A DNA stretch of 64,000 nt, from contig NZ_CAJATU010000123.1 of assembly GCF_903944925.1 (NCBI RefSeq), forward strand, positions 62,001 to 126,000. Direction: 5' to 3'. Made by a program: the position numbers and the translations under genes. The stretch's first letter is position 1; the number at the start of each line of letters is the position of its first letter. This document shows positions 1 through 64,000 of the stretch, piece by piece. The stretch is from an uncultured Rhodopila sp. Lineage in GTDB: Bacteria; Pseudomonadota; Alphaproteobacteria; Acetobacterales; Acetobacteraceae. The notes below the pieces were generated by a model. The model ran no database searches, was not told the DNA's origin, and worked only from the letters and a program-made list of their open reading frames with translations.

Positions 1-3000
1 GCGTTCGACAACAGCGGCAGCATCACCGTCAACGGCGGCGCGCTGGACATCAATGGCGTGCTGAACAATGCCGGCGGGACTCTGACACTCGGCAACACGG
101 CGGGCAGCGTCTCACTGAACGGCACGATCGCCGGCGGTGTGATCCAGGGCACGGGCGCGGCGCTCAGTGGTGGCACGCTGTCGGGGGTCACCTACCAGGG
201 CGTGCTGGCGTTGGGGGGCGGATACCAGTCCCTGTTCATCGAGGATGGCCTGACGCTTCGGGCGGCGGACGGCGTCAACCCGGGCAGCATCGACCTGTCG
301 GGAGCTTGGTACAGCGGCATCGCGGTATTGGACAGCGAGACGCTGGACAATGCGACGCTGAACTTCGGCGGCAGTTTCGCAAACTCCCTCGTCTCCGGCA
401 CCGGCAACGACAGCGGCAACACGCTGACCCTGGGCAGCGGCTTCACCGTTAACGTCAACGGCGGCACCGACTTCCTCGGTTATCGGGACTGGTCGTACTA
501 CACCAACGACGCCGGCGACACGCTGATCAACGCCGGGGCGATCAATATCAGCGCCGGCGGGCTGTATAACTACTACGGCACCTTCGACAACACCGGCAGC
601 ATCGACATCACCGGCGGCGTGCTGGAGATCCTCAGCGGCACGACGTTCGACAACACCGGCAGCATCACCATCAGCGCCGGCGGGCTGTATAACTACTACG
701 GCACCTTCGACAACACCGGCAGCATCGACATCACCGGCGGCGTGCTGGAGATCCTCAGCGGCACGACGTTCGACAACACCGGCGGCATCACCATCGGCGG
801 CGGCGGGGCGCTGGTCATCGACAGCGGCGCGACGCTGCAAGGCCTCAACGGCATTAGCCTCAGCGGCGGCTCGCTGACGTTCAACGGCATTCTCGACAAC
901 ACCGGCGAGACGTTGGATCTCGGCGCCGGCTCGGTCTGGAGCGGGCTGAACTTCAGCACGATCCTGGGCGGCACGATCACCGGCGCCGGCCTCGGCCTGA
1001 CGCATGGCAGTACCTTCGAAGGTGTCGCAGTGCTGGGCGGTCTGACATTGAACAACGCCTACCTGGCGCTGAGCAACGGCAGCACGGTGGAGGACCCCAC
1101 CGGCACGGCGCCCGGCAGCATCACGCTGAACAACAGCACGCTGGAACTCGACAACCCCGGGACCGTCGCCAACCGCATCACGCTGAACAACGGCAACCTG
1201 GATTTCGTCAGCGGGGCGGCGGCCTCGCAGCCGATCTTGGCCACCGGCGTCGATGCAAGCGGCACCGCGCTGGGTGGCGGTGCAAGCGATCCGAACTGGA
1301 GCGTCGATGTCACCGGCGCACCGGCTGTCGTGCTGAGCAACCTCTATTGGGGGTGGTTGCCCGACAACGCCAGTTCGGCCTGGATCGGGGCCTATGACGC
1401 CGTCTGGGGCGAGCCCCCGGCACCCTATACGTTCTCGGAGACGTTCAATCTCGGCACGCTCGATCCCGCCGCCGCCGTCATCTCGGGGTGGCTGCTGGCG
1501 GACGATAGCGGCTATGTCAGCGTCAACGGGCATCAGCTCAGCGGCATCGCCGGATTGTGGGGCGGCGGCACTCCGTTCACGCTGACCGACATCAACGGCT
1601 GGCTGAACCCCGGCGCCAACACGATCAGCATTACGCTGACCAGTTCCGACAATTACTTCGAGGGTGTCCGCGCCGCTTTCACGCTGCTGCAGCCGCAGGT
1701 CATCGCCGCGGGCACATTGATCAGCGGCTACGGCAACATCGGCGACAATCCCAATGGCCATGGGGTTGTGGTTATCGACAACCAGGGGACGATCGACGCC
1801 AACCAAAGCGGACAATCGCTTAACGTCAATCCGACCGTGTTCGTCAATGACGGCCTGATCGAGGCCGAGAACGGCGGCAACCTCTATGTCAACTGGGGCC
1901 AGTTGCAGGCCTGGACGAACGCGGCCGCCGGCACCGTTTCGGTGGTCAACGGAAACGCCTACCTGGGTGGTTACTTCAGCAATCAGGGTGTCATTCGCAC
2001 CAGCGGCGGCAGCCTCAATCTCGGCAACAACGCCGAGTGGTCGAACAGCGGCCTGGTGCTGGCCGTGGGCACGGCGATCTATCTGCGCGGCGCCATCACG
2101 ACGGCTGATGTCGGCGTGATCCAGCGCACGGGGGGGTCGCTAACGCTCTATGGCAGCATCGACAATACGGGCGGCACCATCGACACGACCGCGGGCGGCC
2201 TCGCCGGGCTGTATCTGGATGGCGGCACGATCGCCAACGGCACGCTGATCGATGCGCCCGGCGGCCTGTCGGTCAGCGGCAATACCGGCAACCAGTTAAC
2301 CAACGTTGAGGTGCAGGGTGCTCTTATTCTGGTTGGGGGCGTTCTGACCGCCACGGGCGGGGCGGTGGACGGCAATGTGGCCGAAGCCGGCGGCTACCTC
2401 GTGCTGGCGAACGGACCCGCGATAGCGGGCACGGTCAGTGCGGTGACGGCCGGCGTGGTGGAGTGGCGGGGATCGGCAGACCTGACTGCCAGCGTGGCGC
2501 TGGCGGCCGGCACCCTCGAACTGACGGGCAGCGCGACCGGGACGGTCACGATCGATGCGGGCGTTCTGGTCGACGGCTACGGAACGATCGCCGACGCCAC
2601 GTATTGGACCAACCAGTATGGCTATTGGTGGGATTACCAGCCGCAGACGCTGGACAACCAGGGCACCATCGCCACGGATGTCGCCGGCCAGCCCCTGACG
2701 ATCGATCCATCGTACTTCACCAACGACGGTCTGGTGACCGCCGGGCTAGGCGCCACGCTGATCATCCAGGGACCGCAGTGGCACAATTATTATCAGAGCT
2801 ACACGCCGTCCTGGACCAACGCCGCCGACGGCACGATCAGCGGCACGGACGCGACAATTGAGCTTTACGGCTTCACCAATACCGGGCTGATCGCAACGCA
2901 GGGCGGCGCGCTGTATCTCGGCCAGGGCGGCTACACTTGGCAGAACACTGGCGCGGTCGATGCCATCGGCACCGCGATCTACCTCAATGGCAGCGGGCTG

Positions 3001-6000
3001 ACCACGGGCGATATCGGCACGATCAACCGCAGCGGCGGGTCGCTGACGCTGCAGACCGGCCTCGACAATAGCAGCGGCACGATCGATCTGACCGGCGGAA
3101 CATTCCAAGGCCTGACGCTGGACGGCGGCGGCATCGATGGCGGCACGCTGATTGGCGGCGACCTGACGGTCAGCGGCAATGGCGGCAACCAATTGGCCGG
3201 CATCTCCATCGCCGGCGGGTTGACGGTCGGCGGTGGCTTCCTCGCGCTGGATGGCGGGACAAGCGCGAGCGGGACAATCACCGCGCTCAGCGGCTTGCAA
3301 CTGGTGCTCAGCGGCTACAACGACTTCACTTCCAGCGTCGATCTGCTCGGCGGCCATCTCTATGACATCGGGGCGCCCTCCGGCACGGCGACGATCGACG
3401 CGGGCGCAGTGATCGACGGCTACGGCGGCATTTACACTTATGCCGGGTTCTGGCCATGGTACTATAACGGTCCTGACGGACTCGACAACCAGGGCAGCAT
3501 CATCGCCGATCAGCCCGGCGACTGGCTGACGCTGCAGCCGTATTGGGGTTCGCTGATCAATGACGGCGTGCTCGCCGCGACCGGCGGCGGCGAGTTGTGG
3601 GTCGATGCCTCGGTCAACGGCGGCGGTAGCGCCGGCAGCATCACCATCGCGCAGCACGGGCTCGTCGTGCTGCAAAGCAACGTTGATTCGTCGCAAACCG
3701 TGACTTTCCTGGATGCGACCGGCAGCCTCGACATTGAGACGCCGTATTCATTCCAGGCCACGATCACGGGCTTCCAGGCGGGCGACACGCTCAACCTGAC
3801 CGGCCTGGGCGACGCGGTCAGCGCCACCTGGAACGCTGGCGTGCTGACGCTGCTGGACGGGTCCAATAACGTCCTGTGGTCCGGCGCCGTATCCGGCAAC
3901 TACGCGGGGGACACCTTCGCGGTCAGTTCCTTCGGCGGCGCGACGCCATACAACGGCTGGACCTGGCAGACCCGGATCACGCTGACACCGGCTGCTCCCG
4001 CCACCGCCACCGAGACCTGGCAAGGCCCGGCCGGCGGGGACTGGAACACGGCGGCCAACTGGAGTTCGTCGTCGCCGACACCGCCCGGGGCGGCCGCGCC
4101 GGTCTACTTCGACAACTTCACCGGCATCACGCCGTTTGCCGCTGAAGGCAACGGCGCCGCATCCGGCACCGGCACCTCTGTGATGGGGTTGCAGTTCGCC
4201 GCGGCGCAGGCGGACTTTACGTCCATAAGGCTGTCTTTGGCGGCGGATGCCGACACCGGCTCGTTCGAGGTTTATCTGCTGCCCGACAACGCCGTGAGCG
4301 CTTCGGGCTACGATCTCGCGGCCGGCACGCTTCTGGCCACGATCGCCGATTCGGCACTGCCGACCTATGCCGAGGTCGGCAGCGGCGGTCCCACCGCCGC
4401 TCAGTTGACGTCGCTGTCGGTGAGCAGTTCGCAAATTCCGTACTCGGTCAACAGTCAATATTGGGTGTTCGTGGTAGGCGACCCGGCGGCGGGTTCGTCT
4501 GTCGGATGGTTCTGGAATTCGGATGCGTCCAACGCTTCGGATGTCACCGGAGTCGGCACCGCCGGGCAGCTTTGGGGCAGCAACAATCCAAGTAACATTT
4601 ACGGACCCTGGACGACCGCCCCCGATGCCAACGGCCCGTATGTGATGGAGGTTACCGGCTCGTCCGTTCCGGCGAGTTTCGTGCCGGACGCCGGCACGAA
4701 CGCCGCCATCCTCCTGTCGCAAGCCACGGCGGTCATCGCCGCCGGGGAGACCGCCAGCGTCGGCAGCCTGACGCTGGACACCACCGGCGGAGCCTTGACG
4801 GTCGCCGGCACGCTCACCGTCGCCGGCACTCTCGACGTGCAGGCGGGACAGATCGATCTGTCCGGCGTGATCTCCGGCGGCACGCTGGTCTCGACCCCGC
4901 AAGGCCTGGTTGCGCAGGGCGGCACGCTGGATGGCGTGACCGTGCCCGGCGAACTGGATGTCACGGTCGGCACGCTGACGTTGGACCAGGGCACCAGCGC
5001 CGGGCTCGCCGTCGTTCTGCCGAATGCGGAACTCATCATCAACGGCGGTTCGGCAAGCATCGGCGATATCGTCCTGGCCGGCGGCACGCTGGCCGACGCA
5101 GCGGCGTTCAGCGGCAGGATCGAGGGCTATGGCAGCATCGCCGACGCACCGGGCGGCGCGGCCGGTGCGTTCGGCAGTTCCGGCACCATCGATGCCAACG
5201 CCGCCGGGCTGGTGTTGCAGATCGGCGCGACCGGCTTCCATAACTGGGGGCTGGCCGAGGCAACCAACGGCGGCACGCTGGACCTTACGTCCGGAGCATG
5301 GAGCGCCGGCACGCTGGCGGCCACCGCCGGCTCGACACTGGAGCTCGGCGGCGGGTTCTTCAACGCCGGGCTTATCACCGTCACCGACGGCACACTGGTG
5401 CTGGGCGATCCGAACAATCCGAACGCGGCCTGGTCCAACAGCGGCACGATTGACGCCACCGATAGCGTGGTACGGATCTACGGCAACGAGACGCCGGCCG
5501 AACTGGGCGACATCGTGCTGAGCAACAGCACGTTGATCTATGCCGGCGGGACGCTCGACGCGACCGGCAAGACGCTGGATGCGGCAAACGATCCGTCGCT
5601 GGTCGGGCTGCAGCTCAATGGCGCCACGATCCAGGGCGGCACGCTCGATCCGGCGAGCCTGGATCTAGGCTTCGTCAACGGCACGACGAATACGCTCAGC
5701 GGTGTCACGGTCAACGATCCACTGTTTGTCCAGAACGCCCGGGTGACCTTGACGCAAGGCTCCAGCGCCGGCGCCGGCGCGGTGGTGCAGAACGGCAACC
5801 TCCAGGTGGACGGCGCAGCCGATCTGACCGGCAATGTGACGCTGGCGGGCGGCAATCTTTGGCTGTCCGGCTCGTTGGTCTCAACCGGCACGGTCGCCTT
5901 CACCGACAGCTTTGCTCCTGCCTCCGCGGTGTGGGGCAATCAGAGCGGCGACTGGACCTCGGACGGCATTGAATATTACGCCCAAGTGCCGAACAACAAT

Positions 6001-9000
6001 CCCAGTGCTGAAAGCCTCCTGCCGTACGATCTGGGCGATCTCAGCCTGACGGTCACGGTCAACAACCTCGGCGACAGCGGCATCGTGCTGCACGACGGTG
6101 TCGTGCTGGTGCTCGGCGGCTGGGGATATGGCCAGGGTGCGCGCGGCGGCTACTCCGGCACGTCGGCGTATTGGTCCATATCCGGGAACGCTACGAATAT
6201 CGTTCCGTACGTCTTCACGCCCGGCAGCAGCTACACGATCACCGTCACGGTGGTGGGCAATACCTACTCCGCCTATGTCGATCCTAACGGGGTGTTCGAC
6301 AGCCAGTCGGTGCTGCTGACCTCCCTGGTCAACTCCACCTACACCAACGGCCGGGTCGGCCTGTACGACGATCAGCCGAACGTGGCCGCCGGTGGCTCCG
6401 GGACACCCACCACCTTCAGCAACTTCTCGCTCAGCGGCACGGTGGTGCAGCCGGCGGCGACCGCGATCGACCCCGGCGTGGTGGTGCAGGGCAACGGCAG
6501 CGTCTCCGACAATCCCAATGGCGCCGGCCCCGTAGACCTGACGAATAACGGCACGATCGACGCCAACATCAACGGCGCGGCGCTGTTCGTCGATCCGAGC
6601 GGCTTCACCAACAACGCCGTTGCCCAGGCGATCAACGGCGGCACCCTGGATATCGGCTACCGCAACAGCAGGCTGCGGGCCTGGAGCAACGCCGCGGGCG
6701 GGACGATCAGCGCGGTCAACGCGACCGTCTTTCTCGGTCAGGGATTTACCAACCGCGGTCTGATCAGCGTTTTCGAAAGCACCGTCGTCCTTGGCAACAC
6801 CGGCGATGCCTGGACCAATGCAGGGCTGATCAGCCTCAACGGCGGCGCGCTGGTGCTGGGCGGGTCGATGACGGACGCCAGCCTGGGCAACATCCAGCGC
6901 AGCGGCGGCTCGATCAGCCTGAGCGGCACGATCGACAACACGAGCGGCACGCTGGATACGACGCAGGGTGTATTCGATGGGCTGATGCTGAGCGGCGGCA
7001 CGGTGGTTGGCGGCGTGGTGGTCGACAACGGTGGCGGCATCCAGGCAGACGCCAGTTTATGGAATGCGCTGAACGGGGTGACTTACGAGGGGACGCTGGA
7101 CCTCGGCCAGCAAGATTTTTCTCGTCTGCAGCTACAGAACGGCACGACACTGACCGGAGCCGGCGGCAGCGGGCCGGGTACCGTGCTGATCACCGGCCAA
7201 TTAAGCGAACTGCTATTGGACGGCACCCAGACGTTGGACAACGCCACGATCGACATCGGCAATACGTCCGTCCCCGGTTGGTATGGGTATTGGGACTGCC
7301 TCTATCTGTTTGACCGTAGCGGCGGGTCGGTGCTGACCTTGGGGCCGAACCTGCTGCTGCAGCAGACCGGCTACAACGCGCAGCTCTCTGCATATTACGG
7401 CTACGCGGGCGATGAGATCGTCAACCAGGGCACGATCGATGCCGGCGTCGCCGGCATCAGCGGGGCGCGGTTCCAGATCTTCAGTCCGTGGTTCGACAAC
7501 CAGGGATCGATTGTCGTCAGTAACGGCGCTTATGCGACTATCGGCGGCGGAACCGTCACCAACGAGGGCAGCATCACCCTCACCGGCGGCGGCGAGCTGG
7601 AAGTGCAGGCCCCGCTGGTCAACACCGGCAGCATCGACGTCACCGGCGGGTTGCTGCAACTGGATGGGGGCGTGACCGGCGGCGGCCAGGTCACCGTCGG
7701 CCCGCACGGCACGATCGCCTTCGGCGGCACGGTGACGACGGCGGACCTGCTGGCGCTGAATGACAACGGCGGCACGATCGAGATCAACGGCGTGCTGGAC
7801 AATACCGGTGGAACGCTTGTCGTCGGCACCGGCACGACACTGGGAACGCTGCTGCTGAACGGCGGCTCGATCCTAAATGGCGTGATCCAGGACCAGGGCG
7901 ATGGTCTCCAGGCCAACAGCAGTTTCTGGAACGCGCTGAACGGCGTGACCTATGAGGGCACGCTGGATCTCAGTCAGCAGTGGGGCGCCACTCTGCATTT
8001 GCAGAACGGTGTGACGTTTACCGGAGCCGACGGCAGCGGCCCGGGTACGGTGCTGATCACCGGGCAGTACGACTACCTGTTCGTGGACGGCACGCAGACG
8101 CTGGACAACGCGACGGTCGATATCGGCAATGCAGCGGGCTACTGGGACTTCCTCAACCTGTACGACGGCAGCGGCGCGGCGGTGCTGACGCTGGGGCCGA
8201 ACCTGCTGCTGCAGCAAATCGGCTATTACGCGTCGCTCTCAACATATTACGGCAACGCTGGCGATCAGATCGTCAACCAGGGCACGATTGATGCCGGCGC
8301 CGCCGGCCTCGGCGGGACCCGGTTCCAGATCTACGCCGCCTTCGACAACCGGGGAACGTTCAACGTCGCCAATGGCGGCTACGCCTATAGCGGCGGATCG
8401 TTCAGCAACGAAGGCAGCATTGCCATAACCAGTGGCGAGCTGGAGGTGCAAAACCAGCTCGTCAACACCGGCAGCATCGACGTCACCGGGGGTCTGCTGC
8501 AACTCGACAACGGCTTCACCGGCAGTGGCCAGATCAGCGTCGGTCCGGGCGGCACCATCGCCTTCGGCGGCGCCGTCACCACCGCGGAGCTGCTGTCGCT
8601 CAACGACAACGGCGGCGAGATCGTCATCAACGGCGTGCTGGACAACACCGGCGACACCTTGGTCGTCGGCACCGGCACGACGTTGGGCACGCTGCTGCTG
8701 AACGGCGGCTCGATCCTCAACGGCGTGATTCAGGACCGGGGTGACGGCATCCAGGCCAACGGCAATTTCTGGAACGCGCTAAATGGCGTGACCTATGAGG
8801 GCGTGCTGGATCTCAGCCAGCAGTATAACGCCTATCTCCATCTCCAGAACGGTGTGACGTTCACCGGAGCCGACGGCAGCGGTCCGGGAACGGTGCTGAT
8901 CACCGGGCAGTACGACAACCTGTTCGTGGACGGCACGCAGACGCTGGACAACGCGACGGTCGATATCGGCAACGCGGCCGGCGGCTGGTGGGACTACCTC

Positions 9001-12000
9001 TACCTTTACGATGGCAGCGGCGCGTCGGTGCTGACCCTGGGGCCGAACCTGTTGCTGCAGCAGACCGGCTACACCGCGCAGCTCTCCACATACTACGGCT
9101 ATTGGGGCGATCAGATCGTCAACCAGGGCACCATCGATGCCGGCGCCGCCGGAATGACCGGGGATTTCCGCATCAATGCCTGGTTGTTCGACAATCAGGG
9201 AACATTCAACGTTGCCAACAGCGTCGTCGCCTATATCGGCAACGGATCGGTCAGCAACGAAGGCAGCATCACCATTACGGGCGGCAGCGAGCTGGAGATC
9301 CAGGGTCTGCTCAACAACACCGGCACCATTGAAGTCGACTCAGGCGTGCTGCTGCTCGACGGCGGCGTGACCGGAAATGGCCGGATTATCGTCGGCCAGG
9401 GCGGCGACGTCGTCTTCGGTGGCGTCTTGACCACGGCGGGACTTGAGTCGTTCACCTATAACGGCGGCCAGATCCAAATCAACGGTGAGCTGGACAACAC
9501 CGGCGGCACGCTGGTCGTCGGCACCGGTTCGGTGTTGGGGACGCTACTGCTGAATAACGGCTGGATCTACAATGGCGTCATCCAGGACCAGGGCAAGGGC
9601 ATCCAGGCCAACGGCAATTTCTGGAACGCCCTGAACGGCGTCACGTATGAGGGCACGCTGGACCTCAGCCAGCAGTGGAACGCCTATCTGCATCTGCAAA
9701 ACGGCACGACATTCACCGGTGCCGATGGCAGCGGGCCGGGCACGGTGCTGATCACCGGCGCCTACGACAACGTGTTCGTGGACGGCACGCAGACGCTGGA
9801 CAATGCGACGTTCGATATCGGCAACGCGTCGGGCTACTGGGACTACCTCATCCAGTATGACGGTGCCGGTGCGGCGGTGCTGACCCTGGGGCCAAATCTG
9901 CTGCTGCAACAGACCGGCTACTACGCGCAGCTCTCCACCTATTACGGCAACGGTGGCGATCAGATCGTCAACCAGGGCACGATCGATGCCGGCACCGCCG
10001 GCTTCGGCGGGACGCAGTTCCGGATCTACGGCGGGTCGTTCGACAACCAGGGATTCCTCAACGCCGCCTCCGGCGTCTGGCTGTACCAGGCCAGCAGCGT
10101 CTTCAGCAACGAAGGCAGCATCGACATCACCGGCGGCAGCGAGCTGGAGGTGCAGAACCAGCTCACCAACACCGGCACCGTCACCATCGACTCCGGCATC
10201 TTGCGCCTCGACAACGGCTTCACCGGGGCCGGCACGATCGACATCGGCACGAACGGCACCGTCTGGCTGCCGAACGGCGCCACCATCGCCGAGATCGAAG
10301 CGCTGGAGGCCAACAACCAGGGCGACATCGCCGTCAGCGGGTACTTCGACGACACGAACCAGACGCTGGACATCACCAGCGGCCGCGTCGAGTTCCAGAG
10401 CACGCTGGCGAACAACTGCAGCATCGTCGTGGATGGCGCCACGCTGCAGTTGGACAACGGACTGAACGGCTACGGCCAGATCAGCCTGATCAACGGCGGC
10501 GTGCTGGATGCCGCCGGCAACCTGCTGCTGCTCAGCGGCAGCACCATGCAGGGCACGCTCGCCGGCACGCTGGAGGCCAACGGCGGCCAACTGGCGCTTG
10601 TCGGCACGTTCGCGATCGCCGCCGGCACGACCGATACGGTCGATTTCGAGGGCGCGCAGTTCGGCTGGTACGGCAACGGCCCGGCCATCCTCACGGGTCC
10701 CGGTACGCTGGCCAGCACCGGCGCGGTTTCGGTCACCGACTGGGGTGGCAATCTGCAACTTGAATTGGCCGGCGGAATTGAGTGGGACAGCGCCGGGACG
10801 GTCTACGACTACGGCTGGACCGTGCTGACCGGCGGCGCCACCTGGATCAACTCCGGCACGGTCTACGACCGCTATCAGATCCAATTCGGCGCCTTCAACG
10901 GCGACAGCGCGACCATCATCAACGAAGCGGGCGCGCTGTTCGATCTCAACAGCGGCAGCAGCGGCTCCTACGTGCCGTATACCGGCACCTACAGCTTCAT
11001 CAACGACGGCGTCCTGCTCCAGAACGCTGGCGGCAACAATTACTTCTATGCCCCGCTGGTCAACACCGGTCTCGTCGAGACCACCAACGGCTTCCTCGAA
11101 ATCGCCAATACGACCCTCGGCGGCACGTTCGAGGCGGCCGGCGGCACCCTGGTGCTGCTTGCCACCAGCGCGGTCGCGGCCGGCACCACCGACACCGTCA
11201 CCTTCGAGTCCGCTCAGTTCGGCTGGTATGGCGACGGCGCGGCGGTTCTGACCGGCCCCGGCACGCTGGCCAGCACCGGCGCGGTTTCCGTCACCGACTG
11301 GGGCAGCAATTTGCAGCTCGAACTTGCCGGCGGCATCACCTGGGACAGCGCCGGCACGGTCTACGACTACGGCTGGACGGTGCTCACCGGCGGCTCCGTC
11401 TGGGACAACAGCGGCTCGGTCTACGACCGCTACCTGGTGCAGTTGGGCACGTTCAACGGCGACAGCGCGACCATCATTAACGAGGCCGGCGCGCTGTTCG
11501 ACCTCAACAGCGGCGGCAGCGGAACCTACACTCCGTACAGCGGCAGCTACAGCTTCATTAATGACGGCGTCCTGCTGCAGAACGGCGGCGGCAACAATTA
11601 CTTCTTTGCCCCGCTGGTCAACGCCGGCCTCGTCGAGACCACCAACGGGCTGTTGGAGATTCACAACGCCACCCTCGGCGGCACTTTCGAAGCCAATGGT
11701 GGCGCTCTGGCGCTGATCGGCACCTATGCCGTTGCCGCCGGCACGACCAATACCGTCACCTTCGAATCCGCTCAGTTCGGCTGGACTGGCGACGGCGCGG
11801 CGGTGCTGGCCGGCCCCGGCACGCTGGCCAGCAACGGCGCGGTGTTTGTTACCGACTGGGGCGGCAACACGCAGTTGACGTTGAGCGGCGGCATCACCTG
11901 GGACAGCGCCGGCACGGTCTACGACTATGGGTGGACGGTGCTCACCGGCGGCTCCGTCTGGGACAACAGCGGCACGGTCTACGACCGCTACCGGGTGCAG

Positions 12001-15000
12001 TTCGGCGCCTTCAACGGCGACAGCGCCACCATCGTCAACGAGTCGGGCGCGCTGTTCGACCTCAACAGCGGCAGCAGCGGAACCTACACTCCGTACGGCG
12101 GCAGCTACAGCTTCATTAATGACGGCGTCCTGCTCCAGGACGCCGGCGGCAACAATTACTTCGGCGCCCCGCTGGTCAACGCCGGTCTCGTCGAGACCAC
12201 CAACGGTTTCCTGGAAATCGCCAGCGCCACCCTCGGCGGCACTTTCGAAGCCGCTGGCGGCTCGCTGGCGCTTGTCGGCACCTATGCCGTTGCCGCCGGC
12301 ACGGCCGATACCGTCACCTTCGAATCCGCTCAGTTCGGCTGGTACAGCGACGGGGCGGCAGTTCTGACCGGCCCCGGAACCCTGGCCAGCAACGGTGCGG
12401 TCTATGTCACGGACTGGGGCGGCAACACGCAGTTGCTGCTGACTGGCGGCATTACCTGGGACAACGCAGGTGCGGTCTGTGATGGCGGCACGGTGCAGTT
12501 CGGCACCGGCAACGGCGACAGCGCGACGATCGTCAACCAGGCCGGGGCGCTGTTCGATCTCTACTCCGGCGATAGCCAGATCACGACGGCCGGGGGCGGA
12601 ACCTACGCCTTCATCAATGCCGGGATTCTGGAATACACTGGCGGCAATACCCGCCACCTGCAATTCGCCGTCACGGACACCGGCACCGGGACCATCACGG
12701 CCGCCAACGGCGCGCTGGTGTTCGACAACGGCGGCACTTTCTCCGGCGTTCTCAATGGCTCCGGCGCCATCGTCTTCAACGGCGGCACCGACATCCTGAC
12801 CGCCTCCGGCACCATCGACAGCAACGCCTTCTACCTCGATGCCGGCACCCTGGTCCTCCAGGGCGGCACCATCGCCACACCGAACCTGTCGTTCGCCGCG
12901 GGTTCCGAGGTCACCGGCTACGGCACGGTGGCCGATCTGAACAACAATGGGCTGATCGACGCCTCCGGCGGCCTACTGACTATCGGCGGGCCCGTCTACG
13001 GTTCCGGCGCGTTCCAGATCGAGTCCGGCGCGACCCTCGAACTGACCGGACCCACCGGCGAGTCCGTGACCTTCAACGGCCCGAACGCCACCCTGCGGCT
13101 GGACAACCCCGCGGGCTTCACCGGCACGCTGCTGAACTTCGGCCTGAACGACACGCTCGACCTGGCCGGTGCGCAGATCGTGTCCTCCGTGATCACCAAC
13201 GGCACGCTGGTCGCCGAAATCCTCGGCGGCGGGACCCTGGCCTTCGCCGTTCCGGGCTATGCCCCCGGAGGACAGCTTGAGTTTGTCAGCGACGGTAACG
13301 GCGGCACCACCCTGAGTCTGGTGCCGGCCAACGTCACCGCCATCCCGGTGGTCGTCTCCACCATCGGCACCAACGGCACCATCGTGCTTGCGGACGCGCA
13401 TGTCGCAGCCGGCGGCACGCCGAACGACCAGCAGACACTGACGATCGCCAACGCGGCGGCGGCGCCGGCCGACGGACTGAACGTCGGCATCGGCCTGACC
13501 ACGGGTGACGCCTACGGCAACGGCACGATCACCGGCCTCGCGCCCGGCGGCACCGACAGCACGGACATCGCTGTCGGCGTGAACAACGCCACGGCCGGCG
13601 CCAAGAGCGGCACCGTCTCGTTGGCGGATCGGACGGACGGGACGGTCTCCGGCACCAGCGCGGGCCTGACCGAGGCGCCCATCGTCGTGGCCGGCAACGT
13701 CTATCGCTACGCCGCGCCGTCGGTGACGGCACCGAGCGCTATCCTGCATGTCGGCGACGGCGGTGGCATCGTGACCGAGGCGTTGACGGTAGCCAACACC
13801 GATCCGGCGGACCCGTATTCGGAGAGCATGCTGGCCACGGCCACCGGGGCGGTTTCCGGCGGCGTGATCTCGGCCTCCGGCAGCACAGCGGATGTGGCGG
13901 CCGGCGCCAGCGATGCCAGTTCGCTGAACGTCAGCTTCTCCACCGCGACGGCAGGCATCGTTTCCGGCACGGCCGATGTGGCCGTTGGCAGCGATGGCAC
14001 CGGCATCGACTCCCTGGGCACGACCTCGCTCGGCACCATCGCCGTCCCGGTCGCCGTCACTATCGACAACTACGCCACCGCTGCGGTTCAGCAGGCGGGC
14101 GGCGCCGGGGTGCTGACACAATCCGGCACGACCTACACCCTCAACCTTGGCGCCTTCGCGGAAGGCACCGGCGATGCCGTCGCCGCGCTTGCCATCGCCA
14201 ACGCGGCGTTCGGCGGCGCCCCGGCCGACTGGCTGTCCGGCGCGCTCAGCGCCAGCGGCGACGCGGCCTTTACCGACACCGGTATCGGCGCGTTCGGCAC
14301 GCTCGGTGCGGGCGGCACGACGCCGCTCGCCATCGACCTCTCGACCGCGAATGTCGGGGTGTTCAGCCAGACCATCACCCTGGCATCAACCGACTCCAAC
14401 GCCGCCGGCTTCTCCGCGGCGCTGGCCGGCGAGACCATCCTCGTCACCGGCACCGTCCTGTCGAACTCGGTTCTGGCAGATCCGGTGATCAATACGCCGC
14501 AGCCGATTGTACTGCCCGATGCGCATGTGGCGACCGGCGGTACGCCAAACGACCAAACGGCCCTGAGCATCACCAACGCGGGTGCCGCCTCGCTCCTGGC
14601 CTATCCCGCGTCGGTGAGCGGCAACGCTTACAGTGCGGGATACATCAACGGCCTGGCTCCGGGGCAGACGGACACGTCCAGCCTGACCGTGGGCGTCAAC
14701 AACACGCAGGCCGGCGCGCTTGGCGGCTCGGTCGTCCTGGGGCTGGCGTCGGGTTCGAGTGCCACCGGCACCAACCTGGTGTTCAACGGCAGTTTCAATC
14801 TCGGCGGCGCGGGCTGGTCGATCGCCGGCGGGGATACCGGCATCGTTTCATCCGGCTCCCAAAATATCCCCGCGTTTAACAGCGCATACTATCTGACCCT
14901 GGGCAGTGTCGGCGGCGACGGATCGGCATCTCAGACGCTGAACACCGTGGCCGGCGACACCTACGACATCAGCGTCTGGTATTACAGCAGCGGCTATCAC

Positions 15001-18000
15001 CCCAGCGATCTGAACATCTGGTTCGGCGGCACCGACGTCGTTGCGATCAGCAATGCACCCGCGCACGGCTGGATCGAGTATACGGCACTGGCGACCGCGA
15101 CGTCCGACAGCACCGTGCTGACCTTGGCCGGGCGCAACGACCCGAGTTGGGACGGCGTGGACGGCGTCAGCGTCTATGACACCAATGGCGGCGGTGCCGG
15201 TGGGAGCGTCATCCTGCCATCGCAGACCGTCACGGTCTCCGGCAACGTCTTCAACGAGGCCGCTCCGTCCATCACCGCGCCGTCCAATGTGTATCTGCAC
15301 GCCGGAGATGGCGGCGGAACCTTCACCGAGGCGCTGACCGCCGCCAACACCGCGCCGGCCGGCATCTGGTCGGAAGGTCTGGACGCAACCGTCATCGGCG
15401 CTTCCGGCGGCCTCAGCGCCTCCGGCAGCACCGCCGACATCGCCGCCGGCGGCAGCGACACCTCGTCCCTGACCGTTTCCGTCTCCACCGCGACGGCCGG
15501 CACCATCAGCGGCCAGGTCGCGGTGCAGGCGATCAGCGACGGCACCGGGATCGACAGCCTCGGCACCACGAGCCTGGGCGTTGTCGATGTGCCGGTCACC
15601 GTCACCATCGACAACTACGCCACGGCGGCATTCAGCCAACTGGCCGGCGCCGGCAGCCTGACCCGGGCGGGCAGCATCTTCACGCTCGACCTCGGCACAG
15701 CGGTCGCCGGCTACGGGCTGATAGCCAATCTCGGCCTGTTCAATACGGCAACCGGACCCGCGGACTGGCTGAGCGGTTCGCTCGCCGCCAGCGGCGATGC
15801 GGCCTTCAGCAACAGCGGCATCGGCAATTTCGGCGCCATCGGCGCGGGCGGCGATGCCGGCCTCAACATCAGCCTCTCCTCGGCTAATACCGGTGTCTAC
15901 ACCGAAACCGTCACCTTCAACGGGACGGACGGCAATGCCTACGGCTTCTCGCAGGCGATGAACACCGAGACGCTGGTCGTCACCGGCACCGTCGAGGCCG
16001 CCCCCGCGGCGGTGCTCAACACCGCCAGCCCGATCGACTTCGGCAATGTCCATCTGGGATCGAACCAGCAGCAGGCGATCAGCGTCAGCAACGACGCCGC
16101 GCCGGGCAGCAGCTTCCTCGACGTCTTCGGCGGCGGCGCGAGCGGCGCGGTCACGGAGTATGGCGGTGTCACCCTGCTGGCGCCGGGTGCGACCAACGAC
16201 ACAGGCCTGACGGCGAGCCTGAACACCGGCAATGCCGGCGTGCAATCCGGCGAGATCTACCTGAATTACCAGGCGGATGCCGGCGCCGGCCCGGTGGCCT
16301 ACCTTGGCGGCGCCTCGGTGGCCGTGCAGGGCACGGTCTACCGTGAGGCAGCACCGTCGCTGACCGCGCCGGGCACGCTGTACTTGCATGTGGGCGACAG
16401 CGCCTCCGAGGCCATCACGGTCGCCAACACCGCGCCGCCCGACTCGTATTCGGAAAACCTGGTCGCCGCGATCACCGGTTCCAGCGGTCCGATCGCCACC
16501 GCCGGCGGTTCGGCCACCGTCGCGGCCGGCGGCAGCGACACGAGTGACCTGACCGCTCAGATCAACGCCACCAGCACCGGCATCTTTACCGGCAACCTCG
16601 ATGTCGGCCTGGTTTCCGACGGCACCGGCATCGATGGCCTCGGCACGTCCAGCCTGGGCACCGCGGCCGTGGCCATCACCTATGACGTCAACAACTACGC
16701 CACCGCCGCCATCGAGCAGACCGGCGGCAACGGCGTCCTGACCTCCAACGGCGGCAACGTCTACACGCTGAACCTCGGCTCGACGCAGCAATACTCCGGG
16801 GCGCTGTCCGCCAGCCTGGAGGCGCTGAATGCCGCCGCCGGCCCGGCCGCGGACCTGCTGAACGGCAGCTTCTCCGTCAGCGGCGACAGCCAGTACGGCA
16901 ATAACGGCCTCGGCGACTTCAGCGGCATCACCATCGGCAACGCCGACACCAGCCCGGCCATTTACCTCAACACCGGCACCATCGGCACGTTCACCGAAAC
17001 CCTTGTGCTGCATCCGACCGGGACCAACGCCTCAGGCTACTCCGGCGCCCTGGACAACCAGACGATCGACGTCGTCGGCACCGTCACGGCGATCCCGCCG
17101 CCGCCGCCGCCGCCGCTGCCCGTCGCCACCGCATGGGGCGACGTCCACATCACGACCTTCGACGGCCTGTATTACGACTTCCAGGCCGAGGGTGAGTTCG
17201 TCCTGGCGCAATCCACCGTCGCCGGCGACACGTTCCAGGTGCAGGTGCGGCTGGAGCCGTGGTCCGCCGGCTCCACCGTCAGCGTCATCACAATGCTGGC
17301 CGCGGAAGTCGGCGCCGACCGCATCACCATCGCGCTCGACCGGGCGAATGCGGTCTGGATCAACGGCCACGCCGTGACCTTCGGCCAGACCGGAGCCTCC
17401 ATCAGCCTGAGCGGCGGAGGCTCCATCACGGAGGTATCCTCCACCAATTTCCAGGTCACCTGGGGCTCCGGCGAGTCAATGAGCGTCACGCTCGGCGGCT
17501 CCTACATCAACACCAGCCTGACCCTGGCGCGCAGCGACACGCCCGGCTCGATCCAGGGCCTGTGGGGCAACGACACCGGCCAGGCCAACGACTTCCAGTT
17601 GGCCGACGACACCGTACTGCCACAGCCGCTCGACTCCGCGACGCTGTATGGCGCCTATGCCAATGCCTGGCGGGTGACCGGCGCGACGTCGCTGATGGAC
17701 TACCTGGCGGGCCAGACCACGGGGACGTACACCGACAAGAACTTCCCCGCCGACTCGGTGAACGTGAACAACCTGCCGGCCGCCATTCTTCAGGTGGCGC
17801 AGCAGGAGGTCATCCAGGCCGGCATAACCGACCCGAACCAGCAGCAGGCGGCGATCATCGACCTGCTGGTGACCGGCGACCCGACGGCGTTGCTGAACGA
17901 CCTGAACGTCAACCAGACCGGCGTCATCACCAATGCGGCGGTCATCAACACGCCGCCGCCGCCGGTACCGGCGCTCGGCATCAGCGCCGCCGCGGCCAAT

Positions 18001-21000
18001 GTCACGGAAGCCGCGGGCGGGCCGACCACTGTCACCTACAGCGCCTACCTGACCAGCGCGACCGGCACCGACACGGTGATCGACTGGGCGGTGACCGCGC
18101 CGGACGCCACGTTCCTGGGCGCCTCCGCGTTCGGCGGCGCCCTGCCGTCCGGCTTCGTGGTGATCCATGCCGGCCAGACCAGCGCCAACTTCACGATCAC
18201 CCTGCCTGACGGGGTGCTGGGGGCGACGCCCTCCAGCAACCTCCAGGTGACGATCAGCTCGACCAACGGCGATCCGGTGTTCGGCCGGACCGCGCAGACC
18301 GAGGTGGACAACTACCAGCCGGTGGAGGGCAATCCGGCGATCCCGCAGCTCACGCTGCTGTCCGGCTCCGGCACCTACTCCGGCAGCAACGGTGTCTACA
18401 CGCTCGACCTCGGCACTCTGGTGGCGGGCCAGGGATCGCTGCAGGACCGCTTCCAGCTCAGCAACGTGGCGCTGGCGCCGTCCGACTTCCTGGCCGGCAC
18501 GATCAGCGACAGCGGCACCGGCTTCACCGTCTATGGCGACCAGCCGCTGACGCCGCTATCCGCCGGGGCGAGCTACCAGGGCCTCGTGCTACAGACCGAC
18601 AGCAGCCATCTCGGCACTCATACTGAGACTATCGTCATCAATCCGGTCGATCAGAACGTCACCGGCTTCTCGGCGATCCTGCCGTCGCAGACCATAACGG
18701 TCACTGAAACGGTGATCGCAGGCGCCGCCGGGCTGCTGAACACCGCCGGCACGATCGATCTCGGCACGTTCTACCAGGGCGACGTCGCCTCGACCGCGCT
18801 CAGTATCAGCAACACCGCCGCCGCCGGTTCCGCAGCGCTTGATGTGTCGTCCTACGCGTCGTCGGGCCAGGCCACCGCCGCCGGATCGATCGCCGATCTG
18901 GCGCCGGGCGCGACCAGCGCTTCGGCGGTGTACGCCGGAATCGATACATACTCGCCGGGTGTCAAGACCGGTTCCGTCACGCTGAACTATGTCTCCGACG
19001 CGGGCAACGGCAACACCGCCGGCGATGGCAGCGCGCAGGTGCAGGTTACTGGCACGGTCTACGGTCCGGCCACCGCCTATCTCCTGGCCAACCCGATCTA
19101 CGTGCATCAGGGCGACGGCAACGGCAGCGCGACGGAGACGATCACCGTCAGCAATACCGCGCCCGCCAACGGCTACGCGGAAAACCTCGACGCCTCGATC
19201 ATCAACTTCGGCACCTATGTGACCGTCGCCGCCGGTTCGACCGTCGTCGCGCCCGGCCAGAGCGACTACGCGTCGCTGACGGCGTCGTTCTCGACCGCCA
19301 ACCTCGGCACCTATGCCGGCCTGGTCGAGGTCGCGCTGCAAAGCGACGGCACCGGCATCGACACGCATGGCACCACCAGCCTCGGCGTGGCCTTCGTCCA
19401 GGCGTCGATCAACGTCGATCAGCATGCGGTCGCGGCGATCGAGGAGCTCAGCGGCAGCGGCACCCTGACCCCGACGGGCGTGGCTTCGCATTATGTGCTG
19501 AACCTCGGCGCGGTGGCGCAATACGCCACGCCGCTGGGCGCCAATCTCGGCGTCTACAACGACGTGCTGGGTACGTCCGACCTGCTTGCCGGCCAATTCT
19601 CGGTTTCCGGCGCGTCGCAGTTCACCAATTCCGGCTTCGGTCCGTTCCAGAATCTGGCCGCGCAGCAGGTGGACGGCACGCCGATAGTCGTGCTGTCCAC
19701 CGGCACGGTGGGCACGTTCACCGAAACGGTGACCTTGACGCCGACGGGCTACAACCCGAGCGGGTTCTCGGAAGTGATGACGCCCGAGACGGTGACGATC
19801 ACCGGCACGGTGGTGGCAGCCCCGCTGCCGACGCCGCCGGCCCGCACCGGCTATGCCTGGGGCGACGTGCACCTGACCACGTTCGACGGCCTGTATTACA
19901 ACTTCCAGGCGGCGGGCGAATTCGTCCTGACGCAATCGACGGTCGCTGGCGACAGCTTCGACGTCCAGGCGCGCATGCAGCCCTGGTCGAACGGCTCCTC
20001 GGTCAGCGTCAATACCGAAATCGCCGCTCAGATCGGCGCCGATCGCGTCACCTTTGCCATCGGCCGGACCAATATGGTCTGGATCGACGGCGCCGCGGTC
20101 TCCCTGTCGTCGCCGGTCGTCACCCTCGCGGGCGGCACGCTGGAGCAAACCGCCGCCAACAGCTACCGGCTGCTGTGGAACACCGGCGAAGAACTCGACG
20201 TCACCAATAACGGGTCCTACCTCAACGCCACCGTTTCTCTGCCCAACAGCGACGCGGGGAATGTCCAGGGTCTTTTGGGCACCGACAGCGGCAACGCGTT
20301 GAATGACCTGACGCTGCCCGGCGGCACGGTGCTGTCGCAGCCGACGACCTACGCCGAACTATACGGCGAATATGCCAACGCCTGGCGGGTGACCGACGCC
20401 ACCTCGCTGATGGATTACAGTGCCGGCCAGAACTCCGCCTCGTTCACCGACGTGAACTTCCCGTACAACCAGATTGGCCTCGGCAACCTGCCGGCCGACG
20501 CGGTCGCCAGGGCCCTGGCCGCGGCGCAGGCGGCGGGCATAACCGATCCGAATCTGCAGCAAGCCGCGATCATCGACTACCTGTTCACCGGCAATCCCGA
20601 AGCGTTGAGCGCCAGCGCGAACGTGCAGCAGCAGGAAGGCACGGGCACGACAACCACGACCACGCCGACGGCACCACCGCCGCCGGTGGCCGCGAATGTC
20701 GGCGTCGAGGCCAATGCGGTGAGCGTCGTCGAATCGACCTCGGGACCACGGTCGGTCGGCTTTACCGTCTACCTCACCAGCGCGGAGGCGAACGCGACGA
20801 CGATCGACTATCAGGTCGCCGCCCCTGGCGTGGGCTTCCTCTCCGCGGCCGATTTCGGCGGCACGCTGCCGAGCGGCACCGTCACGATCGCCGCTGGCCA
20901 GACCAGCGCGGTGTTCACCGTCGCCCTGCCGGCCAACGTCCTGGGCAGCGCGCCGTATGAAAACCTGCAGGTGGGCATCACACCTGAAGGCGGGGAGACC

Positions 21001-24000
21001 GTGTTCGCGCCGATGGCGCAGACCCAGATCCTCAACACCGGCCCGACCGCCGGCAATCCGGCGCAGCCGCTGATCGAGGGCGTGTCCGGCCACGGCAACC
21101 TGTCCGGCAGCGGCACATCCTATGTGCTGAACCTCGGCACGGTTTATCAGTACGGCACGCCGCTCGAGGCCGGCTATGGCGCGCTGAACAATGGCATCGT
21201 CCCGTCCGACCTGCTGTCCGGCAACTTCGCGTTCACCGGCTCCAATGAGTTCGTGAACAGCGGGTTGTCGCCGTTCACGCCGATTGGCGCCGGCTCCGCC
21301 GACACCGCGCCGGTAGTGGAAATGAAGACCGACACCGTCGGCACCTTCACCGAAACGGTGACGCTATCGCCGGCGGACTCCAACGCCACCGGCTACAGCG
21401 CCTCGCTGTCCCCGGTGACGCTGACGATCACCGGCACCGTGCTCGCCCCGCCGCAGCCTCCGCCGCCGCCACTGCAGATCGGCAACCTCTTCGGCGACGT
21501 GCATATCACGACGTTCGATGGCCTGTATTATGACTTCCAGGCGGCAGGCGAGTTCGTCATCGCCAGGTCCACGATCGCCGGCGACAGCTTCCAGGTTCAG
21601 GGCCGCCTGCAACCGTGGCATGCCGGCTCTCCGGTCAGCGTGCTGACCCAGGTCGCGGCGGAAATCGGCAGCGACGATGTCACCTTCGGTATCGGCGCGA
21701 CCGATGCCGGGCTCTATGTCGACGGCTCCGCCCGCACGCTCGCGGTTGGCGACACCCTGACGCTGTCCGGCGGATCTTTGATCGAGATTTCCGGCGGCGC
21801 CTACCGGGTGAACTGGAATACCGGCGAGTCCATGACCGTCTCGCTGGACGGCAGCTACATCAACGCCTCGATCGCCGTGGCGGCGGCCGATGCCGGCGCC
21901 GTGCAGGGTCTGCTCGGGCCCGACGGCGGCAACCCGTCAGCCGATCTGCAACTGCCGGATGGAACGGTGGTCCCGCAGCCGGTGACTTCGGCCACGCTGT
22001 ATGGTGCCTACGCCAACGCCTGGCGCGTCACCGACGCGACCTCGCTGCTGAGCTACGCCAACGGCGAGACCACGGCGACGTTCACCGACCCGGGCTTCCC
22101 GGGGGATGCGCTTGACCTGAGCACCTTGCCGGCAGCGGTCGTCGCCGCGGCGACGGCGCAGGTCGAAGCGGCCGGCATAACCGATCCGAACCTGATCCAC
22201 GCGGCGATCATCGACCTGTTGGTCACCGGCGATCCGAACGCGATCGCCGGCAGCGCCAACGTGCAGCAGCAGGGCGTTAACCTGAACGGCGCCGGGGTCT
22301 CCAACCCGCCGCCGCGGCCCAATGTCGGCATCGTCGCCGACAGCGCGACCGCGATCGAACCGACATCGGGCACGCTGGCGGTTTCCTACACTGTGTACCT
22401 GACGGCGGCGGAACCACAGGACACGACGATCCAGTACAGCGTAACCGATCCGCGCCCGACCTATCTCGGGCTGCCCGGCATCGTCGGCGGCACCGGCTCC
22501 GGCTCGATGCAGATCGCCGCCGGCCAGACCAGCGCGCAGATCACCGTCGATGTGCTGGCCGATGCGCTTGGCACGCAGCCGAACGCCAACCTCCAGGTGA
22601 CCATCACGCCCACCGGCGGCGAGGGCGTTATCGGCGCCAGCGCGCAGAGCGAGATCGTCAATCCGCTGCCGACAGCCGGAAACCCGGCCGAGGCGTTGAT
22701 CGAGCAACTGGGCGGCAACGGCACCCTGACCGGCAGCGGGTCGAACTATGTGCTGAACCTCGGCACCGCGACGCAGAACGGTTCGGCGTTGTTCGCCAAT
22801 CTCGGCATCGAGAATGGTGCGACGGTGCCAGCCGACGATTTGTCCGGGCTGTTCAGCATCACCAACTTCACCGGCTTCCTGAACACCGGCTTCGATCCGT
22901 TCAGCAACGTCGCCGCCGGCACGGCTGATAATGCGCCGGTGATCAAGCTGAACACCGGCACCGTCGGCGTCTATACCGAGACGGTGGTGCTCAACCCGTC
23001 TGACACCAACGCGAGTGGTTACTCCGCGCTGATGAACAGCGTCACGCTGACGGTGCAGGGCACGATCGTCCCGATGGCGTTCAATCCCCCGGGGACGGGC
23101 GTCAAGGACGGCACCCTGTTCGGCGACGTCCACATCACGACGTTCGATGGCCTGTATTACGACTTCCAGGCGGTCGGCGAATTCACCGCGGCGAAATCGA
23201 CGCTCGCCGGTGACAGCATGGATGTGCAGATCCGCACCCGGGCCTGGTCGCCTGGCGCCGCGGTCAGCGTGATCGACGAAGTGGGCGCGGCCATCGGCAG
23301 CGACCGCGTGACCTTCGCGCTGGATCGCACCAACGCTGTCTGGCTGGATGGCGCGGCCTATACGTTCAACGGGACCAATACTTTGACCCTGGCGGACGGC
23401 ACGGTTACGCAAAACGCGTCCGACAGCTACGTGGTCAGGTGGAATACCGGCGAGAGCCTAAGCGTCAATTTGGACGGCAGCTATATCAACGCCACGGTTT
23501 CCCTGCCGCAGACCGATGGACCGGGTTCGGTGCAGGGGCTGTTGGGCTCGGATCAAGGCGTCAACACAGACTTCCAGCCGGTTGTCAACGGCACGACGAT
23601 CACCACGACGCAACTCTACGGCGCGTTCGCCGATACCTGGCGCGTCACCCAGCCGACATCGCTGCTCGACTACGGCGCCGGGCAAAGCACGTCTACGTTC
23701 ACCGACCGGGCATTCCCGTCCGACGCGCTGAGTTTCGCCGATTTGCCGACAGCCCTGCAGCAGCAGGGCTTGCAGGCGGCGATCCAGGCCGGGATCACCG
23801 ATCCGCAATTGCAACAGGCGGCCGCGCTCGACTTTATCGTCACCGGCGACCCGAGTGTGGTCGTCGGCGGCCAGAATGTCACGCAGCAGGGGATAACCAC
23901 GACGGCCGCAGGCGTGAGCGGCGGGGCGGTAACGCCGGCGCTTGGCGTGTCGGCCAACAATGCGGCCTTGGTCGAGCCGGGCACCGGCAACCTGTCGGTC

Positions 24001-27000
24001 GGCTTCACAGTGTACCTCACCACGGCGGAGGCGCAGGCGACCACGGTCAACTATGTCGTCTCCGCGCCGGATGCGTCCTACCTGGGGCTGAGCGCCTTCG
24101 GCGGCACGCTGCCGAGCGGGTCGGTCACCATCGCGGCCGGCCAGACCAGCGCGCAGTTCAGCGTCTCGGTTCCGGCCGATGTGCTGGGCAGCCTGCCCGA
24201 CGGCAACCTCCAGGCCAGCATCACCCCGACGGGCGGCGAGACGGTGTTCGCGCCGTCAGCGCAAACCACGATCGTCAACGGCACGGTCGAACCGGGCACC
24301 TCGGCGCGGCCGGAGTTCGCCTTGCTATCCGGCGGCGGCACGCTCACCCATGTCGGCAACGCCTACACGCTGGCATTGGGATTTGTGCCGCTTGGCGCGG
24401 CGCTGCAAGACCTGTCGCTGGCAATCGAGAACGCCGTGGGCGTGACGGGCAATAGCCTCGCCGGCAATCTGACGGCGAATGCGGCCCCCGGTTTCACGGT
24501 CACCGGGATCGGTCCGCTACCAGTGATCGCGGCCGGCAACAGCTACCAGGGCCTGCATGTGGCGGTAAACTCCGCGGTGTCCGGGGTCAATTCCGAGACG
24601 ATCACGTTCACGCCGGTGGACGAGAACGCATCCGGTTACTCGTCGCCGCTGGCGCCGATAACCCTGACCATCACGGACTCGGTTGCGGCGATCTACGCTT
24701 CGGCCAGTCTCGCGACGCCAAACCCGGTGGACTTCGGCAACGTGCACCTGGGTGCGGCGGTGTCGCAGGCGTTGAGCATCGAGAATCTGGCTGCCGCCGG
24801 CGGAGCTGCCGAGGCGCTGGATGGCAGCATCGGCGGCGCAACCGGGGCAGTCACGACCAACAGCGGGTCGTTTACCGGACTGGCGGCGGGGAATACGGAC
24901 AGCAGCAGCCTGCTCGTTGGCCTGTCCACCGCGACGGACGGCATCCAAACCGGCACGGCGACGATCAACCTGGCCTCGGACGGGACAGGGATCGACGGTC
25001 TGGGTCAGACCGGCCTGCCATCGCAAACCGTTTCCGTGTCGGGCACGGTCTATAGCGAGGCTACGGCGCTGATCAGCGAACCGCTGGCGTTCGTGACCCG
25101 TGTCGGCGGCAATCCGGCTGTGTCGATCGGCATCGACAACACGGCCGCGAATGACGGGTATTCCGAGCAGTTGCTGGCCAACGTAACCGGAGCATCGGGC
25201 GGGGTCTCGGCCGCATCCGGCAGCACCGGCGACATCAACGCCGGGCAGTTGGCGAATCTGGGCGTGGCGGTGGATACCAGCCATGCCGGCGTGATCAACG
25301 GCGGCGTGACGCTGAACGTGGTCAGCGACGGCACCAACATTGACGGCCTGGGCACGGTCGATCTTGGCACCGTCAATGTGGGCGTGAGCGGCACGGTCTA
25401 TCGCACGGCCACGGCGCTGATCAGCGAACCTCTGGCGTTCGTGACCCGTGTCGGCGGCAATCCGGCTGTGTCGATCGGCATCGACAACACGGCCGCAAAT
25501 GACGGGTATTCCGAGAAGTTGCTGGCCAACGTGACCGGAGCATCGGGCGGGGTCTCGTTCGCATCCGGCAGCACCGGAGACATCAACGCCGGGCAGTTGG
25601 TGAACCTCGGCGTGACCGTGGACACCAGCCATGTCGGCGTGATCAACGGCGGCGTGACGCTGAACGTGGTCAGCGACGGCACCAACGTTGACGGGCTGGG
25701 CACGGTCGATCTCGGCACCGTCAATGTGGGCGTGAGCGGCACGGTCTATCGCACGGCCACGGCGCTGATCAGCGAACCGCTGGCGTTCGTGACGCGGGTT
25801 GGCGGCAATCCGGGCGTGTCAATCGGTATCGATAATACGGCCGCGAATGACGGGTATTCCGAGCAGTTGTTGGCCAACGTAACCGGAGCATCAGGCGGCG
25901 TTTCCGCCACGTCCGGTACCGGCGACATCAACGCCGGCCAGTTGGCGAACCTTGGCGTGACGGTGGATACCAGCCATGCCGGCGTGATCAACGGCGGCGT
26001 GACGCTGGACCTGGTCAGCGACGGTACCAACGTTGACGGGCTGGGCACGGTCGATCTCGGCAAAGTCAACGTGGGCGTGAGCGGCACGGTCTACGCCGCC
26101 GCGACCGCGCAGGCGGCCACCACGCTCGACCTCGGCATCGTCCATGTCGGCGACAGCGACAGCAAAGCGTTGACCGTCGCTAACATCGCAACGGGCGCAC
26201 TGACCGACGTGCTGACCGGCGGCATCGGCTCCATTAGCGGCAACGGCTTCAGCGGCTCCGGTTCGCTCGGTGCGGGCATCGCGGCGGGTGCCAGCGGCAC
26301 CCTGGATGTCGCACTGAACACGTCCAATTCGGGTGTCTTCACCGGTTCGGCCAGTCTGGCGCTGGCCAGCCACGACACGGCCCAGGCCGACGCCGCCGTG
26401 ACGGTGGCTCCGGTCACCCTGAGCGGCACGGTCGACAACTATGCCACTGCCGCGATCACAGAGCTGTCCGGCGGCGGCACGCTGACGCAGAACGGGACCA
26501 GCTACACGCTCGACCTAGGCAACATCGCGGCAGGATCGAGCATCGAACTGGCGGCGGAGAACGCGGCGAGCGGTCTGGCGGACGTGCTGTCCGGCAGCTT
26601 CTCCGTGATCAGCGACAACGGGTTCCTCAATAGCGGTTCCCTGGCCTTCTCCGGCCTTGGCGCAGGTCAGCAGAACAGCGGCCTCAATGTGACCGTGTCG
26701 CCGAACGCGGCGCCGGGCACCTATAGTGAGACGCTAGTCCTGAACACGTCGGGCAGCAACAGCAGCGGCTACGGTGCGGCCCTTACGACCGAGACGATAA
26801 CGGTGACCGCGACGGTTCCTGTGCCCGGAGTTACCTGGCTCAGCGATGCGCCCGGGAACTGGTCGAGCGCGGCGCGGTGGAGCGGCCACGCTCTTCCGGG
26901 AACAGGCGACATCGCGGTCATCGACTTCGCTGATGCGCCGCAGGTGTTCCACTTCTCCGGCACCGACGTCGCCGGCGGATTGATGAATCAGGGCGGTGAC

Positions 27001-28353
27001 CTGGTGGTTACGGGCGGAACCCTGGAATTCGGGCAGATCGACAATAGGTCGCGCATCGATCTGGATGGCGGGATGCTGGCGTTGGACGGCAACCTTGGTT
27101 TCAGCACGATCTTCACGAATGAAGCAGGCGCGGCGCTGTTCACGGGCGGAGGCGGCGGGGACCTTGCCGTTATCGGGTCGGGTAGCGGGACGCTGGTCAA
27201 TGCGGGCGTGATCGCGGCCTACGATGGCACGGGTGTCACCAATATCGACGCGGCGACGGTGAACAGCGGCTACATCCAGGTGCAGAGCGGCACGCTGAGC
27301 CTGAACGGCGGCGGCAGCTCCGACGGGTCGCATCTGTTCGTCGGCGGCACCGCGGTGCTGCAGTTCGGCACCACCGCATCCGGCGCCAGCAACACCTTCG
27401 CGGTCACTGGCGGCACCTACGCCAGCTATACGGCGATCAACGGCGGCACGCTGGATCTGTCGGCGGCCACCGCGACCTTCCCCAACGTGAATGTGGAGGC
27501 GGGAGCGCTGCTGCTGGGCGGGGACCATGCCACCGTCCAGAACGCTCTCACCCAGACCGGCGGCACGATCGACGGCACCGGCGTACTCGACGTTATCGGC
27601 GGTGCCACCCTGGCGGGCGGTCTGCAGACCGGAAGCGGGACCACCGTTCTTGAAGGCATCGCCACCCTCAGCGGTTCGGTCCGGATCGACGGCGGACGTA
27701 CGGTCGAGAACGATCAAATTCTAACATGGACTGGCGGCACGCTGACACTCGGCGGCGGCGACGCGGGGCTTTCGGCACACGACGGGACATTGAACAACAC
27801 GGCTGATGCGGTGCTCCGCATTAACGCGGACGGTTCGATCATCACGCAGGGCGCCGGCTCGATCGTGAATGCCGGGATCATCCTGAAGCAGGGGGGCTCC
27901 GCCACGACAACGGTTTCCGCTTCGCTGGACAACTCCGGGATCGTCGAGGTTTCCTCCGGCACGCTGGCATTCGCCGGGGCGGTAAGCGGCGACGGGACGT
28001 TCATACTGGATGGCAACGCGGCCCTGGGCTTCACCACGGGCGTTGGGCCGAACAGTTCCTTGCAGTTCCTGCACGGCGATGAGGCGCTGGAAACGGGGGC
28101 GACGGGCTGGTTCGGCGCGACGATCACGGGGTTCGGCACAGGCGATACGATCGACGTCGGCTCGGTCATCTTCGGTGCGTCCGACACGGTTGGTTTCGTT
28201 CCGGATCTCGCGGGTCCGGCCAACAGCGGGACCTTGACGGTCAGCGATGGAAGCAACAGCGCCGCGTTTGGTCTCGGCGGCGATTACACCACTACCGGTA
28301 CGTTCCACCTTGCGTCGGACGGCCACGGAGGGACGGCGATCACCTTCGGGTAG
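1..28353 (+). CDS. Giant repeat-rich surface/secreted protein with VWD-like domains (5' end outside the window)
   Basis: The frame is open from base 1 to the TAG at 28351-28353, giving 9450 visible residues. The GTG at 58 has no ribosome-binding site and the repeats already run before it, so the gene is 5'-truncated. In order (nucleotides): Gly/Asn/Thr-rich beta-helix-like repeats of the 'FDNTGSI' type; beta-sandwich-like inserts near 1320-1690, 4010-4680 and 5880-6450; four ~850-bp repeats (7030-10200); four ~557-bp repeats (10560-12650); choice-of-anchor-D-like Ig repeats (13330-17100); four VWD-like domains with Pro-rich linkers and Calx-beta-like segments (17100-24300); three near-identical 348-bp repeats (25051-26091); and a final beta-helix part. 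A 'TITGF.TGDT' element occurs near 3760 and again at the C-terminus. Only about three cysteines are visible. The protein ends in ...GTAITFG with no recognisable autotransporter barrel. I infer an adhesin or matrix protein; the secretion route is unknown. Confidence 0.85.
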   Translation, partial: AFDNSGSITVNGGALDINGVLNNAGGTLTLGNTAGSVSLNGTIAGGVIQGTGAALSGGTLSGVTYQGVLALGGGYQSLFIEDGLTLRAADGVNPGSIDLSGAWYSGIAVLDSETLDNATLNFGGSFANSLVSGTGNDSGNTLTLGSGFTVNVNGGTDFLGYRDWSYYTNDAGDTLINAGAINISAGGLYNYYGTFDNTGSIDITGGVLEILSGTTFDNTGSITISAGGLYNYYGTFDNTGSIDITGGVLEILSGTTFDNTGGITIGGGGALVIDSGATLQGLNGISLSGGSLTFNGILDNTGETLDLGAGSVWSGLNFSTILGGTITGAGLGLTHGSTFEGVAVLGGLTLNNAYLALSNGSTVEDPTGTAPGSITLNNSTLELDNPGTVANRITLNNGNLDFVSGAAASQPILATGVDASGTALGGGASDPNWSVDVTGAPAVVLSNLYWGWLPDNASSAWIGAYDAVWGEPPAPYTFSETFNLGTLDPAAAVISGWLLADDSGYVSVNGHQLSGIAGLWGGGTPFTLTDINGWLNPGANTISITLTSSDNYFEGVRAAFTLLQPQVIAAGTLISGYGNIGDNPNGHGVVVIDNQGTIDANQSGQSLNVNPTVFVNDGLIEAENGGNLYVNWGQLQAWTNAAAGTVSVVNGNAYLGGYFSNQGVIRTSGGSLNLGNNAEWSNSGLVLAVGTAIYLRGAITTADVGVIQRTGGSLTLYGSIDNTGGTIDTTAGGLAGLYLDGGTIANGTLIDAPGGLSVSGNTGNQLTNVEVQGALILVGGVLTATGGAVDGNVAEAGGYLVLANGPAIAGTVSAVTAGVVEWRGSADLTASVALAAGTLELTGSATGTVTIDAGVLVDGYGTIADATYWTNQYGYWWDYQPQTLDNQGTIATDVAGQPLTIDPSYFTNDGLVTAGLGATLIIQGPQWHNYYQSYTPSWTNAADGTISGTDATIELYGFTNTGLIATQGGALYLGQGGYTWQNTGAVDAIGTAIYLNGSGLTTGDIGTINRSGGSLTLQTGLDNSSGTIDLTGGTFQGLTLDGGGIDGGTLIGGDLTVSGNGGNQLAGISIAGGLTVGGGFLALDGGTSASGTITALSGLQLVLSGYNDFTSSVDLLGGHLYDIGAPSGTATIDAGAVIDGYGGIYTYAGFWPWYYNGPDGLDNQGSIIADQPGDWLTLQPYWGSLINDGVLAATGGGELWVDASVNGGGSAGSITIAQHGLVVLQSNVDSSQTVTFLDATGSLDIETPYSFQATITGFQAGDTLNLTGLGDAVSATWNAGVLTLLDGSNNVLWSGAVSGNYAGDTFAVSSFGGATPYNGWTWQTRITLTPAAPATATETWQGPAGGDWNTAANWSSSSPTPPGAAAPVYFDNFTGITPFAAEGNGAASGTGTSVMGLQFAAAQADFTSIRLSLAADADTGSFEVYLLPDNAVSASGYDLAAGTLLATIADSALPTYAEVGSGGPTAAQLTSLSVSSSQIPYSVNSQYWVFVVGDPAAGSSVGWFWNSDASNASDVTGVGTAGQLWGSNNPSNIYGPWTTAPDANGPYVMEVTGSSVPASFVPDAGTNAAILLSQATAVIAAGETASVGSLTLDTTGGALTVAGTLTVAGTLDVQAGQIDLSGVISGGTLVSTPQGLVAQGGTLDGVTVPGELDVTVGTLTLDQGTSAGLAVVLPNAELIINGGSASIGDIVLAGGTLADAAAFSGRIEGYGSIADAPGGAAGAFGSSGTIDANAAGLVLQIGATGFHNWGLAEATNGGTLDLTSGAWSAGTLAATAGSTLELGGGFFNAGLITVTDGTLVLGDPNNPNAAWSNSGTIDATDSVVRIYGNETPAELGDIVLSNSTLIYAGGTLDATGKTLDAANDPSLVGLQLNGATIQGGTLDPASLDLGFVNGTTNTLSGVTVNDPLFVQNARVTLTQGSSAGAGAVVQNGNLQVDGAADLTGNVTLAGGNLWLSGSLVSTGTVAFTDSFAPASAVWGNQSGDWTSDGIEYYAQVPNNNPSAESLLPYDLGDLSLTVTVNNLGDSGIVLHDGVVLVLGGWGYGQGARGGYSGTSAYWSISGNATNIVPYVFTPGSSYTITVTVVGNTYSAYVDPNGVFDSQSVLLTSLVNSTYTNGRVGLYDDQPNVAAGGSGTPTTFSNFSLSGTVVQPAATAIDPGVVVQGNGSVSDNPNGAGPVDLTNNGTIDANINGAALFVDPSGFTNNAVAQAINGGTLDIGYRNSRLRAWSNAAGGTISAVNATVFLGQGFTNRGLISVFESTVVLGNTGDAWTNAGLISLNGGALVLGGSMTDASLGNIQRSGGSISLSGTIDNTSGTLDTTQGVFDGLMLSGGTVVGGVVVDNGGGIQADASLWNALNGVTYEGTLDLGQQDFSRLQLQNGTTLTGAGGSGPGTVLITGQLSELLLDGTQTLDNATIDIGNTSVPGWYGYWDCLYLFDRSGGSVLTLGPNLLLQQTGYNAQLSAYYGYAGDEIVNQGTIDAGVAGISGARFQIFSPWFDNQGSIVVSNGAYATIGGGTVTNEGSITLTGGGELEVQAPLVNTGSIDVTGGLLQLDGGVTGGGQVTVGPHGTIAFGGTVTTADLLALNDNGGTIEINGVLDNTGGTLVVGTGTTLGTLLLNGGSILNGVIQDQGDGLQANSSFWNALNGVTYEGTLDLSQQWGATLHLQNGVTFTGADGSGPGTVLITGQYDYLFVDGTQTLDNATVDIGNAAGYWDFLNLYDGSGAAVLTLGPNLLLQQIGYYASLSTYYGNAGDQIVNQGTIDAGAAGLGGTRFQIYAAFDNRGTFNVANGGYAYSGGSFSNEGSIAITSGELEVQNQLVNTGSIDVTGGLLQLDNGFTGSGQISVGPGGTIAFGGAVTTAELLSLNDNGGEIVINGVLDNTGDTLVVGTGTTLGTLLLNGGSILNGVIQDRGDGIQANGNFWNALNGVTYEGVLDLSQQYNAYLHLQNGVTFTGADGSGPGTVLITGQYDNLFVDGTQTLDNATVDIGNAAGGWWDYLYLYDGSGASVLTLGPNLLLQQTGYTAQLSTYYGYWGDQIVNQGTIDAGAAGMTGDFRINAWLFDNQGTFNVANSVVAYIGNGSVSNEGSITITGGSELEIQGLLNNTGTIEVDSGVLLLDGGVTGNGRIIVGQGGDVVFGGVLTTAGLESFTYNGGQIQINGELDNTGGTLVVGTGSVLGTLLLNNGWIYNGVIQDQGKGIQANGNFWNALNGVTYEGTLDLSQQWNAYLHLQNGTTFTGADGSGPGTVLITGAYDNVFVDGTQTLDNATFDIGNASGYWDYLIQYDGAGAAVLTLGPNLLLQQTGYYAQLSTYYGNGGDQIVNQGTIDAGTAGFGGTQFRIYGGSFDNQGFLNAASGVWLYQASSVFSNEGSIDITGGSELEVQNQLTNTGTVTIDSGILRLDNGFTGAGTIDIGTNGTVWLPNGATIAEIEALEANNQGDIAVSGYFDDTNQTLDITSGRVEFQSTLANNCSIVVDGATLQLDNGLNGYGQISLINGGVLDAAGNLLLLSGSTMQGTLAGTLEANGGQLALVGTFAIAAGTTDTVDFEGAQFGWYGNGPAILTGPGTLASTGAVSVTDWGGNLQLELAGGIEWDSAGTVYDYGWTVLTGGATWINSGTVYDRYQIQFGAFNGDSATIINEAGALFDLNSGSSGSYVPYTGTYSFINDGVLLQNAGGNNYFYAPLVNTGLVETTNGFLEIANTTLGGTFEAAGGTLVLLATSAVAAGTTDTVTFESAQFGWYGDGAAVLTGPGTLASTGAVSVTDWGSNLQLELAGGITWDSAGTVYDYGWTVLTGGSVWDNSGSVYDRYLVQLGTFNGDSATIINEAGALFDLNSGGSGTYTPYSGSYSFINDGVLLQNGGGNNYFFAPLVNAGLVETTNGLLEIHNATLGGTFEANGGALALIGTYAVAAGTTNTVTFESAQFGWTGDGAAVLAGPGTLASNGAVFVTDWGGNTQLTLSGGITWDSAGTVYDYGWTVLTGGSVWDNSGTVYDRYRVQFGAFNGDSATIVNESGALFDLNSGSSGTYTPYGGSYSFINDGVLLQDAGGNNYFGAPLVNAGLVETTNGFLEIASATLGGTFEAAGGSLALVGTYAVAAGTADTVTFESAQFGWYSDGAAVLTGPGTLASNGAVYVTDWGGNTQLLLTGGITWDNAGAVCDGGTVQFGTGNGDSATIVNQAGALFDLYSGDSQITTAGGGTYAFINAGILEYTGGNTRHLQFAVTDTGTGTITAANGALVFDNGGTFSGVLNGSGAIVFNGGTDILTASGTIDSNAFYLDAGTLVLQGGTIATPNLSFAAGSEVTGYGTVADLNNNGLIDASGGLLTIGGPVYGSGAFQIESGATLELTGPTGESVTFNGPNATLRLDNPAGFTGTLLNFGLNDTLDLAGAQIVSSVITNGTLVAEILGGGTLAFAVPGYAPGGQLEFVSDGNGGTTLSLVPANVTAIPVVVSTIGTNGTIVLADAHVAAGGTPNDQQTLTIANAAAAPADGLNVGIGLTTGDAYGNGTITGLAPGGTDSTDIAVGVNNATAGAKSGTVSLADRTDGTVSGTSAGLTEAPIVVAGNVYRYAAPSVTAPSAILHVGDGGGIVTEALTVANTDPADPYSESMLATATGAVSGGVISASGSTADVAAGASDASSLNVSFSTATAGIVSGTADVAVGSDGTGIDSLGTTSLGTIAVPVAVTIDNYATAAVQQAGGAGVLTQSGTTYTLNLGAFAEGTGDAVAALAIANAAFGGAPADWLSGALSASGDAAFTDTGIGAFGTLGAGGTTPLAIDLSTANVGVFSQTITLASTDSNAAGFSAALAGETILVTGTVLSNSVLADPVINTPQPIVLPDAHVATGGTPNDQTALSITNAGAASLLAYPASVSGNAYSAGYINGLAPGQTDTSSLTVGVNNTQAGALGGSVVLGLASGSSATGTNLVFNGSFNLGGAGWSIAGGDTGIVSSGSQNIPAFNSAYYLTLGSVGGDGSASQTLNTVAGDTYDISVWYYSSGYHPSDLNIWFGGTDVVAISNAPAHGWIEYTALATATSDSTVLTLAGRNDPSWDGVDGVSVYDTNGGGAGGSVILPSQTVTVSGNVFNEAAPSITAPSNVYLHAGDGGGTFTEALTAANTAPAGIWSEGLDATVIGASGGLSASGSTADIAAGGSDTSSLTVSVSTATAGTISGQVAVQAISDGTGIDSLGTTSLGVVDVPVTVTIDNYATAAFSQLAGAGSLTRAGSIFTLDLGTAVAGYGLIANLGLFNTATGPADWLSGSLAASGDAAFSNSGIGNFGAIGAGGDAGLNISLSSANTGVYTETVTFNGTDGNAYGFSQAMNTETLVVTGTVEAAPAAVLNTASPIDFGNVHLGSNQQQAISVSNDAAPGSSFLDVFGGGASGAVTEYGGVTLLAPGATNDTGLTASLNTGNAGVQSGEIYLNYQADAGAGPVAYLGGASVAVQGTVYREAAPSLTAPGTLYLHVGDSASEAITVANTAPPDSYSENLVAAITGSSGPIATAGGSATVAAGGSDTSDLTAQINATSTGIFTGNLDVGLVSDGTGIDGLGTSSLGTAAVAITYDVNNYATAAIEQTGGNGVLTSNGGNVYTLNLGSTQQYSGALSASLEALNAAAGPAADLLNGSFSVSGDSQYGNNGLGDFSGITIGNADTSPAIYLNTGTIGTFTETLVLHPTGTNASGYSGALDNQTIDVVGTVTAIPPPPPPPLPVATAWGDVHITTFDGLYYDFQAEGEFVLAQSTVAGDTFQVQVRLEPWSAGSTVSVITMLAAEVGADRITIALDRANAVWINGHAVTFGQTGASISLSGGGSITEVSSTNFQVTWGSGESMSVTLGGSYINTSLTLARSDTPGSIQGLWGNDTGQANDFQLADDTVLPQPLDSATLYGAYANAWRVTGATSLMDYLAGQTTGTYTDKNFPADSVNVNNLPAAILQVAQQEVIQAGITDPNQQQAAIIDLLVTGDPTALLNDLNVNQTGVITNAAVINTPPPPVPALGISAAAANVTEAAGGPTTVTYSAYLTSATGTDTVIDWAVTAPDATFLGASAFGGALPSGFVVIHAGQTSANFTITLPDGVLGATPSSNLQVTISSTNGDPVFGRTAQTEVDNYQPVEGNPAIPQLTLLSGSGTYSGSNGVYTLDLGTLVAGQGSLQDRFQLSNVALAPSDFLAGTISDSGTGFTVYGDQPLTPLSAGASYQGLVLQTDSSHLGTHTETIVINPVDQNVTGFSAILPSQTITVTETVIAGAAGLLNTAGTIDLGTFYQGDVASTALSISNTAAAGSAALDVSSYASSGQATAAGSIADLAPGATSASAVYAGIDTYSPGVKTGSVTLNYVSDAGNGNTAGDGSAQVQVTGTVYGPATAYLLANPIYVHQGDGNGSATETITVSNTAPANGYAENLDASIINFGTYVTVAAGSTVVAPGQSDYASLTASFSTANLGTYAGLVEVALQSDGTGIDTHGTTSLGVAFVQASINVDQHAVAAIEELSGSGTLTPTGVASHYVLNLGAVAQYATPLGANLGVYNDVLGTSDLLAGQFSVSGASQFTNSGFGPFQNLAAQQVDGTPIVVLSTGTVGTFTETVTLTPTGYNPSGFSEVMTPETVTITGTVVAAPLPTPPARTGYAWGDVHLTTFDGLYYNFQAAGEFVLTQSTVAGDSFDVQARMQPWSNGSSVSVNTEIAAQIGADRVTFAIGRTNMVWIDGAAVSLSSPVVTLAGGTLEQTAANSYRLLWNTGEELDVTNNGSYLNATVSLPNSDAGNVQGLLGTDSGNALNDLTLPGGTVLSQPTTYAELYGEYANAWRVTDATSLMDYSAGQNSASFTDVNFPYNQIGLGNLPADAVARALAAAQAAGITDPNLQQAAIIDYLFTGNPEALSASANVQQQEGTGTTTTTTPTAPPPPVAANVGVEANAVSVVESTSGPRSVGFTVYLTSAEANATTIDYQVAAPGVGFLSAADFGGTLPSGTVTIAAGQTSAVFTVALPANVLGSAPYENLQVGITPEGGETVFAPMAQTQILNTGPTAGNPAQPLIEGVSGHGNLSGSGTSYVLNLGTVYQYGTPLEAGYGALNNGIVPSDLLSGNFAFTGSNEFVNSGLSPFTPIGAGSADTAPVVEMKTDTVGTFTETVTLSPADSNATGYSASLSPVTLTITGTVLAPPQPPPPPLQIGNLFGDVHITTFDGLYYDFQAAGEFVIARSTIAGDSFQVQGRLQPWHAGSPVSVLTQVAAEIGSDDVTFGIGATDAGLYVDGSARTLAVGDTLTLSGGSLIEISGGAYRVNWNTGESMTVSLDGSYINASIAVAAADAGAVQGLLGPDGGNPSADLQLPDGTVVPQPVTSATLYGAYANAWRVTDATSLLSYANGETTATFTDPGFPGDALDLSTLPAAVVAAATAQVEAAGITDPNLIHAAIIDLLVTGDPNAIAGSANVQQQGVNLNGAGVSNPPPRPNVGIVADSATAIEPTSGTLAVSYTVYLTAAEPQDTTIQYSVTDPRPTYLGLPGIVGGTGSGSMQIAAGQTSAQITVDVLADALGTQPNANLQVTITPTGGEGVIGASAQSEIVNPLPTAGNPAEALIEQLGGNGTLTGSGSNYVLNLGTATQNGSALFANLGIENGATVPADDLSGLFSITNFTGFLNTGFDPFSNVAAGTADNAPVIKLNTGTVGVYTETVVLNPSDTNASGYSALMNSVTLTVQGTIVPMAFNPPGTGVKDGTLFGDVHITTFDGLYYDFQAVGEFTAAKSTLAGDSMDVQIRTRAWSPGAAVSVIDEVGAAIGSDRVTFALDRTNAVWLDGAAYTFNGTNTLTLADGTVTQNASDSYVVRWNTGESLSVNLDGSYINATVSLPQTDGPGSVQGLLGSDQGVNTDFQPVVNGTTITTTQLYGAFADTWRVTQPTSLLDYGAGQSTSTFTDRAFPSDALSFADLPTALQQQGLQAAIQAGITDPQLQQAAALDFIVTGDPSVVVGGQNVTQQGITTTAAGVSGGAVTPALGVSANNAALVEPGTGNLSVGFTVYLTTAEAQATTVNYVVSAPDASYLGLSAFGGTLPSGSVTIAAGQTSAQFSVSVPADVLGSLPDGNLQASITPTGGETVFAPSAQTTIVNGTVEPGTSARPEFALLSGGGTLTHVGNAYTLALGFVPLGAALQDLSLAIENAVGVTGNSLAGNLTANAAPGFTVTGIGPLPVIAAGNSYQGLHVAVNSAVSGVNSETITFTPVDENASGYSSPLAPITLTITDSVAAIYASASLATPNPVDFGNVHLGAAVSQALSIENLAAAGGAAEALDGSIGGATGAVTTNSGSFTGLAAGNTDSSSLLVGLSTATDGIQTGTATINLASDGTGIDGLGQTGLPSQTVSVSGTVYSEATALISEPLAFVTRVGGNPAVSIGIDNTAANDGYSEQLLANVTGASGGVSAASGSTGDINAGQLANLGVAVDTSHAGVINGGVTLNVVSDGTNIDGLGTVDLGTVNVGVSGTVYRTATALISEPLAFVTRVGGNPAVSIGIDNTAANDGYSEKLLANVTGASGGVSFASGSTGDINAGQLVNLGVTVDTSHVGVINGGVTLNVVSDGTNVDGLGTVDLGTVNVGVSGTVYRTATALISEPLAFVTRVGGNPGVSIGIDNTAANDGYSEQLLANVTGASGGVSATSGTGDINAGQLANLGVTVDTSHAGVINGGVTLDLVSDGTNVDGLGTVDLGKVNVGVSGTVYAAATAQAATTLDLGIVHVGDSDSKALTVANIATGALTDVLTGGIGSISGNGFSGSGSLGAGIAAGASGTLDVALNTSNSGVFTGSASLALASHDTAQADAAVTVAPVTLSGTVDNYATAAITELSGGGTLTQNGTSYTLDLGNIAAGSSIELAAENAASGLADVLSGSFSVISDNGFLNSGSLAFSGLGAGQQNSGLNVTVSPNAAPGTYSETLVLNTSGSNSSGYGAALTTETITVTATVPVPGVTWLSDAPGNWSSAARWSGHALPGTGDIAVIDFADAPQVFHFSGTDVAGGLMNQGGDLVVTGGTLEFGQIDNRSRIDLDGGMLALDGNLGFSTIFTNEAGAALFTGGGGGDLAVIGSGSGTLVNAGVIAAYDGTGVTNIDAATVNSGYIQVQSGTLSLNGGGSSDGSHLFVGGTAVLQFGTTASGASNTFAVTGGTYASYTAINGGTLDLSAATATFPNVNVEAGALLLGGDHATVQNALTQTGGTIDGTGVLDVIGGATLAGGLQTGSGTTVLEGIATLSGSVRIDGGRTVENDQILTWTGGTLTLGGGDAGLSAHDGTLNNTADAVLRINADGSIITQGAGSIVNAGIILKQGGSATTTVSASLDNSGIVEVSSGTLAFAGAVSGDGTFILDGNAALGFTTGVGPNSSLQFLHGDEALETGATGWFGATITGFGTGDTIDVGSVIFGASDTVGFVPDLAGPANSGTLTVSDGSNSAAFGLGGDYTTTGTFHLASDGHGGTAITFG
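547..792 (+). repeat. Two-copy 123-bp tandem duplication inside the giant gene
   Basis: Bases 547-669 and 670-792 are almost identical at the DNA level. Each encodes a 41-residue beta-helix turn set containing 'GLYNYYGTFDNTGSI' and 'GVLEILSGTTFDNTG'. The two copies differ only near their junctions, which points to a recent in-frame duplication. Confidence 0.9.
7030..10200 (+). repeat. Four tandem repeats of about 840-870 bp in the giant gene
   Basis: The motif 'FWNALNGVTYEGTLDL' and its variants (first copy LWNALNG) recurs starting near 7035, 7902, 8743 and 9597. Each copy continues with 'GSGPGTVLITG', 'DGTQTLDNAT', 'LTLGPNLLLQQ' and 'IVNQGTIDAG'. The unit length is about 280-289 residues, and copies 2-4 are closer to each other than to copy 1. 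Confidence 0.9.
10560..12650 (+). repeat. Four tandem repeats of about 557 bp in the giant gene
   Basis: Units begin near 10565, 11120, 11680 and 12237. Shared motifs are 'GTTDTVTFESAQFGW', 'LTGPGTLAS', 'VYDYGWTVLTGG', 'NGDSATI' and 'YSFINDGVLL'. The fourth copy is shortened: it lacks the 'VYDYGWTVLTGG' part and moves straight to 'GGTVQFG'. The unit is about 186 residues. Confidence 0.9.
17131..23670 (+). repeat. Four von Willebrand factor type D-like domain copies
   Basis: The motif 'GDVH(I/L)TTFDGLYY(D/N)FQA.GEF' opens domains at 17131, 19855, 21481 and 23110. Each domain runs about 560-580 bp to 'AYANAWRVT..TSL' (in copy 4 'AFADTWRVTQPTSLLDY'). It contains 'GSYIN(T/A)' and 'GS(I/V)QGL.G' or a close variant. 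This is the pattern of bacterial VWD-like domains. Proline-rich linkers precede copies 1-3. A helical segment ('ITDPN.QQAAIIDLLVTGDP') and a Calx-beta-like stretch ('AGQTSA.FT') follow each copy. Copies 2 to 3 and 3 to 4 are spaced 1626 and 1629 nt, indicating duplication of a ~543-residue module. Confidence 0.85.
25051..26091 (+). repeat. Three near-identical 345-348-bp tandem repeats
   Basis: Units are 25051-25398, 25399-25746 and 25747-26091. Each encodes 'ATALISEPLAFVTRVGGNP' followed by 'DNTAANDGYSE.LLANVTG' and ends at 'VNVGVSGTVY'. DNA identity between copies looks well above that of the other arrays. The third copy lacks one codon near 'TSGTGDINAG'. Confidence 0.93.
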
Positions 28354-28365
28354 ACCGCGGGTCGC

Positions 28366-28393
28366 CCCGTATGACTGATTCCGGTCATACGGG
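28366..28393. terminator. Hairpin between convergent genes
   Basis: A perfect 10-bp stem (CCCGTATGAC / GTCATACGGG) with an 8-nt loop starts 12 nt after the giant gene's stop codon. It faces the end of the convergent CBM-like gene. There is no clear U-tract, so it may act as a bidirectional or weak intrinsic terminator. Confidence 0.6.
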
Positions 28394-28491
28394 CTGCTAA
28401 CGACGTCGTGTCTTCGGGCGCGGTCACCGAAACCGCGACGATTGCACAATCCGTTCGGCCCGGACGGTGATTGCCCGCCCGGGCCATGGAC

Positions 28492-29694
28492 TCAACCGTG
28501 GTGGAACCAGCCGCCACCGGCGTTCTGGTGGTAGTTCCACCATGCCTGGCCCGAGCCGGCGGCGGCAGCGGTCGTTGTCGTATCCGTTGCCGAAGTGGTC
28601 GCCGCAGCCACTGTCGGCGTCGAGACAGTGGCGCCCGAAACGGTGGACGCCACGGTCGGCGTCGTATCGGTCGTCGCGGTGGTCGTGCTGGCAGCCGCCG
28701 TCGTAGTCGCTGGCGCGACGAACGTCAGCCCGCTCGACGACGTGCTCGCGCTCGTGGTGCCAGCCACCGTCGTCGGGGTGATCGTTGCTGTGTCGCTGCT
28801 GGCCGCCGATACGCCGGCGCCGGGAGTGGAACCGGCGGTGACGTTGAAGCTGTAGGACCCGTCGCCGGAAAGCTCCCAAGGCACGGCCGAGGATGAAGGC
28901 TGCGGACCGCCGTCCAGGCTGGCGCCCATGACGTAGAGGTTGCGGTCCTGGGTGTCGATGGCCCACGGGCCGCCGGTGGCCGGAAGCCCCGGCGTGCCCG
29001 CCGGATAGAACCCGCCAATCAGGTCATTCAGGAACGTTACCGTGACGGTGTGATTGCCTGGACCGAAATTGCCGGAAACATCAAATTGCTGCGCCTGACC
29101 CTGAGACACGATGGCACTCGTGGTCTGGGTGCCGCCGATCTGTTGACCATCGACTGCGACGGTGAACTGAGCGTCCCCGAGATAGGGGTCCTCGGCCATG
29201 TTCAGCACCAGCGTGTCCGCGCCGCTGCCGATGGCGACCGGGCCGGGCGTGGTTGTTGGCGAGCCGCCGCCGGCCATCGGTGTCGTATCGTTCACGCCAA
29301 ATACGGCATTGCCGAAATAATCGCCGCCCGTCGAATTCGGCGGAAACAACGGCGACGTATAGATCGGGGTTGTCGATGTCGAAACGGTCTGGCCGTCGTA
29401 AGTAACACCATCGACATAGAGGTTGCGGTCGCCCGACGTGCCGGGATACAGGAAGTTGTTGGCGAACGTTACCGTTACGTTGTGCGCACCCGGAGCGAAA
29501 TCGCCCAAAAAGGTAAATGACTCGTCCTGGCCTGCCGAATGCGACGCCGTCGCTGTCTGCAACCCGCCAATCTGTTGTCCATCGACATTGACCGTGAACT
29601 GGGCATCGACGCCTTGGGCCTGGTCTTCGGAGATATTCAAGACGATCGAATCGGAGCCGGAACCAATAATATTGTTGCTTGTCGATCCGGACAT
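28492..29694 (-). CDS. Protein with two CBM60-like xylan-binding modules and a Thr/Ala-rich tail
   Basis: The protein has 400 residues and its ATG at 29694 is preceded by a GGAGG site. Residues ~10-100 and ~155-265 are two copies of a calcium-dependent carbohydrate-binding fold. Shared motifs are 'GSD(S/T)(I/L)VLN(I/M)(S/A)ED', 'FTV.VDGQQIGG.QT', 'F(A/G)PG.H.VTVTF.N' and 'DRNLYV'. This resembles the CBM60/xylan-binding family. Residues ~285-385 are a low-complexity Thr/Ser/Ala linker. The last 16 residues are aromatic and His-rich (WWNYHQN...WFHHG). No N-terminal signal peptide is visible, so if the protein is exported it uses another route, such as a C-terminal signal. It is convergent with the giant exoprotein gene and may share a surface or matrix role; that link is inference. 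Confidence 0.75.
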   Translation of the reverse strand: MSGSTSNNIIGSGSDSIVLNISEDQAQGVDAQFTVNVDGQQIGGLQTATASHSAGQDESFTFLGDFAPGAHNVTVTFANNFLYPGTSGDRNLYVDGVTYDGQTVSTSTTPIYTSPLFPPNSTGGDYFGNAVFGVNDTTPMAGGGSPTTTPGPVAIGSGADTLVLNMAEDPYLGDAQFTVAVDGQQIGGTQTTSAIVSQGQAQQFDVSGNFGPGNHTVTVTFLNDLIGGFYPAGTPGLPATGGPWAIDTQDRNLYVMGASLDGGPQPSSSAVPWELSGDGSYSFNVTAGSTPGAGVSAASSDTATITPTTVAGTTSASTSSSGLTFVAPATTTAAASTTTATTDTTPTVASTVSGATVSTPTVAAATTSATDTTTTAAAAGSGQAWWNYHQNAGGGWFHHG

Positions 29695-29886
29695 GCAAGC
29701 CCTCCATTGCAGTTGCAGACAAAGAAATCACCCGGCGCCGAGTGAGCGGGCACTATCAGCGGGTGGAGGGCATCACAATGGTTTTGGCCCGTTGGTCCGA
29801 CAGTATGAAGGTTTTTGCCGCTTACGCACTGTGGATAAGCGGAACGGTCAAGACATCATTCCTATTTCAGTAACGCGAGGAATTAA
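29695..29886 (-). promoter_or_regulatory. Upstream region of the CBM-like gene
   Basis: This lower-GC spacer presumably carries the promoter of the minus-strand CBM-like gene. Its only clear signal is the Shine-Dalgarno GGAGG at about 29703-29707. No confident -35/-10 pair was identified. Confidence 0.35.
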
Positions 29887-29911
29887 CCGGGGCCGTAGCG
29901 TTTAGCCCCGG
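29887..29911 (-). terminator. Putative terminator of the FmdB-like gene
   Basis: A 7-bp GC-rich stem (CCGGGGC / GCCCCGG) with an 11-nt loop lies just downstream of the FmdB-like stop codon. On the minus strand it is followed by TTAATT. Confidence 0.55.
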
Positions 29912-29922
29912 AAAGTCGTGTT

Positions 29923-30159
29923 TCACACTGCTTCCGCGGAAAACCGGCGCGGTGCGCAACATGAGCAGCCGCCGGCATGGCGTCGCACCGGCGCCGGGCC
30001 GGCATCCTCCCGGGCGCCGCCGCCGATGGCGGCCAGGGTCAGCAGACGCGGCGCCGGTTTCCCGCAATCGGGACAAGGTTGAGGACGGTCGAACTCGGCC
30101 ATCGGGCGCAGCTCGGAGAACGGCCCGCAATCCTCGCATTCGTATTCATACGTCGGCAT
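29923..30159 (-). CDS. FmdB family zinc-ribbon protein
   Basis: The protein has 78 residues. It opens with 'MPTYEYECEDCG' and has a second 'CPDCG' pair near residue 34, forming the CxxC...CxxC zinc ribbon of the FmdB/CxxC_CxxC_SSSS family of putative regulatory proteins. The tail is divergent and contains 'GGCSCC'. The family is small and its function is poorly known; it was first named for a gene near formamidase/amidase loci. No functional partner is adjacent here. It is divergent from the molybdopterin hydroxylase gene at 30282. Confidence 0.85.
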   Translation of the reverse strand: MPTYEYECEDCGPFSELRPMAEFDRPQPCPDCGKPAPRLLTLAAIGGGAREDAGPAPVRRHAGGCSCCAPRRFSAEAV

Positions 30160-30281
30160 TCAGTCGCTCCTTCGTCGGGGAGGCGAGTTTGCCATCGCCC
30201 GGTCCAGACGGCTACCGGCGGGTTGCCCATCGCCGGATCAGGCTCCATGTTTCCCTATAGGATGACTGCAAGGACGCCCGC

Positions 30282-32648
30282 ATGAACGGACAAGTCGACC
30301 TGACCCAGTTTGCCCAGGAGAAATATGCCGTCGGCCAGCCGGTGCCGCGCAAGGAAGATCCGACGCTGTTGCGCGGCGAAGGCCGATATTCGGACGACCT
30401 CAATCTGCCAGGCCAGGCCCATGCGGTGATGGTGCGGTCCGCTACCGCGCATGGGATTATCCGCTCGATCGACACCGAGGCGGCGAAGGCGATGCCCGGC
30501 GTGCTGGCGGTGCTGACCGGCCGGGACCTGGTGGACGCCGGACTGGGCGGCATGCCGAAGGGCATGACATTCAAGATGCGCGACGGCGGCGAGATGCCGA
30601 AACCGGAGCAGCCGATACTGACCACGGACAAGGTGAGGTTCGCCGGCGATCCGATCGCGGTTGTGGTGGCGGAGACCGCAAAGCAGGCGAAGGACGCGGC
30701 GGAGGCGGTGTTCGCCGACATCGACACGCTGCCGGCTGTCACCGATGCCGCCGCCGCCGCGGCGCCGGGCGCGCCGCAGTTGCATGATGCGACGCCCGGC
30801 AACGTGGTCCTGGATTTTCATCACGGCGACACCGCGGCGGTGGAGGCGGCGTTTGCCAAGGCCGCGCATGTCACCCGCCTGTCGATCCGCAACAGCCGCG
30901 TGGTGGTGTGTCCGATGGAGCCGCGCTCGGCCATTGGCGCGTTCGACCGCGATACCGAACGCTGGACGCTGCATCTCGGCTGCCAAGGCGTGTTCGGCAT
31001 GCGCGCGCTGCTGACGGGGCCGCTAAAGGCACCGGTGGAGAAGATCCGCGTGCTGACCGGCCATGTCGGCGGGTCGTTCGGCATGAAGGCGTCCTGCTAT
31101 CCGGAGTATCCGGCGATCCTTTATGCGTCGCGGCTGTTGGGGCGCCCGGTGAAGTGGACTGACGAGCGGAGCGAAAGTTTCCTGTCCGACAGCCATGGCC
31201 GCGACCATGACATGCGGCAGGAAATCGCGCTGGATGTGGACGGCCGCATCCAGGCGCTGCGGGTGACGGGATACGGCAATATCGGCGCCTACTTATCCAA
31301 TGCCGGCGTGCTGCAGCCCACCGGCAACATCGTCAAAAATACCATTGGCGTGTATGCGACCCCGCGGCAGGAGGTCTCCGCCAGGGCGGTCTTTACCAAC
31401 ACGACGCCCGTCGGCGCCTATCGCGGAGCCGGGCGGCCGGAGGGCAACTATTACATCGAGCGCTTGCTTGACACCGCAGCGCGGGAGATGGGGATCGACC
31501 GCGCGGAGATTCGCCGCCGCAACCATATCCGGCCTGAGGCGATGCCGTACAAGACTCCGGCCGGCACCGTGTATGACAGCGGCGACTTCCCGGTGATCCT
31601 GGACAAGGCGCTGGCGCTGGCGGACTGGGACGGGTTTGCCGCACGCAAAAAGGAAAGCGCCGAACGCGGCAGGCTGCGCGGCATCGGCATCGGCCAGTAT
31701 CTGGAGGTGACCGGCCCGCCCGCGCCGGAGATGGGCGGCATTCGGTTCGAGACGGACGGCTCGGTGACGCTGATAACCGGCACGCTCGATTACGGCCAGG
31801 GGCACGCTTCGGCGTTCGCCCAGGTGCTGGCGTCGCGGCTGGGGATACCGTTCGAGGCGATCAAACTGTTGCAGGGGGATTCCGACGAACTGCTGGCTGG
31901 CGGCGGCACCGGCGGGTCGAAGTCGCTGATGGCCAGCGGCACCGCCATCGTCGAAGCGGCGGAACTGGTGCGGGAGAAGGGCCGCAAGATCGCCGCCCAT
32001 CTGCTGGAGGCTGCGGAAGCGGATATCGAGTTCGAAATTGTCCGCGGGGGTGGCCAGTTCCGCATCGCCGGCACCGATCGGGCCATTGGTTTGATGGCCC
32101 TGGCCGAGCGGTTGCGGGGCGGAGAGAGGCTGCCGGACGGGGTGCCGGTGACGCTGTCGGTGTCCCACGTGGCCGAAAGCCCACCGTTTGCCTACCCAAA
32201 CGGCTGCCATATCGCTGAGGTCGAGGTCGATCCGGAAACCGGCGTGGCCGAGGTGGTGTCCTACTGCATGGTCAATGATTTCGGTGTGATCGTGAATCCT
32301 CTCCTGGTGGAGGGCCAGGCGCATGGCGGCATCGTCCAGGGTATTGGACAATGCTTTTTGGAGCATGTCGTTTATGACGAGAACGGCCAGCCGCTGACCG
32401 GGTCGTACATGGACTATGCTTTGCCACGGGCGAACGATGCGCCGTTCTTTACATTTACGTCGCATCCGGTGCCGGCGAAGACGAACGTGCTGGGATCGAA
32501 AGGGTGTGGCGAGGCTGGCTGTGCCGGCTCGATGCCGGCGGTGATGAACGCGCTGGTGGATGCCCTCTCTGTCTACGGGATCAGGCACATCGACATGCCG
32601 GCGACACCGTTGCGGGTGTGGGAGGCGATCAGGGCGGCGGGGTCATAG
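30282..32648 (+). CDS. Xanthine dehydrogenase/CoxL-family molybdopterin-binding subunit (form II-like)
   Basis: The protein has 788 residues, the usual length for a large subunit of the xanthine oxidase/CO dehydrogenase family. The N-terminal a/b hammerhead domain starts near 'RKEDPTLLRGEGRYSDDLNLPG'. The molybdopterin-binding part includes 'GHVGGSFGMK', 'GAYRGAGRPEG' and the C-terminal 'GCGEAGCAGSMPA', whose Glu matches the catalytic glutamate region. The AYRGAGR loop is typical of form II CoxL-like enzymes rather than AYxCSFR true CO dehydrogenases, so CO oxidation should not be assumed; an aldehyde or heterocycle hydroxylase is more likely. The small 2Fe-2S and FAD subunit genes that normally accompany this protein are not adjacent. 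The start follows an AAGGA element. Confidence 0.9.
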   Translation: MNGQVDLTQFAQEKYAVGQPVPRKEDPTLLRGEGRYSDDLNLPGQAHAVMVRSATAHGIIRSIDTEAAKAMPGVLAVLTGRDLVDAGLGGMPKGMTFKMRDGGEMPKPEQPILTTDKVRFAGDPIAVVVAETAKQAKDAAEAVFADIDTLPAVTDAAAAAAPGAPQLHDATPGNVVLDFHHGDTAAVEAAFAKAAHVTRLSIRNSRVVVCPMEPRSAIGAFDRDTERWTLHLGCQGVFGMRALLTGPLKAPVEKIRVLTGHVGGSFGMKASCYPEYPAILYASRLLGRPVKWTDERSESFLSDSHGRDHDMRQEIALDVDGRIQALRVTGYGNIGAYLSNAGVLQPTGNIVKNTIGVYATPRQEVSARAVFTNTTPVGAYRGAGRPEGNYYIERLLDTAAREMGIDRAEIRRRNHIRPEAMPYKTPAGTVYDSGDFPVILDKALALADWDGFAARKKESAERGRLRGIGIGQYLEVTGPPAPEMGGIRFETDGSVTLITGTLDYGQGHASAFAQVLASRLGIPFEAIKLLQGDSDELLAGGGTGGSKSLMASGTAIVEAAELVREKGRKIAAHLLEAAEADIEFEIVRGGGQFRIAGTDRAIGLMALAERLRGGERLPDGVPVTLSVSHVAESPPFAYPNGCHIAEVEVDPETGVAEVVSYCMVNDFGVIVNPLLVEGQAHGGIVQGIGQCFLEHVVYDENGQPLTGSYMDYALPRANDAPFFTFTSHPVPAKTNVLGSKGCGEAGCAGSMPAVMNALVDALSVYGIRHIDMPATPLRVWEAIRAAGS

Positions 32649-32716
32649 AGCGCCCGCGGTCCGGCCATGACACATCGAGACTTGCCGCCGCTAACTCGTC
32701 ACGACCGCCAGACTGG

Positions 32717-34585
32717 TCACGATGCGTCCTCCATTCGAACCCCCGGGTGAAAATACGCATAAACCCGCCTCGCCGTCTCGCGCTTGATGCCGGGCGCCGC
32801 TTCGAGGTCGTTCAGCCCGGCCATTTTCACGCCGCGCGCGGACCCGAAATGATTAAGCAGCGCGCGTTTTCTCGCCGCTCCGATGCCCGGAATGTCATCC
32901 AGTTCGCTTTGGTGAATCGCCTTTGACCGCCCCGATCGGTGCGTCGTGATCGCGAAACGATGAGCCTCATCCCGCAGGCGCTGCAGGAAATACAGCACCG
33001 GGTCGCGCGGCGGCAGTTGAAACGCCTCCGTTCCATCCGAGTGGAACCATTCGCGTCCCGCATCCCGGTCCGGCCCCTTGGCGATAGCAACGAGCTTGAC
33101 GTCCTGCACCCCGAGGTCCGCCAGTACGTCGCGCGCCGCGGTCAATTGCCCCGCCCCGCCATCGATCAGGACCAGGTCCGGCCATTCCGACGCAGGAGCG
33201 CCATCCGCCTGTTCCTTCTGCGCCCGGGTGAAGCGCCGCTGCAGCATCTCCCGCATCATCGCAAAATCGTCCCCCGGCGTTATCGGGCCGCGGATGCTGA
33301 ATTTCCGGTAGGCGGATTTCAGGAACCCCTCCGGTCCGCTGACGATCATGACGCCATAGGGATTGGTGCCCATGATGTGGGAGTTGTCGTAGACCTCTAT
33401 CCGGCACGGGGTCTTTGGCAGCTTGAAGAGCTGTTCGACGGCTTCCAACAGTTTGGTTTGCCCGGCGGATTCCGCCAGTTTCCGTTCCAGCGCTTCGCGC
33501 GCGTTGGATTCGGCGTGAAGCACCACGGCGCGCTTTTCGCCCCGCTGCGGCAGGCTTATTTCGACCTTGCGGCCAGCCTTTAGCGACAAAGCCTCGGCGA
33601 TCAGGTCGTGCTCCGGCAGTTCGGTGTTGACCAGCAACAGCGGCGGCGGCGGCTTGTCATCGTAGAATTGCGGCACGAAGGCGCTGAGCACTTCGGCGGT
33701 TTCCTCGGCCGCCGGGTGAGCCGGATAGAACGCGCGATTGCCGTTGTTGCGGCCGCCGCGGATGAAAAACACCTGGATGCAGGTCTGCCCGGCGTGCTGC
33801 CACGCGGCGATGACGTCGGCATCCGACAGGCCGGCGGGATTGATGACGTCGTTGCCCTGCACGAACGTCAGCCCGCGGATGCGGTCGCGCACCGCGGCGG
33901 CGCGCTCGAACTCCAGGGCAGCGGCGGCGCGTTCCATTTCCGCCGCCAGTTCCTGCTGCACGCTGCCCGCGTTGCCCGCCAGGAACGCCTTGGCCTGGTG
34001 CACCAGCTTGCCATACTCGGCCGCCTCGATCCGGCCGACGCAGGGGGCGGAGCAGCGCTTGATCTGGAACAGCAGGCAGGGCCGGGTGCGCGCCGAGAAC
34101 ACCGTGTCGGCGCAGGAGCGCAGCAGGAACACGCGCTGCATGGCGGTGACCGTCTGATTGACCGCCCAGGCCGAGGCGAACGGCCCCCAATAGCTGCCCT
34201 TGCGTACCTGCGCGCCGCGGTGCTTGGCGATCTGCGGGTAGGGATGGTCCTCGGTCAGCATCAGCCAGGGATAGGACTTGTCGTCACGCAGGATGATGTT
34301 GAAGCGCGGCTTGAGCCGCTTGATCAGGTTGGCTTCGAGCAGCAGCGCCTCGGCCTCGGTGTGCGTCGTGACGATTTCAATCGCGACGGTCTCGGACACC
34401 ATGCGCCGCAGCCGTTCCGGCAGGCGGCCGATCTGGGTGTAGGAGAGGACGCGGCGCTTGAGGGAGCGGGCCTTGCCGACATAGAGCGCGTCGCCCTTGG
34501 CATCCAGCATGCGGTACACGCCGGGGTTGGCCGGCATGGTTTGCAATGCGGCCTCGATGACGGCGACACCTGTTTCGGCATTCAT
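32717..34585 (-). CDS. uvrC: Excinuclease ABC subunit C
   Basis: The protein has 622 residues, normal for UvrC. The N-terminal GIY-YIG nuclease is at ~18-95 ('[25 protein letters not shown]'). A UVR motif lies around 200-235 ('[24 protein letters not shown]'). The central RNase H-like nuclease domain contains '[19 protein letters not shown]' and '[12 protein letters not shown]'. The C-terminal tandem HhH is '[21 protein letters not shown]'. In nucleotide excision repair, UvrC makes the 3' and 5' incisions after UvrAB damage recognition. The gene stands alone, transcribed away from the decayed TPR gene. Confidence 0.97.
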
Positions 34586-34805
34586 GACGGGTGAGGCACT
34601 CGCTGTTCGTGTGTGCTTGGTTTTCGCATTTGGCGCGTTGGCCGCTCAAGCGCAATCCGGAGGCGGCGGGCCGACCCCCCGGCAGAGCCGATCCGGTATA
34701 ACAACGGAAATCCGTTGGACCGGGAACTATACGGCGGATTTGCGGGCTATCCCTTTGCGGCACGGGTCCGCTAAGACCGCCGCCAGGAACCTTGCGGGAG
34801 TCGGG

Positions 34806-35499
34806 ATGCAAGCCAGGTCAAGCGAGATAGGGGCGCTATTCGCCGGTGCGCTGCAACATCAACGGGCCGGACGATTGGACGAAGCCGATCGGCTTTACAG
34901 CCGGATTCTGGAGCTGGATCCGTGCCATGCCGACAGCTTGCATCTGCTCGGGGTGATTGCGCACAAGAGTGGTCGTAACGAATCGGCTCTCGATATGATC
35001 CGCCGGGCTATTGCGATCAACCCAGCGATTCCGTCCTACCATTCCAACCTCGGCAATCTGTTGCTGAACCAGGTACTGGCCGAAGAGGCCGCAGCCTGCC
35101 ACCGGCGAGCCGTCGAACTGAAGCCCGATTATGCCGAAACGCTCAACCAGCGCGGCAAGGAGCTGAGAAAGCTTCAGCGCCCCGCGGAAGCGCTGGCCAA
35201 CTGCCTACCAGGACATGATGGCGCATTGGCACAGCGTCCTGCCGGAGACTGTCATTCTCGACCTGCATCTATGAGGAGCTTGTTACCGATCTCGAAGGAC
35301 AGGCCCGTCGCATTGCGGGCTGGTATGGGATCCGCACTGCCTCGACTTCCACCGGACGGAGCGAGCGGTGCGCACCGCGAGCACGACGCAGGTCCGGCAG
35401 CCGGTTTACAACACTTCGGTGGGAAGGTGGCGGGTGCTTGAACCGTTCCTCGGGCCGCTGCTGCGGGAACTGCGATCGGCGGGTCCTGGGGATCCGTAA
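34806..35499 (+). pseudogene. Decayed TPR-sulfotransferase gene
   Basis: ATG 34806 opens a frame of about three TPR units ('HQRAGRLDEADRLYSRILELDP', 'AIAINPAIPSYHSNLGN', 'AVELKPDYAETLNQRGKEL'). After ~35200 the reading jumps frame. Bases 35206-35274 read 'YQDMMAHWHSVLPETVILDLH' then stop. From 35270 in the next frame comes 'YEELVTDLEGQARRIA'. From about 35319 in a third frame comes 'WDPHCLDFHRTERAVRTAS' and 'TTQVRQPVYNTSVGRW', ending at TAA 35497-35499. These are the C-terminal motifs of bacterial TPR-sulfotransferase proteins. Most of the sulfotransferase domain, including the PAPS-binding part, is missing. The gene is therefore a remnant with one large deletion and at least two frameshifts. 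Confidence 0.85.
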
Positions 35500-35501
35500 A
35501 A

Positions 35502-35576
35502 TGGTGCCGGGTGAGGGACTTGAACCCCCGACCTTCGGTTTACAAAACCGCTGCACTACCGCTGTGCTAACCCGGC
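35502..35576 (-). tRNA. tRNA-Thr (UGU anticodon)
   Basis: The reverse complement folds as a cloverleaf: acceptor GCCGGGT / ACCCGGC, D arm GCAC...GTGC, and anticodon loop TTTGTAA with anticodon TGT. The T loop is TTCAAGT. The discriminator is A73 and the 3' CCA is encoded. The first base pair of the anticodon stem is a G/A mismatch. Confidence 0.95.
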
Positions 35577-35632
35577 TGCCCATGCGGCAGTTCGGCTAGA
35601 TACCAGAAACCGATGGCCGTCGCCAAGCAGCT

Positions 35633-35965
35633 TCACTCGGCGGCTGCCGGCTCCCTCACCAGCGCCAGCAGGATGCGGCCGTCCGCCGCCGCCCGCACCG
35701 GGTAGGTCCGCAGCGTGTAGCCGCCTGCCACCGATTCCCCGGTGCGCAGGTCGAACGTGGTGTCGTGCAGCGGGCAGACCAGCAGCGTGCCGCCGAGCAA
35801 GCCGTCGGCCAGCGGACCCTGCTTGTGCGGACATGCCGGCTGGGTGGCGAAGATCTCGCCCCGCCTGGTGCGGAAGACGGTCACAACGGTGCCGTCCACG
35901 TCGAAGTTGCGGCCCTCGCCGAGCGGGATCTGCGACAGGTGGCCGATGCTGCGTTCGCGGTTCAT
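35633..35965 (-). CDS. nirD: Nitrite reductase (NADH) small subunit, Rieske type
   Basis: The protein has 110 residues and starts at ATG 35965, immediately after the nirB stop codon at 35967. It carries the Rieske ligands 'ACPHKQGPL' and 'CPLHDTTFDLRTG' that bind a [2Fe-2S] cluster. NirD partners with NirB in cytoplasmic NADH-dependent reduction of nitrite to ammonium. It is the last gene of the nitrate assimilation operon, and tRNA-Thr lies 56 bp beyond its end. Confidence 0.95.
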   Translation of the reverse strand: MNRERSIGHLSQIPLGEGRNFDVDGTVVTVFRTRRGEIFATQPACPHKQGPLADGLLGGTLLVCPLHDTTFDLRTGESVAGGYTLRTYPVRAAADGRILLALVREPAAAE

Positions 35966-35966
35966 C

Positions 35967-38408
35967 TTAGTCCTCCATTGCCAGTACGGACTCAAACTGG
36001 TTGGCAGTCTTCGGTTCGTCCCGTTCCGTCCAGGGATCGAACGTGGCGGCGATGGATTTTTCCAGCGCGGCGTCCAGCTCCGCGGCGATGCCGTCGCTGT
36101 CCTGCATGACCACGGCGCGGATGCGCTCCAGCCCGACGCGTTCGACGAAAGTGTAGCTGCGTTCCTTGTATTTCGCATTCTCGCGGTAGTATTGCATGAA
36201 ACGGCCGGTATAGAGCAGCACGTCCGCCTCGCTGCCGACGGTGCACATCAGGTCGCCCTTGCGGACATGCGCGCCGGCCGCGCCGCCGATATAGATCTCC
36301 CATCGGCCATCGCCGATGGCGACTGCGCCGACGTCCTTGACCATCGCCTCCGAGCAGTTGCGCGGGCAGCCGGCGGTGGCGAGTTTCATCTTGCCGGGGG
36401 TATCGAGGCCGCGGAACCGCTGCTCGATCTGCTTGGCGAGGCCCATGGAATCGCCGAGGCCGAAGCGGCAGAACTCGGTGCCGATGCAGCTTTTGCAGGT
36501 GCGGTAGCTTTTGCCCCAGGCCCAGCCGGCGGGCATGTCCAGCGCGTCCCAGACCGCCGGCAGGTCCTGCTTCGCCACGCCCACCAGGTCGATGCGCTGG
36601 CCGCCGGTGACTTTCACCAGCGGCACGTTGAAGTCCTCCGCGACTGTGGCGATGCGCTTGAGCTGTGCCGGCGTGCAGACTCCGCCCGGCATTTCCGGCA
36701 TCACCGAGAAGGTGCCGTCCTTCTGGATGTTGCCGTGCACGCGGTCGTTGATGAAGCGGGCATCGCGTTCGTCCTCGTACTCGTCAGCCCAGATCGTTGC
36801 CAGCATGGACGCCAGCGCCGGCTTGCTGGCGGCATCCTCTATCCCGCCGCCGAGCGCGCCGAACACCGACGACACCGATCGCAGGCCTTGCTCGCGCACC
36901 GCCTTGACCAGTTCGGGCTTGGTCAGCGGGATGCCGGGCACGTAGTAGTGGACGGACGGGTCCTGCTCGGCTGTTCCGCCGCAGAACCAGTCCACCAGTT
37001 CATTGACCAGCGACTTGCAGGAGCCGCAGCCCATGCCGGCGCGGGTGGCTTTCATCACCGCGGTGGCGCTGCGGCTGCCGGCGGCGACGCAACTGCCGAT
37101 GGCCGCCTTGCTGACGCCGTTGCAGTTGCAGACCTGGGCTTCGGCCGGCATTTCGTCGAGAGTCACCTTCTGCTCGGGCGTGCCGAGGTCGAACAGCAGC
37201 GACAACCGCTCCTCCGGCAGCTTGCTGTCGCGGTCGAAGGCCTGCATCAGGAAGGCGGCCTTGCTGATCTCGCCCATCAGGATGGCGCCCACCAGGCGGC
37301 CTTCGCGGACGACCAGCTTCTTGTAAATTCCCTTGCCCGGCTCGACGAACTGGATTGTTTCGTCGCCGTCCTCCGCCGGATCGGTTGCGCCCATGGAGGC
37401 CAGCTCAACCCCCATCACCTTCAGTTTCGTTGCCAACTTCGAGCCGTGATACGCCGCTGTCGTATCGGTGCCGGTGACATGGTCAGCGAAGACTTTCGCC
37501 TGTTCCCAAAGCGGCGCGACCAGTCCGTAGACCTGGCCGCGATGCTGCGCGCATTCGCCGACGACATAGATGTTGTGGTCATCGACGGAACGCATTTGGT
37601 TGTCCACCGCGATGGCCCGCTCCACCGTCAGCCCGGCGTGCCGGCCGATTTCCGCATTGGGACGGATGCCGGCGGCGACGACGACCATGTCGCAGTCGAG
37701 CGTGGTGCCGTCCTTGAAGGCAAGGCCGGTGACGGATCGTTCGCCCAGCACCGCGGTGGTGGATTTGCCGAGATGGATGACGATGCCCATTTTCTCCATG
37801 CCGGCGCGCAGGATGGACGCACCCTGGGCGTCGAGCTGGGCGGGCATAAGACGATCGCCGATGTGGATGACATGGACTTCACAGCCGTGGTTGAGCAGGC
37901 CGCGGGCGGCTTCCAGGCCGAGCAGGCCGCCGCCGATGACCGCGGCTTTGCGGCTGGCTTTCGCCCGCGCCATGATGCCGGAGCAGTCGTCGAGGGTGCG
38001 GAAACCGAAGACGCCGTCTTTCAGATTGCCGTCCGGGGTGCGGGCGCCGTCCATCGGCGGAATGAAGGCGCGGCTGCCGGTGGCGATCAGCAGCTTGTCG
38101 TACTGGAGCTTGATGCCGGTGTCCGACACCACCATGCGGGAGGCGCGGTCGATTTCGGTGATCCGGGCGCCGGCGTGCAGCGTGATGTTGTTTTCGGTGT
38201 ACCAGTCGAGCGGGTTGATGAATATTTCGCTGGAGTCCTGAATGCCGCTCAGGATGTTCGACAGCATGATGCGGTTGTAGTTGCCGTAGGGCTCGTCGCC
38301 GAACATGGTGATATCGAACTGATCCGCGCCGCCGCGGGCCAGCACGTCCTCGACCGCCCGGGCGCCCGCCATGCCGTTGCCGATGACGACGAGTTTTTGC
38401 TTAAGCAT
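35967..38408 (-). CDS. nirB: Nitrite reductase (NADH) large subunit
   Basis: The protein has 813 residues from ATG 38408 ('MLKQKLVVIGNGMAGARAVE'). The frame stays open 48 codons further upstream, but that stretch lies in a REP-like palindrome and does not resemble NirB. Domains in order are FAD/NAD(P)H-binding Rossmann folds ('VVIGNGMAG', 'AAVIGGGLLGLEAARGL'), a BFD-like [2Fe-2S] domain ('CNCNGVSKAAIGSCV') with a following 'GMGCGSCKSLV', and the sulfite/nitrite reductase siroheme-[4Fe-4S] part ('TCKSCIGTEFC' and 'ATAGCPRNCSEA'). It catalyses six-electron nitrite reduction to ammonium in the cytoplasm. Its stop codon is one base from the nirD start, so the two are co-translated. Confidence 0.96.
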   Translation of the reverse strand: MLKQKLVVIGNGMAGARAVEDVLARGGADQFDITMFGDEPYGNYNRIMLSNILSGIQDSSEIFINPLDWYTENNITLHAGARITEIDRASRMVVSDTGIKLQYDKLLIATGSRAFIPPMDGARTPDGNLKDGVFGFRTLDDCSGIMARAKASRKAAVIGGGLLGLEAARGLLNHGCEVHVIHIGDRLMPAQLDAQGASILRAGMEKMGIVIHLGKSTTAVLGERSVTGLAFKDGTTLDCDMVVVAAGIRPNAEIGRHAGLTVERAIAVDNQMRSVDDHNIYVVGECAQHRGQVYGLVAPLWEQAKVFADHVTGTDTTAAYHGSKLATKLKVMGVELASMGATDPAEDGDETIQFVEPGKGIYKKLVVREGRLVGAILMGEISKAAFLMQAFDRDSKLPEERLSLLFDLGTPEQKVTLDEMPAEAQVCNCNGVSKAAIGSCVAAGSRSATAVMKATRAGMGCGSCKSLVNELVDWFCGGTAEQDPSVHYYVPGIPLTKPELVKAVREQGLRSVSSVFGALGGGIEDAASKPALASMLATIWADEYEDERDARFINDRVHGNIQKDGTFSVMPEMPGGVCTPAQLKRIATVAEDFNVPLVKVTGGQRIDLVGVAKQDLPAVWDALDMPAGWAWGKSYRTCKSCIGTEFCRFGLGDSMGLAKQIEQRFRGLDTPGKMKLATAGCPRNCSEAMVKDVGAVAIGDGRWEIYIGGAAGAHVRKGDLMCTVGSEADVLLYTGRFMQYYRENAKYKERSYTFVERVGLERIRAVVMQDSDGIAAELDAALEKSIAATFDPWTERDEPKTANQFESVLAMED

Positions 38409-38470
38409 GGTGATTGCTCCTTGGCGGCGGGAAGATGTGCGCGGCTGGGTCTGAAGCCGGGATCCCACCG

Positions 38471-38553
38471 TCATGGTCCGCGCGGGCGGACCATCCACGC
38501 CTTGCGGTGCCAGTGCCGGCAAAGGCGTGGATGGCGGGCATCCGCCCGCCATG
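38471..38553. repeat. REP-like palindromic element, copy A
   Basis: Two hairpins (38475-38492 GGTCCG/CGGACC and 38533-38550 GGCGGG/CCCGCC) flank an outer inverted pair, ATCCACGCCTT (38493-38503) and AAGGCGTGGAT (38522-38532). The whole is nearly mirror-symmetric, begins TCATGG and ends CCATGA. It sits inside the nitrate operon between the 115-aa gene and nirB. The element is related to the copies at 45296 and 52811. Confidence 0.8.
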
Positions 38554-38574
38554 ACGGGATGACGCCATCACCGC

Positions 38575-38922
38575 CTAGATCTCCACCAGACCGAGATCGA
38601 CCACCACCGTCCCGCTCAGCCCCTCGGGTGCCAGGATCGCCAGTTCCACCCTTGTCTCGGGCTCCAGATCCTCGACCACGGCCAACTGCACATGATCCGC
38701 GGCTTTGGCGCCGATGGGGAAATACCGCATCAGCTTGCCATCCCGCAGCATCGCGATGGTCACCATCTCAGTGGTGCTGTTGCCGCCGCGGAAATACAGC
38801 GCCTGTGCCCGTTTGTCGGACGAAACGACGTAATTTGCCAGGGCCAGCGGCACCGGCGTGTGGTAGCCGGCGCCGACGAACGGAATGGCACCGCGAATAT
38901 ACTTCGGCACAGAATCAATCAT
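38575..38922 (-). CDS. Unrecognised 115-residue protein in the nitrate assimilation operon
   Basis: The start codon overlaps the nitrate reductase stop codon in an ATGA, which indicates translational coupling. The protein has no cysteine, signal peptide or membrane segment, and is predicted all-beta ('ALYFRGGNSTTEMVTIAMLRDG', 'RVELAILAPEGLSGTVVVDLG'). I do not recognise its family. Its tight linkage with the nitrate reductase and nirBD suggests a role in nitrate or nitrite reduction, such as assembly, chaperone or electron-transfer docking. That role is inference. Confidence 0.8.
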   Translation of the reverse strand: MIDSVPKYIRGAIPFVGAGYHTPVPLALANYVVSSDKRAQALYFRGGNSTTEMVTIAMLRDGKLMRYFPIGAKAADHVQLAVVEDLEPETRVELAILAPEGLSGTVVVDLGLVEI

Positions 38923-41033
38923 GCTGTCTCCCTTGGCTGATCGGCCGGCTCCACGCGCACCGCGCAGACTTTGAATTCCGGTATGCGCGCGACGGCATCG
39001 AGCGCGGTGTTGGTCAGCAGGTTCGCCGCCCCGGCGCCGCCCCAGTGGAACGGCACAAACACGGTGTCCATGCGGATGTCGGGCGTCAGCCGCGCCTTCA
39101 AGGTCATCTGCCCGCGCCGCGTGGTCAGCCGCACCATCCGCCCCTCACCCACGCCGATGTCGCGCGCGGTCTGCGGGTGCATCTCCGCGAAGGGCTCGGG
39201 TTGCGCCGCGGCCAGTTCCGGGACGCGGCGGGTCTGCGTGCCGGACTGGTAATGACCCATCAGGCGCCCGGTGGTGAGGAAATGCGGGTAGTCGCGGTCG
39301 GGCGGCTCGGCCGTGCCGCGATGCTCCACCGGATGGAACCGGGCGCGCCGGTCGGCAGTCGGGAAATCCGTCTCAAACAGCCGTTTCGTCCCCGGATGAT
39401 CCGCCGACGGGCAAGGCCAGAACACCCCGTCCTCAGCGGCGATGCGGGCGTAGCTGATGCCGGCATAGTCGGCGACCCCGCCAGCGGATGCGCGCCGCAA
39501 TTCCGCGAACGTTTCGCCGGCATCGGCGCTGAAATGCCCCCCGGCGCCCAGCCGCTCCGCCAGCCCTTGCAGGATCTGCAGCTCGTTCCGGACCCCCTCC
39601 GGCGGCACGGCGGCGCGGCGGCGCAGCAGCACGCAGCCCTCCAGGTTAGTCATGGTGCCGTCTTCCTCGGCCCATTGCGTGACGGGCAGCACCACGTCGG
39701 CGCGGGCGGCGGTCTCCGACAGGAAGACGTCCGCCACCGCCAGGAAGTCCAGCGCACCGATACGGTCGTTCAGCGCACCGGCATCCGGCGCGCTGACCAG
39801 GATGTTGGAGGCCATAACCATCAGCCCGCGCACCGGCCCGCCCAGCGCCTTCAGCAGCTCATTGGCGGACAGGCCCGGTGCGGGCAGGCTGTCGGGGTCC
39901 ACGCCCCACACCGCCGCGACTTCCGCCCGGTGCGCCGGGTTGTCGAGCTTGCGGTAGCCCGGCAACTGGTCCGCCTTCTGCCCATGCTCACGCCCGCCCT
40001 GGCCGTTGCCCTGGCCGGTCAGGGTGCCGAAGCCGCTGTTTCGCCGCCCCGGCAGGCCGAGCGCCAGGGTCAGGTTGATGAACGCGGCGACGTTGTCGAC
40101 GCCGTGGCTTTGCTGCTCGGCACCGCGGGCGGTGAGAACCATGGCGCTGGAGGCATCCCCCAGCGCGACCGCCGCGCGGACCAGCAGCCGCTCGGGCACG
40201 CCGGTGATGCGCTCGACGCGGTCGGGCCAGTAGGAGGCGACGATCCGCCGCACCGCCTCGAATCCGGAGGTGCGCGCCTGGATGTAGGCGCGGTCGATCA
40301 GGCCGCGCTGGATCGCGATATGCAGCAGGCCGTTGGCCAGCGCGGCATCGGTCCCGGGTGTCAGTTGCAGGTGCAGGTCCGCCGCCTTGGCGGTAGCGGT
40401 GCGGCGCGGATCGGAGACGATCAAAATGCCGCCCGCCGCCCGCTGGGCGTCGAAATACTGCATCACCGGCGGCATGGTTTCCGCCGGGTTGGCGCCCGCC
40501 AGCAGGATTGTCCCGGCGCGCGGGATGTCCTCCAGCGGGAACGGCAGGCCGCGATCGATGCCGAACGAGCGGACCGAGGCTGCCGCCGCTGCGGCCATGC
40601 AGAAGCGGCCGTTGTAGTCGATATTGGCGGTGCGCAGGGCAACGCGGGCGAACTTGCCAAGCGCGTAGGCTTTCTCGTTGGTCAGGCCGCCGCCGCCGAA
40701 GATGCCGAACGCGTTCATCCCATGCGCCGCCTGGATGTTCCGCATCGCGCCGGCGATCCGGTCGAGCGCATAGTCCCAGGAAACCGGTAACAGCGGGGCA
40801 TCCCGGCTGGCGCGGGCCAGCGGCGAGGTCAGGCGGTCGGGGGCATCCAACAACGACGCCGCCGTCCAGCCCTTGCGGCACAGCCCGCCCTTGTTGGTCG
40901 GGAAATCCCGCGCCGCGACCTGCAAGCCTCCCGCGTGGCTCACCAAGGTCATGCCGCATTGCAGGGCGCAGTATGGACAATGCGTCAGCACGGGCGGAAT
41001 CGGCGCCGCCGCGGAGATGCCGGCGTCGTCCAT
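38919..41033 (-). CDS. nasA: Assimilatory nitrate reductase catalytic subunit
   Basis: The protein has 704 residues from ATG 41033 ('MDDAGISAAAP'), five bases after the transporter stop codon. A frame start seven codons upstream would overlap that gene and is less likely. The N-terminal [4Fe-4S] motif is 'CPYCALQCGMTL' with a later 'GGLCRKG'. The bis-MGD molybdopterin oxidoreductase core follows, and the molydopterin dinucleotide-binding domain is at the C-terminus ('LTTGRLMGHYQSGTQTRR'). At this length it resembles ferredoxin- or flavodoxin-dependent NarB/NasA. It lacks the extra C-terminal BFD-like [2Fe-2S] domain of ~870-aa NasA enzymes, and no NasB-like FAD subunit is encoded nearby, so the electron donor is unknown. 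Confidence 0.92.
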   Translation of the reverse strand: MDDAGISAAAPIPPVLTHCPYCALQCGMTLVSHAGGLQVAARDFPTNKGGLCRKGWTAASLLDAPDRLTSPLARASRDAPLLPVSWDYALDRIAGAMRNIQAAHGMNAFGIFGGGGLTNEKAYALGKFARVALRTANIDYNGRFCMAAAAAASVRSFGIDRGLPFPLEDIPRAGTILLAGANPAETMPPVMQYFDAQRAAGGILIVSDPRRTATAKAADLHLQLTPGTDAALANGLLHIAIQRGLIDRAYIQARTSGFEAVRRIVASYWPDRVERITGVPERLLVRAAVALGDASSAMVLTARGAEQQSHGVDNVAAFINLTLALGLPGRRNSGFGTLTGQGNGQGGREHGQKADQLPGYRKLDNPAHRAEVAAVWGVDPDSLPAPGLSANELLKALGGPVRGLMVMASNILVSAPDAGALNDRIGALDFLAVADVFLSETAARADVVLPVTQWAEEDGTMTNLEGCVLLRRRAAVPPEGVRNELQILQGLAERLGAGGHFSADAGETFAELRRASAGGVADYAGISYARIAAEDGVFWPCPSADHPGTKRLFETDFPTADRRARFHPVEHRGTAEPPDRDYPHFLTTGRLMGHYQSGTQTRRVPELAAAQPEPFAEMHPQTARDIGVGEGRMVRLTTRRGQMTLKARLTPDIRMDTVFVPFHWGGAGAANLLTNTALDAVARIPEFKVCAVRVEPADQPRETA

Positions 41034-41037
41034 GCGC

Positions 41038-42249
41038 TCAGATCCGCGCCACACCGGGCATCGCCCCCCAGGTGGTGCGCCAGCGCCGCTTGATGCCGGT
41101 CAGCCCGAGCACCGCGACCAGCGCCAGCACGGCGAACAGCAGCAGCCCGGTCTGGTAGCTGCCCGTCAGTTGCTTGGCGATGCCCAGGCTGGAGGCGAGG
41201 TAGAACCCGCCGATACCGCCGCACATGCCGACAAGGCCGGTCATGATGCCGATTTCATGGCGGAAACGCTGGGGGACGAGCTGGAAGACCGCGCCGTTAC
41301 CCATGCCCAGGGCGAGCATGCCGACGATGAATACCGTCAGCGCCATCCAGGCCTGCGGCAGTCCGAAACTGACCACCACCAGCGCCGCCGCCGCCGCCAC
41401 ATACATGATCGTCAGCGCCCGCACGCCGCCGAAGCGATCGGCGATGATGCCGCCGACGGGGCGCACCAGCGATCCGGCGAAGACGCAGGCGGCGGTCAGG
41501 TAGCCCGCTGTGACGGGCGGCAGGCCGTATTGGCTGTTGAAATAGATGGTCAGCGAGGAAGCCAAACCGACGAAGCCGCCGAAGGTCACGGCGTAGAAGA
41601 ACATGAACCACCAGGCGTCGCCGATTTGCAGCACCTTGATGTATTCGCCCCAGCTTTTGGCGGGCGGGCGGCTCGGGCTGTCTCGTGCCGCGACCAGATA
41701 CACCGCGAAGGCGATGGCGACCGGAATCGCGGCCAGGCCAAAGACGTTGATCCAGCCATAGGCGGCGGCGAGGCTGGGGGCGAACAGCGCGGCGAACACG
41801 GTGCCGGAGTTGCCGGCACCGGCAATGCCGAGCGCGGTGCCCTGCATGTCCGGCGGATACCAGCGCGATGCCAGCGGCAACGCGACGGCGAAGGCTGACC
41901 CGGCGACGCCGAGAACGATGCCGAGCAGCAGCACCTCGGTGAAACTGTGGATGCCGTGCAGCCAGGCGACCAGCAGGCCGCCGAGCACGATGGTCTGGCC
42001 GATAATGCCGGTGCGCTTGGGGCCGATGCGGTCCACCAGGACGCCGTTGACAACGCGCAGCAGGGCTCCCGCGAGGATTGGAACCGCGACCATGAGGCCC
42101 TTGCGGGCGGGATCGAGATTGAGTTCGGCAGCGATCTGCACGCCGAGCGGCCCGAGCATGACCCAGACCATAAAACTGATATCGAAATAAAAAAACGCGG
42201 CGAACAGGGTTGGGGTATGGCCTGCGCGGAGGAAGTCGCGATTGATCAT
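41038..42249 (-). CDS. Nitrate/nitrite MFS transporter (NarK/NrtP family)
   Basis: The protein has 403 residues from ATG 42249; a GTG two codons upstream (42255) is an alternative. About twelve hydrophobic segments are visible. The sequence has NNP-family features: 'GPLGVQIAAELNLDPARKGLMVAVPILAGALLRVVNGVLVDRIGPKRTG' in the N-half and a Gly-rich 'GIAGAGNSGTVFAALFAPSLA' (nitrate signature-like) around residue 135. It imports nitrate and may exchange nitrite. It is the first gene of the minus-strand nas operon, ahead of nasA. Confidence 0.92.
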   Translation of the reverse strand: MINRDFLRAGHTPTLFAAFFYFDISFMVWVMLGPLGVQIAAELNLDPARKGLMVAVPILAGALLRVVNGVLVDRIGPKRTGIIGQTIVLGGLLVAWLHGIHSFTEVLLLGIVLGVAGSAFAVALPLASRWYPPDMQGTALGIAGAGNSGTVFAALFAPSLAAAYGWINVFGLAAIPVAIAFAVYLVAARDSPSRPPAKSWGEYIKVLQIGDAWWFMFFYAVTFGGFVGLASSLTIYFNSQYGLPPVTAGYLTAACVFAGSLVRPVGGIIADRFGGVRALTIMYVAAAAALVVVSFGLPQAWMALTVFIVGMLALGMGNGAVFQLVPQRFRHEIGIMTGLVGMCGGIGGFYLASSLGIAKQLTGSYQTGLLLFAVLALVAVLGLTGIKRRWRTTWGAMPGVARI

Positions 42250-42549
42250 GCGCACCTGACTGTTGTCTGGACACGCACGCTAGAGGCTAATTTTTCAGCA
42301 CACAAGACGATATGAATAGATTCTAGCCATATTGAATGACGAAGATGTGAGCTTATGAGTATAATTGTTGCTTACACTAATCGGCTAGATGATATTTTGT
42401 GCAGTTTATGCGCAGTGGCACCCGGCCTGTTGCGGTACGTGCGGGACCACATTCTCAGTCCCCGCCGACGCGTTTGCGTTGCCAATTTGTAAATGGTGCG
42501 ATACCGTTTTTCCGACGGGGCGATTTCCGCCGCTGCAGGATCGATTGAC
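42250..42549. promoter_or_regulatory. Divergent intergenic region between the nas operon and the esterase gene
   Basis: This 300-bp spacer has a markedly AT-richer core (about 42285-42410) than the surroundings and must hold the promoter for the minus-strand nitrate operon and the plus-strand esterase. I found no convincing sigma-54 box, NarL heptamer pair or FNR site by eye. The esterase ATG at 42550 has no strong Shine-Dalgarno. Confidence 0.5.
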
Positions 42550-43575
42550 ATGAAACCATTCAGACGCGTTGCCGCCGCCTTCGCCGTCCTGCTTTCGCCG
42601 GTGACGGCACATGCCTATTCGGCGCTCTACGTGTTCGGCGACAGCCTGTCCGATGCCGGCAACGTGTTCCTGGGCACCAGCGCCCCCGGCTCCCCGGTCA
42701 GCACGCAACCGGCCTCACCTTATGCCAACGGCCAATTTTCCAACGGCCCGACCTGGGTGCAGGATCTGTCGGTCAGCCTCGGCCTGGGGGCGGAGCAGCC
42801 ATCGCTCGCCGGTGGTAATGACTATGCGTTTGGCGGCGCAACCACCGGCTATGCGGCTTCGAACAACCCGGCGGTGCCTACGCTGCAAGGCCAGGTAGCG
42901 GCATTCTCCGCCGCTCACGGCAGTGTCGCGACGTCAACGGCCCTCTATTCAGTCTGGATCGGCGCCAATGACCTGACCAACATCCTCGTCAGCGGCGAGA
43001 ACGCAGGCCAGATGCTCGGTAACGCGCAAGGTGCGGCCGCGGTCGAGACGTCTGCGATCGCCGCGCTCGTCGCCGAGGGCGCCAAGAACTTCGTCGTGCC
43101 GCTGGTGCCCAATCTCGGGCTGACACCGGACTCGACGGCGGCGGGCGCAGCGGCCGCCGCGGCGGCTACGGCACTGAGCCAGGTGTATGATGCGGCGCTG
43201 ACCGCCGGGCTCAACGGCCTGGTCACCGCCGACGGCATTGCCGTCACGATCGTCGATACCTACAGCCTGCTCGATGCCGCGATCGCAGACCCGGCGGCCT
43301 ACCGGTTCAGCAACGTGACGGCAGGCTGCTACACGGGTCCCTATACCGGCGGCGGGACGGTTTGCGCCAATCCGAGCCAATACCTGTTCTGGGACGGCGA
43401 GCATCCCACGGCGGTCGGCCACGCGCTGATCGCCGCCGCGGCCGAGGCGGACCTGCCGGAGCCCGGCACCTTGGCGACTTTGAGCATCGGCCTCGCCGGC
43501 ATCGCAGCGCTGCGGCGCCGGCGGTCTGCAGTCTGTTGCCGGCTGGCCACGCCTGAAGGAAAGCTGTTGGGCTAA
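42550..43575 (+). CDS. SGNH/GDSL esterase with PEP-CTERM sorting signal
   Basis: The protein has 341 residues from ATG 42550, which gives a normal signal peptide ('MKPFRRVAAAFAVLLSPVTAHA'). GDSL block I is 'YVFGDSLSDAGN', with Ser as nucleophile. Block III is 'WIGANDL' and the C-terminal catalytic Asp/His block is 'DGEHPTAVGH'. Near the end lies 'LPEPGTLATLSIGLAGIAALRRRRS', a PEP motif, transmembrane segment and Arg cluster typical of exosortase substrates, followed by about 17 extra residues. It is thus a predicted exported lipase/esterase, possibly tied to exopolysaccharide. No exosortase gene is in the window. Substrate is not predictable. Confidence 0.88.
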   Translation: MKPFRRVAAAFAVLLSPVTAHAYSALYVFGDSLSDAGNVFLGTSAPGSPVSTQPASPYANGQFSNGPTWVQDLSVSLGLGAEQPSLAGGNDYAFGGATTGYAASNNPAVPTLQGQVAAFSAAHGSVATSTALYSVWIGANDLTNILVSGENAGQMLGNAQGAAAVETSAIAALVAEGAKNFVVPLVPNLGLTPDSTAAGAAAAAAATALSQVYDAALTAGLNGLVTADGIAVTIVDTYSLLDAAIADPAAYRFSNVTAGCYTGPYTGGGTVCANPSQYLFWDGEHPTAVGHALIAAAAEADLPEPGTLATLSIGLAGIAALRRRRSAVCCRLATPEGKLLG

Positions 43576-43732
43576 ACAAACATTAATGCGCATGACGCCG
43601 GTTTAATCGCTCCGCACAGCGAACGGTTACCTCCTGAACCGCATGTTCACGCCGTCTTTGGTGCAGCAGTCTATCACGATCGCTGCATCGAAACCGGCTT
43701 ACGGACTGCAATAGAAAACAGGAGACGCATTT
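43576..43732 (+). promoter_or_regulatory. Upstream region of the DegP-like protease gene
   Basis: The spacer ends with an AGGAGA Shine-Dalgarno about 10 nt before ATG 43733. No specific extracytoplasmic-stress promoter could be assigned by eye. Confidence 0.4.
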
Positions 43733-45262
43733 ATGAATACTCAACCTCAACGCCATCCGGCTCGCCGGGCGGCGCTGGCAGCGGTGCTGCTCGCCGGTAC
43801 CAGCCTGGGCGGCTACGCGCTCGGCCACACCGCCTGGGCCGATGATGCCGCCCCGGTTAATCCGCCCGGCGCCCAGCTTCAGCCGCACACCTTGCCGGAC
43901 TTCACCAACCTGGTGACCCAGGTCAAGCCGGCCGTCGTCTCCATCACCACGAAGTTCCGTGCCACCCCGGCGGCGCTGGAGCAGGAGCAGGACGGGGACG
44001 CAGGTCCGCAGCAAGGCCAGATGCCGCAGCTTCCCTTCCCGTTCAACCAGATGATTCCGCATGGCCAGCAGCAGCAGGAGCGTGCGGTTGAGGCGCGCGG
44101 CTCGGGCTTCATCATCGATGCCAACGGCACCATCGTCACTAACAACCACGTGGTGAAGAACGCCCGCTCGGTCAGCGTCACGCTGGACGACGGCACCGTG
44201 CTGCCAGCGAAGGTGCTGGGAACCGATCCGCGCACCGATATCGCCGTGCTGAAGGTGGATTCGCCGAAGCCGCTGCCGTTTATCACGCTAGGCAACTCGC
44301 GCGACGTGAAGCCGGGTGAGTGGGTCGTCGCGATGGGCAACCCGTTCGGCCTGGGCGGCACCGTCACCGCCGGTATCGTGTCCGCGGTCAGCCGCGATAT
44401 CGGCGAGGGTCCGTACGACCAGTTTATCCAGATCGATGCGCCGATCAATCAGGGCAACTCGGGCGGGCCGCTGTTCACGCAGGATGGCAAGGTCATCGGC
44501 ATGAATACCGCGATCCTGTCGCCCTCCGGCGGGTCCATCGGCATCGGCTTCGCCATTCCGTCCGACATGATCCGGACGGTGACCGCCCAGCTTGAGCACG
44601 GTGGCAAGGTGACGCGCGGCTATGTGGGCGTCGAGGCGCAGTCGATCACGCCGACGACGGCGCAGGCGCTGCACCTGAAGCAGAACGGCGGCGCATTGCT
44701 GGCCGGCGTGCAGCCTGACAGCCCCGCGGCGGACGCCGGTTTGCAGGCGGGTGACGTGATCCAGTCGGTGAACGGCACGAAGATCGCGGATCCCCGGGAT
44801 CTGGCGGTCAACGTGGCCGGGATCCAGCCGGGTCAGGATGCGCATCTGACGGTGCTGCATGACGGCCAGACCAAGGACGTGACGGTGAAGGTCGGCACGA
44901 TGCCGAACGAGCAGACCGCCGGCAACGACAACCAGTCCCGCAGCGGCGAGCATCGCGAGCGCCTCGGCCTGGCGCTGGCGCCGTTGTCCCCGGATGCGCG
45001 CAACCAGCTTGATATGCCTGACAACGTTAAGGGCGCGCTGGTGCAGGGCGTCCAGCCCGGGTCTCCGGCCGACGCCGCCGGTCTGCAGCCCGGTGACGTG
45101 ATCGTCGGCGTTGGCACGCACGCGGTGTCGTCTCCGGGCGAGGCGGTGAAGGCGATGCGTTCGGCCATGGGCGGCAGCGATCATGCGCTGGCGCTGCGGG
45201 TGATCCGGAATGGTCAACCGGTTTTCGTGGGTGTGAACCTGGACCAGGCCAACCAGGGGTAA
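43733..45262 (+). CDS. degP: Do/DegP-family periplasmic serine endoprotease
   Basis: The protein has 509 residues and opens with a Tat- or Sec-like signal region ('RRAALAAVLLAGTSLGGYALGHTAWA'). The trypsin-like domain shows the triad: His in 'VTNNHVVKNA', Asp in 'DPRTDIAVLKV', and Ser in 'QGNSGGPLFTQDG'. Two PDZ domains follow (~290-385 and ~410-500), each with a 'G(L)QAGDVI..VNG'-like loop. Such proteins degrade or refold damaged envelope proteins. A Gln-rich LA-loop-like insertion ('PQQGQMPQLPFPFNQMIPHGQQQQ') precedes the protease core. The gene is monocistronic and followed by a REP-like palindrome. Confidence 0.95.
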   Translation: MNTQPQRHPARRAALAAVLLAGTSLGGYALGHTAWADDAAPVNPPGAQLQPHTLPDFTNLVTQVKPAVVSITTKFRATPAALEQEQDGDAGPQQGQMPQLPFPFNQMIPHGQQQQERAVEARGSGFIIDANGTIVTNNHVVKNARSVSVTLDDGTVLPAKVLGTDPRTDIAVLKVDSPKPLPFITLGNSRDVKPGEWVVAMGNPFGLGGTVTAGIVSAVSRDIGEGPYDQFIQIDAPINQGNSGGPLFTQDGKVIGMNTAILSPSGGSIGIGFAIPSDMIRTVTAQLEHGGKVTRGYVGVEAQSITPTTAQALHLKQNGGALLAGVQPDSPAADAGLQAGDVIQSVNGTKIADPRDLAVNVAGIQPGQDAHLTVLHDGQTKDVTVKVGTMPNEQTAGNDNQSRSGEHRERLGLALAPLSPDARNQLDMPDNVKGALVQGVQPGSPADAAGLQPGDVIVGVGTHAVSSPGEAVKAMRSAMGGSDHALALRVIRNGQPVFVGVNLDQANQG

Positions 45263-45295
45263 CGGAACGCGCCTGGCGCGGCCATCCATCTTGTG

Positions 45296-45358
45296 TCATG
45301 GCCGGATTTAGTCCGGCCATCCACGACTTTCGGCGTTCAGCAAAGTCGTGGATGGCCG
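45296..45358. repeat. REP-like palindromic element, copy B
   Basis: The hairpin ATGGCCGGA/TCCGGCCAT (45298-45320) overlaps a perfect 16-bp inverted repeat (45315-45330 with 45342-45357; 11-nt spacer). It lies between the convergent degP and osmC-like genes, where it could also act as a bidirectional terminator. Confidence 0.85.
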
Positions 45359-45369
45359 CCCCGGGTTCG

Positions 45370-45852
45370 TTATTCCGTCTTGATCGTCGGCTCGTGCCCG
45401 ACGGTAAAGTTGACCGAGCTGGCAATGAAGCACGCCTTCCCGGCGTCATGGTGAAGCTGCCGCGCTTCGTCTACGTCGTCGCCCGCGCGGATCGTTACCT
45501 GTGGACGCAGCACGACGCTGGTGAAACGGCCGCTGCCCGAGGCGGCATCGATCACCATCGTTCCCGACGCCTCATCCCGATAGTCCACAACGCGGATACC
45601 GGCTACGGCGCACAGATGCAGGTAGGCAAGCTGGTGGCACGATGACAGCGCCGCGACCAGCAGATCCTCCGGGTTCCAGCGGTCAGCGTCGCCGCGGAAC
45701 GCAGTATCGGCCGAACCGGGGATGTTCGGTTTGCCTTCGGCCGCGATAGTCAGGTCGCGCCCGTAGGCCCGATAGTCGGCGGTACCGCTGCCTCGGTTCC
45801 CGGTCCAGGTGACCGAAACGCTGTAATGGTGCTCGCCTTTGCCGCCTGCCAT
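45370..45852 (-). CDS. OsmC/Ohr-family peroxiredoxin-like protein
   Basis: The protein has 160 residues with a GGAGG Shine-Dalgarno. It carries the family's two reactive cysteine contexts, 'ALSSCHQLAYLHLC' and 'HHDAGKACFIASSVNFTV'. OsmC/Ohr enzymes reduce organic hydroperoxides with thiols. It lies 16 bp downstream of the IlvD-family gene and is probably co-transcribed with it. The sequence resembles the OsmC-like subgroup rather than classical Ohr, so its peroxide specificity is uncertain. Confidence 0.88.
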   Translation of the reverse strand: MAGGKGEHHYSVSVTWTGNRGSGTADYRAYGRDLTIAAEGKPNIPGSADTAFRGDADRWNPEDLLVAALSSCHQLAYLHLCAVAGIRVVDYRDEASGTMVIDAASGSGRFTSVVLRPQVTIRAGDDVDEARQLHHDAGKACFIASSVNFTVGHEPTIKTE

Positions 45853-45868
45853 GCCGCCCTCCGGGGGG

Positions 45869-47662
45869 TCAGTGGTTGTTGCGGCTTTCGCCGCGCGTCT
45901 CGATTACGTTGAGGAACAACGTCGCCGGCTCCAGGCAGGCGCCGGTGCCCAACTGGCCGACGAGGGAGCGATAGATTTCCTCCCACGGCGTCATGCTCAG
46001 CAGCTTCGGCGCCTGCCACGCCGCCTTGCGCGCCTCCAGCTCCCCCTCCGGCAGCAGCACATCAACGCTGCGGCGGTTGAGGTCGATCCTGATCCGGTCC
46101 CCCGTCTTCAGGATTGCCAAGCCGCCGCCGACAGCGGCCTCGGGCGAGACGTTCAGGATCGACGGCGACCCCGAGGTGCCGGACTGCCGCCCGTCGCCCA
46201 GCGTCGGCAGCGTATTGATGCCGCGCTTCAGCAATGACGCCGGAGGCTGCATGTTCACCACCTCGGCGCTGCCGGGATAGCCGACGGGGCCGCAGTTGCG
46301 GATGATCAGGACGGACTGGTCCTCGACGCCCAGGTCGGGGTCCTCGATCCGGTGGTGGTAGTCTTCCGGACCCTCAAACACGATCGCCTTGCCCTCGAAG
46401 ACGTTGGGCCGGGACGGGTCCGACAGGAAGCGGGCACGAAATTCCTTGTCGATGACGCTGATCTTCATCACCGCGCTGTCGAACAGGTTGCCGGACATCA
46501 CGACATAGCCGGCGGCGGGCAGCAGCGGATTGCCGTAGGCGCGGATGACATCGCGGTCGCCGTCCGGTGTGTCTGCCAGGTCCTCCGCCAGAGTGCGGCC
46601 GGTGACCGTGCGCAACTCGCCGTGCAGCTTGCCGGCGCCCAGCAGCTCCTTCATCACCGCGGGCACGCCCCCGGCGCGGTGGAATTTCTCGCCGAGGAAC
46701 CGGCCGGCGGGTTGCAGATCGACCAGCAGCGGGATCTCCGGCCCCAGGCGCTGCCAGTCCTCCAGGTCGTGCTCCACGCCCATGTGGCGGGCGATGGCGA
46801 TCATGTGGATCGGGCAGTTCGACGATGCGCCCAGCGCGGCAGCCGCCACCACGGCATTCTCGAACGCCTGCTTCGTCATGATGTCGGAGGGGCGCAGGTT
46901 CTCGTGCACCATGCCGACGATGCGCTTGCCCGTCTCATACGCCATCCAGCCGCGCTCGCGGTGTGGCGCGGGGATCGCGGCGCAGCCGGGCAGCGACATG
47001 CCCAGCGCCTCGGCCAGCGAGTTCATCGAGGTCGCCGTGCCCATCGTGTTGCAGTGCCCGACGGATGGCGCCGATGAAGACACCATCTTCATGAATTCGT
47101 CGTAGCCGATCTTGCCCTCGGCATAGAGCTTGCGGCCTTCCCAGACGATGGTGCCGGAGCCGGACAGGCGGCCTTGCCACCAGCCGTCGAGCATCGGGCC
47201 GCCGGACAGCACGATGGCGGGGATGTTCACCGTGGCCGCACCCATCAGGCAGGCAGGCGTGGTCTTGTCGCAGCCGGTGGTCAGCACGACGCCATCCAGC
47301 GGGTAGCCGTGCAGCACCTCGACCAGGCCGAGATACGCCAGGTTGCGATCCAGCGCCGCGGTCGGGCGCTTGCCGGTCTCCTGGATCGGGTGCATCGGAA
47401 ATTCCAGCGGCACGCCGCCCGCGTCGCGGATGCCGTCGCGGACTCGGCTGGCGAGGTCGATGTGATGCCGGTTGCACGGCGACAAATCCGACCCGGTTTG
47501 CGCGATCCCGATGATCGGCTTGCCGCCCCGAAGCTCATCGGGCGTGATGCCGTAGTTCATGTAGCGCTCGAGATAGAGCGCGGTCATCGCCGGATCTGCT
47601 GGATCGTCAAACCAGCGTCGGGACCTCAGGCGCTTGTCGGTGGGGTCGGTGTGACTGGCCAT
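45869..47662 (-). CDS. IlvD/Edd-family dehydratase (sugar-acid dehydratase-like)
   Basis: The protein has 597 residues with a GGAGGAAG ribosome-binding site. The iron-sulfur cysteines are visible in 'DLSPCNRHH', 'TTGCDKTTPACLMG' and 'SVGHCNTMGTATSMN'. Other family motifs are 'GGPMLDGWWQG' and 'ALGASSNCPIHMIAIARH'. The sequence pattern ('RSRRWFDDPADPAMTALYLERYMNYG') fits the L-arabinonate/D-xylonate dehydratase branch rather than biosynthetic IlvD. It would therefore convert an aldonate to a 2-keto-3-deoxy acid in oxidative pentose breakdown. The exact substrate cannot be read from the sequence. It is paired with the downstream osmC-like gene. Confidence 0.9.
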   Translation of the reverse strand: MASHTDPTDKRLRSRRWFDDPADPAMTALYLERYMNYGITPDELRGGKPIIGIAQTGSDLSPCNRHHIDLASRVRDGIRDAGGVPLEFPMHPIQETGKRPTAALDRNLAYLGLVEVLHGYPLDGVVLTTGCDKTTPACLMGAATVNIPAIVLSGGPMLDGWWQGRLSGSGTIVWEGRKLYAEGKIGYDEFMKMVSSSAPSVGHCNTMGTATSMNSLAEALGMSLPGCAAIPAPHRERGWMAYETGKRIVGMVHENLRPSDIMTKQAFENAVVAAAALGASSNCPIHMIAIARHMGVEHDLEDWQRLGPEIPLLVDLQPAGRFLGEKFHRAGGVPAVMKELLGAGKLHGELRTVTGRTLAEDLADTPDGDRDVIRAYGNPLLPAAGYVVMSGNLFDSAVMKISVIDKEFRARFLSDPSRPNVFEGKAIVFEGPEDYHHRIEDPDLGVEDQSVLIIRNCGPVGYPGSAEVVNMQPPASLLKRGINTLPTLGDGRQSGTSGSPSILNVSPEAAVGGGLAILKTGDRIRIDLNRRSVDVLLPEGELEARKAAWQAPKLLSMTPWEEIYRSLVGQLGTGACLEPATLFLNVIETRGESRNNH

Positions 47663-47951
47663 TTTCGCTTCCTCCCGTTGGATCGCAGACTGTGCGGCGG
47701 ACGGACCCCGGTCAACAGGCTTCTATGCTACTCGTTTCGCGAGCGCTGCCGGTTGCCGGCCCTCCACTGACCTGTCATTAAGCAGCGGAAGAATCGCTTG
47801 GTCAGTGACGACATGGTAATGTAATGAGTTGTTGGTCTATAACCTTGGGCTTGCGGCATGGAACCGCCTTTGATGCGCCTTCTGCCGGACCAGGCACCAG
47901 GCTTCGCCAGGTGATTGACACGACCGGTCGCGGTCAAAGGCGCTGCCGTCG

Positions 47952-48692
47952 ATGCCGGTGACCATCATGGGCGTTGCCTTAAACCGCAGAAACATCCTGA
48001 CCGGCGTGCTCGTCGTGGCCGCGGGCAGCATTCCGTTCGTCCAGGCGGGTTTGTTCTCCGACACGATCTTCGTGAAACCTTCGCAGTTCGATGCGAGGCA
48101 GATCCTGCACACGCCGCCGGACCCCGCCTCCAGCACCACGAAAGCCGAACTGGCCGAGCTTCGCCGCATCCAGGACACCCGAACCCCGGAGGCCCTGGCC
48201 AAAGCCCGGGCGGACGCGGCGAACCAGACCGTATTCCTGTTCAAGACCGTCCTCGGAGACGGCTTCACCGCCGACAAGCTGCCGGAAACCGCCCGCTTCT
48301 TCGCCCGCGTCGCCTCCGACGAGTCATTCTTTGCCGACGTCCCCAAGGATTTCTGGAAGCGACTCCGGCCAACGGCGCTCGACCCGGCGATCCAACCCTG
48401 CGCGCCAACGGGAGGCGCCTCCTACCCGAGCGGCCACTCAACCCGGGGCTACCTGTTCGGCGTGGTGCTGGCAGCCGCGATACCGGAAAAGCATGACGCC
48501 ATCCTGGACCGCGCGGCGGACTACGCCCAAAACCGGGTCATTTGCGGCGCCCATTTCCCGTCGGATGTCGAGGCCGGCCGCTTGGTCGGCATCTCTCTGG
48601 CAGCGGTCATGCTGGCGCAGTCGACCTTCCGCCAGGCGCTCCAGGCAGTGCAGGCCGAGTTGCGCAGCGCCAGTCTCACCGCGGGCAACTGA
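47952..48692 (+). CDS. Class A nonspecific acid phosphatase (PAP2 family)
   Basis: The protein has 246 residues; ATG 47967 ('MGVALNRRN') is an alternative start. A signal peptide is visible ('NRRNILTGVLVVAAGSIPFVQAG'), with a possible weak twin-arginine motif. The three phosphatase motifs are K-x6-RP ('KDFWKRLRP'), PSGH ('SYPSGHSTRG') and R-x5-H-x3-D ('RVICGAHFPSD'). This motif set and the length match PhoN/PhoC-type periplasmic acid phosphatases acting on organic phosphomonoesters. No operon partner is evident; the next gene starts 116 bp downstream. Confidence 0.92.
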   Translation: MPVTIMGVALNRRNILTGVLVVAAGSIPFVQAGLFSDTIFVKPSQFDARQILHTPPDPASSTTKAELAELRRIQDTRTPEALAKARADAANQTVFLFKTVLGDGFTADKLPETARFFARVASDESFFADVPKDFWKRLRPTALDPAIQPCAPTGGASYPSGHSTRGYLFGVVLAAAIPEKHDAILDRAADYAQNRVICGAHFPSDVEAGRLVGISLAAVMLAQSTFRQALQAVQAELRSASLTAGN

Positions 48693-48808
48693 ACAGACCG
48701 CCGGGTGTTTTTACCGGTCCCCGCGCATGACTCAGTCGTAATGGCAAATGACTTGCCGCGTGTTCGCATTCCGGGCATCAACATTGGAATGTTGTCCCGT
48801 ATCGCCCA

Positions 48809-49291
48809 ATGAACCCGCTCGCCTGGCTGGTGAGTCTCGCCCTGCCCGCCTGCGGCTTTCCCGCGGCGGAGGGCTTGCCCACGCCGCCGGTGATGGACAT
48901 CGCCCACATCACCCGCCCCGCCAGTCCGAATACCGCGCTCGCCGCGCCGTCCGGGTTCAGCCCGGCGCCGGATATCGTGACGCCGCCCTATCACCTGCCG
49001 GCGGACAAATTGTTCGCCCTGGCGCGGGAAGCGGCGGCCGGACAACCAAACACCTTCCAGGCCGCGCTCTACGCCGATCGGCTTCAGGCGCATTACGTGG
49101 CGCGCAGCGCGGTGTTCAACTTCCCCGACCTGATCACACTCCAGGTGCGGCAGGAGACGCCGGACACCAGTGATTTGATCATCTGGTCGCGTAGCGTTTA
49201 CGGTGAATCCGACCTCGGCGTGAACCGCAAGCGCGTTCAGGCTTGGCTAGGTGCCCTTGACAGCAAGCTCCCCTCATCCAGCGAGAGATAG
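48809..49291 (+). CDS. DUF1499 family protein
   Basis: The protein has 160 residues. The core 'YHLPADKLFALAREAAAG', 'YVARSAVFNFPDLITLQV' and C-terminal 'SRSVYGESDLGVNRKRVQAWLGAL' match DUF1499, a family without a defined function. The N-terminus 'MNPLAWLVSLALPACGF' is hydrophobic and ends in LPAC, which could be a lipobox, but it lacks a positive n-region. It ends seven bases before the ABC transporter start, so it is the first gene of a three-gene operon. Confidence 0.85.
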   Translation: MNPLAWLVSLALPACGFPAAEGLPTPPVMDIAHITRPASPNTALAAPSGFSPAPDIVTPPYHLPADKLFALAREAAAGQPNTFQAALYADRLQAHYVARSAVFNFPDLITLQVRQETPDTSDLIIWSRSVYGESDLGVNRKRVQAWLGALDSKLPSSSER

Positions 49292-49298
49292 CCCGATC

Positions 49299-51083
49299 AT
49301 GCGCGGTATCGGCCCCTTCCTGAAAGACGCCTGGCAGCTCGCCCGCCCGTACTTCATGACTTCGGAGGAGAAGTGGTCCGCCCGCGGCCTGCTGCTCGCG
49401 ATCGTCGCCCTGAACCTGACGAATGTCGGTTTGAGCGTGATTTTCAACTTCTGGCGGCGGGAGTTCTACAACTCGCTGCAGGACAAGGACTGGAAATCCT
49501 TTCTGGAGCTGCTGTTCACCTTCCGTCCGTCCGACAGCGGCATCTTCGGCATCATGCCCGGCTTCTGTGAGCTGGCGGCCATCTTCATCATTGTTGCGGT
49601 GTATGCGGTCTACCTGAACCAGTTCCTGCAGATCCGCTGGCGCCGCTGGCTGACCCGCCAGTTCCTGGCCGAGTGGCTGGCGGATCGCGCCTATTACAAC
49701 ATCAGCCTGACAGTGGACCGCGCGGCCATCGGCACCGACAACCCGGACCAGCGCATCGCCGAGGATCTGCGCGACTTCACCGAGACAACCCTGACGCTGA
49801 GCCTGGGGCTGCTGTCCAACATCGTGTCGCTAGGCAGCTTCGTGGTCATCCTGTGGGGCCTGTCCGGCTCCATCGAGGCGTTCGGCATCCCGATCCCCGG
49901 CTACATGGTCTGGGTGGCGCTCGGCTACGCCATCATCGGCACCTGGCTGACCCACCTCGTCGGCCGCCCGCTGGCGTTGCTGAACTTCCGGCAGCAGCGG
50001 GTGGAGGCGGATTTCCGCTACGCCCTGCTGCGCATCCGGGAGAACATGGAAAGCATCGCCCTGTATCGTGGCGAGGAGGAGGAGCGGGTCACCCTGCGCG
50101 AGCGGTTTACCGCGGTCGTGGGCAACTGGCGACAGATCATGACGCGGACCAAGCTGCTGAACTCGCTGACCAACGGCTACTCGCAGGTGGCGGTCGTCTT
50201 CCCGATCGTCGTCGCCGCCCCGCGCTACTTCTCCGGCGCGATCCAGTTGGGTGGGCTGATGCAGATTGTCGGCGCGTTCTCCCAGGTGCAGGGGTCGATG
50301 TCATGGTTCGTGGATTCGTACGCCTCGCTGGCGCAGTGGCGCGCGATCGTCGAACGTCTGGCGACGTTCCACCGGGCGATCGTCAAGGCCCGGGCGGAAA
50401 CCGATGGCGGCTTCATCAAGGCCGAGGCACCGGCCGATACGGTGCGGCTGCACGATGTCACCATGAGCCTTCCCGACGGCACCAGGCTGCTCGATGGCGC
50501 GGACCTGACACTGACGGCGGGGCATTCGCTGGTCATCACCGGCCGCACCGGGTCGGGCAAATCGACGCTGTTCCGCGTGCTGGCGGGAATCTGGCCGTTC
50601 GGCCACGGCTCGGTGGAGGTCCCGCCAAAGTCTTTCTTCCTGCCGCAGCGGCCGTACATTCCGCTCGGCACGCTGCGCCATGTCATCACCTACCCAAACG
50701 CCGTGGACGCCTTCACGCCCGAGGAGATCAGCCAGGCGCTGATCGATGCGGGACTGCCGCAACTGATCAGCCGGCTGGAGCATGACGACAATTGGCCGCA
50801 GCGCCTGTCCGGCGGCGAACAGCAACGGATCGCGCTGGCCCGCGCGCTGCTGGCGAAGCCGGACTGGATCTTCCTGGATGAAGCAACCGCCAGCCTCGAC
50901 CCGGACGCCGAGGAGGAGCTGTACCACGTGCTGAAACAGCGCCTGCCGAACACCACGCTGGTTTCCATCGCGCATCGCCCGTCGGTCGCCGCATTCCACG
51001 AGAAGCGGCTGGTGTTCAGGCGGGAGGAAGGCAAGACTGGCGCCCTGGTGCAGCAAGCCATTGCGCCGGCCGTGGGAGAGTAA
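49299..51083 (+). CDS. ABC transporter permease/ATPase fusion (YddA/SbmA-like ABC_membrane_2 family)
   Basis: The protein has 594 residues from ATG 49299. An upstream in-frame start at 49251 would overlap the DUF1499 gene heavily. The N-terminal membrane domain (~1-340) has the family hallmark 'RWRRWLTRQFLAEWLADRAYYN'. The C-terminal ATPase has Walker A 'GRTGSGKST', Q-loop region 'FFLPQRPYIPLGTLR', signature 'LSGGEQQRIALARALL', Walker B 'WIFLDEATASLD' and H-loop 'IAHRP'. Relatives move peptides, vitamin B12 or fatty-acyl compounds. The M3 peptidase gene begins four bases after its stop, which favours a peptide-related substrate, by inference. Confidence 0.93.
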   Translation: MRGIGPFLKDAWQLARPYFMTSEEKWSARGLLLAIVALNLTNVGLSVIFNFWRREFYNSLQDKDWKSFLELLFTFRPSDSGIFGIMPGFCELAAIFIIVAVYAVYLNQFLQIRWRRWLTRQFLAEWLADRAYYNISLTVDRAAIGTDNPDQRIAEDLRDFTETTLTLSLGLLSNIVSLGSFVVILWGLSGSIEAFGIPIPGYMVWVALGYAIIGTWLTHLVGRPLALLNFRQQRVEADFRYALLRIRENMESIALYRGEEEERVTLRERFTAVVGNWRQIMTRTKLLNSLTNGYSQVAVVFPIVVAAPRYFSGAIQLGGLMQIVGAFSQVQGSMSWFVDSYASLAQWRAIVERLATFHRAIVKARAETDGGFIKAEAPADTVRLHDVTMSLPDGTRLLDGADLTLTAGHSLVITGRTGSGKSTLFRVLAGIWPFGHGSVEVPPKSFFLPQRPYIPLGTLRHVITYPNAVDAFTPEEISQALIDAGLPQLISRLEHDDNWPQRLSGGEQQRIALARALLAKPDWIFLDEATASLDPDAEEELYHVLKQRLPNTTLVSIAHRPSVAAFHEKRLVFRREEGKTGALVQQAIAPAVGE

Positions 51084-51087
51084 CCGC

Positions 51088-52761
51088 ATGGACGCGCCGC
51101 TGCAGTTTGCCGATATCGCCGAGCCTCGTCCGACCAAGGAAGGGCTGGAAGCCGCCTACGCCGCCATCAACGCCGCCCTCGACCGCGGCGAGCATGCCGC
51201 CGCGCTGGCCGACTGGGACCGCCTGAGGCGCCGCTACGACACCTGGTCCGCGCTGGTGCATCTGCGCTTCGCCCAGGACACAACCGACCCGGCCGCCAAG
51301 GCGGACCGCGACTACGCCGATGCGCTGGCGCCGGAGGGTGCGGAACTGGAGGTGGCCCTGAAGCGCCGCCTGCTGGCCGACGCGCCCGCGGTGGCCGGGA
51401 TCGTCGGGGATCATGCGCTGCGGCTGTGGGAGACCGATGTCACCACCTTCGATCCCGCCATCAAGCCCGACCTGGAGGATGAATCCCGCGTCTCGGCGCG
51501 CTACACCGAACTGCTCGCCTCGGCCAAGCTGGCGTTCAACGGGCAGACGCTCAACCTGGCGGGCCTCGGTCCGTATGCCGAGGACCCGGACCGGGAGACC
51601 CGATACCAGGCCGAGAAGACCCGCTGGGGGTTCTTCGAGGCCAACGCGGCGGCGCTGGATGAGATCTACGATCAGCTCGTGAGCCTGCGGACCGCGATGG
51701 CGCGCAAGCTCGGCTACAAGACCTTTACGCCGCTCGGCTACAAGCTGCTGCGCAGGGTGGATTACGGACCGGACGATGTCGCCCGTTACCGCGAGCAGGT
51801 CGCTGAACACGTCGTGCCGCTTGTCGCCCGGCTCCTGGAGGCGCGCCGGCTGGAGAACGGGTGGGACCGCCTGCACTTCTGGGACGAGGCGCTGATCGAC
51901 CCCGACGGCAACCCCAAGCCCGTCGGCGATCATGATGTGCTGGTCGAGCAGGCGCAGGCGATGTTCGATGGTATGGACCCGAGGCTGGCCTCGTTTTACC
52001 GGGTGATGACCGCGGGCGGCTTCATGGACCTGAAGAACCGGCCCGGCAAAGCCGGCGGCGGCTTCTGCACGTCTTTTCCGACTGCGGGCGTGCCGTTCAT
52101 CTTCGCCAACTTCAACGGCACCAATAACGATATCGGCGTGTTCACGCATGAGATGGGGCACGCCTTCCAGAACTGGGAAAGCCGCAACCAGCCCGGCGTC
52201 GATTACCTCTGGCCGACGATGGAGGCGGCCGAGATCCACTCCATGGGCCTGGAATTTCTGACTTTCCCCGGTATCGGCAAGCTGGTGGGCGAGGCGTCCG
52301 CGGATCGCTTCCGCCGCATGCACCTCATCGGGGCGCTGGCCTTCCTGCCGTATGGTGTGTGTGTCGATCACTTCCAGCACGAGGTTTACGCGCATCCCGA
52401 GGCGTCTCCGGCGGAACGCCACGCGATGTGGCAACGGCTGGAGAAGATTTACCTGCCCTGGGCGGATTACGGCGATATCGGGTTCCTGCTGAAGGGCGGC
52501 CGCTGGCAGGCCAAGCCGCACATCTTCGGCTCGCCATTCTATTATATCGACTACACGCTGGCGCAGTGCTGCGCCATGCAGTTCTGGGTCAGGTCGCGGC
52601 AGGATTACCCGGCGACGCTGGAAGCTTACGTGCAACTATGCGGCCGAGGCGGGTCGGCGCCGTTCCAGGATCTTGTCCGTTCGGCCGGGCTGGTATCGCC
52701 GTTTGCACCAGGCGCGCTCGCTGATGTTGTGCGGGAAGCCGAGGGCGTGCTGATCGTTTGA
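51088..52761 (+). CDS. M3 family oligoendopeptidase
   Basis: The protein has 557 residues from ATG 51088, right after the ABC transporter stop; an earlier in-frame start would overlap that gene. The zinc site is 'GVFTHEMGHAFQNWES' (HExxH), with a downstream glutamate in 'MEAAEIHSMGLEFLT'. The fold and length match PepF-like peptidases, which cleave short peptides in the cytoplasm. There is no signal peptide. As the third gene of the DUF1499-ABC-peptidase operon it may degrade imported or exported peptides. Confidence 0.92.
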   Translation: MDAPLQFADIAEPRPTKEGLEAAYAAINAALDRGEHAAALADWDRLRRRYDTWSALVHLRFAQDTTDPAAKADRDYADALAPEGAELEVALKRRLLADAPAVAGIVGDHALRLWETDVTTFDPAIKPDLEDESRVSARYTELLASAKLAFNGQTLNLAGLGPYAEDPDRETRYQAEKTRWGFFEANAAALDEIYDQLVSLRTAMARKLGYKTFTPLGYKLLRRVDYGPDDVARYREQVAEHVVPLVARLLEARRLENGWDRLHFWDEALIDPDGNPKPVGDHDVLVEQAQAMFDGMDPRLASFYRVMTAGGFMDLKNRPGKAGGGFCTSFPTAGVPFIFANFNGTNNDIGVFTHEMGHAFQNWESRNQPGVDYLWPTMEAAEIHSMGLEFLTFPGIGKLVGEASADRFRRMHLIGALAFLPYGVCVDHFQHEVYAHPEASPAERHAMWQRLEKIYLPWADYGDIGFLLKGGRWQAKPHIFGSPFYYIDYTLAQCCAMQFWVRSRQDYPATLEAYVQLCGRGGSAPFQDLVRSAGLVSPFAPGALADVVREAEGVLIV

Positions 52762-52810
52762 GGCCGTGTCTTCCCGTCCTGGCCCGGACTGTCCGGACGT
52801 CACCACTGCG

Positions 52811-52862
52811 TCATGGCCGGATTTATTCCGGCCATCTCCACGACTTGCGGTGCTGGATGACC
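52811..52862. repeat. REP-like palindromic element, copy C (truncated)
   Basis: The hairpin ATGGCCGGA/TCCGGCCAT (52813-52835) is followed by 'CTCCACGACTTGCGGTGCTGGATGA'-type sequence matching the first half of copies A and B. The second arm is missing or degenerate. Confidence 0.75.
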
Positions 52863-52911
52863 CATACAATCCCGGCCACGGCGCACAATTAGACAGCTAA
52901 GGACCGCAGTC

Positions 52912-54348
52912 ATGGACCCGACCTTCCTGCCCGCGACCGCTCTTGCCAAACTGGTTCGGACCGGAAAACTCGGCGCGCTGGAACTGCTGGACCATTTCAT
53001 CGCCCGTACCGAACAACTTGACCCCCGCATCAACGCCATCGTCGTGCGCGACTTCGACCGCGCCCGCGCCCGGGCGCGGGAATTGGATTCCCGACCGGAC
53101 AAATCCGCCCCGCTGTTCGGTGTGCCAACGACGGTAAAGGAGAGCTTCGACGTCGCCGGACTTCCCACCACCCGCGGCCACGCGGACCTTGCGTCCCGGC
53201 CCATCGGCGTAACGACGATCACCGTGCGGCGGCTGGAGGCGGCGGGCGCGGTGGTGTTCGGCAAGACCAATGTCCCGGTCGATCTGGCCGACTGGCAGAG
53301 CTACAATCCGGTGTACGGAACGACGTCCAACCCATGGAACACCGGCCATACCCCGGGCGGGTCCTCCGGCGGGTCCGCCGCCGCCCTCGCCGCCGGCCTG
53401 ACCGGCCTGGAGATCGGCTCCGACATCGGCGGTTCCATCCGCGTGCCGGCGCATTTCTGCGGCGTCTACGGGCACAAGCCGACCTTCGGGCTGGTGCCGA
53501 ATTATGGCGATCCGGCGTTGAGTGCCGCTGCGGGCACGGATATCGCCGTTGCCGGGCCTCTGGCGCGGTCCGCCTCCGATCTGGCGGTGGCGCTGGACGT
53601 GCTGGCCGGGCCTGATCCCGATGAATCCGGGCTGACGCTGACCCTGCCGGCGCCTCGGTTCGGCAGCCTGAAGGAGTTGCGCGTGGCGGTCTGGGCGGAG
53701 CAGCCGGGCCAGACGACGGACTCCGAAACCTTCGCCGCGATCCTCGCCCTGGCCGACGGGCTGGAACGCGAGGGCGCCACGGTCAGCCGCACCGCGCGTC
53801 CCCCGTTCGATGCGGCCGAGGCGTTTCACCTTTACCTCCGCCTGCTGGACACCGCCTGGAGCAGCCGCGTGCCGGACGCGGTGGTGGAGGCCCGGCGCCA
53901 GCGTCTGGCCGCGCTGCCGGAGGCGGCCAACAGCGCCGACGACGTCATGCTGCGCACAGTGGGGATGGAGCACCGCGCGTGGCTCGGCCTGAACGAACAG
54001 CGCTTCAAGTGGCGCCGCGCGTGGTCGGCGTTCTTCCAGCAGTGGGATGTGCTGCTGTGCCCGGCCTTCGGCACGGCGGCGTTGCCGCACCGCCAGGACG
54101 GCGAACCGTGGCAGCGGCGGATCAGCGTCGTGGGACGGGAGATCGCCTATAATGATCTGCTGTTCTGGCCGGGGCTGACGGGCGGTTTCCATTTGCCGGG
54201 GACAGTGGCGCCGCTGGGGTTCACCAGGGCCGGGCTGCCGCTCGGCGTGCAGATCGCCGGGCCGATCTACGGGGACCGCATCACGATCGCCGCGGCGGCG
54301 CTGTGTGAGAAGGCCTGGCTGGGGTTCAAGCCGCCGGCCGGGTGGTAG
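52912..54348 (+). CDS. Amidase signature family enzyme
   Basis: The protein has 478 residues. The Ser-cisSer-Lys triad is visible: Lys in 'PTTVKESFDVAG', cis-Ser in 'GGSSGGSAAALAAGL', and nucleophilic Ser in 'GSDIGGSIRVPAHFCG'. It hydrolyses an amide bond, substrate unknown. It is not part of a gatCAB set, and both its lone context and its sequence argue against GatA. The gene starts 50 bp after the REP-like element and ends 300 bp before the PKS gene. Confidence 0.93.
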   Translation: MDPTFLPATALAKLVRTGKLGALELLDHFIARTEQLDPRINAIVVRDFDRARARARELDSRPDKSAPLFGVPTTVKESFDVAGLPTTRGHADLASRPIGVTTITVRRLEAAGAVVFGKTNVPVDLADWQSYNPVYGTTSNPWNTGHTPGGSSGGSAAALAAGLTGLEIGSDIGGSIRVPAHFCGVYGHKPTFGLVPNYGDPALSAAAGTDIAVAGPLARSASDLAVALDVLAGPDPDESGLTLTLPAPRFGSLKELRVAVWAEQPGQTTDSETFAAILALADGLEREGATVSRTARPPFDAAEAFHLYLRLLDTAWSSRVPDAVVEARRQRLAALPEAANSADDVMLRTVGMEHRAWLGLNEQRFKWRRAWSAFFQQWDVLLCPAFGTAALPHRQDGEPWQRRISVVGREIAYNDLLFWPGLTGGFHLPGTVAPLGFTRAGLPLGVQIAGPIYGDRITIAAAALCEKAWLGFKPPAGW

Positions 54349-54648
54349 GGGCGGAAATCAACGTCCCGTTGCCGGCTCCGCGGCGGGGTCCGGATTCGCC
54401 GGAATAGCGGCCCCTGGGGTAGTTCCGGGCACAGTTCCGCTGGCGGCGGCTTCGGCCGTGGGCACGCACGGCCGGCGGCGACCGGCGGATGACGGCCTCC
54501 TTCAAAGCCGCCCGCCCGCCCGCTTGGCGGAAATAATTCGAGTTTGTGAACTACGTCACATTCGGATCGAAACCGGCTTGGTAGGCACCCTTTCAGCGAG
54601 GGCCCGGTGGCGGCCCTGCGAACGAAATCAGTTGGCAGGAGTTCCGAA
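54349..54648 (+). promoter_or_regulatory. Upstream region of the PKS cluster
   Basis: This gene-free spacer contains the CRP-like palindrome (54545-54560) in its less GC-rich part. A GGCAGGAG ribosome-binding site (54634-54641) lies just before ATG 54649 and supports that start over the in-frame GTG at 54607. No confident -35/-10 pair was assigned. Confidence 0.6.
54545..54560 (+). promoter_or_regulatory. CRP-like palindrome upstream of the PKS gene
   Basis: TGTGA-ACTACG-TCACA is a perfect match to the CRP/FNR-superfamily consensus TGTGA-N6-TCACA. It ends 88 bp before ATG 54649. A related site precedes the carrier-cyclase gene at 62477. Confidence 0.6.
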
Positions 54649-57600
54649 ATGACAGCGTCAAACCAAGAGCCGATCGCGATCCTCGGGGCCGGATGCCGGT
54701 TTCCGGGCGGCATTTCCAATCTGGAGGCTTTTTGGAACGCCCTGGTGGCCCGGATCGATGCCATCACCGAGGTTCCGGCCGACCGGTGGAACATGGCGCG
54801 ATTTCGTTCCGGCTCGAAGGCCGCGCGCGGCAAAATGTATATCGCCAAAGGCGGCTTTCTCGACCAGCCACTTGATGAAATGGATGCAGGCTTCTTCGGC
54901 ATTTCTCCGAGAGAGGCGGAAGTCCTGGATCCGCAGCAGCGGCTGCTGCTCGAAGTCGCCTGGGAAGCCATGGAAAACGCCGGTCTCGATGTCCACGCGC
55001 TCGCGGGCAGCCGCACCGGCGTTTTCATTGGCGGCTTCACGCTCGACCATATGTTGAGCCAGATGGGTGCCGCCAGCCGCGAACACATCGGCCAGCATAC
55101 AGCCGTCGGCTCGACCATGACGATGCTGTCGAATCGGCTGTCGCACGCTTTCGACTTCCGCGGGCCCAGTATTACTATGGACACGGCGTGCTCGTCGTCG
55201 CTGGTCGCGCTGCATCAGGCCTGCCAGGCGCTTTGGACCGGTCAGTGCACCGCCGCACTGGCCGGCGGCGTCAACGTCATGCTGCGCCCGGAAATGCCCA
55301 TCGCGATGTGCAAGGGGGGATTTCTCGCCGCGGACAGCCATTGCAAGAGTTTCGATGCACGTGCGGATGGATACGCCCGTGGCGAGGGCGCGGGCATTAT
55401 TGTCCTGAAACGACTCAGCGACGCGATCCGCGATGAGGATCCGGTCCTGGCGGTTATTCACGCCACCGGGGTGAATCAGGACGGGCGCACCAACGGTATC
55501 ACGGTGCCCAACGGCGCCTCCCAGGAAGCGCTGATGCGCGAAGTGTGCGCGGCCGCAGGAATGCAACCGCGGCAGATCGCCTATGTCGAGGCCCACGGCA
55601 CCGGCACGCCCGTCGGCGACCCCATCGAGGCCGCGGCCATCGGCGCCGTCTATGGCGCCGGCCGTGTGGCCGGCGACACGCCCTGCGTCATCGGCTCGGT
55701 CAAGTCCAATATCGGCCATCTCGAGGCCGCCTCGGGCATGGCCGGGATCATGAAATCCATCCTCTGCCTGATCCACAACGCGATCCCGCCGCTCGGCACC
55801 CTGGAGACCCCGAATCCCGCGATACCGTTCGATCGGCTTGGGCTGCGCCTGGCGGACCGGATGCTGCCGCTGGGTGACGCCGGCAAGGCAGCGGTCATCG
55901 GTGTCAACTCGTTCGGTTACGGCGGCACCAACGCCCATATCCTGCTGGGCTCCGCTCTGAAGCAAAACACGGATGAGCAGGAGCGCCCGGCCGCGGCGGA
56001 CCCGACCGAGGTTTCGCTGCCGATGCTGCCGATGTCAGCCGAGAGCGATGCCGGCCTGCGCGCCGTGGCCCGGAGCTTCGCCGATATGCTGGCGGACCCG
56101 ACCTGCCCCGGCCTGGAGAATGTGATCTACAGCGCCGGCGCCCGCCGGACCCATCTTACACACCGCCTGGCAGTGACCGGGCGTGACCGGCAGTCGATCC
56201 TCGGCAAGCTCCGCATGTTCCTGGAGGGCAGCCAAAGCGGCGTCCAGGGTGGCGAGGTCCATCTCGGCAAAGCCCCGGCGCATCGCGGGCGCGGCACGGT
56301 GTTCGTCTATACCGGAATGGGCCCGCAATGGTGGGCCATGGGCCAGACGTTGTACCGGACGGAGCCGGTCTACCAGCAGGCGGCCGAGGAAATCGATCGG
56401 GTGTTCCAGTCCGTCTCGGGCTTCTCTATTCTCGCTGAAATGCTGCGGCCCGAGACGGAGTCGCGCATCACCGAAACCCGTTTCGCGCAGCCGGCGAATT
56501 TCCTGTTGCAGGTGGCCCTGACACGGCTGCTGGCCTCGGTCGGAATCGTTCCGGATGCCATCGTCGGCCACTCGGTCGGGGAAGTGTCCTCGGCTTATGC
56601 CGCCGGTGTCCTGACACTGCGGGAAGCGGCCCTGGTTTCCTTCCACCGCAGCCGCCTGCAGGCCACCACCGCCGGCACCGGCAAGATGCTTGCGGTCGGG
56701 CTGTCCGATGACATCGTCGTGCCGCTGCTCGACGGCTACGCCGGCCGGGTCTCCATCGCCGCCATCAACAGCCCGTCCAGCGTGACCCTGGCAGGCGACG
56801 CCGAGTGCCTCGCCGAACTCGCGGAGGTCTTTACCGGCGAAGGCGTGTTCAACCGGATGCTGGATGTCGAGGTGCCCTATCACAGCCCGATGATGGAGCC
56901 GCTGCAGGACGAACTGCTCGCCTGCCTCGAGAAGCTGCGCCCGCTGTCGCCTGTACTTCCGCTGTATTCAACGGTAACCGGCGAACGGGTAACCGGCATC
57001 GCCTATGACGCGCCGTATTGGTATGCGAATGTCCGCCAGCCGGTGTATTTCGCGCACGCCGTGCGGGCCCTGATCGCCGACGGGTTCAATACCTTCCTGG
57101 AGGTCGGCCCGCACCCGGTGCTGTCCGCCTCTCTGCGCGAATTGTTCAGCGAAGCCCGGATCGAAGGGCAGGCGATCGAGACGCTGCGCCGGCTGAAGCC
57201 CGAGGGGCAAAACGCCGCCGCCGCCAGTGTCGCGCTGTTCATGGCCGGGGCGAAGATCGACTGGCGCGCCAGATGCGCAGGCGGAGCCTTCGTTCCGCTC
57301 CCCAATTACCCCTGGCAGCGGGAGAAACTCTGGACCGAGGCTCGCGATGCTCGCGAGGATCGTCTCGGCGGACTCGGCGACACCTTGCTGGGCAACCGGC
57401 TCGGGACATCGCTGCCGGCATGGCGGACGGAGTTCACCGAAAACAACACGCCCTGGCTGCCGGATCACCGGATCGACGATCTGGTGGTGGTTCCCGCAGC
57501 CGCCTATCTGGAAACCTTCCTGCGCCTGCATGAGGAAACCGTCGGCGGCAGCGGGGCGGTGTTGCGCCGGATCAGTTTCAGCCAGGCCCTGATCGCCCAG

Positions 57601-60600
57601 GGAGCCAGCCCGACCATTATGCTTTCCGAATATGACCCGGAAGGCCGATCGGCTCGGCTGGTCAGTCAGAACGCCGCCGACCACACGGCGTGGGCGGTCC
57701 ACGCGCAGGCGTTTTTCTACAGCAACGACGGCGCCGCGCCGGAACGGCTTGATCTCCCGGGACTTCGGGCGGCGCTGCCGATCGGCGTCAGGCCGGACGA
57801 TCTTTACGCCGACCTGGCGGCGCGCGGCCTGAACTATGGCCCGCGCTTCCAGACGATCACCGCGCTGCAGCGCGGCGATGGACAGGTGCTGGCGCGGATC
57901 GAGGCCACGGCGGCTTTCGCGGACGAACCGCTGCAATACCGGATGCATCCGACGCTGCTGGACGGCTGCTTCCAGGCGCTGATCGCCGCCATCGGCGGCG
58001 GCGATGCGCAACCCGGGTTCGTGCCCGTCGGCATTCAGGAACTCCGTCTGAACCGGGAATTCCCCGCCACGGTCTGGTGCCACGGCTGGGTGACCGAGTC
58101 GTCGGCGCGTTTCGTGCGCTGCGACTTCACCGTCTGCGACGAGCTGGGCATGGTGGTCGCGGAGATCGTCGGCCTGTCCTGCCAGGCCATCGCGGGCAGC
58201 GGGTTCGGCGCGGCGGACGAGCATCTCGCCAGCCGGGGCTATGAATACCAATGGGTGGAGCAGGCCGCCACGGGCCACGCCTCTCGCACCGGCCGCTGGC
58301 TGCTCATCGGCGACCAGGACGACATAGCGGACGAGCTGCCACTGGCGCTGCGGCTGCTGGGCGTGTCCGATGTCCTGAGCGTCCCGGCCGGAACCCATCT
58401 GGGCGAGCTCGATGGCCGGGTCATTCTGACTCCGCCGGACATGGGCTTCACCCCGGTTCCCCGGATACTCGACGGCATCGACGGCATCGCTGTCATACCC
58501 GGCGGGTCCGCGGCGCAAGACCCGACGGGGATCAACGCCGGCCTGGACGTGCTCGCGGTGCTGCAAAGCCTGGCACGGATCAAGGCGGCCTCGCCCCGTG
58601 TGTACATTGTGACCCGGGGCGCCCACCAGGCAACGCCGCAGGATCGGAGCGTCGATCCCGCCGCCGCCACGCTGATTGGTCTGACCCGGGTCGCCTTCAA
58701 TGAGCTTGGCGATCTGCGTTGCTCCAGCATCGACCTCGGCTTGGTCAGCCATGATGGCGAGGCCGCCATGCTGGCCGCCGAACTGACCGCCGACACGATC
58801 GAGGACGAGGTGGCGTTGCGCGAGCAAGGCCGGTTCGTCAGCCACCTCGGGCGCAGCGACCTGCTGGCCGCGCCGTCGATTGCCGACATCGGCATGGGCG
58901 GCGAAGCGGGGTTCGTGCTGGCATCGCCGGCCAAGCGTGGCGACACGCCGGTGTTCGACCAGTTGGTGCCGCCCACTCCCTGGCGGGGTGAAATCCTGGT
59001 CCGCGTCCACGCTGCGGCGGGCGCGCCCCGTGCACGAGCCGGTGGCGCGGACACGGACGCTTGGTCGCCGGCAACCTTGCTGCTGGGCGAAGTCGCGGCG
59101 TCCGGACCCGACACGCCGCTCCCGGCCGGTTCGTTCGTGGCGGGCTACGCGGCGGGTCCCCTGGCCAGCCATGCGATCATGACCGTCGAAGCGGCGGTCC
59201 CGGTGGTGCTGCCGGCCGGCATGACGGCCGCAACCGCCGCGGCGACGCTCGACCAGCGGGCACGGGCCAATCTGGCGGTGGAAACCGCGGGCATCGGGCC
59301 CCACTCGACGGTCCTCGTATACGCGGACCACGCCGGAATCGCGGTCAGCCTGGCGGCCATGGCGCGCGGCGCCACGGTCATTGCAATGAACGCACCGGGC
59401 CTGGGCACTGAGGCTTCCCGTTTCGGCGCCAGGGCGGTGGTTTCCACTACGGCCGAAATGACCGCGGCGGTGCGCCGGCTCACCGGCGGTGCCGGCGTGA
59501 CCATGCTTGCCGCACCGCTGGCGTCATGGGCGCTGACGCATGACTTCGGCACGCTCGCCGAAGGCGGCTTCCTGCTCGACACCGCGTCGGAACCGTCAAC
59601 GCCTCGTTTGCCGGACGGACATCAAGTCGGCGCCGTCATGAACATGGCCAGCGCGGTCAGAGCAGCGCATGCGCGCGGCGCGCTGCTGCGGCATCTGGCG
59701 GCAGCGGCGACGCAACTGGCGGCGGAGCCGATACCGGCGACTCCGCAGCCGGCGGTGCTGGCGGGAAAGCTCGGTTCGGCCACCTCCGATGCCGCGATCA
59801 TCCTGCATGACCCGGAAGCGGCAGTCACGGTCCGGCGGCTGGAAATTCTGCCCGTGAACGGCGAGGGCACCTATCTGATCACCGGCGGCTTCGGCGGCTT
59901 CGGCACCGAGGTTGCCCGTTGGCTGGTTCGTAACGGGGCGCGCCATGTCGCCCTGCTCGGACGGCGCGGCGCGGCCGGCGCGGACTCGATGGCGCTGGTG
60001 CGGGAGCTCGAGGACTCGGGCGCCCGGATCGCAGCGCTCGCCTGCGACATCGGCGACGCCGCGGACCTGCGGGCGGCCCTGGCCGGGCTCGCGGAGACCA
60101 TGCCGCCCTTGCGTGGCGTGATCCATTCCGCTGCCGTGCTTGTGGATGCCCCGCTCGTGGACCTGACGCAGAGGGACTTCCGCCGCGTCATGACCGCAAA
60201 AGCCCTCGGCGCCTGGAACCTGCATACTGGAACCTCCGGGCTGGAGCTGGACTTCTTTGTTCTGTTCTCCTCGATTTCCTGCCTTGTGGGGAACAGCGGC
60301 CAGACCAACTACGCCGCGGCCAATAGCTACCTCGACGCCCTGGCCGCGCATCGCCGATCGCTGGGTCTGCCGGGGACCAGTCTCAACTGGGGCGCCATCG
60401 CCGATGTCGGGCTGGTCAGCCGCAGCGCGATCTTGCAGAAGCACCTGGAATACACCGGGTTGATCGGGATGCCGGTCGCCGATGCCCTGACCGCTTTGGC
60501 CCGGGTCATGGCGAAGGACCTGACGCAGTTCTGCTACGCCGAAGCGGACTGGCAGCAATGGGCCCGGCATGAGCCGACAGGCGGCAAGTCGCCGCGCTTC

Positions 60601-60954
60601 GCCGAACTCGTCGGTGCCGCGAACGAAGGCGCCGATGGTTCTGCCGCGGAACGCTTCCGCCGCCAGATGGCGGAGCTGGCCCCGGCCGACAGGACTGCCG
60701 TCCTGGCCTATACCTTCGCTGAAATCTTCAGTCCTGAACTACGTATCCCGGCCGAGGGGATCGACATCAACCGTCCGTTCAACCGGCTTGGCATCGACTC
60801 GCTGATGGCCGTCGGACTGCAACTGAGCGTCGAGGCGGCGGTTGGCGTCAGGGTATCGGCGTTCGAACTCGTCGGCGATGGCTCGCTGCACGAACTGGCG
60901 CAGAAATGCCTGGCCCAGATGGACCTGCCGGCCGTCGAAATGAAGGCGGCCTGA
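54649..60954 (+). CDS. Modular type I polyketide synthase (KS-AT-DH-ER(degenerate)-KR-ACP)
   Basis: The protein has 2101 residues. KS ~8-435: Cys181 in 'DTACSSSL', His316 in 'EAHGTGTP', His357 in 'KSNIGHLEA'. AT ~555-870: Ser642 in 'GHSVGE' and His745 in 'VPYHSPMM'; the VPYH motif is neither classic malonyl HAFH nor methylmalonyl YASH. DH ~905-1190: His940 in 'LPDHRIDD' and Asp1105 in 'LLDGCFQAL'. A further region (~1420-1720) resembles an enoyl reductase but lacks the GGVG nucleotide loop. KR ~1740-1920: 'TGGFGGFG' and Tyr1888 in 'QTNYAAANSYLD'; 'VLVDAP' at the LDD position hints at B-type. ACP ~2010-2095: Ser2051 in 'GIDSL'. There is no thioesterase or reductase; release is presumably done by the alpha-oxoamine synthase encoded 41 bp downstream. 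The product is unknown. Confidence 0.95.
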   Translation: MTASNQEPIAILGAGCRFPGGISNLEAFWNALVARIDAITEVPADRWNMARFRSGSKAARGKMYIAKGGFLDQPLDEMDAGFFGISPREAEVLDPQQRLLLEVAWEAMENAGLDVHALAGSRTGVFIGGFTLDHMLSQMGAASREHIGQHTAVGSTMTMLSNRLSHAFDFRGPSITMDTACSSSLVALHQACQALWTGQCTAALAGGVNVMLRPEMPIAMCKGGFLAADSHCKSFDARADGYARGEGAGIIVLKRLSDAIRDEDPVLAVIHATGVNQDGRTNGITVPNGASQEALMREVCAAAGMQPRQIAYVEAHGTGTPVGDPIEAAAIGAVYGAGRVAGDTPCVIGSVKSNIGHLEAASGMAGIMKSILCLIHNAIPPLGTLETPNPAIPFDRLGLRLADRMLPLGDAGKAAVIGVNSFGYGGTNAHILLGSALKQNTDEQERPAAADPTEVSLPMLPMSAESDAGLRAVARSFADMLADPTCPGLENVIYSAGARRTHLTHRLAVTGRDRQSILGKLRMFLEGSQSGVQGGEVHLGKAPAHRGRGTVFVYTGMGPQWWAMGQTLYRTEPVYQQAAEEIDRVFQSVSGFSILAEMLRPETESRITETRFAQPANFLLQVALTRLLASVGIVPDAIVGHSVGEVSSAYAAGVLTLREAALVSFHRSRLQATTAGTGKMLAVGLSDDIVVPLLDGYAGRVSIAAINSPSSVTLAGDAECLAELAEVFTGEGVFNRMLDVEVPYHSPMMEPLQDELLACLEKLRPLSPVLPLYSTVTGERVTGIAYDAPYWYANVRQPVYFAHAVRALIADGFNTFLEVGPHPVLSASLRELFSEARIEGQAIETLRRLKPEGQNAAAASVALFMAGAKIDWRARCAGGAFVPLPNYPWQREKLWTEARDAREDRLGGLGDTLLGNRLGTSLPAWRTEFTENNTPWLPDHRIDDLVVVPAAAYLETFLRLHEETVGGSGAVLRRISFSQALIAQGASPTIMLSEYDPEGRSARLVSQNAADHTAWAVHAQAFFYSNDGAAPERLDLPGLRAALPIGVRPDDLYADLAARGLNYGPRFQTITALQRGDGQVLARIEATAAFADEPLQYRMHPTLLDGCFQALIAAIGGGDAQPGFVPVGIQELRLNREFPATVWCHGWVTESSARFVRCDFTVCDELGMVVAEIVGLSCQAIAGSGFGAADEHLASRGYEYQWVEQAATGHASRTGRWLLIGDQDDIADELPLALRLLGVSDVLSVPAGTHLGELDGRVILTPPDMGFTPVPRILDGIDGIAVIPGGSAAQDPTGINAGLDVLAVLQSLARIKAASPRVYIVTRGAHQATPQDRSVDPAAATLIGLTRVAFNELGDLRCSSIDLGLVSHDGEAAMLAAELTADTIEDEVALREQGRFVSHLGRSDLLAAPSIADIGMGGEAGFVLASPAKRGDTPVFDQLVPPTPWRGEILVRVHAAAGAPRARAGGADTDAWSPATLLLGEVAASGPDTPLPAGSFVAGYAAGPLASHAIMTVEAAVPVVLPAGMTAATAAATLDQRARANLAVETAGIGPHSTVLVYADHAGIAVSLAAMARGATVIAMNAPGLGTEASRFGARAVVSTTAEMTAAVRRLTGGAGVTMLAAPLASWALTHDFGTLAEGGFLLDTASEPSTPRLPDGHQVGAVMNMASAVRAAHARGALLRHLAAAATQLAAEPIPATPQPAVLAGKLGSATSDAAIILHDPEAAVTVRRLEILPVNGEGTYLITGGFGGFGTEVARWLVRNGARHVALLGRRGAAGADSMALVRELEDSGARIAALACDIGDAADLRAALAGLAETMPPLRGVIHSAAVLVDAPLVDLTQRDFRRVMTAKALGAWNLHTGTSGLELDFFVLFSSISCLVGNSGQTNYAAANSYLDALAAHRRSLGLPGTSLNWGAIADVGLVSRSAILQKHLEYTGLIGMPVADALTALARVMAKDLTQFCYAEADWQQWARHEPTGGKSPRFAELVGAANEGADGSAAERFRRQMAELAPADRTAVLAYTFAEIFSPELRIPAEGIDINRPFNRLGIDSLMAVGLQLSVEAAVGVRVSAFELVGDGSLHELAQKCLAQMDLPAVEMKAA

Positions 60955-60995
60955 CAATCTTCCACGCGACAACCCGATTAAACATGGAGACAACG

Positions 60996-62414
60996 ATGTC
61001 CGCTTCCCGCGCGCTCTCGGATACCACTGTTGACGCAAAACGTTTGCTTGCCAAGGGACTGGCCGCCCGGTTGCGCCCCAACGGCACCACTGCGGCCCCC
61101 GGTTCCGCCCCGGCCATGGCCACCCCGAACCGCACCGCATCGATAGCGGATCTGCCGGACGAGGTTTGGGACGTCCGCCAGTTCCCGGAACGCAAGGTCA
61201 TGGAGGACATGGGGCGCTACTTCGAGGCCCATGGCGTCAAGAACCACTATTTCTGCCGCCACACCGACGTCAGCCGCGAAGTCATGACGGTGGAAGGCAA
61301 CGAATGCCTCAATTACTCCGGCTATAACTATCTCGGTATCGGCGGCGACCCGCGAATCGCCAACGCGGTGAAATCGGCGGTGGATCAGTATGGCGCGTCC
61401 GCCTCAGCGAGCCGCATCGTCGCCGGCAATACCGATTTGCACGAGACGCTGGAAGCCGAAATGGCTGAGTTCCTGGGCGCCGAGGCCTGTGTCGTTTCCG
61501 TCGGCGGCTACCAGACCAACGTGACGACGATCGGATACCTGTGCGACCGGAGCGACCTGATCCTGCACGACGAGCTGGTGCATAACAGCATCATGACCGG
61601 CTGCGTTCTGTCGGGGGCGCGGCGGGTGCCTTTCCCGCACAACGATTACGCCGCGCTCGAGAGCCTGTTGCGGGAAAACCGCATGAACCACCGGCGCGTC
61701 CTGATCATCACCGAGGGCGTCTACAGCATGGACGGCGACATTCCCGACATCGCCCGGCTGGTGCAGTTGAAAAAAGAGTACAAGGCGCTGCTGATGGTCG
61801 ATGAGGCGCATTCGCTCGGTGTCATCGGTGCCACCGGCCGGGGGGTTGTCGAGCATTTCAATCTGCCGCCCGGCGATGTCGACATCCTCATGGGCACGCT
61901 CAGCAAGACCTTCGCCAGTTGCGGCGGCTTCATCGCCGGGCGGCGGGAACTGATCGATATCCTGAAGTATTTCGCGCCGGGCCTGGTGCTGTACAGCGCG
62001 GGCATATCGCCGGTAAGCACCGCCGCCGCGCTCGCCGCGCTGCGGGTGCTGCGGCAGGAACCCGAGCGGGCGGAACGGCTGCGTGAAAACGCTCGGTTTT
62101 TCATCGAGCGGGCGCGCGCCGCCGGGCTGGACACCGGCCTTTCCGACGGCTCCGCGGTCGTTCCGGTCGTGCTGCATGACGACGACTTGGCCTTGCGGGT
62201 GGTCGACCAGTTGATGGAACACGACGCGATCTGCGTGCACGCGATGCTTTATCCGTCGGTGCCCAAGGGCGCTGCCCGGCTGCGGTTTTTCCTCAGCTCG
62301 GCGCACAGCCGGGAGCAGCTCGCCTACACCGTTGATCGTCTTGCCGCGCGGGTCGCCGGACGCGAGGTCCAAACCTTGGTCCCGGCGTCGCGTCTGCCGC
62401 GCGTCGGCGGCTGA
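60996..62414 (+). CDS. PLP-dependent alpha-oxoamine synthase (KBL/BioF/SPT-like)
   Basis: The protein has 472 residues from ATG 60996, chosen because GGAGA lies 5 nt upstream; ATG 60984 is a possible alternative. The fold type I PLP features are the lysine in 'GTLSKTFASCGG' (Lys304), 'MVDEAHSLGVIG', 'LILHDELVHNSI' and 'YSGYNYLGIGGDPR'. The family decarboxylates an amino acid and condenses it with an acyl-CoA or acyl-ACP, giving an alpha-aminoketone (as in BioF, serine palmitoyltransferase and PigH). An N-terminal extension of about 50 residues precedes the catalytic domain. Lying directly after a PKS that lacks a release domain, it most likely offloads the polyketide from the ACP. The amino-acid partner is unknown. 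Confidence 0.93.
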   Translation: MSASRALSDTTVDAKRLLAKGLAARLRPNGTTAAPGSAPAMATPNRTASIADLPDEVWDVRQFPERKVMEDMGRYFEAHGVKNHYFCRHTDVSREVMTVEGNECLNYSGYNYLGIGGDPRIANAVKSAVDQYGASASASRIVAGNTDLHETLEAEMAEFLGAEACVVSVGGYQTNVTTIGYLCDRSDLILHDELVHNSIMTGCVLSGARRVPFPHNDYAALESLLRENRMNHRRVLIITEGVYSMDGDIPDIARLVQLKKEYKALLMVDEAHSLGVIGATGRGVVEHFNLPPGDVDILMGTLSKTFASCGGFIAGRRELIDILKYFAPGLVLYSAGISPVSTAAALAALRVLRQEPERAERLRENARFFIERARAAGLDTGLSDGSAVVPVVLHDDDLALRVVDQLMEHDAICVHAMLYPSVPKGAARLRFFLSSAHSREQLAYTVDRLAARVAGREVQTLVPASRLPRVGG

Positions 62415-62445
62415 TCGTCCGGCGAAGACGGGACAGCGAAACGGG

Positions 62446-62463
62446 CCCGGGATTTATTCCGGG
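62446..62463 (+). terminator. Hairpin after the alpha-oxoamine synthase gene
   Basis: CCCGG..CCGGG, extendable by G-T and A-T pairs, has a TTTA loop and lies about 30 bp after the stop. There is no U-tract. The loop resembles the REP-like elements (GGATTTATTCC), so it may be a REP remnant rather than a terminator. Confidence 0.35.
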
Positions 62464-62476
62464 TTTCCGCCAAAGG

Positions 62477-62492
62477 TGTGAAGTACCCCACA
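62477..62492 (+). promoter_or_regulatory. CRP-like palindrome upstream of the carrier-cyclase gene
   Basis: TGTGA-AGTACC-CCACA differs from the TGTGA-N6-TCACA consensus at one position. It shares about 19 of 25 aligned bases with the site at 54545. It ends 112 bp before ATG 62605, suggesting a second promoter inside the cluster under the same regulator. Confidence 0.5.
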
Positions 62493-62604
62493 TCCGGCAC
62501 GCGGAAGATCACGCAAAAAGGGTCCGACGCCAAGACTATTCCATCCTCGGACGGGCGGTTCATCCGGCACCGGCGTTCAAAGATCGATCAAGGAGGGCAA
62601 CACG

Positions 62605-63324
62605 ATGATCATGGAAAAGCTCGACTACCTGTTGCGCGCGCTGGATGTCGAAGGCACCTCGCCCAACTTGCTGCTGGAAGCCGATCTCGGCCTGGATTTT
62701 CATGAGCGCCAGTGCCTGCGCGAGGATCTGGAAGACGATCTGCAGGTCGTAATCGCCGATGATGATCTGAAGAACGACATGACCGTACTGGAGTTTGCCG
62801 GGCTGTTGTCCCGCAAATCGATGACCCTTCCCGGAATCGATAATTTCGGCGGCAAGCTGGTGGAGGACGCCGTCATCTTCGCGGTGCCGGAGATCGTCAA
62901 CAGCATCCTTCTGGATATCGACGCCTGGCCGAAACTGATGCCGCATGTGCGCAATGTCAGGACAACCTACGATGACGGCACATACCAGGAGTTCACGATG
63001 GACGCCGGCGGTGCCGGGGGTAATTTTGTGCCAGTGCGATCGGTGCGCCGGAGCGAGCCCGGGCACATAGCCTATTTCCTGCCCGTGCCGCCGCCTTTCC
63101 TCAAGCATTGCTGTGGCGACTGGTTCATCCGCTCGCTCGGCCGAGGTGCGACGCATCTGACGATCGTCTTGCGTTGGACCTTGACTACGGGCGGGCAGGA
63201 GGCGTTGGACGGTTCCGCACGGGCCGAGGCACTGCTCGGTGAATGGGCCAAGGTTGCGCTCGCTGCGGTGAAGTCGGCGCTGGAAGAGAACGTGCGGTTC
63301 TCCGAAATCGGGCAGGCGGCGTAA
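62605..63324 (+). CDS. Serine-less carrier-protein-like domain fused to a START/SRPBCC cyclase-like domain
   Basis: The protein has 239 residues with a strong AGGAGGG Shine-Dalgarno 7 nt before ATG. Residues ~1-75 follow the acyl carrier protein pattern ('LLLEADLGLDFHERQCLREDLEDDL', 'TVLEFAGLL'). At the DSL site the phosphopantetheine serine is Phe32 (DFH), so the domain cannot be a normal carrier. Residues ~85-235 resemble the START/SRPBCC fold of polyketide aromatases/cyclases and coenzyme Q-binding proteins ('VPEIVNSILLDIDAWPKLMPHVRNVR', 'HLTIVLRWTLTTGG'). The likely role is to bind and cyclise or chaperone the chain from the PKS or oxoamine synthase. This is inference; the fold assignment is moderately secure. 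Confidence 0.75.
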   Translation: MIMEKLDYLLRALDVEGTSPNLLLEADLGLDFHERQCLREDLEDDLQVVIADDDLKNDMTVLEFAGLLSRKSMTLPGIDNFGGKLVEDAVIFAVPEIVNSILLDIDAWPKLMPHVRNVRTTYDDGTYQEFTMDAGGAGGNFVPVRSVRRSEPGHIAYFLPVPPPFLKHCCGDWFIRSLGRGATHLTIVLRWTLTTGGQEALDGSARAEALLGEWAKVALAAVKSALEENVRFSEIGQAA

Positions 63325-63373
63325 CGTTCTTTCGGGGACCGCCCGGACCATCCCCACGCCAGGACCTCATGTC

Positions 63374-63823
63374 ATGATCACCATCGCCGTCGAACGTACC
63401 GCACCTGTCACACCACGATCCTTGATCGACCGGATCTGGTCGGGCGTGGAATGGCGGCTGGCCCGCTCGGGGGTCGAGGCGTTGGCCATCGATTACGACG
63501 ACGGGTTCCATCAATCGGTCCAGGTCTGTGTCGGCTGGCGAACCGGCCACCTGGCCATGTCGGTCATGCGGTATCGCGAAAGCATGTCCCGCATCAGCTA
63601 TTTCTACTCCCGGCCGCCCAACGGCGTGGCGAAACAAACCGGCCTGTGGGAGGCCCGTCCAGCCGGCGGCGGGTGCCGCCTTTTGCTGATGCGAACCATG
63701 GAACTGGTGCGCGGATCGGGGGAAACCGACTCGTTGTTCAGGCAACGGGAGACGGCGCACGGCGAAATGCTGCGCCAGCATTTGGGGCTGACTCTCGACG
63801 TCGTCGCCGAAGGACAGGGCTGA
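63374..63823 (+). CDS. Small SRPBCC-like protein
   Basis: The protein has 149 residues and starts 49 bp after the carrier-cyclase gene. 'LIDRIWSGVEWRLARSG', 'FHQSVQVCVGWRTGHLAMSVMRYRE' and the C-terminal helix 'ETAHGEMLRQHLGLTLDVV' fit a helix-grip (SRPBCC) fold, but similarity is weak and no catalytic residue can be named. Its place directly before the Rossmann gene suggests a second cyclase or ligand-binding partner in the same pathway. Confidence 0.6.
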   Translation: MITIAVERTAPVTPRSLIDRIWSGVEWRLARSGVEALAIDYDDGFHQSVQVCVGWRTGHLAMSVMRYRESMSRISYFYSRPPNGVAKQTGLWEARPAGGGCRLLLMRTMELVRGSGETDSLFRQRETAHGEMLRQHLGLTLDVVAEGQG

Positions 63824-63828
63824 CAGCC

Positions 63829-64000
63829 ATGAGCGGTCTCGCACCAACCTCTCCCGCTGCCCCGGCCGCCGCGCCGCTCGTGCTGATCCTCGGCGCGACC
63901 GGTTCGGCCGGGCATGCGGCCGCCGGCGCGTTCCTCGCCAATGGCTGGCGGGTGCGGGCGATGCACCGCACGCTGGACCAGCCAGCCTGCGGACTGGAAT
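63829..64000 (+). CDS. NAD(P)-dependent epimerase/dehydratase-like protein (3' end outside the window)
   Basis: Only the first 57 residues are visible. After a short Ala/Pro-rich leader comes a Rossmann start 'LVLILGATGSAGHAAAGAFL' with 'GWRVRAMHR', the GxxGxxG-type dinucleotide motif of extended SDR or NmrA-like reductases. It begins five bases after the preceding stop, so it belongs to the same transcript. In bacterial ceramide pathways a similar protein (CerR) reduces the oxoamine synthase product, so a ketoreductase role here is possible but unproven. Confidence 0.75.
   Translation, partial: MSGLAPTSPAAPAAAPLVLILGATGSAGHAAAGAFLANGWRVRAMHRTLDQPACGLE

Follow-up and report, generated by a model that had tools for sequence, protein, structure and literature searches.

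Gene content and extent of the locus

The window, which is the whole 64,000-nucleotide stretch of DNA analysed here, corresponds to C123:62001-126000 of a host genome of 7.0 Mb in 200 contigs, and reading was continued past position 64000 in L010 numbering, to which 54000 is added to obtain window positions. The locus holds eight genes, all on the + strand (Table 1), separated by gaps that amount, from the coordinates, to 41, 190, 49, 5, 8, 31 and -4 bp. Given such tight spacing, the genes read as a compact eight-gene unit and, judging by the gaps, as a single operon. A search for sigma-70-type promoters between 54300 and 64000 found none, and in this interval ten terminator-like sites were counted versus 5.2 in shuffled sequences. 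The original prediction was of a five-gene set; all five genes are present, including an epimerase/reductase that does run beyond the window end, and the unit is larger, as genes for a PEP-CTERM-like protein, an HlyD adaptor and an RND permease were added on reading past 64000. The locus had been placed from 54545; the first gene starts at 54649 (ATG) or 54607 (GTG), and the conserved block at 54529. The sixth gene, whose product had zero Pfam matches, encodes a tail that we take to be PEP-CTERM-like from its motif. Genes upstream of the block, assigned by reading alone to an ABC transporter, a peptidase and an amidase, have a housekeeping look.

Table 1 Features of the PKS-oxoamine synthase locus (L010 positions plus 54000 give window positions)
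Feature	Position	Strand	Details
Iterative type I PKS, KS-AT-DH-(pseudo-ER)-KR-ACP	54649..60954	+	2101 aa from ATG 54649 (GTG 54607 possible); Pfam domains, motifs
PLP-dependent alpha-oxoamine synthase (AOS)	60996..62414	+	472 aa; Pfam, motifs, tree
Pseudo-ACP domain, residues 1-80 of the fusion	62605..62844	+	hhalign to ACP profile; Phe replaces serine
START1, SRPBCC domain joined to the pseudo-ACP	62845..63324	+	PF10604 E 9.4e-7; hhalign
Whole pseudo-ACP-START fusion	62605..63324	+	239 aa
START2, second SRPBCC protein	63374..63823	+	149 aa; profile and model
Extended SDR, NAD-dependent epimerase family	63829..64821 (L010:9829-10821; window ends 64000)	+	330 aa; PF01370 E 1e-9
PEP-CTERM-like protein	L010:10830-11408, past window	+	C-terminal tail motif
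HlyD adaptor	L010:11440-12519, past window	+	Read past window end; Pfam
RND permease	L010:12516-15611, past window	+	Read past window end; Pfam
Block common to the congeneric genome G024	54529..69611 (C123:116529-131611)	+	~15.1 kb, 86% DNA identity; ends at RND stop codon

The polyketide synthase and its enoylreductase

The PKS matches 13 Pfam families at E <= 0.001 and ends after its ACP, with no thioesterase among those families, which agrees with the prediction of a single-module PKS without a thioesterase. The KS Cys and two His, the GHSVGE motif of the AT, the DH His and Asp, the KR motif and the DSL motif of the ACP are all intact. Pfam finds no ER family in the protein and the ER nucleotide motif, GGVG, is lost, so that, barring an ER supplied from another locus, an unsaturated or partly reduced chain would be expected. 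The protein is ~400 aa shorter than the PKS (2497 aa) of L147, a Pseudomonas plasmid pair.

For comparison, 36 loci were attempted and 31 gave the PKS as one long frame; L036, L038, L043, L044 and L046, in which the PKS is split in two frames, were left out, and eleven further named-genome loci with a PKS match lie outside this set. The ER motif is lost in 7 of the 31 PKSs, namely those of the window genome, G024, Nitrosomonas, Nitrospira, two cyanobacteria and Neorhodopirellula, and these seven form one clade in the KS-AT tree (SH-aLRT 96, quick method). The remaining 24 all keep GxVG, as GAVG in L039. At the two cyanobacterial loci and in Neorhodopirellula, an MDR gene adjoins the AOS gene (by Pfam on L047 and by BLAST on the others) and could supply an ER in trans; no MDR gene of that kind is present in the window block.

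The alpha-oxoamine synthase and chain release

As predicted, the AOS gene starts 41 bp after the PKS stop codon. Its product is a fold-type I PLP enzyme in which the SKT, DEAH and HNS motifs are present, presumably in the usual roles of the SKT lysine, the DEAH motif and the stacking His. The protein does not reach the NCBIfam cut-offs of BioF, Kbl, ALAS or SPT; against the three SPT cut-offs of 640, 500 and 670 bits it scores 314.7, 276.3 and 210.6 bits, respectively. These scores leave SPT activity possible, because the Pseudomonas plasmid AOS also fails and a Caulobacter match to NF047603 is likewise under the cut-off.

Relatives of the AOS were present in 13 of 289 genomes of the class at E <= 1e-90, the host genome included. 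The 12 genomes other than the host have 13 such loci, at 11 of which a PKS match lies beside the AOS gene. Among the best 80 AOS loci of named genomes (44-52% identity), many of which end early at contig ends, 30 have a PKS match; some of the others have an AOS with a fused AMP ligase and carrier domain, which accounts for the lack of a PKS there. The fusion, START2 and the SDR were matched at none of the 13 class loci (E <= 1e-4) and at none of these best 80 (E <= 1e-3). In an AOS tree of 48 rows chosen among 108 distinct cores, the window and G024 enzymes join those of the cyanobacterial and planctomycete ER-less pairs at 100/99, within a weaker grouping (96/78) that takes in Thiomargarita, Nitrosomonas and Nitrospira, and the tree thus groups the same loci as the ER-less clade of the KS-AT tree. 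A separate 23-row clade (93/95) contains the L147 AOS together with all but one of the 13 class loci (a separate quick tree lacked these 13), and the window AOS lies outside it. The L147 pair, which consists of a PKS and an AOS with an SDR gene nearby, serves here as a stand-in for the characterized SgaAB pair and is not PfSgaB itself, as its gene ends disagree with the printed primers.

According to the accessible parts of Peters et al. 2025 (PMC12134224), the PKS SgaA and the AOS SgaB are responsible for the C24-C28 sphinganines of Pseudomonas fluorescens MYb115, with SgaB joining L-serine to acyl-CoA; SgaC is a classical, KDSR-like SDR, and 6101 clusters are homologous to SgaAB. With the PKS-AOS pairing recurring in both searches and the SgaAB pair assayed, the original proposal that the oxoamine synthase offloads the PKS chain appears well supported. 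The window locus resembles SgaAB(C) in its single-module iterative PKS, in the AOS directly after it and in chain offloading by the AOS; it differs in its dead ER, in an AOS of another clade than that of L147 and in a block without a classical SDR, and adds the pseudo-ACP-START fusion, START2, the epimerase and the RND exporter to the plan. That it nevertheless belongs to the same pathway and yields saturated sphinganines, through a trans-acting ER and a reductase encoded elsewhere, would fit the shared pairing and the serine palmitoyltransferase activity reported for PfSgaB in the accessible text (PMC12134224). The host genome also offers no better SPT candidate, with nothing over the NF047599 cut-off, nothing at E <= 1e-150 for NF047603, and two other AOS-family proteins that are 5-aminolevulinate synthases. 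Loss of the ER motif, the position of the AOS outside the clade of L147 and the missing SgaC-type SDR speak against this, and we regard it as distinctly improbable.

The combination had been described as unrecognised. This does not hold for the PKS and AOS, a pairing already known from SgaAB; it does hold for the full set, since a PKS and AOS with a pseudo-ACP-START fusion, START2 and epimerase occurred together, among the loci searched, in just two genomes, that of the window and G024. No close match of the whole gene set to a known cluster was found in the loci or in the open-access literature, which likewise yielded no description of ER-less PKS-AOS pairs. The nearest in both the PKS and AOS trees are the five pairs with the same ER loss, and they carry other accessory genes: MDR, metallo-beta-lactamase and FAD oxidoreductase genes in the cyanobacteria and Neorhodopirellula (L047, L076 and L056; Pfam on L047 only), and MMPL and LolA-like genes in Nitrosomonas and Nitrospira (L051 and L069; Pfam on L051). 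Neither an SRPBCC protein of the window kind nor a pseudo-ACP was found at these five pairs.

A serine-less carrier-like domain fused to an SRPBCC domain

The third gene had been described as a carrier-like/START fusion. The START part stands, with Polyketide_cyc2 (PF10604) covering residues 86-226 of the protein; the carrier-like part is without the phosphopantetheine serine. Residues 1-80 align to an ACP profile with an hhalign probability of 85.5 and a score of 32.9, compared with 25.0 and 22.7 for the best of 50 column shuffles, and Pfam shows no PP-binding match. None of the three pseudo-ACP copies has the serine: the window protein has Phe at that position, and the G024 protein and a further copy without START1, on contig C130, both have Leu. 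The four ACPs compared, which come from clusters with SRPBCC proteins or an SPT, retain it (an ACP-like protein of a Staphylococcus cluster, an Azospirillum ACP and two SPT-operon ACPs). Judging from its sequence, the pseudo-ACP cannot carry a phosphopantetheine arm. Contig C130 (8.8 kb) was considered as a duplicate cluster and rejected, as its pseudo-ACP and START2 paralogue stand there without a PKS, an AOS or START1.

START1 aligns with an hhalign probability of 99.5% to eight SRPBCC domains from clusters of the polyketide type. START2 has no Pfam match, and it is an SRPBCC protein by sequence profile and by structure model, as had been predicted; its best folds, after a VIA-align re-check of the Foldseek list, are aromatase/cyclases. 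START1 and START2 share a sequence profile with the SRPBCC domains of polyketide clusters, and the same W, R, P, G and W columns are invariant in all of them. The START2 model is usable; that of the fusion (mean pLDDT 37) was used for strand order only. Both SRPBCC domains thus resemble type II PKS aromatase/cyclases, the fold of START2 matching BexL, StfQ, ZhuI and TcmN, in a fold and profile that also occur in non-cyclase SRPBCC proteins. The window block differs from the type II systems in having no KS-alpha/KS-beta genes and in the joining of START1 to a serine-less ACP. No description of a pseudo-ACP-START fusion was found in the open-access literature.

The product had been suggested to be ring-closed or sphingoid-like. 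The sphingoid-like option is weakened by the dead ER, and the SRPBCC likeness would favour ring closure, a role for these proteins that we hold tentatively, at slightly less than even odds. The two SRPBCC proteins may instead be chaperones that hand a linear, unsaturated amino-lipid to the RND exporter, the product being a polyenyl 3-keto sphingoid-like base whose ketone is reduced by the SDR and in which no ring forms. Lipid-transfer proteins are also among the fold matches of START2, and in Mycobacterium a START protein binds acyl-AcpM, contacts FAS-II components and leaves FAS-II with its ligand, as far as the accessible text describes it (PMC9014085); in our analysis this precedent would back the chaperone role as much as ring closure. 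Export genes also recur beside the ER-less pairs, as described below. Against a chaperone role, the plasmid relatives of START1 are mostly in polyketide-type settings, nine being annotated as aromatase/cyclase and one as cyclase among the 20 matches listed (three regions were read), and other PKS-AOS-exporter loci work without such START proteins. We consider the linear amino-lipid possible, and somewhat doubtful.

A third option draws on the 6-methylsalicylate-type, partially reducing PKSs, whose architecture follows a KS-AT-DH-KR-ACP logic; here the START proteins would form an aromatic ring and the AOS would attach an amino acid. The same domain logic and two aromatase/cyclase-like domains are found in the window. 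Aromatase/cyclases, however, are known to act on poly-beta-ketones and are not known to act on reduced chains, and the window PKS groups with PKS-AOS pairs that are without such cyclases, which makes this option very unlikely.

Reductase and export genes

The block SDR was predicted as an epimerase/reductase and is of the extended type (PF01370), with no match to PF00106 at E <= 0.001. A CerR-like reductase was considered and rejected: its identity to the epimerase of an SPT operon is 25% (E 9.6e-7), a match no better than those of the SDR to other epimerase-like genes of the genus (best E 1.1e-8, the two E-values being from separate searches). The canonical SPT operon (epimerase-ACP-SPT, read in G046 and similar by position in G465) shares with the window an AOS-family enzyme, an ACP-like protein and an extended SDR; it differs in having an SPT and serine-bearing ACPs, and in the distance of its SDR noted above. 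Exporter genes lie near four of the five ER-less pairs and were not seen in L076. In Nitrosomonas, MMPL and LolA-like genes stand beside the pair (by Pfam, with kin by BLAST or Pfam), and RND genes do so in Phormidesmis and Neorhodopirellula, as the HlyD and RND genes do here.

Conservation and distribution of the block

The congeneric genome G024 contains the same eight genes in the same order, with protein identities of 79-92%, zero stops and dN/dS of 0.11-0.28 for all eight, so the gene set is not a product of chance, and purifying selection acts on all eight genes. The co-conservation check called for by the original prediction thus came out in its favour, in a single pairwise comparison within one genus, with G024 listed at 7% contamination. 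Decay or silence of the cluster might have been read from the pseudo-ER, the pseudo-ACP and the patchy presence in the genus; the open frames, the low dN/dS and the identical losses in the two genomes leave hardly any room for it.

DNA similarity to G024 is limited to the ~15.1-kb block, and the flanks that were read show no match. The amidase gene upstream of the block is present in 29 of 33 genus genomes (the host included); the G024 copy is on a different contig from the block. By this gene the closest relative is G007 (92%), where the sequence after the amidase corresponds to a segment that the window genome carries 28-33 kb further on, in inverted orientation. On account of these unmatched flanks and the different settings of the amidase gene, the block appears to behave as an accessory unit.

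The pseudo-ACP-START fusion occurs in 2 of the 33 genus genomes, own included; of these genomes, 23 combine at least 90% completeness with no more than 5% contamination, a set to which G024 does not belong. Across 398 genomes of the phylum, a full match was found in the window genome only, with short stretches in two others (E 5.4e-4 and 8.5e-4), and none of the 41 other AOS loci that have a PKS match carries the fusion. A START2 profile matched 1 of 385 class genomes, the host itself (at most ten candidates were scored per genome), and START2 had no match in a plasmid search. Over the collected loci, a profile of the SRPBCC subfamily recovered its own members and just two further sequences, L017 (E 3.7e-6) and a gene on a Planktothrix plasmid (E 0.0014). 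L017 is not a PKS-AOS locus.

Proposed pathway

We propose that the eight genes form a cassette for an exported amino-polyketide, with offloading by the AOS and likely ring closure by the START proteins, a reading to which we assign a probability of roughly one half (about 0.48). Its core, an AOS-released, ER-less and exported polyketide, we hold with good confidence. The sequences themselves show which genes are present, which motifs are kept or lost, how far the block is conserved and what its genes are homologous to; the steps that follow are deduced from these. The iterative PKS would extend, beta-reduce and dehydrate the chain, and since the ER is dead the double bonds would be spared, leaving an unsaturated or partly reduced acyl-ACP, as its motifs suggest. 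By analogy with its family and with SgaAB, the AOS would free the chain as an alpha-aminoketone, by condensing it with an amino acid under decarboxylation. In the least certain steps, the pseudo-ACP part may act as a docking module that offers a cyclase-type pocket to the PKS or AOS, and START1 and START2 may bind the reactive chain or aminoketone and, most likely, close it into a ring. The epimerase-type SDR would then carry out a reduction, and the HlyD and RND proteins would carry the product out.

Amino acid condensation by a PLP enzyme at the end of a PKS chain has precedents. In curvulamine biosynthesis the PLP enzyme CuaB joins the chain of the PKS CuaA to alanine, giving a pyrrol-3-one, and labelling of the vitroprocines of Vibrio pointed to PLP-dependent polyketide release, according to the accessible portions of these reports (PMC13113314, PMC7497351; PMC4523872). 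CuaA/CuaB resembles the window in this condensation and in the nitrogen ring that follows it, and differs in being a fungal system for which those portions name no SRPBCC protein. A more specific form of our proposal, which we consider unlikely as it stands, is that the serine-less ACP-START protein is a decoy-carrier adaptor that would dock at the ACP site of the PKS and place its cyclase pocket over the AOS exit, so that a polyenyl aminoketone is closed to an N-heterocycle before RND export.

Significance

PKS-AOS pairs were linked to bacterial sphingolipids only in 2025, and the locus described here is a distinct variant of that recently found route. The pairing itself was already known; what is new, as far as was searched, is the pseudo-ACP-START fusion within such a cassette. 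The ER motif has been lost as one clade across Pseudomonadota, Nitrospirota, Cyanobacteriota and Planctomycetota, and for that branch the equation of a PKS and an AOS with sphinganine is therefore probably wrong. A serine-less ACP fused to a cyclase-like domain and kept under purifying selection gives an opportunity to test whether a carrier fold can serve for docking only, in a cassette small enough to be expressed as a whole. If the decoy-adaptor reading were true, the locus would represent a bacterial equivalent of the PKS-PLP indolizidine/pyrrole route of fungi, using recruited type II cyclases.

A PEP-CTERM-like protein and an orphan pseudo-ACP/START2 pair

The PEP-CTERM-like protein encoded inside the operon is kept at 79% in G024, the congener that shares the eight-gene block, and an exosortase scores above the Pfam cut-off in both genomes. 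Elsewhere in the window genome, a pseudo-ACP lies with a START2 paralogue on contig C130, and START1, the PKS and the alpha-oxoamine synthase (AOS) are absent beside this pair on the 8.8-kb contig. The pair would be a remnant, or else the same two components put to use by a different system.

Locations of the operon protein and the orphan pair
Feature	Location	Remark
PEP-CTERM-like protein	L010 (own-genome sequence running past the window end):10830-11408	inside operon
Orphan pseudo-ACP	L015 (own contig C130) 3794-4030	47% identical; with START2 paralogue
START2 paralogue	L015 (own contig C130) 4150-4599	53% identical

Other probable or possible biosynthetic loci on the contig

Past the window end, C123 encodes YcaO and TfuA side by side and, farther along, a member of the choloylglycine hydrolase family (L011 347-2745 and 5840-6964). 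These genes fall in a stretch missing at the corresponding site from G007, the nearest relative by the upstream amidase gene, and may form a second biosynthetic unit. About 130 kb downstream, C123:254900-293800 is a large modular PKS cluster, with seven strong KS matches in long open frames.

Related architectures in other organisms

A type II PKS-like cluster with two KS genes, an ACP-like protein and three SRPBCC domains was seen on a Staphylococcus haemolyticus plasmid (L151, NZ_CP120084.1). At two cyanobacterial PKS-AOS loci whose PKS is without the enoylreductase nucleotide motif, two or three related genes stand in tandem (L047 13768-17150; L076 14217-19191); the one scanned, L047 13768-15465, is FAD oxidoreductase-like, and the tandem genes hint at oxidative tailoring.

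Single-protein PKS-AOS fusions of about 2530-2580 aa were found in two Blastopirellula records and one unclassified record (L082, L084, L102) and on a Planktothrix plasmid (L146). AMP-ligase-ACP-AOS fusions of ~1150 aa occur in L050, on which the domain scan was run, and its kin (Planctomycetota), and in the cyanobacterium L091 the counterpart is divided between two genes. This architecture was on record by 2013, for Blastopirellula marina (PMC3870968). It represents a route without a PKS for feeding the same AOS family.
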